A DNA stretch of 64,000 bases, taken from assembly GCF_001403735.1 (NCBI RefSeq), contig NZ_CXPG01000022.1:1-64000 (forward strand), in the 5' to 3' direction. Positions 1-64,000 of this stretch are shown piece after piece. Every line of letters begins with the position of its first letter. Within the stretch, counting starts at the first letter, position 1. The notes under the pieces were generated by a model, which was not told the DNA's origin, searched no databases, and worked only from the letters and a program-made list of their open reading frames with translations. A program made the position numbers and the translations under genes. Origin of the DNA: Jannaschia rubra. Lineage in GTDB: Bacteria; Pseudomonadota; Alphaproteobacteria; Rhodobacterales; Rhodobacteraceae.

Positions 1-371
1 AGAAGAGGCTTAGGAGACCCCCGCTCGCGGGGGTCGCGACGGCAGGGGGATTCGGACAAGCCGAACGCCCCTGCCCTTGCTGGTCCTCGCCTGCGGCTCG
101 TCCGTCCGGGAACCGCCGGTTCCCCCACGCAAGGCCCCCGAGCGGCGTCAGGGGGGGTGTCCCCAACGACGGTCCCTCCCTTCGGTCGGGCTGCGTCGCC
201 GGGTGATCCCCCTCCCCCCCCTTCCTTGTCGGGAACCTTGCGTGGGCCCCCCTCCTGCCCTCGCCGGGAGGCAGAGCTTCAGGAGAGGGCCGCGTTGCGG
301 ACCTCACCCGAAGCCCTGCCCCGATTTTCGGCACCAAGACCGAGAACGCGGCTCACCACAAAGGAAGAAAG
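1..371. promoter_or_regulatory. GC-rich non-coding leader before the first operon
   Basis: I see no convincing gene here. The stretch is rich in C- and G-runs and small hairpins, and it ends in a ribosome-binding site (AAGGAAG) just before the ATG at 372. A 19-base block around 52-70, itself a 5-bp hairpin, recurs with one mismatch in the leader of the ardC-like gene around 8842-8860. A TCCTCGC..CTGCGG box near 84-95 also resembles a box at 8917-8958. The likely role is transcriptional start or control. This is inferred from its position and from the repetition. Confidence 0.4.
16..35. other. Perfect 9-bp hairpin
   Basis: GACCCCCGC pairs with GCGGGGGTC around a 2-nt loop. No T-tract follows on either side, so a terminator role is uncertain. 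It may belong to an operon that ends left of the window. Confidence 0.45.
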
Positions 372-710
372 ATGGCTTGTTTCCAGAACATAGGGGAAGG
401 CGTGGCCGACCGGGCCGCAACCTTCGCCCTGTTGAACCGTGGCTACGAACGCCACCAGCGCAGCGCGGGCCAGTGGTTCGAGACCACCCCCGAGATGTGG
501 GAGTATTTCCTGAACATCCTGCCGCCGGTCAACTTCACCGGATCGGCGTTCGTCATGTCCGAGGCGGCGACCGAGAGCCTGTCGGATGCGTGGATCATGG
601 TCGGCAAGAGGGCCTTCTGCCTGACCGTCCGCCACACGTCGCAATCGGACTTAATCGCCATGGTCGGGGCCTTCAAGGCGCATGTCCGAAAGCCGGAGGC
701 GGTCGCATGA
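372..710 (+). CDS. DUF1419-like plasmid protein
   Basis: This is a 112-residue cytoplasmic protein with no signal peptide or membrane segment. The central stretch with GQWFE and YFLNILPP resembles the DUF1419 proteins common on rhizobial and rhodobacterial plasmids, whose function is unknown. The start follows AAGGAAG with good spacing. The stop overlaps the next start (ATGA at 707-710), so the two genes are probably translationally coupled. It is the first gene of a tight plus-strand operon running to about 4132. I recognise the family from sequence character only, not from a search. Confidence 0.7.
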   Translation: MACFQNIGEGVADRAATFALLNRGYERHQRSAGQWFETTPEMWEYFLNILPPVNFTGSAFVMSEAATESLSDAWIMVGKRAFCLTVRHTSQSDLIAMVGAFKAHVRKPEAVA

Positions 711-925
711 GCCGGGCCATGTGGACGCTCACCATCGACCACCCGGACCTGACCACCACCGAGGAGGTCCATGCCGAAAGCGAGGGCGTCCTGCGGATGC
801 TGGGCCGCGCCCACCACCGGCAGGCGCAGATCGTCCCGGACCTGACCCTGACGGACCCGCAGGGCCACGTCGTCGCCAAGCTGGACCATTGGGCGACCGA
901 CTGGACCGACCAAGAGGGCGCTTGA
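707..925 (+). CDS. Small hypothetical protein
   Basis: This is a 72-residue acidic protein. The ATG overlaps the stop of the upstream gene. The reading frame extends upstream to 77, but that extension is Arg/Pro-rich, low-complexity and read through the leader and the neighbouring gene, so I reject it. The WTLTIDHPDL start and alternating hydrophobic pattern suggest a small beta-rich fold, but I recognise no family. Its position before the ParB-like gene suggests a plasmid maintenance or leading-region role, which is inference. Confidence 0.6.
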   Translation: MSRAMWTLTIDHPDLTTTEEVHAESEGVLRMLGRAHHRQAQIVPDLTLTDPQGHVVAKLDHWATDWTDQEGA

Positions 926-989
926 GCCCGCGCCCCGTCCCATGCGGGCGGGGCACCCCCCAACCTCACCACCGACAAGGATCATCACC

Positions 990-2843
990 ATGACCGACCA
1001 GACGAAGATCGCCGCCACCATCGAGAGCGTTCCCTTCGCGGACCTCTACCTGTCCGACCTCAACCCTCGCACCGTCGTCGCCGAGAGCGGCATCGAGGCG
1101 TTGGCCGAGAACATCCGCCGCCTCGGGCTGATCCAGAACCTCGGGGGCCTGCGCGACGGCGACGGCCCCCGCGTCGGCATCGTCGCGGGCGGGCGCCGTC
1201 TGCGGGCGCTGGCCCTGTTGCAGGACGACGCGCGGTTCCAGACCGTCGCCGTCCAGATCGCCCCCAACGCGGAGACCGCCAGCCTTTGGGCGACCTCCGA
1301 GAACGGCCAGCGCGAGGACCTGCATCCCGCCGACGAAATCAGGGACTACGGCGCGATGGATCGCCGGGGCGTGAGAGTCGCGGACATCGCCGTGGCCTAC
1401 GGCGTCACCGAGAAGCACGTCTATCGCCGCCTCGCGCTGGCGGGCCTCCCCGAGCCCGTGCTGGACGCCTTGAAGGCCGGGCAGATCGGCCTGTCCCACG
1501 CCGCCGCCTTCACCGTGGGCGACGACGAGGCGCTTATGATCGAGGTGCTGGCGCGCGTCATCGAGGAGGCCAAGAGCCGGTGGGGCGGGCTGTCGGATCA
1601 CCAGATCAAGACCATGCTGCGCCCGAACGCCGTCAAGGGCACCGACCGCCGCGCCGCCTTCGTCGGCGTGGACGCCTACAAGGAGGCCGGGGGCCAGATC
1701 GGGGGCGACCTGTTCGCGGACGAGACCCTGTTCGATGATCCGGCGATCCTGGACGACGTGTTCGCCGCGAAGCTGGACCGGTTGGCCGAGACCTTCACCG
1801 GCCCCGACGGCTGGAAATGGGCCGAGACCCATGGTGACGACTACCTGCCCTACGGGTTCATGGACGAGCGGAAATTCGGCCGCATCTGCGCCGCCCCCGG
1901 CGACATGACCGAGGACGAGTCCGAGCGTTACGACGAACTGGCCGAACTGGCGAACGGCGACGTGCTGGACGACGCGGGAGCGGCCGAGCTGGAGGCGTTG
2001 CAGCGCAAGGCCGATGGCGTGTTCACCGCCGAGCAGAAGGGCCATGCGGGCGTGATCGTCTACGTGCGGCGCGACGGGACGGTCGAGGTCATCGAGGGGC
2101 TGGTGAAGCCGGAGGACCGCGCCGAGGCGGTCGCGGCTGGCATCCTCGCGCCGTCGCATCACGCTAAGGACAAGGCGGAGGCCGCGCCGAAGTCGCCTAT
2201 TTCCGACAAGCTGCGGGCCGATTTGGAGCGGATCGAGAAGGGCGCGCGGCAGACGGCCCTCTTGAGCGATCCGAAGCTGGCGCTTCACCTTCTGGCGTTC
2301 CACCTGTCGGGCAGGATGGGCTACGGCTACGCCTTCGGCCTGACCGTGAACCCGCCCGCGAACGCGCCCGAGACCGAAACCGGCTTCGCGCTCGACAAGC
2401 GCCTGTCGTCCATCGCCGACCGCCATGAGGCGGGGTTCGGATCGGAAGCCGCGAAGGACTTCGCCGCCTTCCGCAAGCGGGGCGACAAGAAGGTCATGGA
2501 GGCGCTGCACGGCTACGTCGTGAGCCTGTTGACGGTCCCGGACACCGAGTTGGGCGCGATGATCGACAAGGCCACCGCGCGGCGCACCCGCGACGTGTGG
2601 ACCCCGACCGCCGAGAACTTCTTCGGGCGGGTCGGCGGTCCCTACCTCGAAACCCTGTGGCGCGACCTTCTGGACCTCGCGGAGGACCACCCGACCGCCA
2701 CGACCTTCGCCAAGTTGAAGAAGGGCGAGAAGGTCGAGAAGTTGCACGACCTGTTCAACGACGCGGGCGTCCGAGCGGTCCATGGCCTGACCGAGGCGCA
2801 GCAGGACCGCATCGCGGACTGGCTTCCCGAAGGCATGGCCTGA
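990..2843 (+). CDS. ParB/Srx-fold protein (large plasmid ParB-like)
   Basis: This is a 617-residue protein. The N-terminal third is a ParB/sulfiredoxin domain: LNPR at about residues 25-30, the box GGRRLRAL at about 67-75, and a KorB-like helix-turn-helix at about 120-160. The long C-terminal half is charged and matches no domain I can name. The start at 990 follows AAGGATC; an in-frame start at 942 lacks support. No ParA gene is adjacent and the ParA-type ATPase gene lies 9 kb away. It therefore resembles the large ParB-like proteins of conjugative leading regions more than a classical partition ParB. Nuclease activity is possible but not shown. Confidence 0.85.
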   Translation: MTDQTKIAATIESVPFADLYLSDLNPRTVVAESGIEALAENIRRLGLIQNLGGLRDGDGPRVGIVAGGRRLRALALLQDDARFQTVAVQIAPNAETASLWATSENGQREDLHPADEIRDYGAMDRRGVRVADIAVAYGVTEKHVYRRLALAGLPEPVLDALKAGQIGLSHAAAFTVGDDEALMIEVLARVIEEAKSRWGGLSDHQIKTMLRPNAVKGTDRRAAFVGVDAYKEAGGQIGGDLFADETLFDDPAILDDVFAAKLDRLAETFTGPDGWKWAETHGDDYLPYGFMDERKFGRICAAPGDMTEDESERYDELAELANGDVLDDAGAAELEALQRKADGVFTAEQKGHAGVIVYVRRDGTVEVIEGLVKPEDRAEAVAAGILAPSHHAKDKAEAAPKSPISDKLRADLERIEKGARQTALLSDPKLALHLLAFHLSGRMGYGYAFGLTVNPPANAPETETGFALDKRLSSIADRHEAGFGSEAAKDFAAFRKRGDKKVMEALHGYVVSLLTVPDTELGAMIDKATARRTRDVWTPTAENFFGRVGGPYLETLWRDLLDLAEDHPTATTFAKLKKGEKVEKLHDLFNDAGVRAVHGLTEAQQDRIADWLPEGMA

Positions 2844-2905
2844 CGCCACCGGGGCGGGCCTCGCACCCGCCCCACCCCTCGCCACCCGAACCGAGGAACT
2901 GGACG

Positions 2906-3511
2906 ATGCGCTTCAAGAGCTACCCCCGCAGCCCGTTCACCGACACCGCGCGCAAGCGCGGCCACCTTCGGCGCAAGCAGGCCGCCGAGCGCGAGGCCCT
3001 GCCGCTGTTCAGCGCGCAGATCGCCGCCGCGCAGCCGGGCGAGGACGAGGCGATGCAACGCCGAGCCGTCGCCTGGAGCCGAAGCCAGCAGGAAGACCGG
3101 GACCGCCGCGCGGGGAACTGGCGCCGTGCCCGTCGCGCCATCGCCGTCCGTCCCGCGCGCGAGCGGACCCTGATACGCCGCGCGTGGGACCGCGCCCCGT
3201 TCCCCGCCGATCCGAGCTACCTGCTCGACTTCCTCACCCAGATCGACCGAGGCCGCGTGGACCTCGCGGACGCGCTCTATGCGAGCCGGACCGATCCGTC
3301 CGGGCGGCGCTACGACCGGCTCACAATGCGGCCGGACCAGTTCGCCCGCCTGCGCGCCTTCGCCGACAAGCATGGTCCGGCGTGGCGGGACGCCATCGCC
3401 GACCTGTGGGACCGCAACCGCGAACCGGCATGGCTGACCAGCCTGCGCGTCTCGCATGGGCGGCACTGGCTCGCCCGCGTCTCGCTTGAGGACGGGCGCG
3501 TCCATGTCTGA
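2906..3511 (+). CDS. Hypothetical protein with C-terminal HGPxW motif
   Basis: This is a 201-residue, very Arg-rich protein with a basic N-terminal half. The last 45 residues carry a KHGPAWRDAI..WDRNREPAWL..LR..HG..WL pattern. The C-terminus of the gene at 10049 repeats this pattern, so the two probably share a small alpha-helical domain. The start at 2906 is the first ATG after the upstream gene. The 3' end overlaps the next gene by 8 nt. The function is unknown. Basic charge and context hint at nucleic-acid binding, which is inference. Confidence 0.7.
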   Translation: MRFKSYPRSPFTDTARKRGHLRRKQAAEREALPLFSAQIAAAQPGEDEAMQRRAVAWSRSQQEDRDRRAGNWRRARRAIAVRPARERTLIRRAWDRAPFPADPSYLLDFLTQIDRGRVDLADALYASRTDPSGRRYDRLTMRPDQFARLRAFADKHGPAWRDAIADLWDRNREPAWLTSLRVSHGRHWLARVSLEDGRVHV

Positions 3512-3773
3512 TTTCACCGCCTACCCGCACCCGGTCCTCGCCGTGCCCTGCCCTGACTGCCGCAGGCGGGCGGGGGCATGGTGCCAGCGCCCGTCCGGGC
3601 ACAAGGCGAGCGACTTCCACCTCGCGCGGAAGGCCGAGGCGGATCGCGCCTTCATCGAGCGGCACGGACCCGATGCGAGCATCGTCAGGACCGCGGGCGG
3701 CTGGAGCATCGACCCGCGCGGGCGGGTCGGCATCCGCCCGACGCCCGAGCCGCGCCAAGGAAACCTGCTATGA
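3504..3773 (+). CDS. Zinc-finger-like small protein
   Basis: This is an 89-residue protein. Residues about 15-40 show CPDCRRRAGAWCQRPSGH, a CxxC...C...H arrangement typical of the short zinc-binding domains of phage and plasmid proteins (CPxCxxxxGxxCxxPSG...H). The ATG overlaps the 3' end of the upstream gene, and its own stop overlaps the next ATG (ATGA at 3770), so it is the middle of a coupled trio. It probably binds zinc and may bind nucleic acid. No partner is evident. Confidence 0.7.
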   Translation: MSDFTAYPHPVLAVPCPDCRRRAGAWCQRPSGHKASDFHLARKAEADRAFIERHGPDASIVRTAGGWSIDPRGRVGIRPTPEPRQGNLL

Positions 3774-4132
3774 CCCGGACGCCCGGCACGCGGCTCGAAT
3801 GGCACGACCTCGCGGGGTGGATGACGGCGACCCTCATCATCGGTCGCAGGCGGGCCACGCGCAGGATCGAGCCGTGGACCCGACACGTCGCCGCACTGCC
3901 CGCCGCAATGATCGCGCGCGAGGCCGATGCGGACCTGCTGCGCGAGGTCCGCGACCTCTTCCTGCGCGGGCCTTCGGGGCTGTGTCAGCCCCTTCGCGGG
4001 CATCGGGCCGAGGCCCCGCAGACCGCCCTCATCGTGGCGATCAACAACCGCCTGGCCGTCATCGCGCGCGAGGCGGACAGGATCGAGCCAGGCCCGAACT
4101 GGTTGGCGATCCACGGAGCGGATGGCACATAG
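3770..4132 (+). CDS. Hypothetical protein
   Basis: This is a 120-residue protein with no signal peptide. The start overlaps the stop of the zinc-finger-like gene, and AAGGA lies at good spacing. The frame is open upstream to 3578, but that part only shadows the preceding gene. Helical segments with paired Arg and Leu (ADADLLREVRDLFLRG) suggest a small helical fold, but I recognise no family. It is the last gene of the left operon, ahead of the terminator at 4195-4220. Confidence 0.6.
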   Translation: MTRTPGTRLEWHDLAGWMTATLIIGRRRATRRIEPWTRHVAALPAAMIAREADADLLREVRDLFLRGPSGLCQPLRGHRAEAPQTALIVAINNRLAVIAREADRIEPGPNWLAIHGADGT

Positions 4133-4194
4133 AATCATCGCGCGGACGGCCATGCCGCCGCGCTTCCCCTATTCCTTGTGGTGAGGAATCCCTT

Positions 4195-4220
4195 GGCCCC
4201 GCTCCGGCGGGGCCTTTTTT
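4195..4220 (+). terminator. Rho-independent terminator of the left operon
   Basis: A perfect 8-bp stem (GGCCCCGC / GCGGGGCC) with the loop TCCG is followed by six Ts. It lies 62 bp after the last gene of the operon and separates it from the reverse transcriptase module. Confidence 0.85.
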
Positions 4221-4260
4221 CGCTATACGCAGACAGGCCAATTTATACGCTACTGGCTTA

Positions 4261-4281
4261 AATATCTCTGTCAGGGATATT
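4261..4281. promoter_or_regulatory. Near-perfect 21-bp palindrome (operator candidate)
   Basis: The half-sites AATATC-T-CTG and CAG-G-GATATT pair at nine of ten positions around a central T at 4271. The 3' half overlaps the -35 hexamer of the promoter at 4280-4308. An XRE regulator is encoded 530 bp downstream, so autoregulation at this site is the simplest reading. The site is seen; the binding is inferred. Confidence 0.6.
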
Positions 4282-4308
4282 GAACCTCCTTGGGTTCTGG
4301 ACTATATT
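4280..4308 (+). promoter_or_regulatory. Sigma-70-like promoter of the RT module
   Basis: TTGAAC (4280-4285) is followed by a 17-bp spacer and TATATT (4303-4308). The predicted transcript starts near 4315. It would read through the folded leader, the 55-residue peptide gene, the XRE gene and the reverse transcriptase gene. It stands out as an AT-rich island in very GC-rich surroundings. Confidence 0.6.
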
Positions 4309-4562
4309 CGCCTTGTTGGGACGCTGGAGCTTCGGCAAAGGCCCGGAACAACGCCATTGAACTCAGGATCGGTTCGCCGGTCCGCGGGAGGGCATCGTGT
4401 CCTCCTACCGCCTGCCCCTCAGACGGCCGCCGTGTCGCCTGGGAGGGGGCGGCCCCCCCGGGATGGCCCGGGGGGGCCGCATATCGGACGAAAGGGGAAG
4501 TCTCTCCGAACCTCTGTTGGAGATGGCCCCCGGCGCACTTCCGCGACCGGGGCCAACAGAGG
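4309..4562 (+). ncRNA. Strongly structured leader RNA, candidate retron-like ncRNA
   Basis: Three hairpins follow one another. The first is a 7-bp stem closed by a TTCG tetraloop (4366-4383, one G-T pair). The second is a perfect 14-bp G/C stem with the loop ATGG (4449-4480). The third has perfect 10-bp arms at 4511-4520 and 4553-4562 enclosing a further GGCCCC/GGGGCC helix. The 3' arm reaches into the ribosome-binding site of the peptide gene at 4571. The 5' end (CCTTGTTGG at 4311-4319) can also pair with the same 3' arm with one bulge, as a retron a1/a2 repeat would. Function as an msr-msd template is a hypothesis. A translational control leader is the alternative. Confidence 0.45.
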
Positions 4563-4570
4563 AGGCCAGC

Positions 4571-4738
4571 ATGGCCCGAGAGACCAACGAGACGACCCCG
4601 CGCGGGACAACCGCCGATCCCATCAAGACCCGCAAGGGTTGGGACCGGCGTCTGCTAAAGGCGACCTTCTGGGGCGTCTGGGTGATCGAGAAAGGCTTTC
4701 GCCTGATCGCCTGGGCGTTCGGGGAGGGCGGTGGATGA
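4571..4738 (+). CDS. 55-residue amphipathic peptide
   Basis: The start ATG follows GGAGG 5 nt upstream, and that ribosome-binding site overlaps the closing arm of an RNA hairpin. The N-terminal half is polar (Thr/Arg/Glu). The C-terminal half is aromatic and hydrophobic with scattered basic residues (ATFWGVWVIEKGFRLIAWAF), so it could lie on or in a membrane. I recognise no family. It sits between the leader and the XRE gene in the RT module, so an effector or toxin-like peptide is conceivable. It could equally be a chance small gene. Confidence 0.5.
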   Translation: MARETNETTPRGTTADPIKTRKGWDRRLLKATFWGVWVIEKGFRLIAWAFGEGGG

Positions 4739-4809
4739 TCGGGGCGACCCGGCCATCTCGCCCAGAGGCTAACCGCGCGTCCTAAGTGCTCCGTAGGAAA
4801 GGGAAGAAC

Positions 4810-5115
4810 ATGTTGGGCGAGGCGCTCCGACTCATTCGGGTCTTCCACGACATGAAGCAAATTGAACTGGCCAAGAAGCTCGATGTGTCGCAGTCGCACC
4901 TGTCTGGGATTGAGCGCGGTGAGAAGATCCCGAGCCAAGACCTCGTAGCGAAATATGCGGACCTCTTCGATCTCCCGGTCAGTTCCATCTGGTTTTTCGA
5001 TGAGAGCCTACGCGAGGGGCCGTCGCCAACTCGGATCGAGAAGGCCCGCGGCGTGATCGCAGACAAAGTCCTCGACTTCCTGCGCATCGTTGAGCGCCGT
5101 CGCGAGGCGCCCTAA
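4810..5115 (+). CDS. XRE-family HTH regulator of the RT module
   Basis: This is a 101-residue protein. Residues about 5-62 form a Cro/C1-type helix-turn-helix (LRLIRVFHDMKQIELAKKLDVSQSHLSGIERGEKIPS), followed by a short helical tail. The ATG at 4810 follows AAAGGGAAG; an in-frame GTG at 4786 lacks such a site. The stop lies 1 nt before the reverse transcriptase start, so the two are surely co-expressed. It is the likely ligand of the palindrome at 4261. HTH proteins are reported companions of some retron reverse transcriptases, so it may be part of the system and not just its repressor. Confidence 0.85.
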   Translation: MLGEALRLIRVFHDMKQIELAKKLDVSQSHLSGIERGEKIPSQDLVAKYADLFDLPVSSIWFFDESLREGPSPTRIEKARGVIADKVLDFLRIVERRREAP

Positions 5116-5116
5116 C

Positions 5117-5998
5117 ATGCCCCGCAGCGCCAAGAGCTATGCCCTTGACCAATGCGCGCTCTATCGCTGCACTACCCGCAAGCGGCTCTTCAGGCTCTTG
5201 CAGACCAGTCCGACCAAGTACGCCGAGTTGCTTGCCGCACCGAACCTCTACCGCCCTATCACGAAGACAAAGAAGAACGGGGAGCCCCGTCTCGTTCATG
5301 CGCCGCGCCACGACCTCAAGCGTATTCAGAAGCGGATCAGCGAACTTCTGATGCGCGTGACGCCGCCGGAGTTTCTTAAATCTCCGGTGCGGGGGCGGTC
5401 GAACATAGACAACGCGGCGGCGCATCGCGGGGCGGCAGCGCATCGGCTGCTCGATATCGAGGACTTCTACCCGAACTGCACAGCCTCTAAGGCCTCGTGG
5501 TTTTTCGGAACCGTCCTGAAATGTCCGCCCGACGTGGTCGCGGTACTGACGTGGCTGACGACGAGACAGGGTTCGTTGCCACAAGGCAGCCCGGCCAGTC
5601 CGATCCTCGCTTACTATGCTTATCAGAACATGTGGGGGGAGATCGATGCGATCTCGCGCGCGGCGGGCAACACGCTGACGGTCTACGTCGATGACGTTAC
5701 TCTGTCTGGCACCATGGTTCGGACAGAGACGGTCTGGGCGATCAAGGAAGCGCTTGCCAAACATGGCCATCGCACGAAGGAGCGCAAGGAAGAAGCGCAT
5801 CTCGGCACGCCCGTGGTCGTGACGGGGGTAGTTCTACGCGATGAGGTGCTGCTCCTTCCCAATGTGCAACACTTGAAGCGTCACCGCGTCCGCAAGGCGC
5901 TCGAACGCATGCCGGAGGGACCGGAGCGGGAGCGCGCGGAAGCTGTCCTACAAGGCCATGAGGAGACAGAACGCCAAATTCTCGCGCGAAACACGTGA
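5117..5998 (+). CDS. Retron-type reverse transcriptase
   Basis: This is a 293-residue protein, the usual size for a retron RT without fused effector. Visible RT motifs are LDIEDFYPN (about residue 115, first catalytic Asp region), GSLPQGSPASP (about 152-162), YVDD (190-193), and a C-terminal VTGVVL in place of the retron VTGLVV. The start ATG is 1 nt after the XRE stop, with GAGG at 5104-5107. Base composition is less GC-rich than its neighbours, a sign of recent acquisition. Retron and other single RTs are known phage-defence components. Whether this one primes on the leader RNA at 4309-4562 is inferred. Confidence 0.88.
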   Translation: MPRSAKSYALDQCALYRCTTRKRLFRLLQTSPTKYAELLAAPNLYRPITKTKKNGEPRLVHAPRHDLKRIQKRISELLMRVTPPEFLKSPVRGRSNIDNAAAHRGAAAHRLLDIEDFYPNCTASKASWFFGTVLKCPPDVVAVLTWLTTRQGSLPQGSPASPILAYYAYQNMWGEIDAISRAAGNTLTVYVDDVTLSGTMVRTETVWAIKEALAKHGHRTKERKEEAHLGTPVVVTGVVLRDEVLLLPNVQHLKRHRVRKALERMPEGPERERAEAVLQGHEETERQILARNT

Positions 5999-6200
5999 CA
6001 GCACTAACCGGGTGCGCCCTAGCAGCACGGGACGGTTGAACGCCCAGCTTACGGTGTCACACGTTTCGATAGCATGGGCTCGCATTTTTGGAACGATATA
6101 CGGACGGGGCTTAGACCCATTCGGAACGTCAAGATTGGTCCATGTTCGGCTTTCTGTATCCGACGGCGCGGCAGTCTGGCGAAGCGATCGCGCCAAGGAC

Positions 6201-6554
6201 TTACCGCCGCGCATCCCCCTCCGGTTCGATCTTGTCGAACATTCTGTCGAGCAGGCGCAGCTCGGCCGCTTCGACTTCCGGGAAGAGTTCGAGCTGGCCC
6301 GGCAGACGCTCGAAGACCGTGCCCGGCTCCGCATCCTTGAGCAGGGCCAGCAGCTTCTCACGCGGATGGCGCAGGGCGAGGGCGGCGCCGCGCCTGGCCT
6401 TCAGAGAGGCCACGACGCGCCGGTGCGCGATCTTCACCGCCCGGCCTTCGTTGCTCCGGGCGGCCCATTCCGAGATCGAGGCCCTGCTTCGCCCGCCTCC
6501 GGTCCACCGTCTCGCGGGTCCATCAGCACCATCCCGTGCGACGGCCACCGTCAT
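6201..6554 (-). CDS. Hypothetical protein next to nuclease gene
   Basis: This is a 117-residue basic protein with a helical middle (EWAARSNEGRAVKIAHRRVVASL) and an acidic leucine-rich C-terminal region ending in LELFPEVEAAELRLLDRMFDKI. The start overlaps the 3' end of the thermonuclease-like gene by 32 nt, so the pair probably forms one minus-strand unit. I recognise no family, and the N-terminal 20 residues are low-complexity, so the true start may be internal. The 200 bp between this gene and the RT gene hold nothing I can name. Confidence 0.5.
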   Translation of the reverse strand: MTVAVARDGADGPARRWTGGGRSRASISEWAARSNEGRAVKIAHRRVVASLKARRGAALALRHPREKLLALLKDAEPGTVFERLPGQLELFPEVEAAELRLLDRMFDKIEPEGDARR

Positions 6555-6948
6555 AGGCTCGCGCGAGACCTTCGCCGATCAGAACGTCCTTCACATCGGA
6601 GCCACCGATGAACAGGCGGGCTAAGCCCCGGTCATACCGATCCCGACCCGGCAGGACGATGAGATCGACCACGCGGCCCGAGTCGATCAGATCCGTCAGC
6701 CGCGCCGCGGCCGTCTCGCCGAGGGCGCGTTCATAGTCGCATCGGGGTTTCCACGTCTCGGGGGTATCGAATCCCACGAGGCGATAGCGTTCGCCGCGCA
6801 CGTCGATCGTGTCCCCATCGACCACCCGCACCATCGACGGAGCGACAGGCTCCGCCCCGAGGCTTCCGGCGAACAGGCAAGAGGCCAAGACCACCAGCGC
6901 GAGACGCACGCGCCGGAACCGGCACCACCCGTCGAGCCGCATCGTCAT
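6523..6948 (-). CDS. Secreted thermonuclease-like (SNase-fold) protein
   Basis: This is a 141-residue protein. Residues about 11-32 are a hydrophobic signal segment (LALVVLASCLFAGSLGA), so the product is exported or periplasmic. It is followed by the SNase-fold hallmarks RVVDGDTIDV (Asp ligand), YRLVGFDTPE and DRYDRGLARLF. It should hydrolyse DNA or RNA with calcium. It is shorter at the C-terminus than many relatives. The chosen ATG at 6948 follows GAGGTGGG; an upstream in-frame start at 7032 lacks support. Such nucleases are common plasmid cargo. A role in transfer or defence is unproven. Confidence 0.8.
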   Translation of the reverse strand: MTMRLDGWCRFRRVRLALVVLASCLFAGSLGAEPVAPSMVRVVDGDTIDVRGERYRLVGFDTPETWKPRCDYERALGETAAARLTDLIDSGRVVDLIVLPGRDRYDRGLARLFIGGSDVKDVLIGEGLARAYDGGRRTGWC

Positions 6949-7456
6949 ATCGCCCACCTCCCGCCGCTCCCGGCTGTGTCGAGTCCCATCCGCCGAACCG
7001 GCATCCGATCCCGCCCTCCTCGTTCTCGCCATCGTGCAGACGACCAGGCACGAAGACCCGCCGATCCGCTTCGTTCACGCACCCCAGGCGACCGTCTTCG
7101 ATCAGAAGTCCTCCCGTTCCGGCTTCGCCCGCCGCCCCGATCATCCTCGCGACTTGGCCTCCGCGATAGCTGACGGGGGCCGCCGACGTGCCTGTCCAGA
7201 CCCGGCCACCAAATACAGAGCATCCCGGTTCCCATTCGTCTCCTCGGACGTGTTTCTCATCACGGAACATCGCTCGGGGGGCTCTTTGCGCCCGGCGTCC
7301 TTCGGACACCTTCAAGCAAAAATACGGTTTCCACACAAGATACCAGTCTGCTAGCATCCTTATAATCTTGTGCGAACCCTCCGCATTTTCCCTTGAGCGC
7401 ATCGCCCCCCGGCGTGCCCGTTCTTCATCGAAACACTCAAACCAAGGAGACAGACC
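6949..7456. other. Intergenic stretch without a clear gene
   Basis: A minus-strand frame opens at 7270 and runs in a different frame into the nuclease gene, but its composition is unconvincing and I do not call it. A relatively AT-rich segment at about 7318-7380 lies upstream of the SSB gene and is the best place for its promoter, though I cannot assign hexamers with confidence. Confidence 0.35.
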
Positions 7457-7813
7457 ATGAGAACCTTCGCACAATTCGAGATCATCGGCCGGGTCGGGAA
7501 GCACAAGGACGTCGGCGGCACCCTCCGGGTCAGCATCGCGGCCGAATACGGCCGCAAGGACGACCGGGGCGACTTCCAGTCGAAGCCCTACTGGAACGAG
7601 GTCACGATCTTCAACGAGAACGTCGCCAAGTGGGTGCGCGAGAACACGCAGCCCGGCGATGTCGTCCGGGCCTTCGGCACCGTCCGCCAGACGCAGTGGG
7701 AGAACAAGGAGGGCGGGACCGAATACGGGATCACCATGGCGGCCGAGGACTTCGACAACTTCAGCCAGGACGAGCGCCGCCGGCAGGCCCGCAAGGGCGA
7801 CCAGGACCAGTGA
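7457..7813 (+). CDS. Plasmid single-stranded DNA-binding protein
   Basis: This is a 118-residue OB-fold protein. It starts FEIIGRVGKHKDVGGTLRVSIAAEY and contains PYWNEVTIFNENVAKWVRENTQPGDVVRAFGTVRQTQW, the pattern of the short SSB variants carried by alphaproteobacterial plasmids. It lacks the long glycine-rich acidic tail of chromosomal SSB, so protein partners may differ. AAGGAGA precedes the ATG. It should coat single-stranded plasmid DNA. Its place near ardC fits a role in the recipient just after conjugation. Confidence 0.85.
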   Translation: MRTFAQFEIIGRVGKHKDVGGTLRVSIAAEYGRKDDRGDFQSKPYWNEVTIFNENVAKWVRENTQPGDVVRAFGTVRQTQWENKEGGTEYGITMAAEDFDNFSQDERRRQARKGDQDQ

Positions 7814-7863
7814 CGGCCCGGGCGGGCTCCGGCCCGCCCAACCATCCGCCGCAGGAGAGCGCC

Positions 7864-8247
7864 ATGACTGCCTACAAGAAGACGCCCGAGCCCCGGCACG
7901 ACCTTCCCGACCGGCGCCTCTGCGAGACCCGCCGCGTCTCGACGCCCGAGGGCCACACCATCCACCTGACCGTGGGCTACGACCCAAACGAGCCGGACCG
8001 GCCCCGCGAGGTCTTCTACTCCGGCGGCTTCCGCTCGGGCTCGCAACTGGAGTTTCAGGTCCAGGACGCCTGCGTCCTGATCTCCCTCCTCCTACAGCAC
8101 GGCCTCACCCCCGGCGCGGTGCTGAAATCGCTCGCCAAGACCGAGCAGCCCGGCCTCTGGACCGAAGGTGACGAGGAACCCGAGGCCGAGACCGTCCACG
8201 CCAGCCATGTCGGGCTCATCGTCGCCGAGCTGGCGGGCGCGGCATGA
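7864..8247 (+). CDS. Stand-alone TSCPD-domain protein
   Basis: This is a 127-residue protein. The core REVFYSGGFRSGSQLEFQVQDACVLISLLLQHGLTPGAVLKSLAK closely resembles the TSCPD domain at the C-terminus of B12-dependent ribonucleotide reductases, here without a reductase. It may bind DNA, nucleotides or a host reductase. No function is established for the stand-alone form that I can cite. AGGAGAG precedes the ATG, and the stop overlaps the next start (ATGA at 8244). Confidence 0.65.
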   Translation: MTAYKKTPEPRHDLPDRRLCETRRVSTPEGHTIHLTVGYDPNEPDRPREVFYSGGFRSGSQLEFQVQDACVLISLLLQHGLTPGAVLKSLAKTEQPGLWTEGDEEPEAETVHASHVGLIVAELAGAA

Positions 8248-8570
8248 CCTCCGGCTTCAAGGCGAACGTCGTCTTCGAGGCCGATCTGCCCGAGCGCCTC
8301 GCGGCAGGAGCCGCAATCGTCGTTTCCTGCACGGTGGCCCCGACGCGGCGCAGCGGCGGCTACAGGGGCGAATGGACCGTGCAGGTGGTCATGCCATCCG
8401 GTGAACGCCAGCAGCTCGTGACGCAGCGCACGCCCAGCGAAGCGCGGATCATCAAGACCCTAGCCGGCTTGGCCTCCCTGCTTTCCGACGCCGGTTGCTC
8501 CACCGTGAACATCCCGTTCCGAGCGGGCGGCGGCGCGACCAACAGCATCGAGTCCGCAGCGACGAGCTGA
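8244..8570 (+). CDS. Hypothetical protein
   Basis: This is a 108-residue protein, coupled to the TSCPD gene by a 4-nt overlap. Beta-strand-rich segments (VVFEADLPERLAAGAAIVVSC, GEWTVQVVMPSGERQQLV) are followed by a helix. There is no signal peptide, membrane span or metal motif. I recognise no family. As the last gene of the ssb operon it probably shares that operon's regulation. Confidence 0.55.
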   Translation: MTSGFKANVVFEADLPERLAAGAAIVVSCTVAPTRRSGGYRGEWTVQVVMPSGERQQLVTQRTPSEARIIKTLAGLASLLSDAGCSTVNIPFRAGGGATNSIESAATS

Positions 8571-9092
8571 CCCAAGGCCCCTGCCCTACCGGGCACCGGG
8601 CTCTAGTCGTCCCTTCGGTCCTTCCGGAGCCGCGCGCCCCCGTCCTCCCTGCCCCGGCGGCCCGCCGCTGACGCGCCGGCCTTCCGCCCTGCCCCGTCTC
8701 CTACGGAGCCGCGTCCTGGCGGGCGGGGCATGGTCGGCCGCGGCCGCGTGTCTCCGCCCTTCGGGTGACGATCCCTGGGGCACCCCGGACCCGGCCCGCG
8801 CGGCGCGCGGGCCGGCCGGGATCCTCGTGGGCCTTCGGGGTTCGGGCAAGCCGAACGCCGCTTCGGCCGTCCAGGGTGGAGGCGCAGCCTCCCCCCTCGG
8901 ACAAGGGGTCGGGACGGGGCCGTGTCCTCGCGCGTCGCGCTGCGGGCCGCACCACCCCCGTCCCTCTCCCCTTGTCTCGCCCCCCTCCGCTCTCGGCGAG
9001 GCCAGGTTTGCAGGACAGCGGCGCCATGCGCCGTGCCTCCAAACCCGACCCACAGGGGCATCAGACCCCACCGACACCACAAGGAGAGACCC
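8571..9092. promoter_or_regulatory. GC-rich hairpin-rich leader before the ardC-like gene
   Basis: These 520 bp hold no convincing gene. The stretch repeats elements of the leader at 1-371 (the TTCGG..CAAGCCGAA hairpin near 8842 and a C-run/GCAGGA segment near 8990). It also contains a box at 8917-8958 found again, inverted, at 11569-11608. It ends in AAGGAGAG before the ATG at 9093. Transcription control is the likely function. Promoter activity on single-stranded DNA is a hypothesis given in the findings. Confidence 0.4.
8917..8958 (+). repeat. GC-rich box, copy 1 of an inverted pair
   Basis: Fifteen bases (8917-8931) and nineteen bases (8940-8958), separated by 8 nt, are matched exactly by the reverse complement of 11594-11608 and 11569-11587, where the gap is 6 nt. 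Conserved ends with a variable middle suggest a structured or protein-binding element and not coding DNA. Confidence 0.65.
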
Positions 9093-9998
9093 ATGGCGAA
9101 AGAGCGTTTCGACATCCGGCAGCACGTCACGGATACGATCATCGCCCAGATCGAGGCGGGCACGCCCCCGTGGCGTCAGCCGTGGACCGGCGCGCGCACC
9201 GTCGCGGGCTTCCCGCTGCGCCACAACGGCGAGGGCTACAAGGGCGTCAACATCCTGATCCTATGGGCCGCCGCCCATGCCAAGGGCTATGCGTCCGCCC
9301 GCTGGATGACCTTCAATCAGGCCAAGGAACTCGGCGGCATGGTCCGCAAGGGCGAGCGGGCTGCGAAATCCGTCTTCTATGGATCGGTCGAGAAGGAGGA
9401 CGACAAGGCCGAAACGGGCGAGGGGGCCGCGCGCCGCATCCACTTCGCCAAGGTGAACAACGTGTTCAATGCCGACCAGATCGAGGGCCTGCCCGAAGAC
9501 TACTACGTCCGGCCCGAGCCGCCCCGCGACCTCGGGACCGAGGCCGACCCCGCGCTCGACGCATGGTTCGCCGCGACGGGGGCGCAGATCGAGACCAGCG
9601 CCGAGCCCCGCGCCTACTACCGCCCGTCCACCGACCACATCCACATGCCCCCCGTCGAGACGTTCCACAGCGCCGCCGGATACTACGGCACCCTTGCTCA
9701 CGAGGTGACGCACTGGACCGGCGCCGAGAAGCGGCTGGACCGGATCAAGCGGTTCGCGGACCGGAAAGCCTATGCGTTCGAGGAACTTATCGCAGAACTC
9801 GGGGCCTGCTTCCTTGGCGTGCAACTTGGGATCGAGCCGCAATTCGACCAGTCCGCCGCCTATGTCGAGGGATGGCTGGACGCCATGAAGGCGGACCGCG
9901 ACGTGATCTTTCGCGCCGCCGCCGAAGCCCAGAAGGCCGTCGATTTCCTCAACGCCAAGGCGAAGGCCGAGGACGACGGCGGGAGGGCGGCCGCGTGA
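9093..9998 (+). CDS. ardC: ArdC-type antirestriction protein / zincin-like metallopeptidase
   Basis: This is a 301-residue protein. The N-terminal half (FDIRQHVTDTIIAQIEAGTPPWRQPW, then YKGVNILIL and WMTFNQAKELGG) is the ArdC-like ssDNA-binding domain. The C-terminal half carries the zincin motif HEVTH at about residues 203-207 with a downstream EELIAELGACFLG helix supplying the third ligand. Family members protect incoming single-stranded plasmid DNA from restriction. AAGGAGAG precedes the ATG. It heads a short operon with 10049 and 10393. Placement between ssb and the oriT region fits the leading-region model. Confidence 0.88.
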   Translation: MAKERFDIRQHVTDTIIAQIEAGTPPWRQPWTGARTVAGFPLRHNGEGYKGVNILILWAAAHAKGYASARWMTFNQAKELGGMVRKGERAAKSVFYGSVEKEDDKAETGEGAARRIHFAKVNNVFNADQIEGLPEDYYVRPEPPRDLGTEADPALDAWFAATGAQIETSAEPRAYYRPSTDHIHMPPVETFHSAAGYYGTLAHEVTHWTGAEKRLDRIKRFADRKAYAFEELIAELGACFLGVQLGIEPQFDQSAAYVEGWLDAMKADRDVIFRAAAEAQKAVDFLNAKAKAEDDGGRAAA

Positions 9999-10048
9999 GC
10001 GGCCCCCTGCCCTTCCCCAGCACCCCCACCGATCCGAAAGGAACGCCC

Positions 10049-10396
10049 ATGACCATCGGCGAACTTGAGAAGCGCGCGGGCGTCGGCCCCACCATCGAGG
10101 ACCGCGCCGCGTTCTGGAAACCCTTCCACCGCCTGCCCGCGACGGAGGTGATCGACGCGGGCGCGCGCGCCCTGCGCGGCGCCGCCCTGCTGGCCGAGCT
10201 GCCCCACGCCGGCACCCTGACCACCGAGCAGCGGATCGCGCTCGCCCGCTACGCGGTCTTGCGCGGACCCGACTGGAAGGAGGCGCTGCGCGGCGACTGG
10301 ATGGCCGCGCGCAGCGAGCCGGCCCTGCACCGCTTGCGGAACACGCACGGCCCCGCGTGGCTGGCGGGCCTGGCCATGCCGGAGGCGCGGCCATGA
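10049..10396 (+). CDS. Hypothetical protein with HGPxW-type C-terminus
   Basis: This is a 115-residue protein. The C-terminal 45 residues (RGPDWKEALRGDWM..SEPALHRLRNTHGPAWL) match the pattern at the end of the protein encoded at 2906-3511, so the two share a small domain. The N-terminal part is helical and alanine-rich. AAAGGAACG precedes the ATG. The stop overlaps the next start (ATGA at 10393). Function unknown. Confidence 0.6.
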   Translation: MTIGELEKRAGVGPTIEDRAAFWKPFHRLPATEVIDAGARALRGAALLAELPHAGTLTTEQRIALARYAVLRGPDWKEALRGDWMAARSEPALHRLRNTHGPAWLAGLAMPEARP

Positions 10397-10614
10397 CCTC
10401 GAACCTGTCCGACCTCATCAACGAGACGCCGCGCGACCTCCTGACCGGCGAGCCCTATCCCGAGCCGACCGAGCCGCGCCCGGACGACGCGGAGATCGAG
10501 GCCATGCTGTTCGACCGCGCCTGCACCGCCACGGACGGATGCGAGGGCGTGGACCCGGACGGCACATGCTACCACGGGCACCCGTCCTGGCTGTTGCGTC
10601 TGGGTATCCTATGA
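10393..10614 (+). CDS. Small acidic hypothetical protein
   Basis: This is a 73-residue acidic, proline-rich protein with two cysteines in a CTATDGCEGVDPDGTCYHGHPSW segment that could bind a metal (three Cys and two His within about 20 residues). It is coupled to the preceding gene by a 4-nt overlap, and GGAGG lies 7 nt upstream. It is the last gene of the ardC operon, ahead of the hairpin at 10661. Confidence 0.6.
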   Translation: MTSNLSDLINETPRDLLTGEPYPEPTEPRPDDAEIEAMLFDRACTATDGCEGVDPDGTCYHGHPSWLLRLGIL

Positions 10615-10660
10615 CCAGATGATCCCCAGAGGCCGGACGCCTCCCCGTCCGACGCTTCCA

Positions 10661-10695
10661 CAGGCCCCCGCCCGACCTTCTCGGGCGGGGGCCTG
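10661..10695 (+). terminator. Perfect 15-bp hairpin after the ardC operon
   Basis: CAGGCCCCCGCCCGA pairs with TCGGGCGGGGGCCTG around CCTTC. Only CGTCTT follows, so it is not a textbook intrinsic terminator. Position 47 bp after the last gene supports a terminator or RNA-end role. The next 200 bp (10696-10903) contain no gene I can support. Confidence 0.55.
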
Positions 10696-10903
10696 CGTCT
10701 TGCGGGGGCGAAGAACGCGGCGGGCCAGTCCGCCGCGCTGCGCGTGCCGCCCTGGCCCGCGCGGCGCTCCGCGCCGCCCCAGTTGCCCGAGATTCGGCGT
10801 TCTGGCACAAGGGTCTGGAGAGGTGGGCGAACCACCCCGAGAGGCGGCGCATACGGGCACGCATATCGCGGCGGCGGCTGACGCCTGCCGCCGCGACTTC
10901 CGG

Positions 10904-11283
10904 TCAGGTGCAGGTGAACATCATCGGCTGGCCCAGCTCGACGGGCCGTGCCGCATCACCGACTTCCACGACCACGCTCGAATGGCTGCGGAACCCGTCC
11001 AGCAGCGCGGCCCACGCCCCCGGCCCCGCCTCGGCCTTGCCTACCCGGCCGTGGACCAGCTCCGCCTGGAGAAGGTCGCGGGCATGGACGCATCGACGTT
11101 GCCCCCGAAGTTGACTAGGAGGCCCGTCTGCGTCGTGCCGCCATAGACGTTGTTCGGATCGCAGACGAGCGCGAGCGACATCCCGCCATCCCGCGCCTGA
11201 TAGAGGTCCAGGCCACGCTCGATCCCGTGTTCCCAGGCCGCGGACCGCATCCTCGGCGCACAAGCAGAACAGGCCCCCGTCAT
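10904..11283 (-). pseudogene. Frameshifted small secreted-type protein
   Basis: From the ATG at 11283 one frame gives WEHGIERGLDLYQ, then SLALVCDPNNVYGGTTQTGL, LVNFGGN. It loses sense near 11090-11070, and the -1/+1 shifted frame continues with LVHGRV..WAALLDGFRSHSSVVVEVGD and ends LGQPMMFTCT at 10904. The two halves read together as one protein of about 120 residues with terminal cysteines, so I call a frameshift. It could also be a sequencing error. The start overlaps the stop of the 50-residue gene upstream. Confidence 0.5.
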
Positions 11284-11432
11284 TCATAGATCACGTCCGA
11301 CCGGGGGCCGTCCTTCCACATCGGAAACTCCCCCCCTTCCTTCCAACGATAGAGCCAGCCCACGACCGCCCGCGTCCGGGCGTCCCGGATGCGCTTGATC
11401 GCCCTTGCTTCTGTTCTGATCTTGCGTGGCAT
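11280..11432 (-). CDS. 50-residue basic protein, paralogue of 38668-38865
   Basis: This small gene encodes 50 residues. Its RAIKRIRDARTRAVVGWLYRW and terminal SDVIYE match RAIKRVRDRDTREIVGYLYEW and TNVVYE of the protein encoded at 38668. Two independent copies on one element make it a real family. The stop overlaps the start of the frameshifted gene below (TGA within ATGA). It is basic, has no membrane span, and its role is unknown. Confidence 0.65.
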   Translation of the reverse strand: MPRKIRTEARAIKRIRDARTRAVVGWLYRWKEGGEFPMWKDGPRSDVIYE

Positions 11433-11552
11433 GGTTTTCCCTCATCCTCCGATGCACGGCAGGGCCTCCGGACACCGCACCACGCCATCGTGGATGCAGC
11501 GGTCAGGCCCCGCCTGACCGCCTGCCGAGCGGCGAGCGTGAGAGGTGGGGGG

Positions 11553-11624
11553 TGAAGCGAAATAGACAGGGGTGGTGCGGCCCGCAGCCGAAGGCGAGGA
11601 CACGGCCCTGTCTATTTCGCTTCA
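11553..11624. repeat. Perfect 19-bp inverted repeat with 34-nt spacer
   Basis: The arms are 11553-11571 (TGAAGCGAAATAGACAGGG) and 11606-11624. They lie between the VirC2-like gene and the small genes on the minus strand. The spacer holds the inverted copy of the box from the ardC leader. It may be a terminator, an operator or a replication or transfer site. Confidence 0.75.
11569..11608 (-). repeat. GC-rich box, copy 2 (inverted relative to 8917-8958)
   Basis: It contains 19-base and 15-base segments identical to the reverse complement of the box in the ardC leader, separated by 6 nt. It nearly fills the spacer of the 19-bp inverted repeat. Confidence 0.65.
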
Positions 11625-11654
11625 GGGGGGAGGAAGCCTAAACTCCTCCCCCCT
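11624..11654. terminator. Perfect 11-bp hairpin with oriT-like loop
   Basis: AGGGGGGAGGA pairs with TCCTCCCCCCT. The loop AGCCTAAAC, plus the bases before it (GAAGCCTAAAC at 11633-11643), is identical to part of the oriT inverted repeat arm at 13826-13836. It directly abuts the 19-bp repeat and lies 32 bp beyond the VirC2-like stop, so it may end that transcript. Confidence 0.5.
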
Positions 11655-11685
11655 TTGTGGTATGGCTGGACAATCCGCTACGAGC

Positions 11686-12423
11686 TTATCGCCTCTGCTG
11701 GCGCAGCTCCTCGATCACGTCATCGAGGACGGACCAGAACAGGGTCTCGAATTGGCCTCGGACCATCGCGGCGTCCGACTTCACGCGCAGCGGATCGTGC
11801 ACGTCGCGCATCGCATCAAGCATGTCGGCCGGGACATACTTGGTCGTAGAATAGGCCACCGTCATCGGCACCCTGTCCCCTTCCGGCATGGGCACGAATT
11901 CCGGGGTGGGATCGAAGCGTTTCATCGCTCGGCGCCCCGCGAGCGCCAGGACATCGCGCTGCGGCAGACCCCTCGCCACGAGAGGCTTCATCGCCTCGAC
12001 ATGCGCGGTCGTGACCGAGACCTTGAGCGACACCTTCCGCTTCTCGCCCGGTGGAGTGTCGTCTGCCGCACCATCCTTCGATTGCGCGGGGGCGGCATCC
12101 GGATGCTCTGCTTTCGCACGCTTGCCGGGCTTCGCAGCCGGTCGCGGGTTCTCGGCCTTCGTCTCCGGGATCGGATCGGGCGCCGTCTCGGCAGGTTCCA
12201 TGCCCTGATCGGTCGCGACCTGATCGGGTGACGGTTCGGACGTCAGCGAAGCCGCTTCACCTTCGCCCGCAGGTGGCGACGGCTTCACGGGGGGGGTATC
12301 GTCCACAGGGGGTATCCGAACGCTCGCCGGCATCCCGTTCGGCAATGGCGGCCGTTTGGCCTGAAACGTGTGGGCATAGGCCGGATCGCGGCCTTCCACC
12401 TTCGGACGTCCACGACGCGGCAT
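11686..12423 (-). CDS. VirC2-like tandem ribbon-helix-helix protein
   Basis: This is a 245-residue protein. Residues about 20-130 are Pro/Ala/Glu-rich and probably disordered. The C-terminal part shows two RHH-like units: KVSLKVSV-helix-LPQRDVLALAGRRAMKRF (about 132-172), then VPMTVAYSTTKYV-helix-DAAMVRGQFETLFWSVLDDVIEEL (about 185-240). Agrobacterium VirC2 has the same disordered-plus-tandem-RHH plan and binds the overdrive enhancer. The start overlaps the stop of the ATPase gene by 1 nt. Its likely DNA target is the heptad array at 13179-13535. The family assignment is by pattern, not alignment; a ParB-type centromere binder is the alternative. Confidence 0.6.
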   Translation of the reverse strand: MPRRGRPKVEGRDPAYAHTFQAKRPPLPNGMPASVRIPPVDDTPPVKPSPPAGEGEAASLTSEPSPDQVATDQGMEPAETAPDPIPETKAENPRPAAKPGKRAKAEHPDAAPAQSKDGAADDTPPGEKRKVSLKVSVTTAHVEAMKPLVARGLPQRDVLALAGRRAMKRFDPTPEFVPMPEGDRVPMTVAYSTTKYVPADMLDAMRDVHDPLRVKSDAAMVRGQFETLFWSVLDDVIEELRQQRR

Positions 12424-13121
12424 CAGATTTCCCCCATGATCTCATCGAGGATGTCGGAGGCTTCCTGCACCGCCTCATCGAAGTGCTTGACGTGGGAGCG
12501 TTCGAGACCGTTCTTCGAGGTCCGCTTCGCTTCCGCCAGATTGTGCAGGAACCCACCGGCCGCCGCGTCCAGATGTTGCTTGCGGAACATGAAGTAGGTC
12601 GGAAGCACGGGGAAGTTCTCCACGGCCAGCGTCTCGAATTCCTTCTCGGTCACGGTCGGCTTGGCCGTCGCACCCGAAACGACGACCCGAAGCGGAGGAG
12701 CAAGCTCCGGCTGGTCGATCCGATCGAGAAGGCCGGAATACCAATTCACCGTGTCGATCGTGATGAGATAGTCGGTCTTGCCGAGCTTCATCGGCACCAC
12801 GAGAACGTCACTCTGCGCGGCCAGCTCGTCCGCCCAGGCTCCCGCTGCCCCTTGGGTGTCCACGAAGATCAGATCGACCTCTCCGGCTTCGTATGCCTCG
12901 TTCGCCGCCGCTTCGAGGTCTTCGGCGAATTCGAGCTGCCGGTAGGTGACGAGGGGCTCGTCTCTGGCGTATTCGTCCAGCCAGCGATGAAGGCCCTGCT
13001 GCGGATCGGCGTCGAGCGCTAGGCACCGCTTCCCCCGAGAGACCGCCGCGCTCATCAGCGCCTGGGTCAGGGTCGTCTTTCCGGCCCCGCCCTTCCGGGT
13101 CATCACCGTGATGACCTTCAT
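12423..13121 (-). CDS. VirC1/ParA-like ATPase
   Basis: This is a 232-residue deviant Walker-A ATPase. It starts MKVITVMTRKGGAGKTTL, has the Walker-A' region LDADPQQGLHRW, then VDLIFVDTQG and SDVLVVPMKLGKTDYLI. GKR..LDADP...L.RW and the size match VirC1, the relaxosome-recruiting ParA relative, as well as orphan ParA proteins. In-frame starts exist upstream at 13169 and 13187, but the latter lies inside the heptad array, so I prefer 13121 although no strong ribosome-binding site precedes it. It is coupled to the RHH partner gene. It should move or anchor plasmid DNA at the transfer channel or partition the plasmid. Confidence 0.75.
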   Translation of the reverse strand: MKVITVMTRKGGAGKTTLTQALMSAAVSRGKRCLALDADPQQGLHRWLDEYARDEPLVTYRQLEFAEDLEAAANEAYEAGEVDLIFVDTQGAAGAWADELAAQSDVLVVPMKLGKTDYLITIDTVNWYSGLLDRIDQPELAPPLRVVVSGATAKPTVTEKEFETLAVENFPVLPTYFMFRKQHLDAAAGGFLHNLAEAKRTSKNGLERSHVKHFDEAVQEASDILDEIMGEI

Positions 13122-13178
13122 GTCGTCGTTCGCCACCCGCTCATCCTCCACCGTCGAATCTTTCATCATCGACCCCAG

Positions 13179-13535
13179 TTCCGCCATGCGTTATCCGTCA
13201 TGCGTCGTCCGTCGTCTGCTTGCCGTCATGCGTTCGACGTCACGCACCGTCCGCTTTCCGTCATCAGTAGCGCGTCGTCCTTCTTCCGTCACGCGCTTTC
13301 CGTTCTCTTTCTTCCGTTGTGCTTTAGGCGTCACGCGCCACGCGCCTTCCGCTACCTGCCAAGCGTTCCGCGTCGTCCGCCAAGCGTTGTCCGTCCTCCG
13401 TCCTCCGTCCTCCGTCATCCGCTGTCCGTCTGCGGTTAGGCGTCATCTTCCATGCGCTTTTTTCCCTCTGCTTTCCGTCTGCCGTCTTCCGTCATCCGCT
13501 GTCCGTCTGCGGTCATTCGTCTTCCGTCATCCTTC
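13179..13535. repeat. Array of 51 in-register 7-bp repeats (centromere/overdrive candidate)
   Basis: Reading the plus strand in sevens from 13179 to 13535 gives 51 consecutive units with no phase break. The consensus is NTCCGTC, with common variants ATGCGTC, GTCCGCT and ACGCGCC; CTCCGTC occurs three times in a row (13389-13409). Each unit keeps pyrimidines at the end and usually CG at positions 4-5. The array separates the VirC1-like gene from the oriT region. Heptad arrays are the classical binding sites of RHH partition proteins such as omega of pSM19035 (different sequence). Binding by the tandem-RHH protein encoded at 11686 is inferred. Confidence 0.85.
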
Positions 13536-13745
13536 GAGATTGAGGACCGAGATCGTCGTTTCGGCGAGGATGGGTGATCGGATAGCCAGTAGGCGCCCGG
13601 AGAGGCGCTGGGAGGGGTGCTACAGCAGCAAGTCGATATCGCTTGGGGGTAGGGGTGCTCTTGAGAGCATAGGTGGCCCCAGAAGGGATAATCTGTCGGA
13701 CCTTCAGCTTCGCTTTCGGTCGGTCTCACCCGCCGGGTTCGACGC

Positions 13746-13768
13746 GCGGACCCCTGGTCGGGGTCCGC
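13746..13768. other. Perfect 9-bp hairpin next to oriT repeat
   Basis: GCGGACCCC pairs with GGGGTCCGC around TGGTC. It ends 9 bp before the oriT inverted repeat. No T-tract follows. It probably belongs to the transfer origin architecture. Confidence 0.5.
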
Positions 13769-13777
13769 TTCGATGGA

Positions 13778-13845
13778 CTTACCTTCGTTTAGGCTTCGAC
13801 ACTCGCTGCCATCTTCGATTGCGTCGAAGCCTAAACGAAGGTAAG
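13778..13845. repeat. Perfect 23-bp inverted repeat, oriT candidate
   Basis: The arms 13778-13800 and 13823-13845 are exactly complementary around a 22-nt spacer. The repeat lies 33 bp upstream of mobC and the relaxase gene, the usual place for an origin of transfer. The non-coding region 13536-13878 around it also holds smaller palindromes and is best read as the whole oriT region. Confidence 0.75.
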
Positions 13846-13849
13846 AGAC

Positions 13850-13859
13850 TGGCAGGAAA
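13850..13859 (-). other. Candidate nic site (T-DNA-border-like core)
   Basis: TGGCAGGAAA on the plus strand shares its first eight bases with the T-DNA border core TGGCAGGA. The complementary strand reads TTTCCTG|CCA, similar to the TATCCTG|CC nick sequence of VirD2/TraI-type relaxases. The predicted nick lies between 13852 and 13853 on the minus strand, 5 bp from the inverted repeat. The inverted repeat is on the 3' side of the nick, which is not the usual side. Confidence 0.45.
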
Positions 13860-13878
13860 TAGGGGTTGTTTGTTCGCT

Positions 13879-14454
13879 ATGCCTTCGCGCCGCCGCCTCA
13901 CGCTCGATGAACGTCGCGCCATCGTCCGCGAAGCGGCGAAAGGCGTTGCAGCAAAGGAGCTTGCGGCGAAGCACGGCATCACGACGCGCACGGTCCACTA
14001 CACGCTGAAGCGCGAAACAGACCGCCGCCGCGACGCCTCGCATCGGAGCGTCACGTTCTCCGTGACGCTCACGCCAGAGGAGGCGATGGCCTTCGATGCG
14101 GTCCTCACCCGGCACCAGATCGCCACCAGAGCCGATGGATTGCGCCGGCTGATCCGCGCATCGAACGGGGTGTTCCAGCCCGACGAGCACCTGGCCGAGG
14201 AGCTTCAGGGCTTCCGGGCGTCCCTCAACCGGGTCGGCAACAACATCACGCAGATCGCGAAGCGGTTGAACGAGGCGAAGCAGAAGGGGATCGCACCCGC
14301 CTTCGGCGTCGCGAGCCTGGACCAGATCAAGGGTCTAGCGATGTTCATCCGGTCCTTCGCCAACGAGATCGACCTGCTCGCGCAACGTCGGTCCAAGAGG
14401 ATGACGTTGGCCGCGAACGCGGCCCTGGAGGAGCTGGCCGATGGCGCGGACTGA
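13879..14454 (+). CDS. mobC: MobC-like relaxosome accessory protein with N-terminal HTH
   Basis: This is a 191-residue protein. Residues about 6-50 form a helix-turn-helix (LTLDERRAIVREAAKGVAAKELAAKHGITTRTVHYTLKR). After an RHH-like strand (VTFSVTLTPEEAMAFD), the C-terminal part carries the MobC signature LNRVGNNITQIAKRLNEA. It should bind oriT and help the relaxase open the strands. The ATG at 13879 lies just after the oriT repeat. Upstream in-frame codons run through the heptad array and are not coding. The 3' end overlaps the relaxase gene by 14 nt. The extra HTH is unusual for MobC. Confidence 0.85.
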   Translation: MPSRRRLTLDERRAIVREAAKGVAAKELAAKHGITTRTVHYTLKRETDRRRDASHRSVTFSVTLTPEEAMAFDAVLTRHQIATRADGLRRLIRASNGVFQPDEHLAEELQGFRASLNRVGNNITQIAKRLNEAKQKGIAPAFGVASLDQIKGLAMFIRSFANEIDLLAQRRSKRMTLAANAALEELADGAD

Positions 14455-16873
14455 TGCCGTCACCGCCGTCACGGGCGAAGTCTTCCGGGAGGGATGGAGC
14501 AAGGTGCGCGGCTCGACCCAGGGGCTCGGGTCCAAGCAACGGCAGATGGTTCGTGCGGCGCGCGGACACCGCGCGGCGGTCTTCAAGGCGATCCGGGGCG
14601 GCGGCACGCACACGAAGGCGCAGCTCGCCCGCCAGCTCGAATACCTGACCACCAAGTCGTCGCACATCATCGACAGCACTGGTGGATTGGACGGCAAAGC
14701 CACGCTGACGCGCCAAGAGATAAAGGACGTGGCGAACGAATTCTCGAAGAGGTGGGGGGAGGGGTTCAATCCCAAGCTCGGCCATACGACCCACATGCTC
14801 CTGTCCTATCCCGTCGGGACGAAGGGCGAGCATGTCCGCGACATCACGGCGGCCGTCGCGGAACGGTTCTTCCGAAACGAGCAGGGTCACTTCGACTACC
14901 TGATCGCCGTCCACGAGGACCGCGATCATCCCCATGCCCACATCGTCCTCAATCGACGGTCCGAGGAGGGCGAAATCTTCTACCTCGGGCGCGATCACCG
15001 CTTCAACTACGACGACTTCCGCTTGGCGATGGTGGAGGAGGCCGACAAGGTGGGCGTCCGCCTGGAGGCGACCCGCAGGGTCGATCGCGGCGTGCTGACA
15101 TACCCGGCCCGCACGGGCGAGGTGTATGCTGCGAAGGAAGAGGGGCGTGCCCCGGTCGAACGCGAGCGCGTCGGCGAGGATCTGGCGCGCGCGGCGGCCG
15201 AGATCGCCACCGCCTCGAAAACTTACGGAGCCCTGTCCGCCGAGGCGTCGGTCGCAGGGCGGGAAGACATCGCGGACGCCTTGTTCCGCGCCGGGGAAAT
15301 CCTCGCGCGCAAAGGTCAGCTCGAACAGACAGGAGACATCTACATGGCCAGCTTTGACGAGATGAAGACGGAACTCGCCGAGCGCAGCGAGCGCGTCGAG
15401 GCGATGGTGCGGGGACTCCCCGAGGCCGAACGGCCCGCGATGGAGGCGGAGGTCAACAAGCTCTACGCGGACATGGCGCACTTGCAGCCGATGGGAGTCC
15501 GGTCCCCCACGCTCACGCAGGCCCCGAGCGACACGGGCGTCTACAGCCAGGCGAACATCAACAGCGAGCTGACGGATCGGCTGCGCGAGCCCGAGACCCG
15601 CGCCCAGATCGAGACGGCGCTGCGCGGCACCGGCATTTCCAGCGAAACGGTCATCGCCCGCGTCGAGCAGGGGGCGAACAACGCCGCCCTGGAGCGCGAA
15701 TGGCTGGCGCAGGACATGGAGAAGATCGCGCAGACCGATGGGCTCAACCTCGAGCGGCGCGAGGACGTGCGGATCGCGGCCGACAAGCTCGACGCGGTGC
15801 ATGTGAAGCTCGGGACCGCCCTGGAGCGGGCCGAGGTGCTGCGCGACGACGGCGTGGTCGACGTCGAGGACCGGCGAGACTTCCACTACGACCGTCAGAG
15901 CGTGGACGACGTGAGCCGGGCCGTCCGCCAGGAAATGCGCCGTGACGGGGCAGGCGAGGCCCAGATCAACGAGCGCGGCTTCGAGATCGAGGCGCGCGCC
16001 GAGGCTCGGATCGAGCAGGAGCAGCGGGACTACCTGCGCGAGCGGCCCGAGATCATCGCCGCGCCCTCCGCCGTGCTGACCGACGAGCCGTTCGGCCGCA
16101 ACGTGACCGACCGCACGGCCTTCGAGCGGGTCGCGCAGGAGACGGACGCGATCATGGCGCGGGCAGGTGAGCGCGAGAGCGTCGAGGATGCCGTCGCCCG
16201 CGATTTCAAGGACCGCTACCCGGACATGCCCGACCACCTCGCGCGCGGCCTCGGGCGGACCTACGCCCAGGCCGAAGACGTGCGGAACGACGAGGCCGTG
16301 CGGCGGGTGGCGTCCGAGCGGACGGACAGCCTCACCGAAGCGGACGGCCGTGCGGGCACCGACGCGCCCGCACGTCTCGCCACCGTCGAGGAACATCGCG
16401 ACCTCGCCCGAAGCATACTGGCGGCCGAGCGCGCCGAAGACGCCCGGATGCAGATGCGGGAGGACTATGCCGGCGAGAAGGCGGAAGAAGACTGGCGCGG
16501 CGGCGAGGCCGATGACCGCGATAGCGAAGACCGCCGGCGCACGATCAACGACGTGGTGGCCCGAGAGCGGACGGACCCGATCCACGCCTCCATGCCCGAC
16601 GCGGAGAGCAAGGCGGCCTTCCGCGGTGCGGTCGAGGGCGAGCTGTCCGACGAGCGGTTGGAGCGCCTGAAGGAGGGCGATGCCGACGCACTGGACGGGA
16701 TCATAGACGACCGGCTGGACCGTCTCTACGCCGCCAAGGCTTACCTGCAATCGGACGCGACCACGGCGCATAGCGAGGCGCTGGACGAAGTGACCACGGA
16801 GATTTCCGAGGAGGTGGTGGAGGCGCAACGGCTCAAGCACGCCCACAGCGAGAAAGGAACGACCCATGGATAA
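14441..16873 (+). CDS. virD2: VirD2-type relaxase (MOB_P/VirD2 family)
   Basis: This is an 810-residue protein. Relaxase domain in residues about 50-230: catalytic Tyr68 in QLEYLTTK, motif II HTTHMLLSYPVGT (115-127), and the metal-binding HEDRDHPHAHIVLNRR (158-173; His163, 165, 167). The order and wording match Ti-plasmid VirD2. The long C-terminal region (about 240-810) is acidic and helical and has no helicase motifs I can see; it probably holds the T4SS export signal. It nicks oriT and pilots the strand. GGAGGAG lies 7 nt before the ATG. Confidence 0.92.
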   Translation: MARTDAVTAVTGEVFREGWSKVRGSTQGLGSKQRQMVRAARGHRAAVFKAIRGGGTHTKAQLARQLEYLTTKSSHIIDSTGGLDGKATLTRQEIKDVANEFSKRWGEGFNPKLGHTTHMLLSYPVGTKGEHVRDITAAVAERFFRNEQGHFDYLIAVHEDRDHPHAHIVLNRRSEEGEIFYLGRDHRFNYDDFRLAMVEEADKVGVRLEATRRVDRGVLTYPARTGEVYAAKEEGRAPVERERVGEDLARAAAEIATASKTYGALSAEASVAGREDIADALFRAGEILARKGQLEQTGDIYMASFDEMKTELAERSERVEAMVRGLPEAERPAMEAEVNKLYADMAHLQPMGVRSPTLTQAPSDTGVYSQANINSELTDRLREPETRAQIETALRGTGISSETVIARVEQGANNAALEREWLAQDMEKIAQTDGLNLERREDVRIAADKLDAVHVKLGTALERAEVLRDDGVVDVEDRRDFHYDRQSVDDVSRAVRQEMRRDGAGEAQINERGFEIEARAEARIEQEQRDYLRERPEIIAAPSAVLTDEPFGRNVTDRTAFERVAQETDAIMARAGERESVEDAVARDFKDRYPDMPDHLARGLGRTYAQAEDVRNDEAVRRVASERTDSLTEADGRAGTDAPARLATVEEHRDLARSILAAERAEDARMQMREDYAGEKAEEDWRGGEADDRDSEDRRRTINDVVARERTDPIHASMPDAESKAAFRGAVEGELSDERLERLKEGDADALDGIIDDRLDRLYAAKAYLQSDATTAHSEALDEVTTEISEEVVEAQRLKHAHSEKGTTHG

Positions 16874-19250
16874 GGGCAAGATCGCCGTCGGGGTCGTTTT
16901 GCTGACGCTGGTGTTCGCCGCGATGGGCTACGTCGCCGCGACCGCCTACCTGACCTTCCGGGACTACGGCATCCGGGCCGAGATCGACTTCTCCTGGGTC
17001 GCGCGAAGCTATCTCGACTGGCGGATCATCCGCCCGGACGACTTCCAGATGGTGAACCTCATCGTCGGAGGGTTCACTGCGGTCGGTCTGCTGGCGAGCG
17101 CGGCCTTGTCGGGTCAGGCGCTCACCCGGTTCGGGCAGACGCGCTTCCAGAAGGCGGCCGAGCTGAAGCGCAACGGGTTCATGGGCAAGCCGGGCACCGG
17201 CTTCGCGCTCGGGAAGATAAGAGGGGCGAAGGGGAAGGCCCAGCTTCTCAGCTCGAAGGTGTTCCCTCACGCCCTGGTCGTCGCGCCGACCGGCCGAGGC
17301 AAGACGTCCGGCTTCGCCATTCCGAACCTCCTGTTGTGGAAGGGCAGCACCGTGGCGCTCGACGTGAAGGGAGAGCTGTTCACGGAGACGTCGCGCCACC
17401 GCGCCGCGCATGGCGACGCGGTGTTCAGGTTCGCACCGACCGATTGGGCGGACCGCCGGTCGCACCGCTACAACCCGCTGCTTCGCATCTATCAACTGGA
17501 CGACCCGGAGCAGCAGCAGATGGAGCTTCAGCTTCTCGCCACGCTGTTCCTCCAATCGGAGAACGACAAGGTGAAGGGCCTGCTGGAGGGCGGGATCGAG
17601 CTGTTCGTCGCAGCCGGCCTTCTGGCCTTCGAGCGCAAGAAACCGACCTTGGGCGAGATCTACCGGATCGCGTCCGATGGCGGTGACAAGCAGAAGGCGT
17701 ATTTCAATCTCTCGACCAAGGTGGAGAACGAGGCGGCGAAGCGGATCTTCGTCCGTCTCGCATCGACCAACAACGACACGCTCACGTCCTACCTGTCGCT
17801 GTTGATGACCTCGGGCCTCAATCAGTGGTCCAACCCGGCGATCGACCGCGCCACGGAGGTCAGCGACTTCGACTTCCGCGACATCCGCAAGAAGCCCATG
17901 TCGGTCTACCTCGTCGTCGCTCCCAACATGGTGAAGCCGCTCGCCGCGCTGATCCGGCTGTTCTTCTCCGACCTCATCGCGTCGATCCAGACCAAGGAGC
18001 CGGGGGAGGGGGAGCCCTGGCCCGTGATGATCCTGCTGGACGAGTTCAACCGTCTCGGAAAGATGCCGATCGTCGTGGAGAGCATCGAGACGCTGCGATC
18101 CTATCGCGGCCACCTCGCGGTCATCACCCAGACGATCCCGGCGCTGGACGAAATCTACGGCGAGAACACCCGGCGCGCGCTCCAAGGCAACGCCGGCGTG
18201 AAGCTCTACCTCACGCCATCCGACGAGAAGACCGTCGAGGAGTTGTCGAAGGCCGTAGGCAAGACCACGAAGCGCGTCGTGACGCGCTCGCGGTCCATCG
18301 GCCGCAACCCTTTCGAGGGGCGCAGCATGTCCGAGCGCACGGAGGAGGTCGCGCTGTTGACCGAGGACGACGCGCGGCGGATGCCGCTCGATGACATCAT
18401 CGTCGTCGTGGACGCGCAGATGCCGATCCGGGCGAAGCGCATTCAGTATTACGACGATCCGATGTTCCGGAAGATCCACGGCGCGCAGAAGGGCGAGCTG
18501 CCGCTTCCTCTGGTGAACCTCGCACGAAAGGGCGAGGACGGGGACGACAAGGACATCGGAGCGGGCAAGCCGTCAGAGGGCGGCGGCCCAACCCAAGAGC
18601 CGGCGCTGGCCGCGAAGGCCGAGCCCGCCGAGCGCGGGGCGAATTCCGCACCGATCACCAGCACGGACGCGCCCATGCCCGGAGAGGAGGACGCGCCGCG
18701 ACCGAGCGCGGAGCCGGAGCCCATGCCAGCCCCCGCGCCAGGAGCGCCCAGCACGCCGGCCGCTGCCGAGCCGGTGCCCATCGCAACGGCGACCGTCTCG
18801 GCAGGAGGCGGCGCGGTCCGGATCAATTCCCGGCGGGCGAAGCAAGGCACGAAGACCATCGCGGCCGCGCGTGACGGTGGCCAGCGTGAAATGGACCTCG
18901 CCGTGCAACAGAACCTCGATCTTCGCCAGATCGCGGCGTCGGCGGACGCCGAGGCCGTCGTCGCGAAGGGGATCGCAGACTTCACCAAGCTGGAGGCCAT
19001 CCTGACCGAACGGCAGGGCCGCAAGGAAGGTATCGAGACAACCCGTCCGAGGCCCCGCGTCGTGAAGGAAAACCCGGAGTTCATCGACCGCCAGCGCCAG
19101 GTCCTCGATGCCCGCCGCGCGGAGGGAATGAACATGATCGTCCTCGGGGAAGACGGCCGCATCCTCAAGATCGCGCCGGACGGCACGGAGACGGACGTGA
19201 CGGCCGAGCTGGACCGTGAGGTCGAAAGCGCGGGCGGCATGAAGGCGTGA
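16866..19250 (+). CDS. virD4: VirD4/TraG type IV coupling protein
   Basis: This is a 794-residue inner-membrane ATPase. Two N-terminal membrane segments (about residues 7-29 and 62-82) are followed by Walker A PTGRGKT (about 141-147), DVKGELF and the Walker B region MILLDEFNRLGK. After about residue 545 comes a Pro/Ala/Glu-rich linker and a further tail, longer than in Ti VirD4 (about 650). It links the relaxosome to the VirB channel. The start overlaps the relaxase stop, and the stop overlaps the next gene (GTGA). Confidence 0.93.
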   Translation: MDKGKIAVGVVLLTLVFAAMGYVAATAYLTFRDYGIRAEIDFSWVARSYLDWRIIRPDDFQMVNLIVGGFTAVGLLASAALSGQALTRFGQTRFQKAAELKRNGFMGKPGTGFALGKIRGAKGKAQLLSSKVFPHALVVAPTGRGKTSGFAIPNLLLWKGSTVALDVKGELFTETSRHRAAHGDAVFRFAPTDWADRRSHRYNPLLRIYQLDDPEQQQMELQLLATLFLQSENDKVKGLLEGGIELFVAAGLLAFERKKPTLGEIYRIASDGGDKQKAYFNLSTKVENEAAKRIFVRLASTNNDTLTSYLSLLMTSGLNQWSNPAIDRATEVSDFDFRDIRKKPMSVYLVVAPNMVKPLAALIRLFFSDLIASIQTKEPGEGEPWPVMILLDEFNRLGKMPIVVESIETLRSYRGHLAVITQTIPALDEIYGENTRRALQGNAGVKLYLTPSDEKTVEELSKAVGKTTKRVVTRSRSIGRNPFEGRSMSERTEEVALLTEDDARRMPLDDIIVVVDAQMPIRAKRIQYYDDPMFRKIHGAQKGELPLPLVNLARKGEDGDDKDIGAGKPSEGGGPTQEPALAAKAEPAERGANSAPITSTDAPMPGEEDAPRPSAEPEPMPAPAPGAPSTPAAAEPVPIATATVSAGGGAVRINSRRAKQGTKTIAAARDGGQREMDLAVQQNLDLRQIAASADAEAVVAKGIADFTKLEAILTERQGRKEGIETTRPRPRVVKENPEFIDRQRQVLDARRAEGMNMIVLGEDGRILKIAPDGTETDVTAELDREVESAGGMKA

Positions 19251-20005
19251 GCGACGGCCCACGTCCCGTTTTGCATGTCGTCGCCGGTCCCAACGGATCG
19301 GGCAAGTCCACCCTGACGGCAGGCGGGGCCTTGGGCGCGGGGCGGATCATCGACCCCGACGCGATCGCGCGCAGGATCGACCCCAAGCGGCCCGAGGCGG
19401 CGTCCGTCGCCGCCGGGCGCGAGGCGATCCGCCAGCAATCCGATGCCATCGCGGCCCGCGAGAGCTTCACCGTCGAGACGACGCTTTCCGGGGCCAGGAC
19501 GATGAAGTTGATGGACGAGGCCGGGGAGGCGGGGTTCCGGGTCGAGCTGCACTACGTCAGCACCGGCGATGCGAGGATGAACGTCGGGCGGGTCGCGAGC
19601 CGTGTCGAGCAGGGGGGGCACCACGTCCCCACGGAGGACGTGCTGCGTCGGTTCGCGCGCTCCACGGAGAACCTTCCACGCGCGATCGCCAAAGCCGATT
19701 CCGCTACCCTCTATGACAGCTCCGGACCGGCCTACACCCGACCCGTGGCCGATCTGGACCGGGAGGGTTTCGCTTTCACGGAGACGGCCCCCGCCTGGGC
19801 CAAGCAGGCGGCTGGCGACGCGGCGCGGATCTGGAAGGCAGAGGCCGCGACGGTGAAGGAAGAGAGTGCAGCGATGATGCGTGAGGCCGAAGCGGACCAC
19901 GCCCAGGGGAACATCACGGCCGAGGAGCTGGCAGACCTACGAGAGTTCCAAGCGACCCGCGACAGCCAGGCCGACCGCGACGGCCCCGGCGGCTTGCGCG
20001 AATAG
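19247..20005 (+). CDS. Zeta-toxin-like P-loop kinase
   Basis: This is a 252-residue protein starting at a GTG that overlaps the virD4 stop. It has the P-loop GPNGSGKST (residues 13-21), IDPDAIARRI, FTVETTLSG and the C-terminal R.. kinase lid pattern GGHHVPTEDVLRRF. Zeta toxins phosphorylate UDP-N-acetylglucosamine and block wall synthesis. No epsilon antitoxin gene is next to it. Its acidic C-terminal tail and tight coupling to virD4 would also fit a protein that travels through the T4SS or a conjugation-linked kinase. The function is inferred from family only. Confidence 0.82.
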   Translation: MSDGPRPVLHVVAGPNGSGKSTLTAGGALGAGRIIDPDAIARRIDPKRPEAASVAAGREAIRQQSDAIAARESFTVETTLSGARTMKLMDEAGEAGFRVELHYVSTGDARMNVGRVASRVEQGGHHVPTEDVLRRFARSTENLPRAIAKADSATLYDSSGPAYTRPVADLDREGFAFTETAPAWAKQAAGDAARIWKAEAATVKEESAAMMREAEADHAQGNITAEELADLREFQATRDSQADRDGPGGLRE

Positions 20006-20017
20006 CCTTCACCACGA

Positions 20018-23000
20018 CTATCCGTAGCGGTTCACGTCTCCATGGTCGGCGTAGAGCTGCACCCGGAGGCCCCGCTGGGCGATCATGGGGCGCATCTGCG
20101 ACAGGATTGGATCGTCCGTCATCGCGTCGATCATGTGATCCCGATGTTCGTCCGAAATCCCGCAGTGATCCGCGACGATCCGGTCGAGATCATAGAGCGC
20201 CTGCTGGTATCGCGCAGTGAGGTCGTCATCGGTCAGCGATCGGATGGCGGCGACGACCGCATCGAGGTTCGTTGGCACGGCGAGGCCCAGCACGTCGTCG
20301 CGGCATAGCTCCGCTTCTGGGTCGTCCTCGACGCGCCGCGCAAGATCGAACGCGACGAAGGTGCGGAGGGCCGCATCCGGCAGCTTGAGCCGGAAGAACA
20401 GATCGGAGCTGTTCACTTCGTTGCCGCTTTCACGGATGTGCAGGACCGGCACGGGCGTTTCGGAGACGTCGTTGAGGTCGATGCCCGCCACGAGCGGATC
20501 GCCGTCCACGACGAGCCGATTGACGGTCCGACCGTCCTCCGCGCCTTCCGCGATCAGTCGGTCGATCTCGCGGTAGCGGTCCGCGATGTCGCTGTCCGCG
20601 TTCATCACCGCTTCGCCGGCCGCACGCAGCTCCTCCAGACGTTCCAACGTCCTATCCGGCGGAATTGGGAGGAGCGTCAGTGTGCGTTTATACCAGTGGC
20701 ACCCGAGGTCTTCGATGATGGAAGATCGAAGGATGCGTGCAGCGTAGAATTGAACCACGCGGCTAAGGAGATAAGCGTTCAGCGGGAATGTTTCGGTCAG
20801 CTCGACAATATGAGCCGTGTTCTGAAATCCCGACCCCGCGACGATTGGAGCCGCTGTTGGAAGCTGTGAGATTTCCCGCAAGGCGTAGGTGTTTCGATAG
20901 GTGAGTTGGTCCGCGTATGTGTAGATGTAGCGTGTGCTTTCCCTACGCGCAGTTGGAGACCACCGCCCCATTGGTTCGCCGAGAAGCCCTTGTGGGAAGA
21001 TGTTCTGGCCTTTGTAGAGGTCGATGCAATCCGTCTCGCCTTCCTGACAAAACGCGGCGCCACCACCCAACTTTACGCCATAGTTGAACAGAAGCTCCGG
21101 ACGATAGGCATACCGCTCACCGTTCGGCTCTTTCTCCCGGACCTCCACGATGCGGCCACGGTCGCGACGTGCCCAGACGACCCGCACGATCTCGCCCAGT
21201 CGGGGCAGCTCCGCCATCGAGGCCAGGGCCTCCGGATCGCCGGCGCCGAACTTCGTCAGCATCGCGTCCGCGCTGTCGTCGTTGGATCTCATCGCGGCCA
21301 CCCAGGCGGGCAGGGCGATCGGTGCCGGCGTGTCCCCGTCGCCGCCAGCCCCACCGTCCCCAACTCCTTCCACGGGCGCTGTCACGGCGGGACGCAGGGC
21401 TTCCGGAAGATAGGCGAGCCTGTCGATCTGACATCGGCGAACCGTCGTCCGCGTGGCCCGGCCGAAGTCGATCACGTCGTCCACGAGCGCGGTCGGGCCG
21501 AGTTGGAGCATTTCCACTTCGTCGTCGGGCGAAGGTTCGGAACGCTCGATCACCATGATGATCGTCGCTCGCTTTACGCCCCGGAAGGTGGACTTCCCCA
21601 ACCCTTCGAGGTCCGCCACGAGCTTGATGCGATAGCCTTCGAGAATCCGCCGAAGCGGCCCCGCATAGGCCGCTTCCGTCATTCCAATTGGCACGATGAA
21701 GGCAAGTCGTCCGCCCGGCTTCACCCACTGCCGCAGCGCCCGGTAGATGAAGTAGATCGACGTGTCGGTGTTCTTGAACGCGACCTCCGAGTAGGCATCG
21801 CCCACGCCGCCCGCGCCCGTCCTTTCGGAGCGAATGTAGGGCGGGTTCATCACGACTAGGTCATAGTCCCGTTGCGCCACCGCCTCGAACCCTGGCGGGA
21901 TCAGAGCGCCCCCGCCGCGCTCACCGTTCACCAGGCGGAACGTCATGCCGGTTTGCGCGGCAGTCCCGGCCTCGTTCCCTTCGCCGAAGGCTCGGCCCAT
22001 CGGATCGAGCGAGGACCATCCGCCATGAAGCGGGAGGCTCGGGAGGATGGCGCGAGCAAAGTCGCGCGTCTCTTCGACCGTCTTGCCACGAACCACGTCG
22101 ATCAGATGCCAGAAGATCTGAATCTGCGCCAAGGCGATGGAGAAGGACGAAATGTCCAAGCCGTGCAGGCGCGCCACCACGGCGCGCACGTTCTCGGCGT
22201 TTACGGCCCCGGCGTCCGCGAGCTGACGAAGGCGCTGCACCAGGGCCTCCACGAGGAACGTGCCGGTTCCGCAAGCCGGATCGAGAATGTCGTCGTTGCC
22301 CGACCAGCCGGCCGCTTCGAGCATGAACCGTGCCACCTCGGGGCGGGTGTAGACTTCGCCCAACCGGCGACGCTGTGCGACGTCGAGATATTGGTCGTAG
22401 ACGCCAGACAGAACGTCCCCTTCGACCGTCTTGAAGTTCCATCGCGATAGGATGAACGCTGATCGTTCGAGGGCGGTCGAGAGGGCGGGATCGTTCCGGG
22501 CGATCGCCCAATCCAGAAGGTTCGCGTCGAAGATCGAACGGAAGACCCCTTGGGCGTGACGGTAGGTCTGACGCATCAACTCTTGCATCGGCAGGTCGAA
22601 GTGTTCCGCGAAGCGCCAGAAGACGTCGATGCCGCCGTTGGAGATGTAGCGCACCTTGAAGAGGCCGTAGTCCTCACAGAACCGGATCGTCAGCATCCGG
22701 GAGAGGATCAGCGAACCCGTTTCGTAGGCGAGCGACTGGAGCAATCGGGCGTTCGGCTTCGACTTGTCCTTCTCAACCTTCAGAAGGCTCGCACCCTCGA
22801 CACCCTGCCGCTCGCCGTAGTGCTGGAAAAGATCGTGTTCGAGGCGCAGCGCGTAGATGTAGGGACCGAGATCGGCCATCACGTCCTGTCGGCGGCGCTC
22901 ATAGTCCACCACAAGGCCCTCATCGAGGGCTTCGCGGTGGCGCCGCTCGACCATCCGCTCGAACCGGATCGGGCGCTGTTCATCCGTCCAATCGAAGACG

Positions 23001-23734
23001 GCCTGACCATAGTCAGCAGTCATGGGTTCGAGGAGGCGGGACGCCTTCTTGAGGTCCGCGATACCCCTCGTCTCGATGATCTCCCTGACCGCCTCACGAA
23101 GAAGCTCTGCGGCTTCGCGCACCGTGTCGGAGAACTGCCCGCGCGTCTCTGGCTCGACGGGGAGGAAGGAGAAGGGCGTCTCGTTGCGTCGGAACCGTTC
23201 CAGCTCCGCCTCCAACGTCAGATGCTCCGCTGATAGGACGCCGAAGCAGCTCGCGAACGCTTCCGGGTCCGAAAGCTCTGGCCACGTCCATGATTTCGTG
23301 ATCGCGGCGGCTAGGCCCGCCCTTGGCGCCAAGGACTTGGCAAAAGCGGCGCGGTCCGACACATCGAGGCGAGTGACGACGGCCTGGTCGATCAAGTAGA
23401 ACCACTTCGTCCCCGCCTGGACGTAGGCCCTCTTCTCGCGGAGGATCGGAACGGGCGCCGCCTGAACTTGATCGTCCTTCTTGACCTCGAAGACCGCGAT
23501 CGCATGGTTCGGGCCCTTCAGAACCTTCCCGTTTTCGGTGCGGTAGATCGCAAGGTCGGGCCGCTTGCGGGAGCCGTCCATCTTCGAGTCCACGACGACC
23601 TGACGATCTTGCAGTCCGACCCCATAGGTCGATCGCACGAGGAGATCGCGGATGTATCCGTAGAGGTCCGGCTCGCCGGCGTCGTTCGCAGTAATTTCAC
23701 GGATCTTCTTCGCTAGGCTGGCGGTGCTCGGCAT
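20018..23734 (-). CDS. Single-chain (type IIG-like) restriction-modification enzyme
   Basis: This is a 1238-residue protein. The N-terminal nuclease of PD-(D/E)xK type has RPDLAIY (Asp60) and FEVKK (Glu83, Lys85). The methylase core has DPACGTGTFLVEAL (about 482, SAM binding) and NPPYIRSERTG (about 631, catalytic NPPY of gamma-type N6-adenine methylases). The C-terminal part (about 850-1238) would be the target recognition region. Cutting and methylation reside in one chain, so no partner is needed. A PglX-type methylase is the alternative, but the nuclease motif argues against it. It sits as an insert between the mob and virB blocks. Confidence 0.85.
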   Translation of the reverse strand: MPSTASLAKKIREITANDAGEPDLYGYIRDLLVRSTYGVGLQDRQVVVDSKMDGSRKRPDLAIYRTENGKVLKGPNHAIAVFEVKKDDQVQAAPVPILREKRAYVQAGTKWFYLIDQAVVTRLDVSDRAAFAKSLAPRAGLAAAITKSWTWPELSDPEAFASCFGVLSAEHLTLEAELERFRRNETPFSFLPVEPETRGQFSDTVREAAELLREAVREIIETRGIADLKKASRLLEPMTADYGQAVFDWTDEQRPIRFERMVERRHREALDEGLVVDYERRRQDVMADLGPYIYALRLEHDLFQHYGERQGVEGASLLKVEKDKSKPNARLLQSLAYETGSLILSRMLTIRFCEDYGLFKVRYISNGGIDVFWRFAEHFDLPMQELMRQTYRHAQGVFRSIFDANLLDWAIARNDPALSTALERSAFILSRWNFKTVEGDVLSGVYDQYLDVAQRRRLGEVYTRPEVARFMLEAAGWSGNDDILDPACGTGTFLVEALVQRLRQLADAGAVNAENVRAVVARLHGLDISSFSIALAQIQIFWHLIDVVRGKTVEETRDFARAILPSLPLHGGWSSLDPMGRAFGEGNEAGTAAQTGMTFRLVNGERGGGALIPPGFEAVAQRDYDLVVMNPPYIRSERTGAGGVGDAYSEVAFKNTDTSIYFIYRALRQWVKPGGRLAFIVPIGMTEAAYAGPLRRILEGYRIKLVADLEGLGKSTFRGVKRATIIMVIERSEPSPDDEVEMLQLGPTALVDDVIDFGRATRTTVRRCQIDRLAYLPEALRPAVTAPVEGVGDGGAGGDGDTPAPIALPAWVAAMRSNDDSADAMLTKFGAGDPEALASMAELPRLGEIVRVVWARRDRGRIVEVREKEPNGERYAYRPELLFNYGVKLGGGAAFCQEGETDCIDLYKGQNIFPQGLLGEPMGRWSPTARRESTRYIYTYADQLTYRNTYALREISQLPTAAPIVAGSGFQNTAHIVELTETFPLNAYLLSRVVQFYAARILRSSIIEDLGCHWYKRTLTLLPIPPDRTLERLEELRAAGEAVMNADSDIADRYREIDRLIAEGAEDGRTVNRLVVDGDPLVAGIDLNDVSETPVPVLHIRESGNEVNSSDLFFRLKLPDAALRTFVAFDLARRVEDDPEAELCRDDVLGLAVPTNLDAVVAAIRSLTDDDLTARYQQALYDLDRIVADHCGISDEHRDHMIDAMTDDPILSQMRPMIAQRGLRVQLYADHGDVNRYG

Positions 23735-23760
23735 ATGGTCCTTCGCCTTGTGGTAATCGT

Positions 23761-23778
23761 TCGATCACAGGTGATCGA
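23761..23778. promoter_or_regulatory. 18-bp palindrome upstream of the restriction gene
   Basis: TCGATCAC and GTGATCGA are perfect half-sites separated by AG. It lies 27 bp upstream of the enzyme start, so it is a likely repressor site, though no controller gene is adjacent. Confidence 0.5.
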
Positions 23779-23817
23779 CCGGACATGACGGAGCAAGGCG
23801 AATCGTGGCGCCCGGTG

Positions 23818-23848
23818 GAGAAAGGCCCGCCGATGGCGGGCCTTTCTC
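23818..23848 (-). terminator. Terminator of the virB operon
   Basis: A perfect 14-bp stem (GAGAAAGGCCCGCC and its complement) with a 3-nt loop lies directly after the virB6 stop. The Ts lie within the stem end on either strand, so it may act in both directions. Confidence 0.75.
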
Positions 23849-23849
23849 G

Positions 23850-24920
23850 TTAGCGGCGGAGCCGGTTCGCTCGATCCTGCATCCGCTGGATCTTGGCCCC
23901 GGCACCCTCGGCGGGAGGCGGCGGAGGTGCCTCTTGCTGGGTCGGACCGGAAGGACGCGAGAACATTTGACCGGCCATCGACCGACCGCGAAGTCCGATG
24001 AGTTCAGGATAACTCGCGGTGCCATACTTCTGCCGCGCAACGGCCTGATTGCTTCCCGTAAAGCCACGACCAAGATCGACGGCACCACCGAGACCACTCG
24101 ACAGAGCAGGCATGACGATGTTCCCCGAGATCGCCCGAACGAGGAAGGGGGTCGCAAGGATGAACCCCTTCGCCATGAAGACCATCATGAAGAAGGGCAC
24201 GACGGCGCCGATCGTGCCGATGGCGTCAGCCGTCGTAAGTCGAGCGATCAAGGAGTTCGACACACCAATGATCGTCGCGAAGACTCCAGCGATGATGATG
24301 GGGTAGATCGCGAACGAGATCAGCGCCGAGAGCCAGCGCGCGAAGTAGTCCTTCGTGACCTCAAAGAGGGTCAGGAAAATCATGATCGGTGCGAGACCAA
24401 TCAGGAGAGCGATCATCAAACGAGCCGCGATCAAGAAGAACGCCGCGAGGCCGCCGAGCAGCGATAGAAGAACCGTTCCGACAACGGACATGAAGCCGCC
24501 CGCTACCCAGTTCATTTCTTCACCGATGCCATTCATATATTCGGCGAATTTCTCTATTACCCTATCAAACTCTTCGGCAAAGGTGCCAGAAGGTCCTGGT
24601 GTTCCGCCACCGACGGATGCGACAAGTGAGCCAGCGATACTGTCGATGCCATTCAGAATCGCCGCGGAGAAGGAGTTGAATTGCGCCCAGTTCGTCGCAA
24701 ATAGGCCGACGAGAGCGAGTTTGACAGCAAGCCAGAAGGCCGTCCTCCCGTCCATCGACCTGACCTGGAAAGCCATGTTGATGAAGACGAGGATGACGAG
24801 GAGCGTCATCGTAACGATCAGCACTGTCCCAACAGTTGAGGCGACGGCTCCGAATTGGGTTTCAGCGGCGTCTTCAAGATAGCTGTCAGCCGTCTCTACG
24901 AAGAATGTTACGATGCTCAC
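23850..24920 (-). CDS. virB6: VirB6/TrbL-type channel protein
   Basis: This is a 356-residue polytopic inner-membrane protein. Hydrophobic segments lie at about residues 28-50, 65-85, 140-165, 170-190, 200-222 and 240-265, with a periplasmic loop between the second and third. The C-terminal tail (about 290-356) is polar and proline-rich. This fits the VirB6 family, which builds the inner-membrane channel platform. It is the last gene of the virB operon, separated from virB11 by two small genes, an order different from the Ti operon. Confidence 0.85.
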   Translation of the reverse strand: MSIVTFFVETADSYLEDAAETQFGAVASTVGTVLIVTMTLLVILVFINMAFQVRSMDGRTAFWLAVKLALVGLFATNWAQFNSFSAAILNGIDSIAGSLVASVGGGTPGPSGTFAEEFDRVIEKFAEYMNGIGEEMNWVAGGFMSVVGTVLLSLLGGLAAFFLIAARLMIALLIGLAPIMIFLTLFEVTKDYFARWLSALISFAIYPIIIAGVFATIIGVSNSLIARLTTADAIGTIGAVVPFFMMVFMAKGFILATPFLVRAISGNIVMPALSSGLGGAVDLGRGFTGSNQAVARQKYGTASYPELIGLRGRSMAGQMFSRPSGPTQQEAPPPPPAEGAGAKIQRMQDRANRLRR

Positions 24921-24929
24921 TTGCTGCCC

Positions 24930-25337
24930 CTATTTCCACGTTCCAGCCGCGAGACAGATTTCGCGCGCGGTTCCACGATAGGCTTGGATTGTGTTGTCGT
25001 ATGCCCTGCCATGTTCGCGAAGTTCGTGACGGTCCTCTATACCGGCGTAGTGTTCGAGATAATATTGAACAACGGGTTCCCACGAGGGATAGCGTTGCTC
25101 GCACCCGCAAGTGCCGCTTTCCACCACGTTATTGAACGTATATGCGCGATACATATCGCGGATAAAGATGACGCGGTGAGCGTCACGGAAGTCCATATTT
25201 TCAATAATCACCGGATCGGATGGCCGATTGGGGCATGACGCCGGGGCTTGATCCGCTGGTTCTGGAACAAGTTGAGCCGCAGCCGGGGACAAGCTAGCGA
25301 CAAAAATTAATGACGTAAGGATGCTGTGTCTCAACAT
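24930..25337 (-). CDS. Small exported protein in the virB operon
   Basis: This is a 135-residue protein. Residues 1-21 form a signal peptide ending in SPAAAQ. The mature part has four or five cysteines (SCPNRP, GTCGCEQRY, EICLAAG) that may form disulfides. It is therefore periplasmic or outer-membrane-associated. It lies between the DUF4177-like gene and virB6. I do not recognise the family. The site suggests a T4SS accessory such as a channel stabiliser or an exclusion factor. Less GC-rich than the flanking vir genes. Confidence 0.7.
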   Translation of the reverse strand: MLRHSILTSLIFVASLSPAAAQLVPEPADQAPASCPNRPSDPVIIENMDFRDAHRVIFIRDMYRAYTFNNVVESGTCGCEQRYPSWEPVVQYYLEHYAGIEDRHELREHGRAYDNTIQAYRGTAREICLAAGTWK

Positions 25338-25543
25338 CAGGCCGCTTCTTCCGAGGCATCATGACCCTTTATCGTTTCCCGCTTCATGAAGACGAGAAAC
25401 CCTTGCGGCTTGGCGTTGTGGGGGACAGCCGATACAACTTCCCATCCCATCGCACCCCATTCCCGTAGGGTATTTTCCATCTCGGCTGCTCCTTTCCGGC
25501 TTCCAACATCGAAGGTCAGCACCTCATGCTCGAACATCTTCAT
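25337..25543 (-). CDS. DUF4177-like small protein
   Basis: This is a 68-residue protein. The stretch LTFDVGSRKGAAEMENTLREWGAMGWEVVSAVPHN...FLVFMKRE follows the pattern of DUF4177 (small alpha/beta proteins with GxEGWELV). I chose the ATG at 25543 because GAGGAGAAAGG lies just upstream; an upstream in-frame start at 25558 is possible. It overlaps the virB11 3' end. The role in the transfer operon is unknown. Confidence 0.65.
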   Translation of the reverse strand: MKMFEHEVLTFDVGSRKGAAEMENTLREWGAMGWEVVSAVPHNAKPQGFLVFMKRETIKGHDASEEAA

Positions 25544-26525
25544 GGCCTTTCTCCTCATCGCTTTGGCCGGGCAGGTAGAATTCCGTGATGCCTCGATCGC
25601 CCAGGTTCCGGCCTGCCTGGATGATGACGTCGATCGAGCTTTCGATGTATCGTATCATATCCTGATAGGTCATAGGCACGTTCGTCTTCAGCGCGGCGAT
25701 CGCCAGCCGTTGCACGGCGAGCTGCGGCGTCTCGGCATGGAGCGTCGTCATGGAGCCGCCATGCCCCGTGTTGATCGCCTCCAAGAAGGTCATCGCTTCC
25801 TGGCCCCGCACCTCGCCGAGGACGATCCTGTCCGGTCGCATCCGCAACGTCGAGGTCAGAAGCACGTCGGCCGACTGCATCGGCACGTCGCGGTTCGAGA
25901 TCAGCGTCACCACGTTGGGTTGTTCGGGGATCAGCTCGGCCGCCTCCTCGATGGTGACGATCCGCTCCTCGGGAGGAACGTAGGACAAGACCTTACGGGC
26001 CGCGACCGTCTTTCCGGTCGAGGTGCCGCCCGAGACGATCATGTTGAGCTTGTGAGCGACGCAGAAGCGGACCGCTTCGTAGATGTCGCCGTCCCGGACG
26101 ACCTTCCGCAGCTTGAGGTTCTGCGCCCGGCGTTCCTCTTCGAGACTGCGTTCCGCCCCGTAGAGCCACTTGAGTTCGATCCGGTCGAGCGGCAGGGTCG
26201 AGAAGAATCGGAGGGCGACGGAGTGTCCCTTGGCAACCGCCGGCGGCAGGATGACCTGCGCCCGGATCGGACGGCCCTTATACTCGATGGAGACCGAGAC
26301 GATGGGCTTCTCCTTGCCGACCCGCGTGTCGGCCGCCGACGCGATCTGGCTGCACAGATCCTTCACCTCGACCTGGGAGAGCGAAACGTCGAGGGACCGC
26401 ATGAAGCGGTCCCCCTGATACTCGCCCCAGACCTTGGCGTCAGGGTTGATGCAGATTTCGATTACGTCGTCGGTGATCGCACCGCCCAGCTTGTCGAGCG
26501 AGGCTTCGAGGTAGGAGGAGGCCAT
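25524..26525 (-). CDS. virB11: VirB11 traffic ATPase
   Basis: This is a 333-residue protein. It has an N-terminal domain to about residue 135, then Walker A SGGTSTGKT (about 165-173), Asp box TIEEAAEL, Walker B LRMRPDRIVLGEVRG and the His box GHGGSMTTLHA, all typical of hexameric secretion ATPases. It powers substrate transfer and pilus assembly at the inner membrane. The start overlaps the virB10 stop (TGATG), so translation is coupled. Confidence 0.93.
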   Translation of the reverse strand: MASSYLEASLDKLGGAITDDVIEICINPDAKVWGEYQGDRFMRSLDVSLSQVEVKDLCSQIASAADTRVGKEKPIVSVSIEYKGRPIRAQVILPPAVAKGHSVALRFFSTLPLDRIELKWLYGAERSLEEERRAQNLKLRKVVRDGDIYEAVRFCVAHKLNMIVSGGTSTGKTVAARKVLSYVPPEERIVTIEEAAELIPEQPNVVTLISNRDVPMQSADVLLTSTLRMRPDRIVLGEVRGQEAMTFLEAINTGHGGSMTTLHAETPQLAVQRLAIAALKTNVPMTYQDMIRYIESSIDVIIQAGRNLGDRGITEFYLPGQSDEEKGHEDVRA

Positions 26526-27955
26526 CAGAAGATCTCCAGATCGCGGTCCACCATGACGGAGATCGTCGCACCCTGATCGACGTAGATGACAGGTCCGAGG
26601 GAGAGTTGATCCGACAAGGCACCCCGGCTCGCGTTGCGGAAATCGTCGCCCACGTCGGACGCCACGTCCGATCCCGCTCGCGAGTTGATGGAGCCGGCCG
26701 CCGCGTCCGTGCCCCCGGAGATGAGGGAGATAAGGGCAGAGCCCCCGAACCGTTGCCGCGCGCGGTTGTCCACGAAGCCGGTGACGCCGGAGCGGCCGAG
26801 TTCGTCGCCGCCGAACGAGCTGATCGTGACCGACTGGTTCGACGGCAAGATGATGCGGTCCCATCCGACGGTGACACGCTGTTCACCGACGCTCGCACCG
26901 CTGCGGTATCGGCCGATGAGCCGCGCGCCGCGGGGGATCAGCGTCCGCGCGCCGTCGAAGGAATGGACGTCCTCGGAGATCGTCGCCCGGACCTGACCGG
27001 GGCTTGAGCTGTCGATTGCGGTCTCAAGCACCGCCTGGATCATCGTCCCTTGGGGAACCGTGTTCGACGGGTTCGCGATCACCTCGGCCTGCGAGACCTG
27101 GGCGGGACGAGCGCCGTTGAAGACGAAATCCGCCCCTTCGCTGAATATGCGATCTTCGAGGCCACCCTCGCCACCTCCATCGCCGCCGCCGAAGGCGATC
27201 GTCGGGGAGTCGATGCGAGCCTGCTGGAACGCCGCTTCCTCGGCCCGCCTCCGCTCCAGCTCGGCGATCCGGGCGGCCTCGTTCTCGCGAAGCCGGCGCT
27301 GGCGCTCCGCTTCCTCGGCCGCGAGCAGACGTTGCCGTTCACGCTCCGCCAGTTCCTCTTCCGTGGGACCGGACGGGATCGGCGCCGGGGGCCTGTTCTG
27401 GGCTTCCAGTCGCGCCGCGTCGAGGTCCAGGCGAAGCTGGCGAAGCTGACGATCGCGCGCCGACAGTTCCTCTTGGAAGGCGGACTGCGCGTTCTCGGAC
27501 GACGCCTGCAATGCCGAAATCTGCGCGGTCAGGGCCTCGATGGCGTCGGCCGCAGCCGTGTCCTCTTCGACCACCGGCTCCGGGGCGTTGCGGATGGCCT
27601 CGATCTCGGCCTGCAACGCTGCGAGCTGGGCCAGGAGTTCGGCGTTCGGCTCCGCCGGCGGTGCCTCCACGACGACGACCTCCGGCTCCGGGGCAGGGGC
27701 GGGAACGAAGGGCTCGATGGCCCCGAAATCGCCGCCGTCCGTCTGGAATTCGTCCGGGGTGGCCGTGGGCATCGGCACCTCGGGATCGTCCTGTAACGCG
27801 AGATAGGCCGCGGCCCCCAGACCACACAGGACGATGACGCCGAGGATCGCCACGACGGGGTTCGGGCGGTTCGGGCCGCCCGATCTTGTATTGCCGCCGC
27901 TGCCTTCGAGTTCCCGCAGGCGGCGTTCGATTTCCTCGTTGCTCGTGTCGCTCAC
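26525..27955 (-). CDS. virB10: VirB10 core-complex protein
   Basis: This is a 476-residue protein. It has a short cytoplasmic tail, one membrane helix at about 33-54, a Pro/Glu-rich periplasmic segment, a long coiled coil (about 95-225, Gln/Glu/Arg-rich) and the VirB10 C-terminal domain (about 270-470) with LIPRGARLIGRYRSG and FGGSALISLISGG. It spans both membranes and relays ATP energy to the outer pore. It uses a GTG start overlapping the virB9 stop. Confidence 0.93.
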   Translation of the reverse strand: MSDTSNEEIERRLRELEGSGGNTRSGGPNRPNPVVAILGVIVLCGLGAAAYLALQDDPEVPMPTATPDEFQTDGGDFGAIEPFVPAPAPEPEVVVVEAPPAEPNAELLAQLAALQAEIEAIRNAPEPVVEEDTAAADAIEALTAQISALQASSENAQSAFQEELSARDRQLRQLRLDLDAARLEAQNRPPAPIPSGPTEEELAERERQRLLAAEEAERQRRLRENEAARIAELERRRAEEAAFQQARIDSPTIAFGGGDGGGEGGLEDRIFSEGADFVFNGARPAQVSQAEVIANPSNTVPQGTMIQAVLETAIDSSSPGQVRATISEDVHSFDGARTLIPRGARLIGRYRSGASVGEQRVTVGWDRIILPSNQSVTISSFGGDELGRSGVTGFVDNRARQRFGGSALISLISGGTDAAAGSINSRAGSDVASDVGDDFRNASRGALSDQLSLGPVIYVDQGATISVMVDRDLEIF

Positions 27956-28686
27956 TTGAAGACCCCCCCGGTGTTGGAGGCGAAGTCCTGCGCGGAGATG
28001 CCCCTGCCATTCATGACGATGCAGACGACCTCATCCCCGAGCCGCAGCACCCATTGCTCACTGACGCCCGAGACGCGCAACACGCCGTCCTCGACCTGCT
28101 GGCTGTTGACGGTCCGCTCACGTCCGTTGCGGTAGCGGAAGACCGCGGGAACGGGCGAGTTCGGAGCGAACCGGAAGTAGGTGAACGTGCCATCGTCCCA
28201 CACGGAGACCGGCGTGAAGTCGAAACTGTCCGAGGCCGAGTAGTTGTAGTTCGGGGCCTGCTGCGCGACCGCCGCGACGCGGCGGGCGGCCTGTTCCTGC
28301 GGATAGCGAAACTGGACGACGTAGAAGGTCGGCGAGGCCGATTCCGTGACGTGGAAGTAGTAGCTGCGCCGGTTGGTGTAGACCGTGATGTTGGTGCTGA
28401 CCGCGCGCGCGTTCGGCTTCACCGCGAAGGCGCGGCCACCCGGCACCCCGTCGAGCTGAAAGCCTTCCGTGTCGCCCGCGATGATCGAGCGGATGGTTTC
28501 GCCCTGGCCGAATTCGATGGAGGTCACATGCGTCAGGCTCACGCTCAGCCGATAGACCTGGCCCTCCTGATAGGTGGCGACCCGGACGCGCTGATCGTTC
28601 GGCCCGGCGCGCGGGACGTATTCCGCGAGCGCCGGAAGGGTGCCGAGTCCGAGGACGACGGCGATCGTCGTGGCGAGAGCCTTCAT
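27952..28686 (-). CDS. virB9: VirB9 outer-membrane core protein
   Basis: This is a 244-residue protein with a signal peptide (residues 1-21, ALPALA cleavage). The mature part has YQEGQVYRLSVSLTHVTSIEFGQGE, TNITVYTNRRSYYFHV, and a C-terminal domain with WDDGTFTYFRF and VFRY, the VirB9/CagX pattern. It forms the outer-membrane ring with VirB10 and VirB7. I chose the ATG at 28686 because it gives a proper signal peptide. It ends in the virB10 start. Confidence 0.93.
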   Translation of the reverse strand: MKALATTIAVVLGLGTLPALAEYVPRAGPNDQRVRVATYQEGQVYRLSVSLTHVTSIEFGQGETIRSIIAGDTEGFQLDGVPGGRAFAVKPNARAVSTNITVYTNRRSYYFHVTESASPTFYVVQFRYPQEQAARRVAAVAQQAPNYNYSASDSFDFTPVSVWDDGTFTYFRFAPNSPVPAVFRYRNGRERTVNSQQVEDGVLRVSGVSEQWVLRLGDEVVCIVMNGRGISAQDFASNTGGVFK

Positions 28687-28687
28687 C

Positions 28688-29341
28688 CTAGTTCTCCCTG
28701 CGGTCGGAGCTGATCGCGTATTCCGTGACGGTGAAGCCGAACGGGTTGGTCCAGACCTCATCAATCGACCGGCGTTCCTCGGGCCGAAACTCGAAGAGCA
28801 TCGTCGCGGTGAAGAGCCCGTTCTGGACGCCCTGCGGCGAGGTCAGGCGCTTTCGGATGCGCGCCTGCGCGCGGTTCGAGCTGATCCGCTGGATCGACAG
28901 CACTTCCACATCGAGGCGCGCTTGCGGGCCGTAGAGGTCCGGCGGATAGGCGTCGTTCGCGCTGTCCCAGGTTCGGCGAAGCGACGCTTCCGCCGCCCCG
29001 TCAGAGCGTTCGAGGATGCTGCGAACCCGCAGGTCGTTGTCGAGCTGGTTGTAGGTCTCGCGGTCGACCACGTAGCGGTAGACCATGGCCTCGATGACGG
29101 CCTCGTTGGCTGTGATCGAGCTGGCCCCGACCGAGGCGTTCGGCAGCGCCATGCCCGTGTTCGGATCGTAGGGCACCACGACCGGGGGCGGATCGACGTC
29201 GAGGACGGAGACGGCAGCGGCCGACAGGCATCCGACGACGCCGAAGACCAGACCGGCGAGGCCGAGCTTCTGCCAGAGCCGTTCCCGGCGCCGCGCGCCG
29301 TAGATCAGCTCCTCTTCGACTATTTCCTGTTCGTGCTTCAC
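28688..29341 (-). CDS. virB8: VirB8 inner-membrane assembly factor
   Basis: This is a 217-residue protein. It has a cytoplasmic N-terminus, one membrane helix (about 25-46) and a periplasmic NTF2-like domain with NEAVIEAMVYRYVVDRETYN, ISSNRAQARIRKRLTSP and TNPFGFTVTEYAIS. This is VirB8 architecture and length. It starts at GTG (29341) after GGGGCGGA. The gene is 1 nt from virB9. Confidence 0.92.
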   Translation of the reverse strand: MKHEQEIVEEELIYGARRRERLWQKLGLAGLVFGVVGCLSAAAVSVLDVDPPPVVVPYDPNTGMALPNASVGASSITANEAVIEAMVYRYVVDRETYNQLDNDLRVRSILERSDGAAEASLRRTWDSANDAYPPDLYGPQARLDVEVLSIQRISSNRAQARIRKRLTSPQGVQNGLFTATMLFEFRPEERRSIDEVWTNPFGFTVTEYAISSDRREN

Positions 29342-29363
29342 TGATCCGCCCCTTGTCCTCGAT

Positions 29364-30179
29364 TCAGTCCGCCGAGAGGTCCGGCAGGGTGAAGTCCATG
29401 AACTGCTGTTCCTCGGCGATCGTCGCGGCGTCGATGACGCCCATCTGGCCCGCGCCGACTGTCTGCACGGCTTCGAGCTGCCACATCGCCACCATGGCGA
29501 TCGCCAGCTCCGCCGTGACGCGGGTGTTGAGGTCCACGCTGTCCTTCAGCTCCTCCATGTCGCCGATCATGCCGACGAGCCGGTCCACCCGTTCGAGCGA
29601 CTGGCCCGCATCCGAGTAGCTGTTCTGCGCGGCGGCGGACGTGACGGCCCCGGTGGTCGCGGCCTGCGCCGTGCGCTCCGCGCCGGGGGTGCCGCTCGAC
29701 GCCATTTCCGAGAGCGTGTCCTCATCGAAGCCCGCCTCAGCCAGCACCCGCTCCATCTGCGTCCTGATCTCGCTGGATCCACTTCCCGAGAGGCTCGACC
29801 AGTCGCCCGACTTGATCGCATCGACCGTGGCGAGGATGTCACCAAATTCCTGATCGAGGATGCCGTTCAGCTCATCCTCCATCTCGGTGCGGATGATCTC
29901 GGGCAGCTCCATCAGGCCGGTCAGGGCCGCGTAGGTTTCCTGAAGCTGGGCATACTGTTCGCGAAGCGTGTCGAGCTGGGCGAGAAGCTGGGTGATCTGT
30001 TCGTTCTGCAACACCTCATCGGTGAGCATCTGACGAAGCTGCTGGATTTCCTGCGCGATGTTCTGGGTGTCCACCGTGGGGACGCCCTGCGCCGACGCCG
30101 GCAACGCCATCGCGCCGAGGACGACGGCGGCGGCCGTCGATCGAAGAAGGGTCGGGATCGTAAAGCGACGGGTCGTCAT
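29364..30179 (-). CDS. virB5: VirB5-like minor pilin/helical periplasmic protein
   Basis: This is a 271-residue protein. Signal peptide residues 1-30 (ASAQG). The mature part begins GVPTVDTQNIAQ, then a coiled coil (about 35-90), a variable middle and a C-terminal helix ending EEQQFMDFTLPDL. It matches the VirB5/TrbJ plan. The upstream gene repeats both its first and last motifs. The start overlaps the upstream stop (TGATG). VirB5 sits at the pilus tip or base. Confidence 0.85.
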   Translation of the reverse strand: MTTRRFTIPTLLRSTAAAVVLGAMALPASAQGVPTVDTQNIAQEIQQLRQMLTDEVLQNEQITQLLAQLDTLREQYAQLQETYAALTGLMELPEIIRTEMEDELNGILDQEFGDILATVDAIKSGDWSSLSGSGSSEIRTQMERVLAEAGFDEDTLSEMASSGTPGAERTAQAATTGAVTSAAAQNSYSDAGQSLERVDRLVGMIGDMEELKDSVDLNTRVTAELAIAMVAMWQLEAVQTVGAGQMGVIDAATIAEEQQFMDFTLPDLSAD

Positions 30180-31324
30180 CAGAAGTCCTCCAGGGTGAAG
30201 TCCATGAATTCCTGTTCCGCGAGCTGTGCCGCCGCGAGCGCCACCTGTTCGGCGCTCAAGGGCTTGGTCCGCGAGGCGAGGAGGCGCGTGCGCGCCGCGA
30301 TCAGGCGGACCAGTTCGGCCCGCGCGTAGGTGTTGAGCGCCATCGACTCTTGCAGGTCGGTGGTGGTGCCGATCCGCTGGACGATCCCGCGAACCCGCTG
30401 CGCGGCCATCTGGACCGACTGCATCGAGTTGTTGCCATAGAAGCTGGCGCCGGCCCCGGTCATCGAGAGGGCGGAGTTCGCCATCAGCGCGGGGTCGATG
30501 GTTCCGAGCGCGTCGATCCCGCCGACGCGCGCGAGGTATTCGTTGTATTTCTGCGGGATGACCTGGACATAGTGCTGCGTCTCTTGGAACGGCGGCACGC
30601 CCGAATACTCGATGATCCGGCCCGGCCCGGCATTGTAGGCCCCGAGCGCGTAGATGATGTTCCCGTCGAACATCGCGAGCATCCGAGCTAGATACCGCGC
30701 GCCGCCTTCCACCTGGAGGTATGGGTTGTCGTAGTAGGCGGGGTAGATGCCGAGATCGCCGGCCGTGCCCGGCATGATCTGCGTCAGGCCGAACGCGCCC
30801 ACGGGCGAGCGTGCGCCGATGGTGAACCGGCTTTCCTGCCAGATGAGCGCCTGCAACAGGCACCTCCACTGGACGACGGACAGGCCCGCCTCGCCGACCC
30901 CCGCGTAGCCGTGGGTGTCCTTGGCGACCTGGATGATGAGCTGTTCGATGTTCAGCGCCGCGTCGCCGAACATCTGTTCCCCGGCGGGGTTCGTGTCCAC
31001 CGGGGCGTAGAGCGCGTCGGCCGAGGCGGCGGGATCGCCGTCGCCATCCTCCATCGACGTGACCATTTCAGGGATGCCGCGACCCCCGAGGGAGGTCTGC
31101 GCGTCGAGGATGCGTTCGAGGACGGCGAGCTGTTCGCGCTCGATGTCCTCGATCTGCGACTGAATCGCCACCCTTTGCTCCTGACGGGCGATGTCCGCTT
31201 CGCGTTCCGCGTTCGCCGCCGTGTTCCGGACGATCAGGCCCGCGTCCACCGTGGGCACGCCCTGCGCGAGCGCGGGCAGCGCCAGCACGAGGCCGATCGC
31301 CGTCAGCGAGCGGAGGCTAGCCAT
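30179..31324 (-). CDS. Lytic transglycosylase embedded in a VirB5-like frame
   Basis: This is a 381-residue exported protein. Signal peptide to about residue 20; then GVPTVDAGLIV and a coiled coil as in VirB5. A soluble lytic transglycosylase domain occupies about 130-290, with catalytic Glu in LIWQESRF, then GAFGLTQIMPGTAGDLG and YALGAYNAGPGRI. The C-terminus returns to the VirB5 pattern, ending EQEFMDFTLEDF. It is thus a second, chimeric VirB1-like enzyme in the operon, and it should open peptidoglycan at the assembly site. The ATG at 31324 overlaps the lipoprotein gene. Confidence 0.88.
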   Translation of the reverse strand: MASLRSLTAIGLVLALPALAQGVPTVDAGLIVRNTAANAEREADIARQEQRVAIQSQIEDIEREQLAVLERILDAQTSLGGRGIPEMVTSMEDGDGDPAASADALYAPVDTNPAGEQMFGDAALNIEQLIIQVAKDTHGYAGVGEAGLSVVQWRCLLQALIWQESRFTIGARSPVGAFGLTQIMPGTAGDLGIYPAYYDNPYLQVEGGARYLARMLAMFDGNIIYALGAYNAGPGRIIEYSGVPPFQETQHYVQVIPQKYNEYLARVGGIDALGTIDPALMANSALSMTGAGASFYGNNSMQSVQMAAQRVRGIVQRIGTTTDLQESMALNTYARAELVRLIAARTRLLASRTKPLSAEQVALAAAQLAEQEFMDFTLEDF

Positions 31325-31466
31325 CGACCGGACCCCCGAGCGGGGTGAAGCTGCAATCCCCACCGTCTTCCATGGGCAGGAAGTTGAAGCAGTTGGCCTC
31401 AACCGGCTGATAGGACGCGCAGCCCGCGAGCGCGGCCGCGACGACGATAAGCGCCATGATCCTCAT
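31317..31466 (-). CDS. VirB7-like small lipoprotein
   Basis: This gene encodes 49 residues: MRIMALIVVAAALAGC gives a lipobox (LAGC, lipidated Cys16), followed by a short mature part with two more cysteines (26 and 38). VirB7 proteins have this size and layout and anchor VirB9 to the outer membrane. It lies between virB4 and the transglycosylase chimera, not beside virB8 as in Ti plasmids. Its ends overlap both neighbours by a few bases, which supports real coding. An exclusion lipoprotein is the alternative. Confidence 0.7.
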   Translation of the reverse strand: MRIMALIVVAAALAGCASYQPVEANCFNFLPMEDGGDCSFTPLGGPVDG

Positions 31467-33826
31467 TCTTCGACCCTCCAGAAGTCCTTGCGTTGTCGGT
31501 AGTCCGCGCCCACCAGTTCCTCGCCCTTCTCCATGCCGCCGAGGACGGTCAGGAGGGGGCCGAGAGGGCTAAGGTCCGCGTTGACCACGACGGAACCCTG
31601 GTCGTCGCGCACGAGGGCGAGACGGGAGTTGCTGCCCGTGTTGAGCAGCACGTCCAGCTCCTTCCCGTGCAGGTTCAGCATCGCGTAGTCGGATGCGCTC
31701 GCCCGGATGTTCGGGAGCAGGATTTGCGTCGGCACGGCTTCAATGATTGTCTTGCCGGTCCGCGTCTGTTCGAGCTGGGAGGCATACTGCGTCATCATCA
31801 CGACGACGGCGTTCTGCTTTCGGGCCGTCACCAGCCAGTTCGAGAGCCGTCCCGCGAAGTAGGGGTTGTCGAGGGCCTTCCACGCCTCGTCGATGACGAT
31901 GACGGTCGGCTTGCGGTCCTCGATCACCCGCTCGACGCGGCGGAAGATGTAGGAAAGGACGGCCATCCGCTCCTTCTCGCTGTCGCTGTCGAGGATGCCC
32001 GTGAGGTCGAAGCCCACCACGTCCCCGTCGAGCGAGAAGGTGTCCTGCGCGTTCTGACCGAAGATCCAGCCGTAACGTCCGTCCGCGGTCCATTCCCGAA
32101 GCCGATCGTGGAGATCGCCGCCATCGTCGGCCGAGACGAAGAGCGAGGCGAGGTCCGACCAGTTCCGAAGGTCCTCCGAGGCCGTCGCGTTCTGACGGAT
32201 CACCTCCTGGATAATGTTCGTCTGCGCGGGCGTCAGCGGCTTGTCGGAGCGGTGGATCAGCGCCGCGAGCCAGTCGGAGAGCCACGCCTGGCCGCGTTCG
32301 TCCGTCTCCGTCTGGAGCGGGTTCAGGCCGGTGGCCGACCCCGCCTCGATCGCCGCGTAGCGCCCACCGTTCGCCCGGACGGCCATTTCCAGCGCCAGGC
32401 GGTAGTCGAAGACGAAGACGCGCGCGCCGGCCCGGCGGGCCTGCGTCATCAGGAAGGCGGAGATCGTGGACTTGCCCGATCCGGGACGCCCGAGGATCAA
32501 CGTGTGACCGCTGGTCGGCTCCTTCGTCGGCGAGCCCTGTTCGTGGTAGCTGAACCAGTAGGCCGACATATCCGGCGTCGGGAACATCGTGATCTCGGTG
32601 CCCCAGGGCACCTCGTGGCCGCGCTTGCCGAGCGGCGAGCGATGGAAGGCCGCGAAGTCGGCGAAGTTGTGGTTCGTGACGGCGGCCTTGCGGCTCCGCT
32701 TGGCCCCGTTGCCGGGGTGCTGCGCGAAGTAGTGCGTCTTGGCCGCGAACGCCTCGGAGACGAGGTTCACGCCTTCCGTGGCGGCGGTGTTGCGGACCTC
32801 GCCCGCGATGCTGTCCAGGCGTTCGAGCGTGTCGGCGAAGACCGTCACGCTCATGTGGTGTTCCCCGAAGGAGAGGCGCTTCGATTCCAGATCGTCCAAT
32901 GCGTCTTCGAGTTCGGCCGCGAGGGACCGCGCGCCGTCGTCGGAGGCGCGGCGCAGGCGTTGCTCGCGCTTGATCCGGCTCGCCATCAGGTTCGAGTTGA
33001 TCGGCGTGAAGCTGTGCGTCACGACCATATCGACGGGCAGGTTCAGCTCATCGAACATCGTGCAGGACGTCTTCGGCGGGTAGTTCTTGATCGCGAAGCT
33101 GGTCCCGAAGCGGCGGCCCACGGCCCCGTCCGAAATCTCGAAGACGCGGCCCCGGAAGGTGACGCGCGTGTTCGACACGTCGTCGGAGAGATAGCCATAC
33201 TTCGAGCGACGGTAGAGCGGGAGTTCCTGGCCCGTGTTGAGCCCCCCGAGAAAGCCCAGCAGCTCGCCCTTCTCGGCCGAGAGGAGGCGCGGGTCCATCG
33301 AGGCGAAGGTCGATTGCAGGAAGCCCACGACCTCGCCCAGGCGGCGCATCCGCTTCTCGGTCTGGTCGCGCAGGGCCTTCATCGACTTCTTGCCCGAGAA
33401 CGGCACCTTGGAGCCGAGCGGCGGGCGATGGATCACGGTCAGGGTCAGCGTCTTGTCGCGCAGGTCGCTGCGGAGCAGGCCGTCCATCCAGCGACGATCG
33501 ACGGCCGCGGCGAAGTCGTCGCCCGCGATGGGGGCGAGGTCCGGGTCGATCGCCTTGGAGACCTTGTGAACGTAGAAGGCGAATTCCGGGCCGATCTGGG
33601 AAATGATGGACGCGAACAGCGAGCGCGTCCGGTCTAGATAGTCGTCGTCCATGGTGGAGCTGTTCACGCCCTCCAGGCGGATGCACTGGAACAGCTCGTT
33701 GCCGCGCAGCCGGACCGTCACGTCGTCCGCGAGCGAGACGTAGGGGAGCATCTGCGTCAGCGGCTTCTCCTTCTTCCACCACTCGGGAAGCAGGGTCAGG
33801 GGATCGAAGGCGTCGTCACGGGGCAT
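31463..33826 (-). CDS. virB4: VirB4 (VirB3/4-type) ATPase
   Basis: This is a 787-residue protein. It has an N-terminal CagE/TrbE/VirB4 domain, Walker A LGRPGSGKST (about 430-440) and Walker B VIVIDEAWKALDNPYF (about 640), then MMTQYASQL, all canonical. It energises pilus assembly and substrate transfer. The ATG at 33826 follows GGAGG; upstream in-frame starts shadow virB3. It overlaps virB3 by 11 nt and the lipoprotein gene by 4 nt. Confidence 0.94.
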   Translation of the reverse strand: MPRDDAFDPLTLLPEWWKKEKPLTQMLPYVSLADDVTVRLRGNELFQCIRLEGVNSSTMDDDYLDRTRSLFASIISQIGPEFAFYVHKVSKAIDPDLAPIAGDDFAAAVDRRWMDGLLRSDLRDKTLTLTVIHRPPLGSKVPFSGKKSMKALRDQTEKRMRRLGEVVGFLQSTFASMDPRLLSAEKGELLGFLGGLNTGQELPLYRRSKYGYLSDDVSNTRVTFRGRVFEISDGAVGRRFGTSFAIKNYPPKTSCTMFDELNLPVDMVVTHSFTPINSNLMASRIKREQRLRRASDDGARSLAAELEDALDDLESKRLSFGEHHMSVTVFADTLERLDSIAGEVRNTAATEGVNLVSEAFAAKTHYFAQHPGNGAKRSRKAAVTNHNFADFAAFHRSPLGKRGHEVPWGTEITMFPTPDMSAYWFSYHEQGSPTKEPTSGHTLILGRPGSGKSTISAFLMTQARRAGARVFVFDYRLALEMAVRANGGRYAAIEAGSATGLNPLQTETDERGQAWLSDWLAALIHRSDKPLTPAQTNIIQEVIRQNATASEDLRNWSDLASLFVSADDGGDLHDRLREWTADGRYGWIFGQNAQDTFSLDGDVVGFDLTGILDSDSEKERMAVLSYIFRRVERVIEDRKPTVIVIDEAWKALDNPYFAGRLSNWLVTARKQNAVVVMMTQYASQLEQTRTGKTIIEAVPTQILLPNIRASASDYAMLNLHGKELDVLLNTGSNSRLALVRDDQGSVVVNADLSPLGPLLTVLGGMEKGEELVGADYRQRKDFWRVEE

Positions 33827-34094
33827 AGGAGTCGCCTCCATGGATGGAGCGGTTCTTCGTCGGCGGGGTTTCCTGCATCGTCGTGGCGACGACATCGAGG
33901 AAGTGAGGATCCCAATCGGCCAGCTTCCAGAGCGCGCCGTAGGCTGCGATGCCGATTGGGATGAGGGTCCAGTGCTGGACCCAGAGGAAGATCAGGACAG
34001 TCCCGAACAGCCAGACCATCGCATACATGATGGGCAGGCCGACCAGCTTGGGCGGCTGCACGAGGCCGAGGAAGAGACGGGATTGTTCTGCCAT
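33816..34094 (-). CDS. virB3: VirB3 membrane protein
   Basis: This is a 92-residue protein. It has two hydrophobic segments (about 18-34 and 38-58) after SRLFLGLVQPPKLVGLP, a typical VirB3 N-terminus, and a short polar tail. It works with VirB4 at the inner membrane. The ATG at 34094 is chosen for length and motif; an upstream start at 34160 would shadow virB2. Confidence 0.88.
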   Translation of the reverse strand: MAEQSRLFLGLVQPPKLVGLPIMYAMVWLFGTVLIFLWVQHWTLIPIGIAAYGALWKLADWDPHFLDVVATTMQETPPTKNRSIHGGDSYAP

Positions 34095-34107
34095 GATCTT
34101 CGCTCCG

Positions 34108-34398
34108 TCAGGTGGTCCAGATGGCAGCCACGATGGTCGGGGCGGCGGCGATGCCCGCAATCGCCACGACGACCCAGAGGGCCTGGCGGAAGTCGAGGAT
34201 GCCGAAGAGCCACGACAGGAAGACGCCGATCAGGGCGAGGGTGCCGATCACGATGCCCAGCGGGCCGGTGATGGCATCCACGATCCCCTGAAGGAGCGTC
34301 TGCACGGGTGACAGGTCGATGCTTTGCGCCATCGCCGGGAAGGCGACCACGACCAGCATCGCGGTCAGCGCCACGACGAGGTTGATGTTGGGTTTCAC
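34108..34398 (-). CDS. virB2: VirB2 pilin
   Basis: This is a 96-residue protein. Long signal peptide (to about residue 25, PAMAQS), then two hydrophobic helices (about 40-66 and 72-94) linked by a short LFGILDFRQ loop, the standard VirB2/TrbC pilin layout. It is processed and assembled into the conjugative pilus. It overlaps the virB1 stop by 4 nt. Confidence 0.9.
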
Positions 34399-35057
34399 GA
34401 ATTCTCTCCTTCGAGCCTGTTGAAGACCGCCAAGACGCGACGGACGTGGTTTTGGGTTTCCCGATAGGGCGGGATGCCCCCGTGCTGCTCGACCGCGCCG
34501 GGACCGGCGTTGTAGGCCGCAAGCGCGAGCCGAGCGTCCCCGAATTCGCCGAGCATCATCGCGAGATACCGGGCGGACCCATCGAGGTTCTGTCGCCAGT
34601 CATGCGGATTGACCCCGAGGTCGGCCGCCGTCTCCGGCATGAGCTGACCGAGACCGATGGCACCCACGACGCTGCGCGCGCCGGGGTTGTAGGCGCTTTC
34701 GATCTCGATGTTGGAACGGAACAGGATGCGCCATTCGGTGACGGACAGCCCGGCCCGGCGGAGACCGGGATGGCTGGCATAGCGCAACGCCGTATTTTCG
34801 ATGGCGGACAGGATCTCCGGGCGCGGCGCGCGGGGGGCGCGCGCGACGGAAGCTACGCGGAAGTCGCCCGCGGACGCATCCGCGTCCTGCCCGCCCTTGC
34901 GGCCCCGGATCGTCAGCCCCGTCTCGGCCGAGCCTTGGCCGATGCCGTCGTTATAGTTCCGGGTGAAGGAGCTTTGCGGGGCGGAGGCGGTGAGCGACCC
35001 GTCCCCCTGCATCACCAGCACCATCCCCTGTGCCGACGCGCCCGTGGCCGTCAGCAA
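34395..35057 (-). CDS. virB1: VirB1-like lytic transglycosylase, start uncertain
   Basis: The readable product ends in a lytic transglycosylase domain: [14 protein letters not shown] (catalytic Glu), [18 protein letters not shown] and [13 protein letters not shown] hydrophobic segment ending ATGASAQG looks like a signal peptide, but no ATG or GTG precedes it in frame. The only local candidate is TTG at 35057, which gives about 220 residues and trims the signal. The 5' end overlaps or abuts the gene at 35074, so the true start may have been lost or may be non-canonical. The enzyme opens the murein layer for the T4SS. Confidence 0.75.
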
Positions 35058-35073
35058 CAGGAGCGCGAGCGCA

Positions 35074-35505
35074 CTAGCTGGCGGAGCCGTTGTCCGCTTG
35101 GGAGACTTCGTTCGGGAGGGCTTGGATCGAGCGTCCGCCTTTATGGAACGGGACGTGGACGTGGGTAAAGCCTGTACGGTGCATGAAGGTCGAGAGGCCG
35201 TTGATGGTCTTGAAGACCTTGAGCGTGATAACCTTGTCGCTGTCGGCCTTGAGGCGTCGAGGTATGTTGACGAGCAGCTTTTCGACTGAGCGTTCTTGAT
35301 CCACGACGCGGATGATCCACTCGCCATACCAGACGGATGCTTTGGTGTAGGCGTCCTCCCGGCACACAATTTCAGCTTGATAGCCCTTCGCCAGAAGTTG
35401 GCGGAACCTAGCTTCCGTGACCACATTCGGCGCTTCTTTTTCCAGATCAGTCACCACGCCCGTGGTCCCTCCCATGCGTCGGACCAGGGCACCCTCCTCG
35501 GGCAC
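35074..35505 (-). CDS. Hypothetical protein at the head of the virB operon
   Basis: This is a 143-residue cytoplasmic protein starting at a GTG (35505); an ATG at 35475 is an alternative. The mixed alpha/beta pattern includes [27 protein letters not shown] and [21 protein letters not shown]. There is no signal peptide or metal motif. I recognise no family. As first gene of the minus-strand transfer operon it could be regulatory. Less GC-rich than the virB genes that follow. Confidence 0.65.
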
Positions 35506-35536
35506 CCTGAACCTAAATCCTTATAATGAGGTAGCA

Positions 35537-35558
35537 CAACCCATAAATATTTGGGTTG
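35537..35558. promoter_or_regulatory. Palindrome in the divergent vir promoter region
   Basis: CAACCCA and TGGGTTG flank an AT-rich 8-bp centre. It lies between the minus-strand transfer operon (start 35505) and the plus-strand gene at 35629. TATAAT at 35522-35527 (plus) and TATAAG on the other strand are -10 candidates without clear -35 partners. It is the likely regulatory site for transfer genes. Confidence 0.5.
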
Positions 35559-35628
35559 CGCCCGCTCGCTCACTGCATCACTGTTAGGGGGGGCGTTCTT
35601 GGATTCAAAGCGGAACGGTGGGCATTCT

Positions 35629-35916
35629 ATGATCCGGCAAGCCGCGTCATGGGCCGTAGCCCTTATATTCTTTTCGGTTCTGGGTGTTTCAGCGTCCGAT
35701 GCGGAGACGTGCCTCGCGCCGTCCCGGCCATTCGTTCCGAGCGATCCGGCGGATGCACGGGAATATGCCGACCTGATCCGGCAGGATTTCGAGACCTACC
35801 TTGCAGAGATCCAGGGGTATTTCCGCTGCTTGGATGCCGAGCGCGTCCGCGCCTTCAACGAGGCCCAGGAAGTCTCCGAAGAATACGGCCGGTTCATCGA
35901 GACCGTCCGGCGCTGA
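35629..35916 (+). CDS. Small exported protein
   Basis: This is a 95-residue protein. Signal peptide residues 1-23 (SASDAE cleavage region), then a short mature helical protein with CLAPSRPFVPSDP and YFRCLDAERVRAFNEAQEVSEEYG, with two cysteines that may bond. It is divergent from the virB operon. Short CxxPxxP...FRCLDAE proteins accompany transfer regions in alphaproteobacteria as far as I recall, with no assigned function. An upstream in-frame start at 35551 would destroy the signal peptide. Confidence 0.7.
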   Translation: MIRQAASWAVALIFFSVLGVSASDAETCLAPSRPFVPSDPADAREYADLIRQDFETYLAEIQGYFRCLDAERVRAFNEAQEVSEEYGRFIETVRR

Positions 35917-35919
35917 CCG

Positions 35920-36924
35920 TCAGTGCCGCTCCGCGAGCGTGGAAGCCATGCTGCGGCCTGCCCACAGGATGAAGGGCGGCAGCGAGAGCGAATAGTGGCC
36001 GCAGTCGAGGCGAAGGACATGCGGCTCTCCTCCCGCGTCTTCGACGGCGGACACCAGCCTTTCGGACAGTTCCGGCCGGACCACCGTGTCCCGCTTTGCC
36101 AGCACGAATTGCAGCGCGAGGTCCGGGCGCGCGAGCCTTCCGGCGTGGCGTTCAAGATCGAGAGGTGCCCATGCCCGGCGGAGCTGGTCCAGCTCGACCT
36201 GTCCCTCCAGGCTTTCGCGGATGTGGCGTGTCGCCCGCCCGGTCCACGTCATGTCGGCGAGGCTGCCCGCCGACAGGAACAGCCCCGCGCAGCCCACCAG
36301 GCGGTCGTGGGAAGCGACGAGACCCGCCACCCACGATCCGAGGCTCATCCCGAGGACGGACACCCGTTCGTATCCGGCGTCATGAAGGATCCGCACGAGC
36401 GCCCGGCCATCGAGAACGGCCTGCCGCATCGAGCGCAGCGTGCGGCCTAGGTTCGGGCTTAGGATGTCATCGACATTCGCCGCGCCAGGACGCTTCCGCT
36501 CCATGTGATACGGCATCGCCATCTGCGCGACCGTGATCCCTTGGCGGACGAAGAAGCGGGCAAGGGGCTTCGACCGCTCATCCGCGTTCCAATGGTGGAA
36601 CACCACAAGCGCGTGCTTCGCCCCTTCGGCCCGTTCCACGGACGCATGGACCGTGTTGTTCGCCGCCACGTCGCTGTCGAGGTTCGACGGAAAGCTGATC
36701 GAACCATCCGACCAGCGAACGTCCTCCCTGGAAATGGGCCGAAGGTCGAAGAACGACGGGTCGCCCGCCGCCTGTTCGGCGTGGACGGCGAGCGCCTCCA
36801 GATCGGCAGACTCAGCCTCCGGGAAAGCCAGTTGGAGATCGACAGTCAGCCGGGACCGTTTCTTAGACTCGTCGCCGCGCCGCGCCCGGCGTTCGTCCCA
36901 TAGGTCGAGAGCCTTGTTAAACAC
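35920..36924 (-). CDS. rcgR: Alpha/beta hydrolase, RcgR-like
   Basis: This is a 334-residue protein starting at a GTG (36924) with GGAGG 8 nt upstream. It has the hydrolase-fold nucleophile elbow GMSLGSW, a preceding VVFHHWNADERSKPLARFF oxyanion region, and a late Asp/His pair (LAKRDTVV, DCGHYSL). The pairing with the membrane protein upstream matches rcgR/rcgA of a rhizobial plasmid conjugation system, where RcgR is described as a putative lactone hydrolase. If so, it links transfer to a lactone or similar signal. The assignment is from memory of that gene pair; no search was possible. Confidence 0.7.
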   Translation of the reverse strand: MFNKALDLWDERRARRGDESKKRSRLTVDLQLAFPEAESADLEALAVHAEQAAGDPSFFDLRPISREDVRWSDGSISFPSNLDSDVAANNTVHASVERAEGAKHALVVFHHWNADERSKPLARFFVRQGITVAQMAMPYHMERKRPGAANVDDILSPNLGRTLRSMRQAVLDGRALVRILHDAGYERVSVLGMSLGSWVAGLVASHDRLVGCAGLFLSAGSLADMTWTGRATRHIRESLEGQVELDQLRRAWAPLDLERHAGRLARPDLALQFVLAKRDTVVRPELSERLVSAVEDAGGEPHVLRLDCGHYSLSLPPFILWAGRSMASTLAERH

Positions 36925-38590
36925 GGCGGCCCTCCGACTTCGCTCGCCCCCCATTCGACCCGTAGGTCGGGTCGAATAGCCCGTAGAGGCAGAGCAGCAC
37001 CGCCAACCCGAGGAGCAGGGAGAATCCTCGGAACGCACCGGTCAGGAGGTATCCGGCGGCGATCAAAGCCAAGGCGGCGGCCATTCGCAGCGAGAGGTCG
37101 GCAACGCCCGCCGGGATCGCGACCCTGACGATGCCGTAAATCATCACTGCGCAGGTCGGCAGCGCCACAAGAAGGCTCGTGTAGTGCATCACGAAGCCGT
37201 AGCCATCAGAAGGGATCGGATTCGAACCCCACCTGACCGCGAGCATGTCCCCGAACAGCCAGGCCCAGACGTCGAGTGCGTCCGAGGGAAGGTAGCGGTT
37301 CTGCACAGTCATGCAGATTGCGACAAGCAGGCCCGCGGCGGTGCAGCGATATAGCCCTTTCAGGATGACGCGCGCGATGTCCTCCCTGACAGGAGCCGTC
37401 GCGTCCTGTCCTTTGGCGACGTCCCAGTAGTCGTCCGCAAGGATGTAGAGCAGGATCAGGCCAGCGAACATCACGTAGAAGCACACCGCCATGTAGAAAT
37501 AGGCAAGACCGGAGAACACGACCGCCTCCGGCACGGTCACCACGTCGGGCCGGACGAGCGCGACGGACGCCCAGTCGATCGGCCCGTCTTCCATGCCAGC
37601 GCTAAGGGGCAGGAGCCGTGCGCCGATCCACTGAACCCCACCCGCGAACCCCAAGCAGATCAGCAGCACGGCCCAGAACGTCGGGTTGGATCGCGCGACG
37701 TTCCGCAACCATGCTTCGACTGCGGAGGCGCGATCTGCATCCGGCAGGAGGGCGGCCCGTCCGTGGGTGCGCCAGAAGGACACGAGATGGCTCGCGAAGA
37801 TGACGAACAGCGGCAGGAACAGCATGAAGAGGAAGGACCAGTTGGTCGCCCAGTGAAATCCCACCTGTTTCTCGACCCCGTCCTGCCGGACGTAGGTGAT
37901 GCTATGATTTCCGATGAAGTAGCTGGCGAACTGGAGCGCCGTCGCCCCGGCGAAGATGGATGCCGGCAGGTTCAACGGTCCGCCGAGGCCGTACAGCCGT
38001 TCGGACCATCCCGCCAACCCGCGGACCCGCCTCGAAACGGGCGGCGCGGCGGCGCGGGTTGGGGGACCACCGACGCCGTCTTCATCAACTTCGTGTCCAT
38101 CCGTACCTGACGGGGCCGGCTGCGGCTGGACATCCTCGAGCGCTTTCCGGCGTCCGGCCCGCCTCTTCGCGGTCAGACGGGATTGCGACGCGGTCAATTC
38201 CCTCTGCCACGCGCTCGTCGCCTCAGGATCGCTGCATCCGAAGATCCGCGCGAGCCATCGGATGTTTTCCGCGCTCACCCCTTTCTGGTTGTCTTGAAAC
38301 CAGAGCTGAACGGTCCGAGGCTCTATGCCCTTTCGGTTCGCGTCGATCCGCGTGATCGCCTCTGCTAAGAGGTCCGGCGTCCATGGACCCTCGGGCAAGC
38401 CCCCCGCATCGACCGGCCGACCGGCACCGGACGCTGCCAGAAGCCTGAACAACGTCTTGAAGTCGTCTTCGCCGTCGTCTGGCGGGACGAAATATCTTCC
38501 ATTCAAGATCAATGCATTACAAGACTTCGTTTCGTCTCGTTTCGGTCTTCTTCGTAGTGTCTCGTGATCTAGGCTGGGAAAGGGGGGCAT
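36917..38590 (-). CDS. rcgA: RcgA-like membrane protein with N-terminal DNA-binding region
   Basis: This is a 557-residue protein. Residues about 70-135 look like a helix-turn-helix (IEPRTVQLWFQDNQKGVSAENIRWLARIFG). A polar linker follows, then about seven or eight hydrophobic segments from about 205 to the end (for example FLFMLFLPLFVIFASHLVSFW, AVCFYVMFAGLILLYILA). It could sense a signal in the membrane and bind DNA directly. It overlaps the hydrolase gene by 8 nt. The start at 38590 follows GGTGG, but a TTG start about 80 nt downstream, after the AT-rich segment, is possible. Confidence 0.7.
   Translation of the reverse strand: MPPFPSLDHETLRRRPKRDETKSCNALILNGRYFVPPDDGEDDFKTLFRLLAASGAGRPVDAGGLPEGPWTPDLLAEAITRIDANRKGIEPRTVQLWFQDNQKGVSAENIRWLARIFGCSDPEATSAWQRELTASQSRLTAKRRAGRRKALEDVQPQPAPSGTDGHEVDEDGVGGPPTRAAAPPVSRRVRGLAGWSERLYGLGGPLNLPASIFAGATALQFASYFIGNHSITYVRQDGVEKQVGFHWATNWSFLFMLFLPLFVIFASHLVSFWRTHGRAALLPDADRASAVEAWLRNVARSNPTFWAVLLICLGFAGGVQWIGARLLPLSAGMEDGPIDWASVALVRPDVVTVPEAVVFSGLAYFYMAVCFYVMFAGLILLYILADDYWDVAKGQDATAPVREDIARVILKGLYRCTAAGLLVAICMTVQNRYLPSDALDVWAWLFGDMLAVRWGSNPIPSDGYGFVMHYTSLLVALPTCAVMIYGIVRVAIPAGVADLSLRMAAALALIAAGYLLTGAFRGFSLLLGLAVLLCLYGLFDPTYGSNGGRAKSEGRRV
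38527..38543. promoter_or_regulatory. Ten-bp-spaced direct repeats near the rcgA start
   Basis: TCGTTTC occurs twice (38527-38533 and 38537-38543), spaced one helical turn apart, in an AT-rich pocket near the 5' end of the rcgA-like gene. This may be a regulator site. If the start codon lies downstream of it, this is promoter DNA. Confidence 0.35.
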
Positions 38591-38667
38591 CTACCACCGC
38601 AAGAGGGCCAAATCAGCGCAGGCATCTGCCGTGCCTGCGCTCCATGCCGTCATTGGGGGACAGCACG

Positions 38668-38865
38668 ATGGGACGACACCAGCGACACGACCAGTTCGAC
38701 ACATTCGGGAAGGGCGATCGGAAGAAGCGTGAGCAGGCCCGCGCGATCAAGCGCGTCCGCGATCGCGACACGCGCGAGATCGTGGGCTACCTTTATGAGT
38801 GGAACACGGGCCAGCTCAACGTCATGTGGACGGGCGACGTCCGTACGAACGTCGTCTACGAATGA
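38668..38865 (+). CDS. 65-residue basic protein, paralogue of 11280-11432
   Basis: After a polar N-terminus (GRHQRHDQFDTFGKGDRKKRE) the protein reads RAIKRVRDRDTREIVGYLYEW and ends TNVVYE, matching the 50-residue protein encoded at 11280-11432 over its whole length. GGGGGA lies 8 nt before the ATG. It is divergent from rcgA. There is no membrane span or catalytic motif. Two copies flank the transfer region, so it may be a small regulator or accessory. Confidence 0.65.
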   Translation: MGRHQRHDQFDTFGKGDRKKREQARAIKRVRDRDTREIVGYLYEWNTGQLNVMWTGDVRTNVVYE

Positions 38866-39170
38866 TGCACTGACGGAGCGGTCACCGAGGTATCCTTCGA
38901 CGAGGCTCTGATGGTGTGTCCGCCCTTCGATAGTATCGGTGTGCTAAGGTGAACCAGCGACGATTCACGGAAGAGAGCCGGCTAGGCCATCGAATGTCCG
39001 GTTGGGATCGTGTCCGCAAGCCGGTCGATCAGCGGACGCGTCGAGGATCGCGTCGAGCGAGCCCGCGCAACCAAGCGGGGCAGGGCGACCGCATTCTCAC
39101 AATGGTGGTCCGTTGACATTCTCAGTGACGGGGGGTCTATCGCTACGGGCTGCTACCCGGAGCCTGCGTC
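38866..39170. promoter_or_regulatory. Intergenic region before the resolvase gene
   Basis: I find no gene. TTGACA at 39113-39118 is a perfect -35; the best -10 (TATCGC at 39138 or TCTATC at 39136) is weak. A resolution (res) site would be expected here if the recombinase is of Tn3 type, but I cannot define its subsites by eye. Confidence 0.4.
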
Positions 39171-39776
39171 ATGACCACCACCCGCATCGGCTACGCTCGC
39201 TGCTCGACCCACGGCCAGGATCTTGCCGCGCAGCGCGAGGCTCTGATCGCCCTCGGCGTGCCGGAGGATCGTATCTATACCGATGAGGGGATGACCGGTA
39301 CGAACCGCGCCCGCCCTGGTCTTGGCCAAGCCCTTGCCGCCGTGCGGGAGGGCGACACCTTCGTGGTGCCCAAGCTTGATCGGCTCGCCCGCTCCGTCCC
39401 CGACGCCCGCGCCATCGCCGACGAGTTGGAGAAGCGTGGGGTGAAGCTCGCCTTGGGCCCTTCCGTCCACGACCCCACCGATCCGATGGGGCGGATGTTC
39501 TTCAACATCCTCGCCACCTTCGCCGAGTTCGAGGCGGACCTGATCCGCATGCGGACCCGCGAGGGCATGGCGGTGGCAAAGTCCAAAGGGAAACTGAAAG
39601 GCAAGAAGCCCAAGCTGTCGGACCGCCGGCAGGCCGAGCTGCGACGGATGTACGACACCGAGGAGTACTCGATCTCCGACCTCGCGGAGGTCTTCGCCGT
39701 GTCGCGGCCGACGGTCTACCGGGTGCTGGCCCGGACGAAGGCGGGAGGGGCAGGGGCCGCGGGCGGAGTTGGGTGA
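39171..39776 (+). CDS. Serine recombinase (resolvase/invertase)
   Basis: This is a 201-residue protein. Catalytic Ser12 is in GYARCSTHGQDL; KLDRLARS and the long E-helix FFNILATFAEFEADLIRMRTREGM follow. The C-terminal HTH (YSISDLAEVFAVSRPTVYRVLAR) completes the standard small resolvase. It recombines at short sites, for example to resolve transposon cointegrates or plasmid dimers. It lies at the edge of the mercury operon with no transposase visible, so it may be the remnant of a mer transposon. Confidence 0.9.
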   Translation: MTTTRIGYARCSTHGQDLAAQREALIALGVPEDRIYTDEGMTGTNRARPGLGQALAAVREGDTFVVPKLDRLARSVPDARAIADELEKRGVKLALGPSVHDPTDPMGRMFFNILATFAEFEADLIRMRTREGMAVAKSKGKLKGKKPKLSDRRQAELRRMYDTEEYSISDLAEVFAVSRPTVYRVLARTKAGGAGAAGGVG

Positions 39777-39938
39777 ACACCTTCGAGCGGTTCGCGAACG
39801 TCGCTGCGGACGTCCCGCATGGGTTTAGACCCCGCCATGAGCCCGTCGCGGAAGGGTGGAAACAACCCTACTGGAACGCCGTTCGCAGACCGCGACGTTT
39901 CACTTCGTGATCGCCTTGGGGCGCACTTTACCGAACCG

Positions 39939-40367
39939 TCACCCGTCCATCAGCGCGTCGATCACGGCGCAATCCGGGACCTGCTCTCCAGAGCATCGCG
40001 CCGAGACGTCCGCAAGCGTCCGCTCGAGCCGCCGCAGCTCCGCGATGCGGGCGCGGACGCTCTCCAGATGGCGCAGCGTCGTTTCGCGCACCTCGGCGCA
40101 GGTGATGCGCTCGCCGTCGACCAGAGACAGCAGGCCGCGCACCTCCTCGATCGTCAGGCCCAGCCGCCGGGCGCGGCCGATGAAGCCGAGGCGGCGGACG
40201 TCCTCCTCCCCGTAGAGGCGGTATCCGTTCGGACCCCGGTCGGGCTCGGGCATGAGGCCCGCATCCTCGTAGTAGCGCACGGTCTCGATCCCGCAGCCGG
40301 CACGGTCGGCGAGGCCCTTGCGGGTGAGGGGGCGGCCGGGGGAGGGGCTCGCAGCCGTGTCGCGCAT
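39939..40367 (-). CDS. merR: MerR mercury-responsive regulator
   Basis: This is a 142-residue protein. It has a winged HTH of MerR type (GIETVRYYEDAGLMPEPDR) and a long dimer helix. Cys90, Cys125 and Cys133 correspond to the Hg(II)-binding trio of MerR, with the last loop one residue shorter than in Tn501. It represses and activates the divergent merTFA promoter by DNA twisting. The gene is divergent from merT, the standard arrangement. Confidence 0.9.
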   Translation of the reverse strand: MRDTAASPSPGRPLTRKGLADRAGCGIETVRYYEDAGLMPEPDRGPNGYRLYGEEDVRRLGFIGRARRLGLTIEEVRGLLSLVDGERITCAEVRETTLRHLESVRARIAELRRLERTLADVSARCSGEQVPDCAVIDALMDG

Positions 40368-40381
40368 CGTCGTCTCGCTCC

Positions 40382-40412
40382 TTGACCCTGTAGCTGGTGC
40401 AGACCCTACATC
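40382..40412 (+). promoter_or_regulatory. merT promoter/operator with 19-bp spacer
   Basis: TTGACC (40382-40387) and TACATC (40407-40412) are separated by 19 bp containing the dyad TGTAG..CTACA. The over-long spacer is the hallmark of MerR-controlled promoters. Confidence 0.8.
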
Positions 40413-40451
40413 ACCTTGCGAACAGGATCGAGAGACACCGGACCCGCCGAC

Positions 40452-40877
40452 ATGCCCCCCGACGCCGCCCCCGCCGACGCGCCGTGCGAACCGGCCCTGA
40501 ACGGCCCCGCCTTGCTCGGGATCGGGGGCGCCGGGCTGGCGGCGCTGCTGTCGGCTTCCTGCTGCGTGCTGCCGCTGGCGCTGTCGCTCGTTGGGCTGGG
40601 CGGGACATGGCTGACAGTGCTGGGCCCGTTCGTCGTCTGGCGCGTGCCGATCCTGGTCGCGGCCGGCCTCGTCCTCGCGGTCGCCTGGATCGTGATGGCC
40701 CGCCGGGGACTGCGCCGTGTCCGCCCCCGCGCCCTCGTCGTCGCGGGGCTGGCGACCGTCTCGCTCGGCCTCGCCGCGACGACGCCGCTCTGGGAGCAGG
40801 GGGCGCAGCGGGCGCTCCTCGACCTCTACTACGCGCGCCTGGATGCACGGGCGTCGGATGCGGAGGCAATGCCATGA
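40452..40877 (+). CDS. merT: MerT-type mercuric ion transporter
   Basis: This is a 141-residue inner-membrane protein. It has three hydrophobic segments, the first with the vicinal pair Cys37-Cys38 (SASCCVLPLALSLVGLGG), as in MerT. There is no MerP gene. It carries Hg(II) into the cytoplasm for reduction. The start at 40452 is the first ATG; an in-frame TTG upstream is unlikely. The stop overlaps merF (ATGA). Confidence 0.88.
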   Translation: MPPDAAPADAPCEPALNGPALLGIGGAGLAALLSASCCVLPLALSLVGLGGTWLTVLGPFVVWRVPILVAAGLVLAVAWIVMARRGLRRVRPRALVVAGLATVSLGLAATTPLWEQGAQRALLDLYYARLDARASDAEAMP

Positions 40878-41092
40878 GCGACAACAAGCTTCTCGGGATC
40901 GGGCTCGTCGGCACGGTCATCGCCGCCCTGTGCTGCTTCACGCCGGTCCTCGTCGTCCTCCTTGGCGCGGTCGGGCTGTCCGCCATGCTCGGCTGGCTCG
41001 ACTACGTGCTGCTGCCCGCGCTCGGGCTCTTCCTCCTTCTGACCCTCTACGCCCTCTGGCGGCGGAGCCGTCGCATGAAAGGCACGTCATGA
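40874..41092 (+). CDS. merF: MerF mercury transporter
   Basis: This is a 72-residue protein with two membrane helices; Cys20-Cys21 (ALCCFTPVL) is the metal pair in the first helix. Size and motif match MerF. GGAGG precedes the ATG. It overlaps merT upstream and merA downstream by 4 nt each, so the three are translationally coupled. Confidence 0.88.
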   Translation: MSDNKLLGIGLVGTVIAALCCFTPVLVVLLGAVGLSAMLGWLDYVLLPALGLFLLLTLYALWRRSRRMKGTS

Positions 41093-42495
41093 CCGATACC
41101 TACGATCTCGCCGTGATCGGCGCGGGCTCCGCCGGCTTCTCGGCCGCCATCACCGCCGCCGGGGAGGGGGCGAAGGTCGCGCTCGTCGGGCACGGCACCA
41201 TCGGGGGGACCTGCGTCAACGTCGGCTGCGTGCCGTCGAAGACGATGATCCGGGCGGCCGAGGCGCTGCACGCCGCCCGCGCCGCCGGGCGCTTTCCGGG
41301 GCTGCACGGCGAGGCCGCGCTGACCGACTGGTCCGCGCTCGTGGGGGCGAAGGACGATCTGGTCGAGACGCTGCGGCAGTCGAAGTACGCCGACCTCCTC
41401 GCCGACTACCCGAGGGTGGACTACCGCGAGAGCCGCGCGCGCCTGGGCAATGGGGGACTGGTGCTTGAGGGCGGGGATCGCCTGTCCGTCGGACGGGTCG
41501 TCATCGCCACCGGATCGCGCCCGGCCATGCCGGACGTGCCGGGCCTGGGCGACGTGCCGTTCCTCGACTCGACCGCCGCCCTCGCGCTCGAAGAACGGCC
41601 GCGGTCCCTGATCGTGATGGGCGGAGGCTACATCGGGTGCGAGCTGGCGCAGATGTTCGCCCGGCTGGGCGTGGAGGTCGCGCTCGTGACCCGCTCGCGC
41701 CTGTTGCCCGAGGCGGAGCCGGAGGTCTCGGAGGCCCTGACCCGCTACCTGCGAGACGAGGGGATCGCCGTGCATGACGGGCTGACCTACGACCGGGTGA
41801 ATCGGACGCCGGATGGCGTGGCCCTGCGCCTGCGGACGAACGCCGGCGAGGACCGGAGGCTCGCCGCGCAGCATCTCGTCGTCGCCACGGGCCGGGTGCC
41901 CAACTCGGACGGAATGGGGCTGGACGCGGCCGGCGTCGCGCTCGCCCCCCGGGGCGGGATCGAGGTCGACGACCGCCTGCGCACGACGCGGGACGGCACC
42001 TATGCGGCGGGCGACGTCACCGGCCGCGACGCCTTCGTCTACATGGCGGCCTACGGTGCCAAGCTTGCCGCGCTCAACGCGCTGAACGGCGACGCGCACC
42101 GCTACAGCAGCGAGGCGATGCCCTGGGTCGTCTTCACCGATCCGCAGGTCGCGGGCGTGGGCTTGACCGAGGCGGCGGCACGGGCCAAGGGGATCGACGT
42201 GCGCACCTCTGTGGTGCCGCTCGACCACGTGCCGCGCGCGCTCGCCGCCCGCGACACGCGCGGTCTGGTCAAGCTGGTCGCCGAGCGTGGCACAGACCGC
42301 CTGCTCGGCGCGCAGATCATCGCCCCCGAGGGCGCGGACGCGATCCAGACCATGGTGATGGCGCTCAAGGCGCGCATGACCGTGGCCGAGCTGGGCGAGA
42401 CGATCTTCCCCTACCTGACCACCGTCGAGGCCTGGAAGCTCGCCGCGCAGAGCTTCGACCAGGACGTCGCCAAGCTGTCCTGCTGCGCGGGTTGA
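41089..42495 (+). CDS. merA: Mercuric reductase
   Basis: This is a 468-residue flavoprotein. It has the FAD site GAGSAGFSAA, the redox disulfide GTCVNVGC (Cys42, Cys47), the NADPH-site region GGGYIGCELAQMF, and the C-terminal Cys465-Cys466 (LSCCAG) that hands Hg(II) to the active site. It lacks the N-terminal MerP-like domain, as many short MerA proteins do. It reduces Hg(II) to volatile Hg(0). Confidence 0.94.
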   Translation: MTDTYDLAVIGAGSAGFSAAITAAGEGAKVALVGHGTIGGTCVNVGCVPSKTMIRAAEALHAARAAGRFPGLHGEAALTDWSALVGAKDDLVETLRQSKYADLLADYPRVDYRESRARLGNGGLVLEGGDRLSVGRVVIATGSRPAMPDVPGLGDVPFLDSTAALALEERPRSLIVMGGGYIGCELAQMFARLGVEVALVTRSRLLPEAEPEVSEALTRYLRDEGIAVHDGLTYDRVNRTPDGVALRLRTNAGEDRRLAAQHLVVATGRVPNSDGMGLDAAGVALAPRGGIEVDDRLRTTRDGTYAAGDVTGRDAFVYMAAYGAKLAALNALNGDAHRYSSEAMPWVVFTDPQVAGVGLTEAAARAKGIDVRTSVVPLDHVPRALAARDTRGLVKLVAERGTDRLLGAQIIAPEGADAIQTMVMALKARMTVAELGETIFPYLTTVEAWKLAAQSFDQDVAKLSCCAG

Positions 42496-42506
42496 AGGAG
42501 AATCCA

Positions 42507-43862
42507 ATGACCAAGACGTACGATCTCGTGGTCCTCGGCGTCGGCATGGCCGGCCTCACGGCCGCCAACCGATGCGCCCGGGAGGGCTGGTCCGTCGCGG
42601 TGGTCGATCCGCTTCCCTATGGCGGCACCTGCGCGCTGCGCGGCTGCGATCCGAAGAAGATGCTGCGCCGCGGGGCCGAGGTGATCGAGGCCGCCCGCAT
42701 GATGGCAGGGCTCGGCCTGCGCGAGGGCGACCTGACGATCGACTGGGCCGAGCTGATGGCACACAAGCGCAGCTTCACCGACGCCGTGCCGGGCAAGATC
42801 GAGGGCGGTCTGGACGACAAGGGCGTGGCGACCCTGCAGGGCCCCGCCCGCTTCACGGGCGAGCGCACGCTCGACGTCGACGGCCGCGCGATCGAGGCCG
42901 GGCACGTCCTGATCGCCACGGGCCAGCGCCCGCGCGACCTGGGCGTGCCGGGGGCGGAGCTGGCGACGGACTCGACCGACTTCCTGGAGTTGGACGAGCT
43001 GCCCCGACGCATCGTGTTCGTGGGCGGCGGCTACGTGTCGATGGAGTTCGCGCACATCGCCGCACGGGCGGGCGCGGAGGTGACCGTCGCGGACAGGGGC
43101 GAACGGCCGCTGAAGGCCTTCGATCCCGACCTCGTGGACGCGCTGGTCGCGCACTCGCGCGGGGTCGGCATGCGCTTCGAGACGGGCGCCGAGCTGCTGG
43201 GGATCGAACGGCGGGGAGCGGACCTCGTGGCACGCCTCGCGCGGGCGGGCGAGGGGTTCGAGGTCGCGGCCGACCTCGTCGTGAACGGCGCGGGCCGGGT
43301 GCCCGAGATCGACGGTCTGAACCTCGACGCGGCGAATGTGGCGCACGGGCCGAAGGGCGTCACCGTGACCGAGCACCTCCGCTCGACGACGAACGAGCGC
43401 GTGTTCGCCGCCGGCGACGCCGCCGACACGGCCGGCCCGCCGCTCACGCCCGTCGCCGTGCACGAGGGCAAGGTCGCGGCCTCCAACATGATCCGCGGCG
43501 ACCGCATGGTGCCGGACTATCGCGGCGTCCCAAGCGCGGCCTTCACCTTGCCCGAGATCGTCCGCATTGGCCTGAGCGAGGATGAGGCGCGCCAAGGCGA
43601 CCGCGAGGTCCGGGTGGCGGCGAACGACACCTCCGGCTGGTACTCCAACCGCCGCGTCGGTGCATCGGTCGGCATGACCAAGGTCATCACCGACGCCGAG
43701 ACGGACGAAATCCTGGGCGTCCACCTCCTCGGGCACCACTACGCGGAGGCGGCGAACCTGTTCGGGCTGGCCATGCGCTCGGGCCTGAAAGCGCGCGATC
43801 TCAAGCGGATGATCGCCACCTACCCGACGGTCGGCTCCGACGTCGGCGCGATGCTCGGGTGA
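42507..43862 (+). CDS. FAD/NAD(P)-dependent disulfide oxidoreductase
   Basis: This is a 451-residue protein of the glutathione/mercuric reductase superfamily. It has FAD site GVGMAGLTAA, redox pair GTCALRGC, and NAD(P) site FVGGGYVSMEFAHIA. The C-terminal dimer domain has LGHHYAEAANLF, with His in the usual acid position. There is no CC tail, so it is not a second MerA. AAGGAG precedes the ATG, 11 nt after merA, and it is surely part of the mer operon. Its substrate may be a low-molecular-weight disulfide generated under mercury stress; this is inference. Confidence 0.85.
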   Translation: MTKTYDLVVLGVGMAGLTAANRCAREGWSVAVVDPLPYGGTCALRGCDPKKMLRRGAEVIEAARMMAGLGLREGDLTIDWAELMAHKRSFTDAVPGKIEGGLDDKGVATLQGPARFTGERTLDVDGRAIEAGHVLIATGQRPRDLGVPGAELATDSTDFLELDELPRRIVFVGGGYVSMEFAHIAARAGAEVTVADRGERPLKAFDPDLVDALVAHSRGVGMRFETGAELLGIERRGADLVARLARAGEGFEVAADLVVNGAGRVPEIDGLNLDAANVAHGPKGVTVTEHLRSTTNERVFAAGDAADTAGPPLTPVAVHEGKVAASNMIRGDRMVPDYRGVPSAAFTLPEIVRIGLSEDEARQGDREVRVAANDTSGWYSNRRVGASVGMTKVITDAETDEILGVHLLGHHYAEAANLFGLAMRSGLKARDLKRMIATYPTVGSDVGAMLG

Positions 43863-43911
43863 CGCGCCCCGATGCCCGATCGGGCAGGCGGCTGATGAAG
43901 GAGACGACGGC

Positions 43912-44046
43912 ATGATGACCGACGGATGCATGATGGACGGGATGGGGGCGATGATGGGCGTCATGGGGGCCGGGATGCTCCTGGTTACCCTCGTGCTCGT
44001 CGGGATCGGCTTTGGGATTGGATACGCGGTGGCCAAGCGGCGCTAG
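43912..44046 (+). CDS. 44-residue methionine-rich membrane peptide
   Basis: The gene starts at 43912 after AAGGAG. It encodes a Met-rich N-terminus (ten Met in the first 22 residues, with one Cys), one membrane helix (LLVTLVLVGIGFGIGYAV) and a KRR tail. Met-rich segments bind soft metals such as Cu(I) or Ag(I). It closes the mer operon. Similar small Met-rich peptides occur in metal islands, but I cannot name a family. Confidence 0.6.
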   Translation: MMTDGCMMDGMGAMMGVMGAGMLLVTLVLVGIGFGIGYAVAKRR

Positions 44047-44089
44047 GGCCATCAAGGCGTTCCGTTCGGACCGTTCCAACGAGTCTGCA

Positions 44090-44881
44090 TCACTGGATTA
44101 TCCCCACGAGCGGGATCAGCACGCCGAGCAGTATGGGCTGGTGCACGAGGTAGATCGCGAGGCTGTGCCGGCCGAGCCAGGCCATCCACCGCGCGGCGCG
44201 CCCATCCATCGGCCGTGCCCGAAGTGCCCAGCCCTGCACGAGGGCCAGGCGCGTGGAGGCCATGCCGAGCAGCGTCAGTCCGATCCATGGGAAGACGGGG
44301 ACGAAGTCGTTGCTGGGCGGGGGCGCGACCGCGAAGCCGGTCCATGCCAGCCAGCGCGAGTCGAACGCCGACGACGTCCAAACGAAGCCGAGGGCGTAGG
44401 CTACGAGGCCGAGCAGGGCGATGGCGGCGGTGGGCAGGCGCAGCGCAAGGGCGCCGACGAGGCTCGCCACCGCGATGGCATGCAGGATGCCGTAGTAGAC
44501 GAAGGTCTCCGGGAATGCGGCACGGGTCACGAGCGTGATGGCGAGCGCCGCCGCGAACAGCACGGCGAGGCGCCGCAGGAATGCGCGCCGCCGGAACCCG
44601 CCAGTTGACGCCAGCACTAGGCTTACCCCGACCAGCGCCATGAAGGTGCCGGCGAGCGTGCGACCGAACAGCAACCACCACGGATGGGATGCGATCCAGG
44701 CGGGGATGACGCCGAGAAAGGCGAGGTCCCAGACGAGGTGGAACAGCACCACGCCCGCGATGGCGATGCCGCGCACGACGTCGACGACGTCGAGCCGAGG
44801 GAGCGCGGACGAGCGAACGGCCGCCTCCCGCACCGACGACGCGCGAGCGCCGGCAGAGAGTTCATTGGATCGTCGGGTCAT
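44090..44881 (-). CDS. DUF1624/HGSNAT-like membrane acyltransferase
   Basis: This is a 263-residue polytopic protein. It starts a membrane domain with RLDVVDVVRGIAIAGVVLFHLVWDLAFLG (catalytic His in FHLVWD), with about seven or eight further helices, ending SLAIYLVHQPILLG. This is the heparan-alpha-glucosaminide N-acetyltransferase-like fold. It probably acetylates an envelope glycan or related sugar. An ATG at 44911 would add ten residues; neither start has a clear ribosome-binding site. It is convergent with the mer operon. Confidence 0.8.
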   Translation of the reverse strand: MTRRSNELSAGARASSVREAAVRSSALPRLDVVDVVRGIAIAGVVLFHLVWDLAFLGVIPAWIASHPWWLLFGRTLAGTFMALVGVSLVLASTGGFRRRAFLRRLAVLFAAALAITLVTRAAFPETFVYYGILHAIAVASLVGALALRLPTAAIALLGLVAYALGFVWTSSAFDSRWLAWTGFAVAPPPSNDFVPVFPWIGLTLLGMASTRLALVQGWALRARPMDGRAARWMAWLGRHSLAIYLVHQPILLGVLIPLVGIIQ

Positions 44882-44917
44882 GTCGTTCTGACGTAGCAGG
44901 CCTAAGCGCATGACGGC

Positions 44918-45304
44918 TCAGCCTGATGCGCCGGCGGCCCCGACCCCTGAAGCGGCCCAAGCGATCGCGGCCTCGCGCTCCTCCGGCGCGAAGCAGCGCA
45001 GCTCGGCGCGGGTGAGCGGGTCGCCCGCCTTTGTGGCCCATTCGATCCACGTCTCGTCGGCGACGAGCGCCACGCGCGCGAAGTCGCCTGCGTGCCGCGC
45101 GTCGAGCTTCATGTCCGCCCACAGCGCCGACGAGCTCTCGTAGCCCTCGAACGCGCCCATCAGGATCACGAGCGCCGGCCGGTCGTGCCGGGCGACCTGC
45201 CGGTCGATCCAGGCGTGCATCTCGTCCAGGTCGCGCTCGGACAGCTTGCCCGCGCATGCCAGCGCGACGACCCCCGGCGCGTCGATCGTGACGTCCTTCC
45301 ACAT
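44918..45304 (-). CDS. SpoIIAA/STAS-like protein
   Basis: This is a 128-residue cytoplasmic protein. VVALACAGKLSERDLDEMHAWIDRQVARHDRPALVILMGAFEGYESSSALWADMKLDARHAGDFARVALVAD is the pattern of the SpoIIAA-like (DUF3478) family, a STAS-type fold that may bind lipids or other hydrophobic ligands. It lies between the acyltransferase and the cation exporter on the same strand. The role in metal tolerance is unclear. Confidence 0.75.
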   Translation of the reverse strand: MWKDVTIDAPGVVALACAGKLSERDLDEMHAWIDRQVARHDRPALVILMGAFEGYESSSALWADMKLDARHAGDFARVALVADETWIEWATKAGDPLTRAELRCFAPEEREAAIAWAASGVGAAGASG

Positions 45305-45320
45305 TGTCCTTCTCCCTATC

Positions 45321-46235
45321 TCACCCGTGCCCGTAACGCTCGGCGTCCTCGTGCTTATGGTCCGAAGGCTCGAACTCCAGCGTCGAGTGCGCGATGCCGA
45401 ACCGCTCCTCCAGCCGACCCTTGATCGCGCGCTTGATGTCCTCGACCTCGTCCCAGCGAGCGTCCGGGACGACGACATGAGCGTCGAGCGCGGCCGCGTG
45501 CTCGCCCATCTGCCAGAAATGCGCGTGGTGGACCTCCGCCACGCCGTCCACCTCCTCGGCTGCCGCGATCACCGCGTCGGTGTCGACGTCCGGCGGGCTG
45601 CCCAGCATCAGCGTGCGGATCGGCCCGCCGATCTCGGTCAGCGCGAGCCAGAGGATGTAGGCAGCGATGCCGATGGTGATGGCCGGGTCCACCCAGTAGA
45701 GGTCGTAGAGCAGGATCAACGTGCCGCCCACGATCACGGCGACCGAGGCCAGCGCGTCCGACAGGTTGTGCAGGAAGAGCGCGCGGATGTTCACGCTGCC
45801 CTTCTGCATCGAGTAGGTCAGCAGCGCCGTCAGCGTGTCCACGGCAAGCGCCACGCCACCCAGGATCACCACCGTCCAGCCCGCGACCTCCGAGGGCTCG
45901 ATCCATCGCATCACGCCCTCGTAGAGGAGGTAGACGCCGATCAGGACCAGCGAAGTGTAGTTGATGAGCGCCGCCACAATCTCGACGCGGCCGTAGCCGA
46001 AGGTCATCTTCGCATCGGCCGGGCGGCGCGCGATCTTTCGCGCCCCGAAGGCGATGACCAGCGAGGCCATGTCCGAGAAGTTGTGGATGGCGTCGGCGAT
46101 CAGCGCGAGGCTGCCCGACAAGATGCCGCCCACGATCTGCGCGACGGTGAGCAAGCCGTTCGCCCAGATGGCGACGGCGACCCGGCGGTCGCCGGAGGCG
46201 GGGTCGATATGGGCGTGGCCGTGGTCGTGGGGCAT
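45321..46235 (-). CDS. czcD: CzcD-type cation diffusion facilitator
   Basis: This is a 304-residue protein. It has a His-rich N-terminus (PHDHGHAHID), six membrane segments with the metal-site motifs ALIADAIHNFSDM and ALFLHNLSDALASV (HxxxD pairs), and a cytoplasmic ferredoxin-like C-terminal domain with HHAHFWQMGEHAAALDAHVVV. It exports Zn/Cd/Co by proton exchange. It ends in another His/Asp cluster. It is in the minus-strand operon driven from 47036-47066. Confidence 0.9.
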   Translation of the reverse strand: MPHDHGHAHIDPASGDRRVAVAIWANGLLTVAQIVGGILSGSLALIADAIHNFSDMASLVIAFGARKIARRPADAKMTFGYGRVEIVAALINYTSLVLIGVYLLYEGVMRWIEPSEVAGWTVVILGGVALAVDTLTALLTYSMQKGSVNIRALFLHNLSDALASVAVIVGGTLILLYDLYWVDPAITIGIAAYILWLALTEIGGPIRTLMLGSPPDVDTDAVIAAAEEVDGVAEVHHAHFWQMGEHAAALDAHVVVPDARWDEVEDIKRAIKGRLEERFGIAHSTLEFEPSDHKHEDAERYGHG

Positions 46236-46253
46236 GACGGTTCCTCGGATGCC

Positions 46254-47006
46254 TCAGGCCGGGCGCTGCGCATGCGCGTGGCCGGGGATGGCGGGAATTC
46301 GGCCCGCCCGGATGCGGCGCACGCGGGCGTTCATCCAGTGCCGGATCGCGTGACGATAGAGCAGGCCGCGCAGGAAGCCGAAGGCCTGGCCATGGGCGGC
46401 GTAGAAGGCATCGGGCGTGTCGAAGAGACCGAGATCGTCCTCAATGCCCGTGCGCTGGATGTAGGTGTCGTCCCCGGTCCAGGCGACGGGCGGGCGCGAC
46501 AGGCAGTCCGTGCCCGCGCCGTAGCCGCAGAGCGCCTCTCGCTCGCCTCCGAACCGGTCCTGCAACGCCTTCAGGAATTCGCCGTCCAGGATGAAGCCCT
46601 CGAGGTTCACCCAGCGGCCCCCATCCGCGATCTCGACCCACGAATGCAGGATGCGGTCGGGCGCGATCGGGTAGACGGCTTCCGGCACGACGCCGCGCTG
46701 GAGCGCCTTGTGGATCGTGAAGCCGTGCAGGCGGCACGGGATGCCCAGAGCCCGCAGCAGCGCCATCAGGAGGGTGCCCTTGGTGTTGCACTGCCCGTAG
46801 CCGTCGGCGAGCACCCGGCTCGCCGGGATGTCGTCGGCGCGGTTGTAGCCGAAGGCGATCTCGTCCCGCACGAAGTCGTAGGCCGTGCCGATGCGGTCAT
46901 GCGCGGACAGGGCGCGCCAGCCGCGCGCGTCGATCAGCGCGGTGATGGCCGGATGGCCGTGATCCAGAAGCGGCGTGGCCGCGAGCAAGGGATCAGCGGG
47001 GGGCAT
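46254..47006 (-). CDS. Transglutaminase-like cysteine protein
   Basis: This is a 250-residue protein. Catalytic-type triad: Cys in DGYGQCNTKGTLL, His in RILHSWVEI, Asp further on in the GGRWVNLEG region. There is no signal peptide. Transglutaminase-like proteins are usually proteases or peptide hydrolases. A CadR/PbrR-type promoter lies directly upstream (47036-47066), so expression is probably metal-induced together with the downstream exporter. The substrate is unknown. Confidence 0.8.
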   Translation of the reverse strand: MPPADPLLAATPLLDHGHPAITALIDARGWRALSAHDRIGTAYDFVRDEIAFGYNRADDIPASRVLADGYGQCNTKGTLLMALLRALGIPCRLHGFTIHKALQRGVVPEAVYPIAPDRILHSWVEIADGGRWVNLEGFILDGEFLKALQDRFGGEREALCGYGAGTDCLSRPPVAWTGDDTYIQRTGIEDDLGLFDTPDAFYAAHGQAFGFLRGLLYRHAIRHWMNARVRRIRAGRIPAIPGHAHAQRPA

Positions 47007-47035
47007 AGGAACTCTCCTCGAATCGTCTGTCGAGG

Positions 47036-47066
47036 AGCGTAACAGCTACAGCAACTGTAGATTCAA
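47036..47066 (-). promoter_or_regulatory. MerR-family-type promoter (19-bp spacer)
   Basis: On the minus strand TTGAAT (47066-47061) and TACGCT (47041-47036) are separated by 19 bp that contain CTACAG..CTGTAG. It drives the transglutaminase-like, exporter and following genes. The regulator encoded at 48101 is the likely ligand. Confidence 0.7.
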
Positions 47067-47077
47067 GCCATGCTATT

Positions 47078-47404
47078 TCATGCACCACGCGGCGCAGCCA
47101 GGATGATCGCCGCGCCGACGAGGCAGATCATGGTGCCGATCAAATCCCACCTGTCCGGCCGTTGCCCCTCGGCCAGCCACATCCAGAGCACCGAAGCGGC
47201 AATGTAGACGCCGCCGTAGGCTGCGAAGGCGCGCCCCGCCGTCGCGGTCTCGACCTGAGCGAGCAGCCACCCGAAGATCGCGAGCGCGAGGAGGCCGGGC
47301 ACCAGCCAGAGCGGCGAGGCGCCCAGGCGCCACCACGCCCAGATGGCGAAGCAGCCGGCGATCTCGGCCAGCGCGGCCAGTGGATATGCGATCGCCGCGG
47401 GCAT
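47078..47404 (-). CDS. ynfA: YnfA/UPF0060 small membrane protein
   Basis: This is a 108-residue protein with four membrane helices. [54 protein letters not shown] are the YnfA signatures. It is a member of the small multidrug-resistance-like fold. A transport role (drugs or cations) is suspected but not settled. It lies on the minus strand upstream of the promoter at 47036, so it belongs with the exporter and regulator genes at 47425-48529. Confidence 0.88.
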
Positions 47405-47424
47405 GTCAGGCGCCGATCCGCGTC

Positions 47425-48039
47425 CTATGCATCCGGGCCGTCATGCACCGCCTTGTGGTGCTCGCCATGCGCGTCGCGCAGGATCTCGACGCCGCCCCAC
47501 GCCGCGATCGCCGCCACCGCGACGCCGACCACGAGATCGGGCCAGTTGCCGCCGAGCCAGGCCACAAGCCCGCCCGCCACGAGGATGCCGAGATTGGCCA
47601 CGAAGTCGTTGAGGCTGAACGTGTTGGCCGCGCGCACGTTCACGTCCGGGTCTTGGATGCGGCGCAGCAGGAGGACGCAGGCCAGGTTCACAGCCGCGGC
47701 GATCACTGCCATCACGATCATCACCGGGCCGAGCGGGTCGGAGCCTTCGAGGAAGCGGCGTCCGGCGTCGAATAGTATCCCGATGGCGAAGAGGATGAGG
47801 AGGCCGCCCGACACGTTCGCCGCGCCGCGCTTCCACCGGCCGGACCGGGACATCGCGAACAGGCTGAGGGCGTAGACGAAGGCGTCGGAAGTGTTGTCGA
47901 GCCCGTTGGCGATCAAGGCTGAGGAGTCGCCGAACGCACCGGTGCCGAAGAAGCCCAGTGCGATGGCGACGTTGAGGATGAGGACGATCCAGAGGATGCG
48001 CCGCTGCTGCGCGTTTTGCGGCCGGATCGCCTCGCTCAT
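47425..48039 (-). CDS. CDF-superfamily cation transporter (short)
   Basis: This is a 204-residue protein with about six membrane segments and no C-terminal domain. Metal-site patterns are [18 protein letters not shown] and [15 protein letters not shown] (DxxxD/NxxxD). It resembles the membrane domain of the CDF encoded at 61344 (NPAH/NLGIL-type helices and GNWPDLVVG versus SAWPDLIVA). GGGAGG precedes the ATG. A probable divalent metal exporter, downstream of the CadR-like regulator gene. Confidence 0.85.
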
Positions 48040-48100
48040 GCCGATCCTCCCGGTTCGGGGGCGAACGGGCATGGGGCCGGGACCGTTCCAGAGGCGATCC

Positions 48101-48529
48101 TCACGCCCCGATCTCCTCGTGCTGCGTCAGGCATTCGGAATGGTCCCGCAGGACCTCGAGGACCCGGCACTCAGCCACGCTGTCGCCGTCGCAGTCGTCC
48201 ACCATGCGCTTGAGCTCCTTGCGCAGCGCCCGGAGCCGCTCGATGCGAAGCTCGACCTGCCGCAACTGCCGTCGCGCGATCGCGTCGGCATCGGCACAGG
48301 GACGCGAGGGGGCGTCGGAGAGATCCAGCAACTCGCGGATCGCGTCGAGCGGGAAGCCGAGCTGGCGGGAGTGTCGGATGAAGGCAAGGCGGTCGAGGTC
48401 GGCGTCGTGGTAGCGGCGCTGGCCGCCGGACGACCGGACCGGCTCGCGCATCAGGCCGATCTGCTCGTAGTAGCGGATCGTCTGGACCTTGGTCCCGGTC
48501 CGCTTCGACAGGGTTCCGATCGTGTGCAT
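48101..48529 (-). CDS. CadR/PbrR-like MerR-family regulator
   Basis: This is a 142-residue protein. MerR-type HTH KVQTIRYYEQIGLMREPVR. Cys78, Cys113, Cys121 and Cys133 with a DCDGDSVAEC loop resemble the Cd/Pb/Zn sensors CadR and PbrR. It should control the 19-bp-spacer promoters at 47036, 48638 and perhaps 59922. It is divergent from the SCO gene. A second dyad (CTACA..TGTAG, 48546-48559) lies at its own promoter, suggesting autoregulation. Confidence 0.88.
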   Translation of the reverse strand: MHTIGTLSKRTGTKVQTIRYYEQIGLMREPVRSSGGQRRYHDADLDRLAFIRHSRQLGFPLDAIRELLDLSDAPSRPCADADAIARRQLRQVELRIERLRALRKELKRMVDDCDGDSVAECRVLEVLRDHSECLTQHEEIGA

Positions 48530-48637
48530 GGCCGCCCCTACGTCTACACTCGCTGTAGGTTCTAGGCGGTCCGATACCCGGAGGCGAGGGCGGCTTCACG
48601 GTTTCGTGACGCGATGCCGCACGGGGCGGATCGCCTC

Positions 48638-48668
48638 TTGAACCTCTACCCGCTGTAGGTCCTATCTC
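48638..48668 (+). promoter_or_regulatory. MerR-family-type promoter of the SCO/Dsb operon
   Basis: TTGAAC (48638-48643) and TATCTC (48663-48668) are separated by 19 bp containing CTAC...GTAG. It points at the gene at 48699. Confidence 0.7.
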
Positions 48669-48698
48669 CGCGCCCGAGATGATACGTTCCCTGATCCG

Positions 48699-49292
48699 AT
48701 GAAGATGGCCCGGACCATCGCCTGGTCGCTGGTCGGCTTGGCCGTGCTCGCGTTCGGCGCGTCGTGGCTGTGGACGGACCGGCGCGGGGGCGGGCCGGGT
48801 GATCCGGCGTTCGCGGCCGCGTTCGAGCTGACGGATCACTCCGGCATGATCCGCACGCAGGAGGACTTCGCGGGCCGGTGGATGCTGGTCTTCTTCGGCT
48901 TCGCGAACTGCCCGGACGTCTGCCCCACGACCCTCGCGGAGGTCGCGGCCGTCATGGACGGCCTGGACGAGGATGCCGGCCGGGTCCAGCCGCTCTTCAT
49001 CTCGATCGATCCCGAACGGGACACGCCGACCGCGCTCGCGGCGTTCGTGCCGGCCTTCGGCGCGGACATCGTCGGGCTGACCGGCACGCCGGAGCAGATC
49101 GCGCGGACGGCGGACGGCTTCCACATCTACTACGAGAAGGTCGAGGAGGCCGCGGCGCCGGGCGGCTACACGATGGGCCATTCCTCACAGCTGTTCCTCT
49201 TTGGCCCGGAGGCAGGCTACGTCCGGTCCTGGCCCTACGGCACGCTGGCCGAGGAGATCCTCGCCGACTTGAAGGAGCACCTCGCGTCATGA
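48699..49292 (+). CDS. SCO1/SenC-type copper/thiol protein
   Basis: This is a 197-residue membrane-anchored periplasmic protein. Helix at about 5-24; thioredoxin fold with CPDVCP (copper or redox Cys pair) and a later His in YTMGHSSQLFLFG. SCO proteins deliver copper to cytochrome oxidase or act as thiol reductants. It is the first gene of a seven-gene plus-strand operon with disulfide and copper functions, under a metal-type promoter. The stop overlaps dsbB (ATGA). Confidence 0.9.
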   Translation: MKMARTIAWSLVGLAVLAFGASWLWTDRRGGGPGDPAFAAAFELTDHSGMIRTQEDFAGRWMLVFFGFANCPDVCPTTLAEVAAVMDGLDEDAGRVQPLFISIDPERDTPTALAAFVPAFGADIVGLTGTPEQIARTADGFHIYYEKVEEAAAPGGYTMGHSSQLFLFGPEAGYVRSWPYGTLAEEILADLKEHLAS

Positions 49293-49714
49293 TCTCCAAG
49301 GTCGGAGGAGAGGCCGCGCTGGCGGCCGCCTGGACCGTCGCGCTCGTCGCGTCGCTGTCCGTCCTGTTCATCGGCGAGGTCCTGGGTCAGATGCCCTGCC
49401 TGCTCTGCTGGTATCAGCGCGCCTTCATGTTCCCGCTGGCGATCGTGCTGGGGCTCGGGCTGTGGTGGCGGGACGCGCGGGTCGGGCGCTACGGCATCGC
49501 GCTGGCCCTTGGCGGCGGGGCGGTCGCGCTCTGGCACATGGGGCTCTATGCCGGCCTCGTCCCCGAGCCGATCCAGCCCTGCACCGCGACCGGCCCGTCC
49601 TGCACCGACGAGAATCAGCTGGTCCTCGGCATTCCCATCCCCCTCCTGTCGCTGATCGCCTTCGCGCTCGTCGCAGGCCTTTCGGCGCTTTCCCTCAAGG
49701 AGACTCGTTCATGA
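49289..49714 (+). CDS. dsbB: DsbB-type disulfide oxidoreductase
   Basis: This is a 141-residue protein with four membrane helices. The cysteine pairs CLLCWYQR (first loop) and CTATGPSC (second loop) are the DsbB signature. It re-oxidises a DsbA partner by passing electrons to quinone; the partner is encoded next (49711). The start overlaps the SCO gene and the stop overlaps the dsbA-like gene. Confidence 0.92.
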   Translation: MISKVGGEAALAAAWTVALVASLSVLFIGEVLGQMPCLLCWYQRAFMFPLAIVLGLGLWWRDARVGRYGIALALGGGAVALWHMGLYAGLVPEPIQPCTATGPSCTDENQLVLGIPIPLLSLIAFALVAGLSALSLKETRS

Positions 49715-50370
49715 ACCGCAGACCCCTGATCCTGGGCGTCCTCGTCGTCGCCCTCGCGGCTTTCGTCGCTGCGGCCTGGTACGCCACCCGGCCCGCCCCG
49801 GTGGTCGCCGCCGCATCCGTCCCGGCCGAGCAGGCGGAGGCGCTGCTGCGTCCCCACGCACCGATCCTCGGGCCCCAAGACGCGCCAGTCACCATCGTCG
49901 AGTTCTTCGACCCGGCCTGCGAGGCGTGCCGCGCGTTCCACCCCATCGTGAAGGACATCATGGCCGAGCACGGCGACGCGGTGCGGGTGGCGATACGCTA
50001 CACGCCGTTCCACGGCGAGGCCTCCGAGGAGGCGATCCGTGTTCTGGAGGCGGCCCGGATGCAGGGCGTCTACGAGCCCGTGCTGGAAGCCGTGCTGCGC
50101 GAGCAGCCCCGATGGGCATCGCATGGCGCGCCGAACGCGGACCTGGTGCTCGACATTGCCGCCTCCGCGGGCCTCGACCCCGAGCTCGCGCGCGATCAGA
50201 TGCGGGCGCCGGACGTCGTGGGCATCCTCAACCAAGACCGTGCCGACGTCGAGACCGTGGGCATCCGCGGGACGCCGACCTTCTTCGTCAACGGCAAGCC
50301 GGTGGAGCCGTTCGGCGAGGCCACGCTGCGCGCGCTGGTCGCGGCCGAGGTCGCGGCGGCCGGGTCCTGA
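49711..50370 (+). CDS. DsbA-family thiol:disulfide protein
   Basis: This is a 219-residue protein with an N-terminal membrane anchor or signal (about 5-26), a thioredoxin fold with active site EFFDPACEACRAF (CEAC) and cis-Pro region IRGTPTFFVNG. It pairs with the DsbB encoded just upstream. CEAC instead of CPHC suggests altered redox potential. It may protect or load thiol proteins under metal stress. Confidence 0.9.
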   Translation: MNRRPLILGVLVVALAAFVAAAWYATRPAPVVAAASVPAEQAEALLRPHAPILGPQDAPVTIVEFFDPACEACRAFHPIVKDIMAEHGDAVRVAIRYTPFHGEASEEAIRVLEAARMQGVYEPVLEAVLREQPRWASHGAPNADLVLDIAASAGLDPELARDQMRAPDVVGILNQDRADVETVGIRGTPTFFVNGKPVEPFGEATLRALVAAEVAAAGS

Positions 50371-50401
50371 TCGCGTGGGTAGGGTGCGAGGAGGAGTCCG
50401 C

Positions 50402-50863
50402 ATGAACCGGATAGCCATGGCCGCGCTGGCGGCTCTGACGGCGGCCGCGGGCCTGGGCCCGGCGCAGGCCGGTTCGGAGGACGTCGTGGTCGAGAACGCC
50501 TGGGCCCGCGCCACCATCGGCACGGCCCGTCCGGGCGCCGCCTACCTGACGCTTCGCAACGCGGGCGATGCGACCCTGACGCTGACGGGCGTCGCCGCGT
50601 CAGCCGCCGCGCGCGCCGAGATCCATCGCAGCGTTACGGACGAGAAGGGCGTCAGCTCCATGATGCCGGCGGGCGAAATCGCGGTCGGCCCTGGGACAAG
50701 CGTCGCGCTGGAGCCCGGCGGACTGCACGTGATGCTGATGGGCTTGAGAAGCCCCTTGGACGAGGGCGACGGGTTCGAGCTGACGCTGACGTTCTCGGAC
50801 GGCGGCGAGGTGGCGGTTCCCGTCGCCGTGCTCGGCATCGCCGCGCGCGGGCCCGGGGGCTGA
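50402..50863 (+). CDS. PCuAC periplasmic copper chaperone
   Basis: This is a 153-residue protein with a signal peptide (about 1-22, AQA cleavage). Copper ligands: HRSVTDEKGVSSMMP (His and Met cluster) and GGLHVMLMGL (HxMLMGL). This is the PCuAC/DUF461 family, which hands Cu(I) to cytochrome oxidase with SCO proteins; SCO genes flank it on both sides. The stop overlaps the next ATG. Confidence 0.92.
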   Translation: MNRIAMAALAALTAAAGLGPAQAGSEDVVVENAWARATIGTARPGAAYLTLRNAGDATLTLTGVAASAAARAEIHRSVTDEKGVSSMMPAGEIAVGPGTSVALEPGGLHVMLMGLRSPLDEGDGFELTLTFSDGGEVAVPVAVLGIAARGPGG

Positions 50864-51492
50864 TGCGGCGCAGGACGATCCTCGGCACCGGCGCGGGCGG
50901 CGTCGCCGCGCTCGGGCTGACGCTGCTGGCGGGGTGGTGGCAGGTGGACGGACCCGGCGCGCCCGATGCCGCCGGGGATCCGTTGCCCCTGCCGCTCACG
51001 GCGATGGCGTTCGACCTCGTGGACCATGAGGGACGCCCCGTCGGTCCCGAGACGCTGGTCGGGCGCCCGACGCTCCTGTTCTTCGGCTTCACCTGGTGCC
51101 CCGATGTCTGTCCCACGACGCTGGCCGACATCTCGGGCTGGCTGGACGACCTGGGCGACGAGGCCCGCGACATGAACGTCGTCCTGGTCTCGGTAGACTC
51201 GGAACGGGATACGCCGGAGGTGCTTGCGGAGTATGTCGGCTACTTCCACCCGGCGATCCGCGGCTGGACCGGGCCGCCGCGAGAAGTTAGCCGGGCGCTC
51301 GACGGCTTCCGGGCGCGGGCCGAGAAGGTTCCGTCCGGGGACGGCGACTACACGATGAACCACACCGCGGGCGTCTTCCTGTTCGACGCGGCGGGCCGGT
51401 TCGTGAGCGTCATCGACTATCACGAGCCGAGGGAGTTCGCAGTGCCGAAGATACGGCGCGCGTTGAGGCGGAACACAGAGGGGCAGACATGA
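50863..51492 (+). CDS. Second SCO1/SenC-type protein
   Basis: This is a 209-residue protein. Twin-Arg-like start (MRRRTILGTGAGG) and anchor, then thioredoxin fold with WCPDVCPTTL and His in YTMNHTAGVFLF. It differs in sequence from the SCO encoded at 48699, so it is not a recent duplicate. It pairs with PCuAC for copper delivery. The stop overlaps the M23 gene (ATGA). Confidence 0.9.
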   Translation: MRRRTILGTGAGGVAALGLTLLAGWWQVDGPGAPDAAGDPLPLPLTAMAFDLVDHEGRPVGPETLVGRPTLLFFGFTWCPDVCPTTLADISGWLDDLGDEARDMNVVLVSVDSERDTPEVLAEYVGYFHPAIRGWTGPPREVSRALDGFRARAEKVPSGDGDYTMNHTAGVFLFDAAGRFVSVIDYHEPREFAVPKIRRALRRNTEGQT

Positions 51493-52856
51493 GATTGAGA
51501 TACTTGGCCGCGGGGCTGACCGTGGCGGGCGGCGCGTCGATGGCGGCGGTCGGTATAGCTTCGTTTGGAAAGGAGCCCGTCCCCGCGGCACTGGCCGCGG
51601 CGGCCGCTTGGCAACCCGAGATGCCGAGGCTTACGCCGCCGGAGACGCTCGCGCTGGACCTCGTCGCCCTGCCCTCGGACCTCCCGCCGGATGTCCGCCC
51701 CCCGGTCGTCCTGGCCGCGGCCGCCGCCCCCGCGCCGGTGCTGGAGGTCGAGCCCCCGCTGCCGACCTGGTCGCGCGAGGTCGCGCCGGGCGAGACGCTC
51801 GACGCGGTGCTGGCGGAAGCCGGCCTCGCCGCGGCGGACCGGGCGGAGGTCGCGCTCGCCTTGGGCGCGGAGTACGACCTGCGGCGGCTGCGTCCGGGTC
51901 ACGGGGTCGACGTGGCCATGACGCCGGAAGGCGGGCCCCGTGCCGTCACCCTTCGCGTCGACGACGGCGTGCGGATCGAGGCGCTGTTCGGCTCGCGGCC
52001 GGTGGTCCGGGTGACAACCCCCGAGCCCGAAATCGTGTCCCTGGCCGGCGAGACGCGCGTCGAGTCCTCGCTCTTCATGGCGCTGGACGCCGCCGACATG
52101 CCCGCCCGCTTCGCCGTCGACCTCGCGCAGATGCTGGGCGGCGCGGTGGATTTCCGTCGCGACCTGGGCGGCGGCGAAACGCTGCGCGTGATGTGGCGCG
52201 AGGCGCGGGTCGGGGACGACCTCGTGGGCCAGCCCGAGATCGCCTTCGCGGCGCTCGACCTCGGCGACGCGCTCTACGAGGTGGCCTGGCCCGAGGACGG
52301 GACAGGTCGCGCGACGATCTACCTCGACGGCGAGGTGCAGCGCGTCTTCGCCCAGCCCGTGGAGGGCGCGCGGCTCAGTTCGGTCTTCGGCCGCCGGGTC
52401 CACCCGGTCTTCGGCAACGTACGGATGCATACGGGCGTCGACTTCGCCGCCGCGCGCGGTACGCCGGTTCGCGCCACCGCGCCGGGCCGCGTTTCCTTCG
52501 TCGGCTGGCGCGGCGGCTACGGACGCGTCGTCGAGATCGCCCACGGCCCCGAGACCATGACGCGCTACGCGCATCTGAGCGCGGTGCCCGACGGGCTGGC
52601 CGAAGGGCAGCGCGTGGCGGCCGGGGACATGATCGGCCGCGTCGGCGCGACCGGGACGGCCACGGGGCCGAACCTGCATTACGAGGTGCGGGTGGACGGA
52701 CAGCCGACCGATCCGCTGTCGGACGAGCGGCTGGCGGAAGCGGCCGAGCACGACGGGCAGGGCGACGTGGCACTCGAGCGGCTGGCGGAAGCGCGCGCCA
52801 CGCTCGAGGACGCGCTCACCGATGCGTCGCCCGATGATCCGAACGAAAGGCTTTGA
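51489..52856 (+). CDS. M23-family peptidoglycan endopeptidase
   Basis: This is a 455-residue protein. It has an N-terminal membrane anchor, a Pro/Ala-rich linker, a LysM/OapA-like region (REVAPGETLDAVLAEAGL), a middle domain, and a LytM/M23 catalytic domain (about 300-415): RVHPVFGNVRMHTGVDFAA with the first zinc ligands His and Asp, and GPNLHYEV with the third. The usual HLH reads NLH here, seen in some active members. It cleaves peptide crosslinks. It is coupled to the SCO gene. Confidence 0.88.
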   Translation: MRLRYLAAGLTVAGGASMAAVGIASFGKEPVPAALAAAAAWQPEMPRLTPPETLALDLVALPSDLPPDVRPPVVLAAAAAPAPVLEVEPPLPTWSREVAPGETLDAVLAEAGLAAADRAEVALALGAEYDLRRLRPGHGVDVAMTPEGGPRAVTLRVDDGVRIEALFGSRPVVRVTTPEPEIVSLAGETRVESSLFMALDAADMPARFAVDLAQMLGGAVDFRRDLGGGETLRVMWREARVGDDLVGQPEIAFAALDLGDALYEVAWPEDGTGRATIYLDGEVQRVFAQPVEGARLSSVFGRRVHPVFGNVRMHTGVDFAAARGTPVRATAPGRVSFVGWRGGYGRVVEIAHGPETMTRYAHLSAVPDGLAEGQRVAAGDMIGRVGATGTATGPNLHYEVRVDGQPTDPLSDERLAEAAEHDGQGDVALERLAEARATLEDALTDASPDDPNERL

Positions 52857-52859
52857 ACC

Positions 52860-53207
52860 ATGGAACCATGTCACTCGAAGATCGCGCCGAAGAGGCCCGC
52901 GCATCCCCTAGGCCCCGCCCTGCGGCGAACGGGCAGGGGGGCGCTCCTGACGGGCGCCCTGCTGACGCTCGGAGCCTGTGCGGTTCCGCCCGGAACGGAG
53001 AGAGCGCCGGAGCAGGGCATCTCGCCCGAAGCAATGGAGCAGATCGCCGCCCTGGCGGCCCCGTATCAGGATCTGAGCACCGTCGAACGGCGACCCGGCG
53101 ACGGGTGCTACTGGTACCGCCATGTCGGGCCGGTCGAGACGACGATGCTCCCGCTGCGAACGCCCGAGGGAAATCCGATCTGCTCCGGGACGTCGGCCGG
53201 ATCATGA
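52860..53207 (+). CDS. Small lipoprotein-like hypothetical protein
   Basis: This is a 115-residue protein. After a polar start, ALLTGALLTLGAC gives a lipobox at about residue 40, so the real start may be downstream of 52860. The mature part is short (about 75 residues), with DGCYWYRHVGPVETTMLPLRTPEGNPIC, carrying two cysteines. It follows the M23 gene by 3 nt. I do not recognise the family. Confidence 0.6.
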   Translation: MEPCHSKIAPKRPAHPLGPALRRTGRGALLTGALLTLGACAVPPGTERAPEQGISPEAMEQIAALAAPYQDLSTVERRPGDGCYWYRHVGPVETTMLPLRTPEGNPICSGTSAGS

Positions 53208-53290
53208 GGACGCGACGTCGTGGCCGTCCGACCGTCGCCATTCCGGCGGCCCGCTGGGCAGCGGCCCGGCAGGGCGGGATCACAAGACCG

Positions 53291-53962
53291 TCAGCTGTGC
53301 GCCACCGACGGCCCGTCGCCCGCAGGCTTGTAGAGGAAGGCCGTCACCCCGGTCTCGACCCGGTCGTAGAGGTCGTTGATGTGAGGCATGACCATCCTCA
53401 CGCAGCCCGAGCTGGCGCGGGAGCCGATCGAGCCCGGCGACGGCGTGCCGTGGATGCGCAGATAGGTGTCGCGGCCGCCTTCGAAAAGGTAGAGCGCGCG
53501 CGAACCGAGCGCGTTCTCGGGGCCCGGCTCCATCCCGTCCTCGTACTGCGCGTAGGCCTCGGGCTCGCGCCGGATCATGTCCTGCGTGGGCGTCCAATGC
53601 GGCCACCGCACCTTGCGGCCGATCCGGTAGGTGCCCGGCTCGTAGAGGCCGTCCCGCCCGATGGCCACGCCGTAGCGCATGGCGGTGCCGCCCTCCTCGA
53701 TGTGGTAGAGGTAGCGCGCGGTGGCGTCGACGTGGATGTCGCCGGGCACCAGGCCGGGCCGCGCCGCGACCCGCTGCGGCAGGAGGCGCGGGTGCAGGCC
53801 CCAGGGATTGGTCGCGGCCGGATCGTAGCCCGGCGGCGTGACCTGCGCATCCCAGGCTGCCTTCTGCGCGTCCGTGGGCCAGCTGCTCGCGAGGGCCGGG
53901 CCTGTGGCCGCGGTCGAGAGCAGGGCGGAGGCCGTCGCGATGAAATGGCGTCTGGTCAGCAT
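53291..53962 (-). CDS. L,D-transpeptidase (YkuD)
   Basis: This is a 223-residue exported protein. Tat-like signal (MLTRRHFIATASALL). YkuD domain with LYLFEGGRDTYLRIHGT and catalytic SSGCVRM. The N-terminal mature part (PRLLPQRVAA..PGDIHVDATARYLYHIEEGG) is typical of ErfK/YbiS-like enzymes. It forms 3-3 crosslinks or attaches proteins to murein. It is convergent with the SCO operon. A 200-bp GC-rich gap with a 7-bp hairpin precedes the ZIP gene. Confidence 0.9.
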   Translation of the reverse strand: MLTRRHFIATASALLSTAATGPALASSWPTDAQKAAWDAQVTPPGYDPAATNPWGLHPRLLPQRVAARPGLVPGDIHVDATARYLYHIEEGGTAMRYGVAIGRDGLYEPGTYRIGRKVRWPHWTPTQDMIRREPEAYAQYEDGMEPGPENALGSRALYLFEGGRDTYLRIHGTPSPGSIGSRASSGCVRMVMPHINDLYDRVETGVTAFLYKPAGDGPSVAHS

Positions 53963-54168
53963 GGGATCGGCCTTTTTCTTCAAGATTTCGCCTCCGCGCT
54001 ACACGGTGGTGGCTCGTCTTTCAAACCGGCGGCGGCGGGCCAGGGTTCCGGCGCGGGCCGCCGGGGAGCGTCGGGGCTGGGGAAGTCGGCCCGCGATCTT
54101 TACCCGGCCTCGCATGGCCGGGCCGTGAGCGGCGCCGGGCCGTCCATCCCGGCATCGGTGGGGCGGCG

Positions 54169-54951
54169 ATGACCGAACTGTCCCCCGTCATGCTGGGCCT
54201 TCTCGGCAGCCTCGCCGCCGGCTCCATGACGGCCGTCGGGGCGGTGCCGGTCCTGTTCGGCCGGCTCCCGTCGCGCGCCACGCGGGACATGGCGCTCGGC
54301 TTCGCGGCGGGCGTGATGCTGGCCGCGTCCTTCTTCTCGCTCATCATTCCCGCGCTCGATGCGGCCGAGCCGATGTTCGAGAACGGCGCGATGCCCGCCG
54401 CCGTGGTCTGCGTCTCGATCCTGCTGGGCATGGGCGCGGTCGCGCTGATGAACGAGCGCCTGCCGCACGAGCATTTCACCTCGGGGCGCGAGGGTCCCGA
54501 GGCCGCCTCGCTCAGGCGCGTCTGGCTCTTCATCATCGCCATCACCATCCACAACTTCCCCGAGGGCCTTGCCGTGGGCGTCGGCTTCGGAGCCGACGGG
54601 ATGTCGGGCGGCCTGCCGCTCGCCATCGGCATCGGGTTGCAGAACGCCCCCGAGGGGCTGGCGGTGGCCGTCTCGCTGCTGGGCGAAGGGTACTCGAAGG
54701 TCCGGGCCTGGGGCATCGCAGCGCTGACCGGCATGGTCGAGCCCCTGGGCGGCCTTCTCGGCGCAGGCGTCGTCACGCTGTCCCAGCCGCTCCTGCCCTG
54801 GGGCCTCGCCTTCGCGGCGGGCGCGATGCTCTACGTCATCAGCCACGAGATCATCCCCGAGACGCACCGCAGCGGCCATCAGAACCGCGCGACGCTGGGG
54901 CTCGCCGTGGGCCTCGTCATCATGCTGTTCCTCGACGTGTGGCTGGGATGA
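54169..54951 (+). CDS. ZIP-family metal permease
   Basis: This is a 260-residue protein with eight predicted helices. Metal-binding helices IAITIHNFPEGLAVGVGFG (HNFPEG) and GLQNAPEGLAVAVSLLG, the GufA-subfamily pattern. A His-bearing loop (ERLPHEHFTSG) lies between helices 3 and 4. ZIP proteins usually import zinc or other divalent ions. In an efflux-dominated island it may move metal in the opposite sense or supply it. The stop overlaps lspA (ATGA). Confidence 0.88.
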   Translation: MTELSPVMLGLLGSLAAGSMTAVGAVPVLFGRLPSRATRDMALGFAAGVMLAASFFSLIIPALDAAEPMFENGAMPAAVVCVSILLGMGAVALMNERLPHEHFTSGREGPEAASLRRVWLFIIAITIHNFPEGLAVGVGFGADGMSGGLPLAIGIGLQNAPEGLAVAVSLLGEGYSKVRAWGIAALTGMVEPLGGLLGAGVVTLSQPLLPWGLAFAAGAMLYVISHEIIPETHRSGHQNRATLGLAVGLVIMLFLDVWLG

Positions 54952-55430
54952 GCGAGATGGCGATGCGACGTCGGAACCTTGCCCTGGGCGGCGGCGCGCT
55001 GCTGGCCGCCCTCATTGCCGATCGGGCGAGCAAGGCGCTGGTCGTCGCGGAGGCCGCGCGTCTCGCGGGCGGCGTGCCGGTCCTGCCCGGATTCGACCTC
55101 GTGTTCGGGCGCAACTCCGGCGTGACCTTCGGCCTCTTCGGCGAGGTGCCCTGGTGGGGGCTCGCCCTCGTCGCGGCCGCGATCTGCGCGTGGCTTCTGC
55201 GGATCATGGTCGCGGCTCCGACGCGCAGCGAGGCCGTCGCCGCCGGGATGATCGTGGGCGGCGCGCTCGGCAACGTCGTGGACCGCATCCGCTTCGGCGC
55301 GGTCACCGACTTCCTCGATTTCCATGCCGGGGCCTGGCACTGGCCGGCCTTCAACCTCGCCGACGTGGCGGTGGTGTGCGGCGCGGCGCTGCTGGTCCTG
55401 CGCCCGCTTATGGGCCGCCGCGCCGCATGA
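54948..55430 (+). CDS. lspA: Signal peptidase II (first copy)
   Basis: This is a 160-residue protein with four membrane helices. Conserved residues: ADRASKALV, FGRNSGVTFGLF, GGALGNVVDRIRFGAVTDFLDFH and FNLADVAV carry the catalytic Asp pair. It cleaves lipoprotein signal peptides. LspA-like genes recur in Pb/Cd resistance operons (PbrC), so it is probably cargo and not the housekeeping copy. It overlaps both the ZIP and lnt genes. Confidence 0.92.
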   Translation: MSEMAMRRRNLALGGGALLAALIADRASKALVVAEAARLAGGVPVLPGFDLVFGRNSGVTFGLFGEVPWWGLALVAAAICAWLLRIMVAAPTRSEAVAAGMIVGGALGNVVDRIRFGAVTDFLDFHAGAWHWPAFNLADVAVVCGAALLVLRPLMGRRAA

Positions 55431-56950
55431 CGGCCGCCGTCTCGGGCCTCGGCCGCGGCGTGCCGGTCTTGCCGCTGGTCTTCGCGGCGGGCGCCGCGGC
55501 GGCCCTCGTCCTGCCGCCCTTCTCGGTGCTGCCGGCCGCGCCGCTGGCCTTCGGGGCGCTGTTCCTTCTGGTGTCGGGGGCGGGGACATGGCGGGCCTTC
55601 GCGCTCGGCTGGGTCTTCGGGCTGGGGCATTTCGCCTTCGGGCTGTCCTGGATCGCGGAGAGCTTCGCCGTCGAGGCCGAGCGCTACGGCTGGATGGCCG
55701 TTCCCGCCATCTCGGGCCTGAGCGCGCTCCTCGCCCTGTTCCCGGCCTTGGCCTGCGCCGCCTTCGCGCGGCTGCGGATCGACGGCGCGATGGGCGCGGC
55801 GGCGTTCGCAGCCTGTTGGATGGCGGCCGAATGGCTGCGCGGCCATGTGCTGACCGGGTTTCCATGGAACCTCGCGGGATACGCCCTGGCGGAGTTCGAC
55901 CCGCTCCGGCAACCCGCCGCCTGGATCGGCAGCTACGGCCTGGGCTTCGTGGTGATGCTCGTCTCCGCGCTCGCGGCGGTCGCGCTGCGCGCGCAGGGGC
56001 GGCGACGAGCGGGCGCGCTGGCCCTCGCCGGGCTTCTCTGTTTCGCGCTCGCGGGCGCCGGATGGCTGCGGCTGGCCGCGGCGCCGGTCGAGGAGACGGG
56101 GGTCCGCCTTCGGATCGTGCAGGGCAACGTCGCACAGGCCGACAAGTGGCGTCCCGAGCTGCGCGCGGAGACCTTCGCGCGCTACCTGCGCCTGTCGAGC
56201 CGGCCCGGCGCGTTCGACGTGCTGCTCTGGCCGGAGACGGCCTTTCCGGGCTATCTCGACGAGGACGCGGCGGCCGTGGATCGCATCGCGGGGATGCTCG
56301 GGCCGGACCGGGTCCTGCTGACGGGAGCGCCCACCCGCGTCGCGGACGGGCAGGGCGCGCGCTACTTCAACGCCGTGCAGGCCTATGATGCCGGCGGCCC
56401 GGTCGCCCGATACGCCAAGCACCACCTCGTTCCCTTCGGAGAGTACGTGCCGCGCTGGCTGCCCATCGAGCGCCTGGTGGAGACGCCGGGCGACTTCACG
56501 CCGGGGCCGGGGCCGCGCACCCTGGCGCTGCCGGGCCTGCCGCCGGTCGGCGTCGCCATCTGCTACGAGATCGTCTTCCCGGGTGCCGTGGTGGACGACG
56601 CCATCCGGCCGGACTGGATCTTCAACGCCACCAATGACGCGTGGTTCGGCACCTCGATCGGTCCCCGCCAGCACCTAGCCTCGGCGCGGATGCGCGCGGT
56701 CGAAGAGGGGCTGCCGGTCGTGCGGGCGGCGAACACGGGCATCTCGGCGGTGATCGATGCGGAGGGCCGCATCCGCAACCGTCTGGGGATGGAGCGGAGC
56801 GGCATCATCGACGCCGTGCTGCCCGCCTCCCGGCCCGCGACGCTCTACGCGCGGCTCGGCGATCTGGTGCTGCCGCCCCTCGTGTTAATTGGGCTGCTGC
56901 TGGCATGGCTGACGGATGGCGGGGCGGCCCGCCTGCGGCGGCGGACTTGA
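55427..56950 (+). CDS. lnt: Apolipoprotein N-acyltransferase
   Basis: This is a 507-residue protein. Five or six N-terminal membrane helices and a nitrilase-like periplasmic domain with LLWPETAFPG (Glu), HHLVPFGEYVP (Lys nearby) and ICYEIVFPG (Cys), the catalytic triad of Lnt. It adds the third acyl chain to lipoproteins after LspA. An lspA-lnt pair on a plasmid next to metal transporters suggests a dedicated lipoprotein pathway. Confidence 0.92.
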   Translation: MTAAVSGLGRGVPVLPLVFAAGAAAALVLPPFSVLPAAPLAFGALFLLVSGAGTWRAFALGWVFGLGHFAFGLSWIAESFAVEAERYGWMAVPAISGLSALLALFPALACAAFARLRIDGAMGAAAFAACWMAAEWLRGHVLTGFPWNLAGYALAEFDPLRQPAAWIGSYGLGFVVMLVSALAAVALRAQGRRRAGALALAGLLCFALAGAGWLRLAAAPVEETGVRLRIVQGNVAQADKWRPELRAETFARYLRLSSRPGAFDVLLWPETAFPGYLDEDAAAVDRIAGMLGPDRVLLTGAPTRVADGQGARYFNAVQAYDAGGPVARYAKHHLVPFGEYVPRWLPIERLVETPGDFTPGPGPRTLALPGLPPVGVAICYEIVFPGAVVDDAIRPDWIFNATNDAWFGTSIGPRQHLASARMRAVEEGLPVVRAANTGISAVIDAEGRIRNRLGMERSGIIDAVLPASRPATLYARLGDLVLPPLVLIGLLLAWLTDGGAARLRRRT

Positions 56951-56971
56951 AGAGAAGGCATCGCCAAGCCG

Positions 56972-57481
56972 TTAGGCGTAGATGTCGATCGGCGTGCCGT
57001 CGCGGACCATGGCGTAGACCTCCTCGATCTGGCGATCGGTGACGGCGATGCAGCCCGCCGTCCAGTCGCGCACGTCCGTCGGGTCGATGCCGCGCCTGGG
57101 CCCGCCATGGATGAAGATGTCGCCGCCCGGCTCGCGGTCCTGGCCCGCCGCATAGGCGATGTCGGCTTCGTTCGGGTAGGAAATGCCGATGGACAGATGG
57201 AACTTGCTGTCGGGGTTGCGGCGGTCGATGACGTAAGACCCTTCCGGGGTGCGGCCGTCGCCCTCGAACCGCTTGTGGCCCACCGGCGCGAAGCCCAGCC
57301 CGATCGGATAGGTCCGCAGGACGCCTTCCGTACCCTCCAGGGCCAGCAGCCGTCGGCTCTTGAAGAGCCGCAGCCGCGTCACGGTCGGTCCGTCATAGGA
57401 CCGGAACTTGCCGGCGCACCCGGAAAGGAGGGCGCCCGCGCCGCCCAGAAGCGCCGCGCGGCGCGTCAATATCGTGGTCAT
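56972..57481 (-). CDS. L,D-transpeptidase (second copy), lipoprotein-like
   Basis: This is a 169-residue protein. N-terminal RRAALLGGAGALLSGC resembles a Tat/lipoprotein signal with lipobox LSGC at Cys22. YkuD domain with DIFIHGGPRRG and catalytic DWTAGCIAV. It differs from the enzyme encoded at 53291. If lipidated, it would depend on the LspA/Lnt pair encoded beside it. It is convergent with lnt. Confidence 0.9.
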   Translation of the reverse strand: MTTILTRRAALLGGAGALLSGCAGKFRSYDGPTVTRLRLFKSRRLLALEGTEGVLRTYPIGLGFAPVGHKRFEGDGRTPEGSYVIDRRNPDSKFHLSIGISYPNEADIAYAAGQDREPGGDIFIHGGPRRGIDPTDVRDWTAGCIAVTDRQIEEVYAMVRDGTPIDIYA

Positions 57482-57553
57482 GCCTGCCCCTCGCGCCCCG
57501 TGTTCCGGTGGCCGCTGTTGTTGCGTCGAGACTACGGGGCGAGGCGCCGCCGA

Positions 57554-59893
57554 TCAATGCCCGTGCGCCAGCGCCCCCTGCGCCATGCGCGTGGCCACCC
57601 GCTCGCCGCCTTCAGGCGGCGGCGCGTCGCCCCCGGCCCGCAGAAGGCGCATCGCATTGGCCACGACCAGGAGCGAAACGCCCACGTCGGCGGCGATGGC
57701 GCCCCACATGGAGGCCAGGCCGAACGCCGTCAGCCCGACGAACAGCGCCTTGGTGGCAAGCGCCAGCGCGATGTTCTGACGGATGACGCCCATGGTCCGG
57801 CGCGAGTGCCCGACGAGCCAGGGAACCTTGCCGATGTCGTCGGTCATCAGCGCGATGTCCGCCGTCTCGATGGCCGCATCCGAGCCGACGGCGCCCATGG
57901 CGATGGCGAAATGCGCCCGCGCCATGGCCGGCGCGTCGTTCACCCCGTCGCCGATCATGGCGACCACGTCATGGCGCGCGACCAGCTCCTCGATGGCCGC
58001 GACCTTGTCCTCCGGCAGCAGCTCTGCACGGACCTCGTCGATGCCGACCTCGGCGGCGACCGCACGCGCCGTGCGCTCATTGTCGCCCGTGAGCATGACG
58101 ATGGTGGTCACGCCCTGCTCGTGGAGCCGCGCCACGATCTCCCTGGCATCGGGACGGATGCGGTCGCGCAGCGCGATGAGCCCCATCAGCCGGTCGCCCG
58201 ACCCCACGGCCACGAGGGTGCTGCCCGCGCCCTCGATCCGCTCCGCCAGGTCGCGCGGGATCGCGTCCCCGAGCCCCTTCTCGGCGGCGAAGCGGTCGGA
58301 GCCCAGCCAGATCGGTCCGCCCCGCCACGTCCCCTCGACGCCGCGGCCGGGGACGGTGCGCGTGTCCTCGGCCGCCGCGCGCGCGATGCCGTCGCGCTCG
58401 CCACGGGCCAGGATCGCGCGCGCCAGCGGGTGAGAGGAGCGCGCCTCCAGCCCCACGGCCGCCTCCAGCAGGTCGCGCTCGGAGGCGTCGCCCAAGGGGT
58501 GCAGCCCCGCCACCTCCGGCTCGCCCATCGTGATCGTGCCGGTCTTGTCCATGGCCAGCGCGGTCATCCGGGCCGGCGCCTCGACATAGGCCCCGCCCTT
58601 GATCAGCACGCCGCTCCGCGCCGAGGAGGCCAGCGCCGCGACGATCGAGACGGGCGTGGAGATGACCAGCGCGCAGGGGCAGGCGATCACCAGTAGCACC
58701 AGCGCGTTGTAGATCCAGTAGTCCCAGGCTCCGCCCAGCAGGAGCGGCGGCAGCAGCGCGATCAGCACCGCCAGAGCCATGACGATGGGCGTGTAGATGC
58801 GAGCGAAGCGGGTCACCCACTGCTCGACCTCGGCGCGGCGCGAATGGGCGTCGCCCACCATGCGGATGATCTTGGACAGCACCGTGTCCGAGGCGGGCTT
58901 GGTCGCGCGCACCGTCAGCGTGCCCTCGCCGTTGATCGTGCCGGCATAGACTTCGTCGCCGGCCTCCTTGGGCACCAGCGCGCTTTCCCCGGTGATCGGC
59001 GCCTGGTCGACGGCGCCCGCGCCGTCCGTCACCTCGCCGTCGAGCGGGATGCGGTCGCCACCGCGCACCACGAAGCGCGTCCCGACCGCGACCTCCGCCG
59101 CGGGCACGTCCGCCTCCGAGCCGTCGTCCCGGATCACCCGCGCCGTGGGCGGCGCGAGATCCAGCAGCGCGGCGACCGCGTTCCTCGCACGCCCCACGCT
59201 CCAACTCTCCAGCGTCAAGGACAGGGCGAAGAAGAAAGCCACCGTCGCCGCCTCGAAATACTCGCCGAGCGCGATGGCCCCCGCGACGGCCACGACCATC
59301 AAGAGGTTCATGTCGGGCGCGAGCCGCCGCGCCGCCGACCACGCCTTGGGCGCGACGAGCCAGACGCCGAACACGATGGCGACGAGGAAGGCGACTACCT
59401 CGATCAACGGCATGGGCACCTCGCCATGACCCGAGAACAGCCCGACCGCGCCGATGGCGCCGGACTCGAAGACGTGCCAGCCGAAGCCGGCCGCCCAGAA
59501 GCCGCCCGATACCGCGGTGAACAGCCGCTGGCGGCGGAAATGCGCGGCCTGGTCGGCCTCCGCGGTTTCCGCGTCCCAGGGCTTGGCGCTCATCCCGGTG
59601 GAGCCGACGATCTTGACGATCTGGTCGTCGCGCAGGGGCTTCGCGCCCTCCAGCACGGTCATCCGGCCGTTGAGCACGTCGAAGGCCAGATGCTCGGCGC
59701 CGCCCACCTCGGGCCCGACCACGCGGTTGAGGATCGCCACCTCCTCGGCGCAATCGAGGCCGTTGACGCGGAAGCTACGCCCTGCCTCGGGGACCGGCGC
59801 GCTCGAGGCCTGCGGAGCTTGCGAGGCCTGCCCGCCGCAGCAGGTGTCGTTTGCCGCTCCTTGCTCGTCTTCGTGCTCTGCGCGCCGTTCCAT
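57554..59893 (-). CDS. zntA: Zn/Cd/Pb-exporting P1B-type ATPase
   Basis: This is a 779-residue protein. Short CC-containing N-terminus (DTCCGGQ) and a heavy-metal-associated domain with GLDCAEEV (single Cys, not the usual CxxC). Eight membrane helices with metal-site CPCALV (about residue 403) and phosphorylation motif DKTGTIT (about 451); then GDGVNDAPA. CPC plus DKTG identifies a Zn/Cd/Pb-type pump. It exports these ions from the cytoplasm. Its promoter (59922-59952) has the 19-bp spacer. Confidence 0.93.
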   Translation of the reverse strand: MERRAEHEDEQGAANDTCCGGQASQAPQASSAPVPEAGRSFRVNGLDCAEEVAILNRVVGPEVGGAEHLAFDVLNGRMTVLEGAKPLRDDQIVKIVGSTGMSAKPWDAETAEADQAAHFRRQRLFTAVSGGFWAAGFGWHVFESGAIGAVGLFSGHGEVPMPLIEVVAFLVAIVFGVWLVAPKAWSAARRLAPDMNLLMVVAVAGAIALGEYFEAATVAFFFALSLTLESWSVGRARNAVAALLDLAPPTARVIRDDGSEADVPAAEVAVGTRFVVRGGDRIPLDGEVTDGAGAVDQAPITGESALVPKEAGDEVYAGTINGEGTLTVRATKPASDTVLSKIIRMVGDAHSRRAEVEQWVTRFARIYTPIVMALAVLIALLPPLLLGGAWDYWIYNALVLLVIACPCALVISTPVSIVAALASSARSGVLIKGGAYVEAPARMTALAMDKTGTITMGEPEVAGLHPLGDASERDLLEAAVGLEARSSHPLARAILARGERDGIARAAAEDTRTVPGRGVEGTWRGGPIWLGSDRFAAEKGLGDAIPRDLAERIEGAGSTLVAVGSGDRLMGLIALRDRIRPDAREIVARLHEQGVTTIVMLTGDNERTARAVAAEVGIDEVRAELLPEDKVAAIEELVARHDVVAMIGDGVNDAPAMARAHFAIAMGAVGSDAAIETADIALMTDDIGKVPWLVGHSRRTMGVIRQNIALALATKALFVGLTAFGLASMWGAIAADVGVSLLVVANAMRLLRAGGDAPPPEGGERVATRMAQGALAHGH

Positions 59894-59921
59894 GAAGGTC
59901 TCCTGCCGAACGTCTGGCCAG

Positions 59922-59952
59922 CAAGATGGGTGCTCTAGCCGCTAGAGGTTCA
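59922..59952 (-). promoter_or_regulatory. MerR-family-type promoter of the P-type ATPase
   Basis: On the minus strand TTGAAC (59952-59947) and CATCTT (59927-59922) are 19 bp apart, with the perfect palindrome CTCTAG-CGG-CTAGAG inside. It is a strong CadR/ZntR-type arrangement. Confidence 0.75.
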
Positions 59953-60049
59953 AGGGGTTTCGTGCACAGGTTTCAACCTTTCTCACGGGTCGCGAACCGA
60001 TCGGGCGGCGTTCGCGTTCCTAGAAGGACTTGTCACGCGGAGGCCTGCC

Positions 60050-60700
60050 ATGGCGGGGAAGAACGACCGGGACGCGAACCTCAAGCGCGGCATCCGCGTC
60101 GAGACCGCCAGCTTAATCTACAACGTGCTGGAAGTCGTCGTATCGGTGACGGCCGGCCTGCTGACTGGCAGCGCGGCGCTGGTGAGCTGGGGTCTGGACA
60201 GCACGGTCGAGGCCACTTCGGCGGGCACGCTCATTTGGCGGCTGCGCGGTGAGGCGAAGGGCGGGGACCGCCGCAAAGTGCTGCACCGCAAGAAGGTTGC
60301 GCTGGCGGTCGTGGCCTGCGCCTTCTGGATCGTGGTCGCGGCGATCCTCTACGAGGCGGTGAGCGCTTTCCTGTCGCAGGAGGCGCCGGGCTTTAACTGG
60401 TGGGGCATCTCGATCCTGTTCGTCTCGCTCGTGGTCAACCCGTTCCTGGCCTGGGGGAAATACCGCTACGGCAAGCGGCTGGAGTCGCCCGCGCTGAAAT
60501 ACGACGCCAAGGACACGATGATCTGCCAGTACCAGACGGTGGTCGTCCTGATCGGTATCGGCCTGACGCAGTGGCAGGGATGGTGGTGGGCCGACCCCGT
60601 GGCGGCGCTCCTGATCGTGCCCTACGTCGCCTGGGAAGGGATCGAGGCCACGAAGGACGCCTGGTCGGTCGATCCGGACGATGCCGAGGCCGCGGCGTGA
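60050..60700 (+). CDS. CDF-like cation transporter (short)
   Basis: This is a 216-residue protein with about six membrane segments. Motifs ALVSWGLDSTVEATSAGTL and ALKYDAKDTMICQYQTVVVLIG hold acidic residues at the CDF metal site (DxxxE, DxxxC). It lacks the C-terminal domain. Divergent from the P-type ATPase, it may share the palindromic control region. The 236 bp after it (60701-60936) hold nothing I can assign. Confidence 0.82.
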   Translation: MAGKNDRDANLKRGIRVETASLIYNVLEVVVSVTAGLLTGSAALVSWGLDSTVEATSAGTLIWRLRGEAKGGDRRKVLHRKKVALAVVACAFWIVVAAILYEAVSAFLSQEAPGFNWWGISILFVSLVVNPFLAWGKYRYGKRLESPALKYDAKDTMICQYQTVVVLIGIGLTQWQGWWWADPVAALLIVPYVAWEGIEATKDAWSVDPDDAEAAA

Positions 60701-60936
60701 AGCGTGCCGAATGGAGAACGGTCAATCACGGCTGGTAGAAGACCTTGTATCTGCCACGGTGGGACGGTTGCACATCGAGAATTCCACGTAACAAGCGGAC
60801 GCTCGAAGGATCGCGACCAGCACGGAGAAGTTCCCCCTGGCGAACCTTGGGTCGTGAAAGATCCGCGTCTTCCGTGCAAAATGCAGGCGGACAAGACTCG
60901 ACCGGCGGCGGGAACGGCATTGGGAATATAGCCCGT

Positions 60937-61287
60937 CTATGCCCCGCGATAGTTGGAACACGCGTCGACTCCTTCGGCCACCGCGTCGAGAAGCGTGTCC
61001 ACATCGTCCAGGAGGCTCGCTATGCGCGGATCGCTGAGACGGTAGCGAACGAAGCGGCCATCGCGGTCGCTCGCGACGAGCCCACAGTCCAGCAGGCATC
61101 GCAGGTGGTTGGAGACGTTGGGCTGCGACAATCCCGTGCGTCCGACGATCTCGTGAACGACCAACGGCCCTTCGCACAGGGCACCCAGGATCGCCAGGCG
61201 GCTTGCGTCCGCAAAGCCGCGGAACAACTTCGTCCGCCGCTCGATGGTAGCGGCCGCGTTGTTGCGGTCGGCGACGATCTGCTCCAT
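60937..61287 (-). CDS. CmtR-like ArsR/SmtB metal sensor
   Basis: This is a 116-residue winged-helix repressor. GLSQPNVSNHLRCLLDCGLVASDRDGRFVRYRL is the recognition region. Cys64, Cys68 and Cys110 have nearly the spacing of the Cd/Pb ligands of CmtR (57, 61, 102). It should dissociate from its operator on Cd/Pb binding. It is divergent from the CDF-lspA-P450 operon; a palindrome overlaps its own start codon. Confidence 0.9.
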   Translation of the reverse strand: MEQIVADRNNAAATIERRTKLFRGFADASRLAILGALCEGPLVVHEIVGRTGLSQPNVSNHLRCLLDCGLVASDRDGRFVRYRLSDPRIASLLDDVDTLLDAVAEGVDACSNYRGA

Positions 61288-61306
61288 ATCATTCCTTGCT
61301 GATATG
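61285..61306. promoter_or_regulatory. ArsR-type operator
   Basis: The half-sites CATATCA and TGATATG are perfect around 8 bp. The site overlaps the ArsR-like start codon and lies 38 bp upstream of the CDF gene, so one repressor dimer could silence both directions. Confidence 0.7.
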
Positions 61307-61343
61307 TAGTTCCTCGACCTACCTTAGCAGGAGTATCGTGATC

Positions 61344-62198
61344 ATGGCCAACGTCGAAAGCGCCGGATCAACGGCGGACGTTCCACCCTTCCGTTACCGG
61401 GTTTCCGGCATGGATTGCGCGAAGGACGCCGCTCAGATCGAGCGGGCGGCGCACTCGGCCGGAGTCGCACCTGACGATGTGAAGGTGTCGGCGGCGACCC
61501 ACATCATGACACTGAACGCCCCCGAAGCGCGCCTTCCGGACATCGAAAAGGCCGTTGCGGTGACCGGCTACGGCTTCGACCGGATCGAGGGCGATGAAGA
61601 CATTCCGCCGAATCCTGCGCACCAGGACCCGGCCTACCGCCGCGCCCTCTGGATCGTCGTGATCCTGAACGTTGGATACGGGGTCATCGAAATGATCGGC
61701 GGTTTCATTTCCGGATCGCAGGCCGTGAAGGCCGATGCGCTCGATTTCATCGGTGATGGCGCGATCACCTTCCTCGGTCTGCTGGCCATCGGCTGGAGTC
61801 TCGCCTGGCGGGCGCGGTCGGCCCTGATCCAAGGCATTTTCCTCGGGCTCCTCGGTCTTGGCGTTCTCGGCACGACCATCGTCCGGGTCTTCGAACAAAC
61901 GACGCCGGATGCGGCTCTCATGGGCCTGCTCGGCATGATCGCCCTTGTCGTCAACGTCGTCTCCGTTCTGCCGCTTCTGCGGTTCCGCAAGGGCGACGCG
62001 AACATGCGGGCAGTCTGGCTCTTCTCGCGCAACGACGCCATCGGCAATGCGGCGGTTGTCGTTGCCGCCGGTCTGGTGGCTTGGCTGGGCAGCGCGTGGC
62101 CGGATCTCATCGTCGCTTTCGGTATCGCCGGACTGTTCCTGCATTCGTCATGGGCGATCATCCGCGATGCGCGAACCGATCTGAAGGCGGCGGCATGA
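61344..62198 (+). CDS. CDF exporter with fused heavy-metal-associated domain
   Basis: This is a 284-residue protein. N-terminal HMA-like domain (YRVSGMDCAKDAAQIERAAHSAG, single Cys in MDC) to about residue 85, then a six-helix CDF domain with AVKADALDFIGDGAITFLG and WLFSRNDAIGNAAVVVAAG. Such fusions deliver or sense metal at the transporter. I chose ATG 61344 (AGGAG 11 nt upstream); GTG 61338 is close behind. The stop overlaps lspA (ATGA). Confidence 0.85.
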   Translation: MANVESAGSTADVPPFRYRVSGMDCAKDAAQIERAAHSAGVAPDDVKVSAATHIMTLNAPEARLPDIEKAVAVTGYGFDRIEGDEDIPPNPAHQDPAYRRALWIVVILNVGYGVIEMIGGFISGSQAVKADALDFIGDGAITFLGLLAIGWSLAWRARSALIQGIFLGLLGLGVLGTTIVRVFEQTTPDAALMGLLGMIALVVNVVSVLPLLRFRKGDANMRAVWLFSRNDAIGNAAVVVAAGLVAWLGSAWPDLIVAFGIAGLFLHSSWAIIRDARTDLKAAA

Positions 62199-62695
62199 AC
62201 GCTCGCATTCTGGGTGGGCTCTGCGCCGTCGCGGCGTTCGTTATCGATCAGGGCACCAAGGCGCTTGCACTGAACACACCGGCGCTTGAGCGCGGCGTCG
62301 AGGTTCTACCCTTTCTCAATCTCGTGCGGGTTCTAAACGATGGGGTCAGCTTCGGTATGCTCGGCGGGGTCGTACCGTGGTGGGGTCTCATCGCGCTTGC
62401 TGGCGTGATCGTGGCATGGCTGCTGATCTGGCTGTGGAAGGCTCCGGACAGGCTGACGGGTGCGGCCCTAGGTCTGATCATCGGAGGCGCGCTTGGAAAT
62501 GTCCTCGACCGGGTGCGCTATCAGGCCGTCCCGGACTTTCTGGATTTCCATTACGGAACATATCACTGGCCGTCCTTCAATCTTGCGGATGTGGCGATTT
62601 TCTGCGGTGCGGCCCTGCTGTGCTGGGACAGCTTTCGGTCGGCGAAAAACAAGCCCGAACGTAACCACCGCAAAGAAAGCGCCACGGGGAAATAA
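62195..62695 (+). CDS. lspA: Signal peptidase II (second copy)
   Basis: This is a 166-residue protein with four helices: FVIDQGTKALAL, VLNDGVSFGML, GGALGNVLDRVRYQAVPDFLDFH and FNLADVAIFCG carry the LspA catalytic Asp pair. It differs clearly from the copy at 54948. Directly following an exporter gene under a CmtR-like repressor, it matches the reported association of LspA with Pb/Cd resistance. The tail is basic. Confidence 0.92.
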   Translation: MNARILGGLCAVAAFVIDQGTKALALNTPALERGVEVLPFLNLVRVLNDGVSFGMLGGVVPWWGLIALAGVIVAWLLIWLWKAPDRLTGAALGLIIGGALGNVLDRVRYQAVPDFLDFHYGTYHWPSFNLADVAIFCGAALLCWDSFRSAKNKPERNHRKESATGK

Positions 62696-62698
62696 TCG

Positions 62699-63955
62699 AT
62701 GTCCAGCATTCCATCCTCAAAGGGCTTCGACAGCACGCTCGCCCTGCTGCGCAACCCATATGGGTTCATTCCGGACACATGCCGTGACCTTGACGCAGAC
62801 CTGTTCGAGACCCGCATCCTCTTGCAGAAGACGATCTGCATGACCGGTGCCGCAGCAGCGGAGGTCTTCTATTCCGAGGATGGGCTCGTGCGCGCAGGCT
62901 CGATGCCGAAGCGTATCCAGAAAACCCTGCTCGGCGAAAAGGGCATCCAGGGGCTCGATGGCGAGGCCCACCGTCATCGGAAGCGGATGTTCATGTCGCT
63001 CATGGCGACCGAGCGAATCGAAGCTCTCGAAAACACGACGCGGGATTTGTTGGACCGCTACGCACGGGACTGGCAAGCGGCGGAGAAGGTCGTTCTCTAC
63101 GACGAAGTGCGCGAAATCCTCACCAGAGCCGCCTGCGCCTGGTCGGGCGTGCCGCTTCCCGAAGCGGAGGTCCAGACGCGGACGGCGCAGATGACAGCGC
63201 TCTTTCAGCACGCCGGGGCGGTCGGCTGGAAGCATTGGGGCGCGCGTCTGGCACGGCATCGCGCAGAGCGTTGGGCGGCCGGGATTATCGAGCAGGTGCG
63301 CGACGGAAGCCTTCAGCCGGGACAGGAAAGCGCCGCCCATGTCGTCGCGATGTGGCGGGACCTGGACGGAGAGCCGCTGACCCCCCGGGTGGCCGCCGTG
63401 GAGTTGCTGAACGTCCTGCGCCCCACCGTCGCGGTCTCGGTGTTCATCGTTCAGGCCGCGCACGCCCTGCACCGGCAACCTACGTGGCGGCAGAGACTGA
63501 AGGACGACGAAAGGCACCTTGAGTCCTTCGTGCAGGAGGTCCGCCGTCTCTATCCGTTCTTTCCCGCGGTCGCGGCACGGGTGAAGCGCGATTTCGAGTG
63601 GCGGGGGTATCGTTTTGCGGAAGGCCGAAGAGTCCTGCTCGACCTCCACGGCACGAACACCGACCCTCGTTCATGGAGTGCGCCGGACGAGTTCCGCCCC
63701 GAGCGGTTTCAGGAGTGGGATGAGAATCCCTTCGACTTCATTCCGCAGGGAGGTGGCGACCATCTTACGAACCACCGCTGTCCGGGCGAATGGATCGCGA
63801 TTGGCCTGATGAAGGCGTTCTGCGGATACTTCGTGAGTTCCATCGACTACGACGTGCCGGATCAGGAACTGGAGAGCGGTGCGGGCGATGTGCCTCCCTT
63901 GCCCAAAACCGGGTTCGTCATGCGCGGTGTCAAGCGTCGTCAGCAAGCACGATAG
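62699..63955 (+). CDS. CYP152-type fatty acid peroxygenase (cytochrome P450)
   Basis: This is a 418-residue protein. It has EVRRLYPFFPAV (Arg-Pro pair that holds the fatty-acid carboxylate in CYP152), the PERF motif and the heme loop GGGDHLTNHRCPGEW with Cys ligand. It lacks the usual AGxxT I-helix motif (LRPTVAVS instead), as peroxygenases do. It would hydroxylate fatty acids with hydrogen peroxide. It is 3 nt after lspA, hence in the metal-responsive operon. The last 45 bp of the window hold nothing. Confidence 0.9.
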   Translation: MSSIPSSKGFDSTLALLRNPYGFIPDTCRDLDADLFETRILLQKTICMTGAAAAEVFYSEDGLVRAGSMPKRIQKTLLGEKGIQGLDGEAHRHRKRMFMSLMATERIEALENTTRDLLDRYARDWQAAEKVVLYDEVREILTRAACAWSGVPLPEAEVQTRTAQMTALFQHAGAVGWKHWGARLARHRAERWAAGIIEQVRDGSLQPGQESAAHVVAMWRDLDGEPLTPRVAAVELLNVLRPTVAVSVFIVQAAHALHRQPTWRQRLKDDERHLESFVQEVRRLYPFFPAVAARVKRDFEWRGYRFAEGRRVLLDLHGTNTDPRSWSAPDEFRPERFQEWDENPFDFIPQGGGDHLTNHRCPGEWIAIGLMKAFCGYFVSSIDYDVPDQELESGAGDVPPLPKTGFVMRGVKRRQQAR

Positions 63956-64000
63956 CCAACGTTCGACACCGAACCGCCACCGGGAACTTCCGCGTTCCAT

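Follow-up and report, generated by a model that had tools for sequence, protein, structure and literature searches.

A long array of 7-bp units lies between a VirC1-family parA and a divergent mobilisation operon in the window, which is the whole 64-kb stretch of DNA analysed. The array comprises 51 in-register units at 13179..13535, with a consensus of NTCCGTC on the plus strand, and is a candidate centromere-like site. As judged from sequence comparison, it is a member of a conserved family of arrays on related conjugative plasmids, in which period and register are kept and the unit is lineage-specific. The preferred reading is that the array is a centromere read by the partner protein encoded after parA, that it serves as the plasmid's own partition site, and that it is probably also coupled to transfer. 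The probability of this reading was put at about two in three.

The heptad array

The original prediction described 51 consecutive in-register heptads at 13179-13535 with no phase slip and a consensus of NTCCGTC. Both claims held. The array returned by a profile fitted with the borders withheld spans offsets 57-414 relative to the MKVITV codon of ParA. These borders coincide exactly with 13179-13535 and give 51.0 units. A second model, which tolerated slips, gave 356 bp, 50.9 units and zero phase slip. Lag-7 autocorrelation had been proposed as a check. The lag-7 identity across 13179-13535 was 0.537, above the largest value of 0.394 among 2,000 dinucleotide-preserving shuffles (mean 0.305, sd 0.025). 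Identity was 0.51-0.56 at lags 14, 21, 28 and 35, and 0.26 and 0.24 at lags 6 and 8. No second region passed the lag-7 threshold in the window or in the whole 103-kb contig.

The units had also been said to diverge individually while keeping register, and the counts agree. Thirty-five distinct units were present among the 51, and mean pairwise unit identity was 0.544 in register compared to 0.225-0.329 out of register. Identity was flat with distance, at 0.54 for neighbours and 0.57 for units thirty apart. This absence of extra likeness between neighbours speaks against recent slippage. Open reading frames cross the array on both strands, but a coding array was rejected as a 7-bp period is not a multiple of 3. 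The omega heptad of pSM19035 is WATCACW. It had two matches in the window and none in the array.

parA and the flanking mobilisation genes

The parA gene (12423..13136, minus strand) encodes a small ParA with a KGGxGKT Walker motif (MTRKGGAGKTT). It belongs to the VirC1 family by PF07015 (70.1 bits, cut-off 24) and, unlike VirC1 proper, it fell below the VirC1 equivalog cut-off (NCBIfam NF010423, 71.3 bits compared to 313). The reading frame is open to 13187 and the longest ORF starts at ATG 13187, its first codons overlapping the array. GTG 13136, with GGAGG (13145-13149) 8 nt upstream, appears to be the likelier start. A ParA locus was also found on a contig of Jannaschia sp. LMIT008 (79% identity), and the Jannaschia parA is preceded by a context similar to this GGAGG/GTG one. 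With GTG 13136 as the start the array is intergenic and lies 42 bp upstream of parA, the leader occupying 13137..13178 (minus strand). RHH (type Ib) systems have a repeat centromere upstream of parA, and the position and the repeats found here agree with this layout, the centromere role being putative.

On the far side of the array three genes follow on the plus strand. The first encodes a MobC-like mobilisation protein (13879..14454) with an N-terminal HTH (PF13384 above cut-off; PF05713 MobC E 9e-4, below cut-off). The second encodes a VirD2-like MOBP relaxase (14441..16873; PF03432 47.4 bits; NF010437 (VirD2) 77.5 bits, below the equivalog cut-off), and the third a VirD4-type coupling protein (16866..19250; PF02534 285 bits). 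The array separates the parA-partner operon from this divergent mobC-relaxase-virD4 operon. It had been placed between a VirC1-like gene and oriT; the gene was confirmed, and the oriT is presumed from the mobC-relaxase operon.

The spacer between the array and mobC (13536..13878) is the expected oriT region. It holds a perfect inverted repeat with 23-bp arms (13778-13800 and 13823-13845) which ends 34 bp before mobC. This repeat was not found in the Jannaschia locus and was not taken as the oriT. A different inverted repeat, GTACAAGCCC, with arms 31-33 nt apart, occurs shortly past the array in 20 of the 47 loci described below (e.g. L019, L022 and L056), and a variant of it is present in L010. 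It is possibly an oriT or a regulatory element.

The partner protein

The proposed array binder is a protein of 245 amino acids (11686..12423, minus strand) whose gene overlaps the end of parA. It has a proline-rich middle and gave no Pfam, NCBIfam or PDB sequence match. The partner genes that follow parA in 35 loci align across the C-terminal part and share its pattern. AlphaFold2 was run on two sequences. One of the five models was confident (mean pLDDT 83.9, pTM 0.79) and contained strand-helix-helix twice, while the remaining four were poor (mean pLDDT 45-57). On this model the C-terminal part is predicted to have a tandem RHH layout of two strand-helix-helix units. VirC2 and TraY are tandem RHH proteins.

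Foldseek returned 59 matches for the partner model at E <= 10 and none at E <= 0.001, and the fold was not confirmed by it. The first three ranks were chains of the F-plasmid relaxosome, with E values of 0.47-1.2, and were discounted as evidence. Identification of the partner as VirC2 gained no support from sequence, neither phmmer nor a profile giving a PDB match. A profile of the deep-clade partners gave one chance-like match to the PDB (E 0.68). A Pfam search with 24 partners gave two weak unrelated matches, each in one member. Comparison of the partner-group profiles gave E values of 2.9e-6 to 0.011 and one of 0.8, with probabilities of at most 75, perhaps inflated by the proline-rich middle. 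The residues of the first predicted strand differ between clades having different units. Both strand residues and units follow descent, so this covariation no more than suggests recognition. No relative of the partner was found in the viral contigs, which contained 80 distant ParA relatives (24-46% identity) that were left out of the comparison.

Arrays at related loci

Of 394 genomes of the family, 31, including the window's own, contained ParA homologues (E <= 1e-20), and the 32 matches in these genomes gave 30 loci. Searches with two protein queries gave 67 and 54 plasmid records, and 16 plasmids in all were examined. Periods of 4-20 bp were scanned in the first 35 loci. The strongest was 7.0 in 33 of them and 7.05 in two, and the 7-bp score ranged from 13.9 to 61.3 compared to at most 8.4 in 2,109 control windows. 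The scan of 47 loci allowed periods of 4-14 bp, minus those near 4.5, 6, 9 and 12. A short-period array was present upstream of parA in all 47, each scoring above the maximum (12.5) of 4,234 control windows. The period was 7.0-7.05 bp in 44 loci, 8.0 in L060, 7.4 in L061 and 4.0 in L059. Absence of an array at L053, L059, L060 and L061, suggested by a scan for 7 bp only, was rejected since the all-period scan gave 8, 4, 8 and 7.4 bp, respectively. Periods of 8, 7.4 and 4 bp at the same place indicate that 7 bp itself is not essential.

Loci L001 (the window again) and L033 (a 39-residue match) were excluded from the profile fit, the first 35-locus scan and the partner alignment. L038, L052, L053 and L146 duplicate places already counted, and L147 is the same place as L053. 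L054 and L019, and likewise L057 and L028, lie on contigs of equal length and are probably the same plasmids, making the 47 loci probably 45 at most. A divergent mobC-relaxase operon adjoins the array in most loci with enough flank. In a tree of 46 ParA rows the long branches meet and the period classes were no more clustered than in shuffles; the number of period changes is left unstated for this reason.

The VirC1 family model supplied a further 29 loci from the class, with L153 (the window) excluded. Twenty-four stayed within the control maximum, two of these (L162 and L165) being above the 99.9% level. The five above the maximum were L147 (8.0), L151 (5.4), L154 (4.0), L161 (4.0) and L175 (8.0); another period scan gave 8.0 for L161 and 12.05 for L154. 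L147 was the best VirC1 match of the survey (264 bits). Its parA is flanked by divergent relatives of the relaxase (E as low as 7e-20) and of MobC (E as low as 1e-9). The flank of L161 contained a MobC relative (E 1.8e-7) and a weak relaxase match (0.02). The survey indicates that the array tracks mob-linked ParA of this kind and not VirC1-family ParA generally. Arrays were also seen upstream of the VirC1-family ParA genes of L151 (5.4 bp) and L154 (4 or 12 bp), with no MobC or relaxase match within the flank examined.

Constraint on units and register

The unit was NTCCGTC in the window and Jannaschia, cgTGTCg in Phaeobacter and Thioclava, and of the GCGGt type in L008 and L009. Groups of relatives were compared position by position. 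The most informative heptad position changed least in seven of eight groups. Its rate of change in the eight was 0, 0.6, 9.3, 9.0, 1.7, 6.5, 2.3 and 21% of comparisons, the 21% group being the window and Jannaschia. The least informative position changed in 16-66%. In group g6 the two best positions were level (6.5 and 6.2%). Of 79 indels inside arrays, 59 had a length divisible by 7, compared to 11 of 139 outside. These change and indel counts are of ordered pairs of related sequences, with each pair entered twice, and are not independent. Twenty-nine of the 47 loci, picked for spread and all of period 7, were modelled for slips. Twenty-three of these arrays, with 31-57 units, had no phase slip and the other six (50-63 units) had one to three.

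Indels in steps of 7 are also what slippage predicts, and recent exact tandem runs occur within some arrays (L034, L035), as they would in a neutral tandem repeat produced by slippage and turnover and without function. Against such a repeat, the adjacent units of the window are no more alike than others and diverge with no decay of identity over distance. In addition, all 47 loci carry an array at one place. In the largest group each heptad retains a single C that hardly varies, with the other bases close to random. A functionless repeat is therefore considered very improbable.

The array fills the region upstream of parA and could be a long operator for autoregulation of the parA and mobC promoters. 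Such an operator fits RHH partition proteins, which commonly act as repressors of the operon that encodes them. A sigma-70-like promoter scan of 13100-13950 gave no match, a result of little weight in this group. The size of the arrays speaks against an operator only, as 31-63 units are far beyond the needs of a promoter and the 29 modelled arrays extend about 240-440 bp from parA. This explanation was judged improbable, less so than a neutral repeat.

The replicon

The ends of the window's contig overlap by 107 bp, making it most likely a closed circle of 103,103 bp. RepC is encoded at 100592-101011 of this contig (C22), about 15 kb from the array on the circle. No RepB match was found on the contig. 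The sole match to the RepA and AAA_31 models was the window ParA, far below the RepA cut-off, and a Walker-motif search of the contig agreed in finding a single ParA. The contig is a RepC_soli-like plasmid, with RepC and without RepA and RepB. The repAB partition genes are described as missing from RepC_soli plasmids of Rhodobacteraceae (PMC4148982).

Both RepA and RepB were above cut-off in seven of the 16 fetched plasmids. RepC was present in eight of the other nine; none was found in Yoonia pBS5-3-1. A 7-bp array was carried by six of the seven RepABC plasmids and by seven of the nine others, and the remaining three plasmids were those with periods of 4, 8 and 7.4. Iteron origins typically contain short direct repeats, and the array could on this account be taken for the replication iterons of RepC. 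RepC lies far from the array on the circle, as given above, and arrays accompany parA and mobC on RepABC and RepC-only plasmids alike, which leaves iterons as the least probable explanation of all those considered.

Several other genes of the window were noted. A ParB-like protein of 617 amino acids (990-2840, plus strand) matched PF17762 HTH_ParB above cut-off, and Thioclava p4 and Paracoccus PARArs4 p1 carry relatives of it (49-61% identity). It could be the true ParB and a rival DNA-binding partner of ParA, which counts against the preferred reading, or possibly a second partition protein that binds DNA. Genes for an HTH protein and a reverse transcriptase follow each other at 4786-5115 and 5090-5998 (plus strand). 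Their best PADLOC models were HTH_VI and RT_VI, and by sequence the pair resembles a type VI defence unit of the retron kind. An ArdC-like anti-restriction protein (PF08401 and PF18818) is encoded at 8922-9998 (plus strand). An N6 adenine methylase-like protein of 1,238 amino acids is encoded at 20018-23734 (minus strand), with mad2 and type II/IIG methylases as the best PADLOC models. Many of the fetched plasmids likewise have a gene for a zincin-like metallopeptidase close to parA.

Proposed function

The array would be the site that acts in cis in an RHH-type partition system incorporated into a mobilisation locus. The partner is predicted to be a tandem RHH protein, and one molecule would then stand for an RHH dimer. 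Partner molecules would bind successive 7-bp units cooperatively in a single register and coat about 350 bp. The VirC1-family ParA would act on this complex and place the plasmid copies in the cell. ParA, partner and array together would form the partition system of this RepC-only plasmid, and the single ParA in a RepC-only context argues for this role. The complex would adjoin mobC and the relaxase gene and so probably also help in guiding the relaxosome to the VirD4/VirB channel. We infer binding by the partner, the partition role and the coupling to transfer.

In the original prediction the array was a possible centromere, an enhancer of conjugation, or both at once. This was supported in part. 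Comparison points to a conserved array that a protein probably reads and that goes with this lineage of ParA and partner; the predicted tandem RHH layout of the partner fits, and the RepC-only setting speaks for partition. For transfer the indications are synteny and the precedents of VirC1/VirC2 and R388; the link is suggested by position and precedent. A transfer enhancer only would be an overdrive-like array on which VirC1/VirC2-like binders stimulate nicking and bring the relaxosome to the channel, with partition located elsewhere. The overdrive consensus had no match in the window at up to three mismatches, which counts against this alternative. In its favour, a divergent mobC-relaxase operon lies beside most arrays, the ParA is in the Pfam VirC1 family, and in Agrobacterium VirC1 with VirC2 is reported to bind overdrive (PMC8716806, PMC4285021). 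Retention of the 7-bp array on six of the seven RepABC relatives, which already possess a partition system, likewise speaks for an enhancer and counts against the centromere reading; it favours an added transfer role.

Paracoccus plasmid PARArs4 p1 retains RepC, parA, the partner and the array. A relaxase, mobC and virD4 were neither annotated there nor matched (tblastn, 13 queries, E below 0.4). An array kept where these genes are not detectable favours partition and stands against an enhancer only, which would moreover leave the RepC-only plasmids with no known partition system. An enhancer only was considered unlikely, though it is the most credible of the explanations set against the centromere. 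A dual role predicts both that the array is kept without a relaxosome and that it is kept beside another partition system. Loss still to happen would give the same pattern.

A broader reading joins these points and is put forward tentatively, as rather less likely to be right than wrong. The array would represent an ancestral centromere at the divergent parA/mobC (virC/virD-like) junctions of a class of alphaproteobacterial conjugative plasmids, with one nucleoprotein filament serving inheritance and transfer and the overdrive of T-DNA transfer as a reduced descendant. If this is true, each unit of 7, 7.4 or 8 bp is read by a tandem-RHH protein, and period and unit sequence together form a plasmid-specific identity code.

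The locus is a concrete candidate for the partition system missing from RepC_soli plasmids. For a ParA site touching mobilisation genes, it provides many natural variants that differ in the sequence, number and period of the units. Two questions become testable, namely what sets the repeat period read by RHH-type partition proteins, and whether plasmid partition gave rise to transfer enhancement of the VirC1/VirC2 type.

Comparison with known systems

Such arrays were not found described in the portions of the literature covered by the search, whose scope was papers outside subscription. In the public record the ParA of one relative is named 'putative crown gall tumor protein VirC1', and no array feature is present in the region shown.

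The closest likeness in the site itself is to delta/omega of pSM19035, which has a ParA gene, an RHH partner (here predicted) and contiguous 7-bp units (PMC9499535, as available in part). At least four contiguous heptads are described there as needed for full activation of ParA, and gaps spoil the activation. A long array in strict register fits a cooperative complex in light of this need for contiguous heptads. The native site of pSM19035 has seven heptads in mixed orientation, compared to 51 in one orientation here. The window locus also differs in its partner, predicted to be a tandem RHH protein, and in a site that adjoins mobilisation genes (PMC9499535).

The stb operon of R388 resembles the locus in its position. 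Its ParA-like and ParB-like genes are divergent from the MOB operon at oriT and its promoter contains direct repeats, so that repeats and a ParA-like gene are found in an operon divergent from MOB genes in both cases (PMC3098194, from the available excerpts). The DNA-binding protein of stb serves stability and affects transfer. The R388 repeats, in two sets of five, are 9 bp long with 2-nt spacing, unlike the heptads of the window. StbB, whose Walker motif is divergent, is dispensable for stability (PMC3098194).

The likeness to Agrobacterium VirC1/VirC2 lies in a ParA of the same Pfam family, a second gene in the operon, and a VirD2-type relaxase with VirD4. Unlike the array, overdrive consists of a single short site beside the T-DNA border (PMC4285021, PMC8716806, both available in part). 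Partition proteins of NAH7 (PMC12421886) and of R1 ParMRC (PMC4949242) are described in the available text as enhancing conjugation. NAH7 differs from the window locus in its parS sites, which are inverted repeats of 18 bp, and in having a homologue of KorA at oriT (PMC12421886), and R1 has an actin-type ParM, unlike the window ParA (PMC4949242).

The plasmid itself is like the RepC_soli plasmids of Rhodobacteraceae in having RepC without RepA and RepB (PMC4148982, PMC9025767). One of these, pGal_E78, carries a T4SS, and the available portions of both papers name no partition system for RepC_soli plasmids. Precedents exist for parts of the locus, in the RHH centromeres, VirC1/VirC2 and R388 stb. 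New, as far as the literature search reached, are the length of the array, its strict register, its lineage-specific period and its seat in a VirC/VirD-like locus on RepC-only plasmids.
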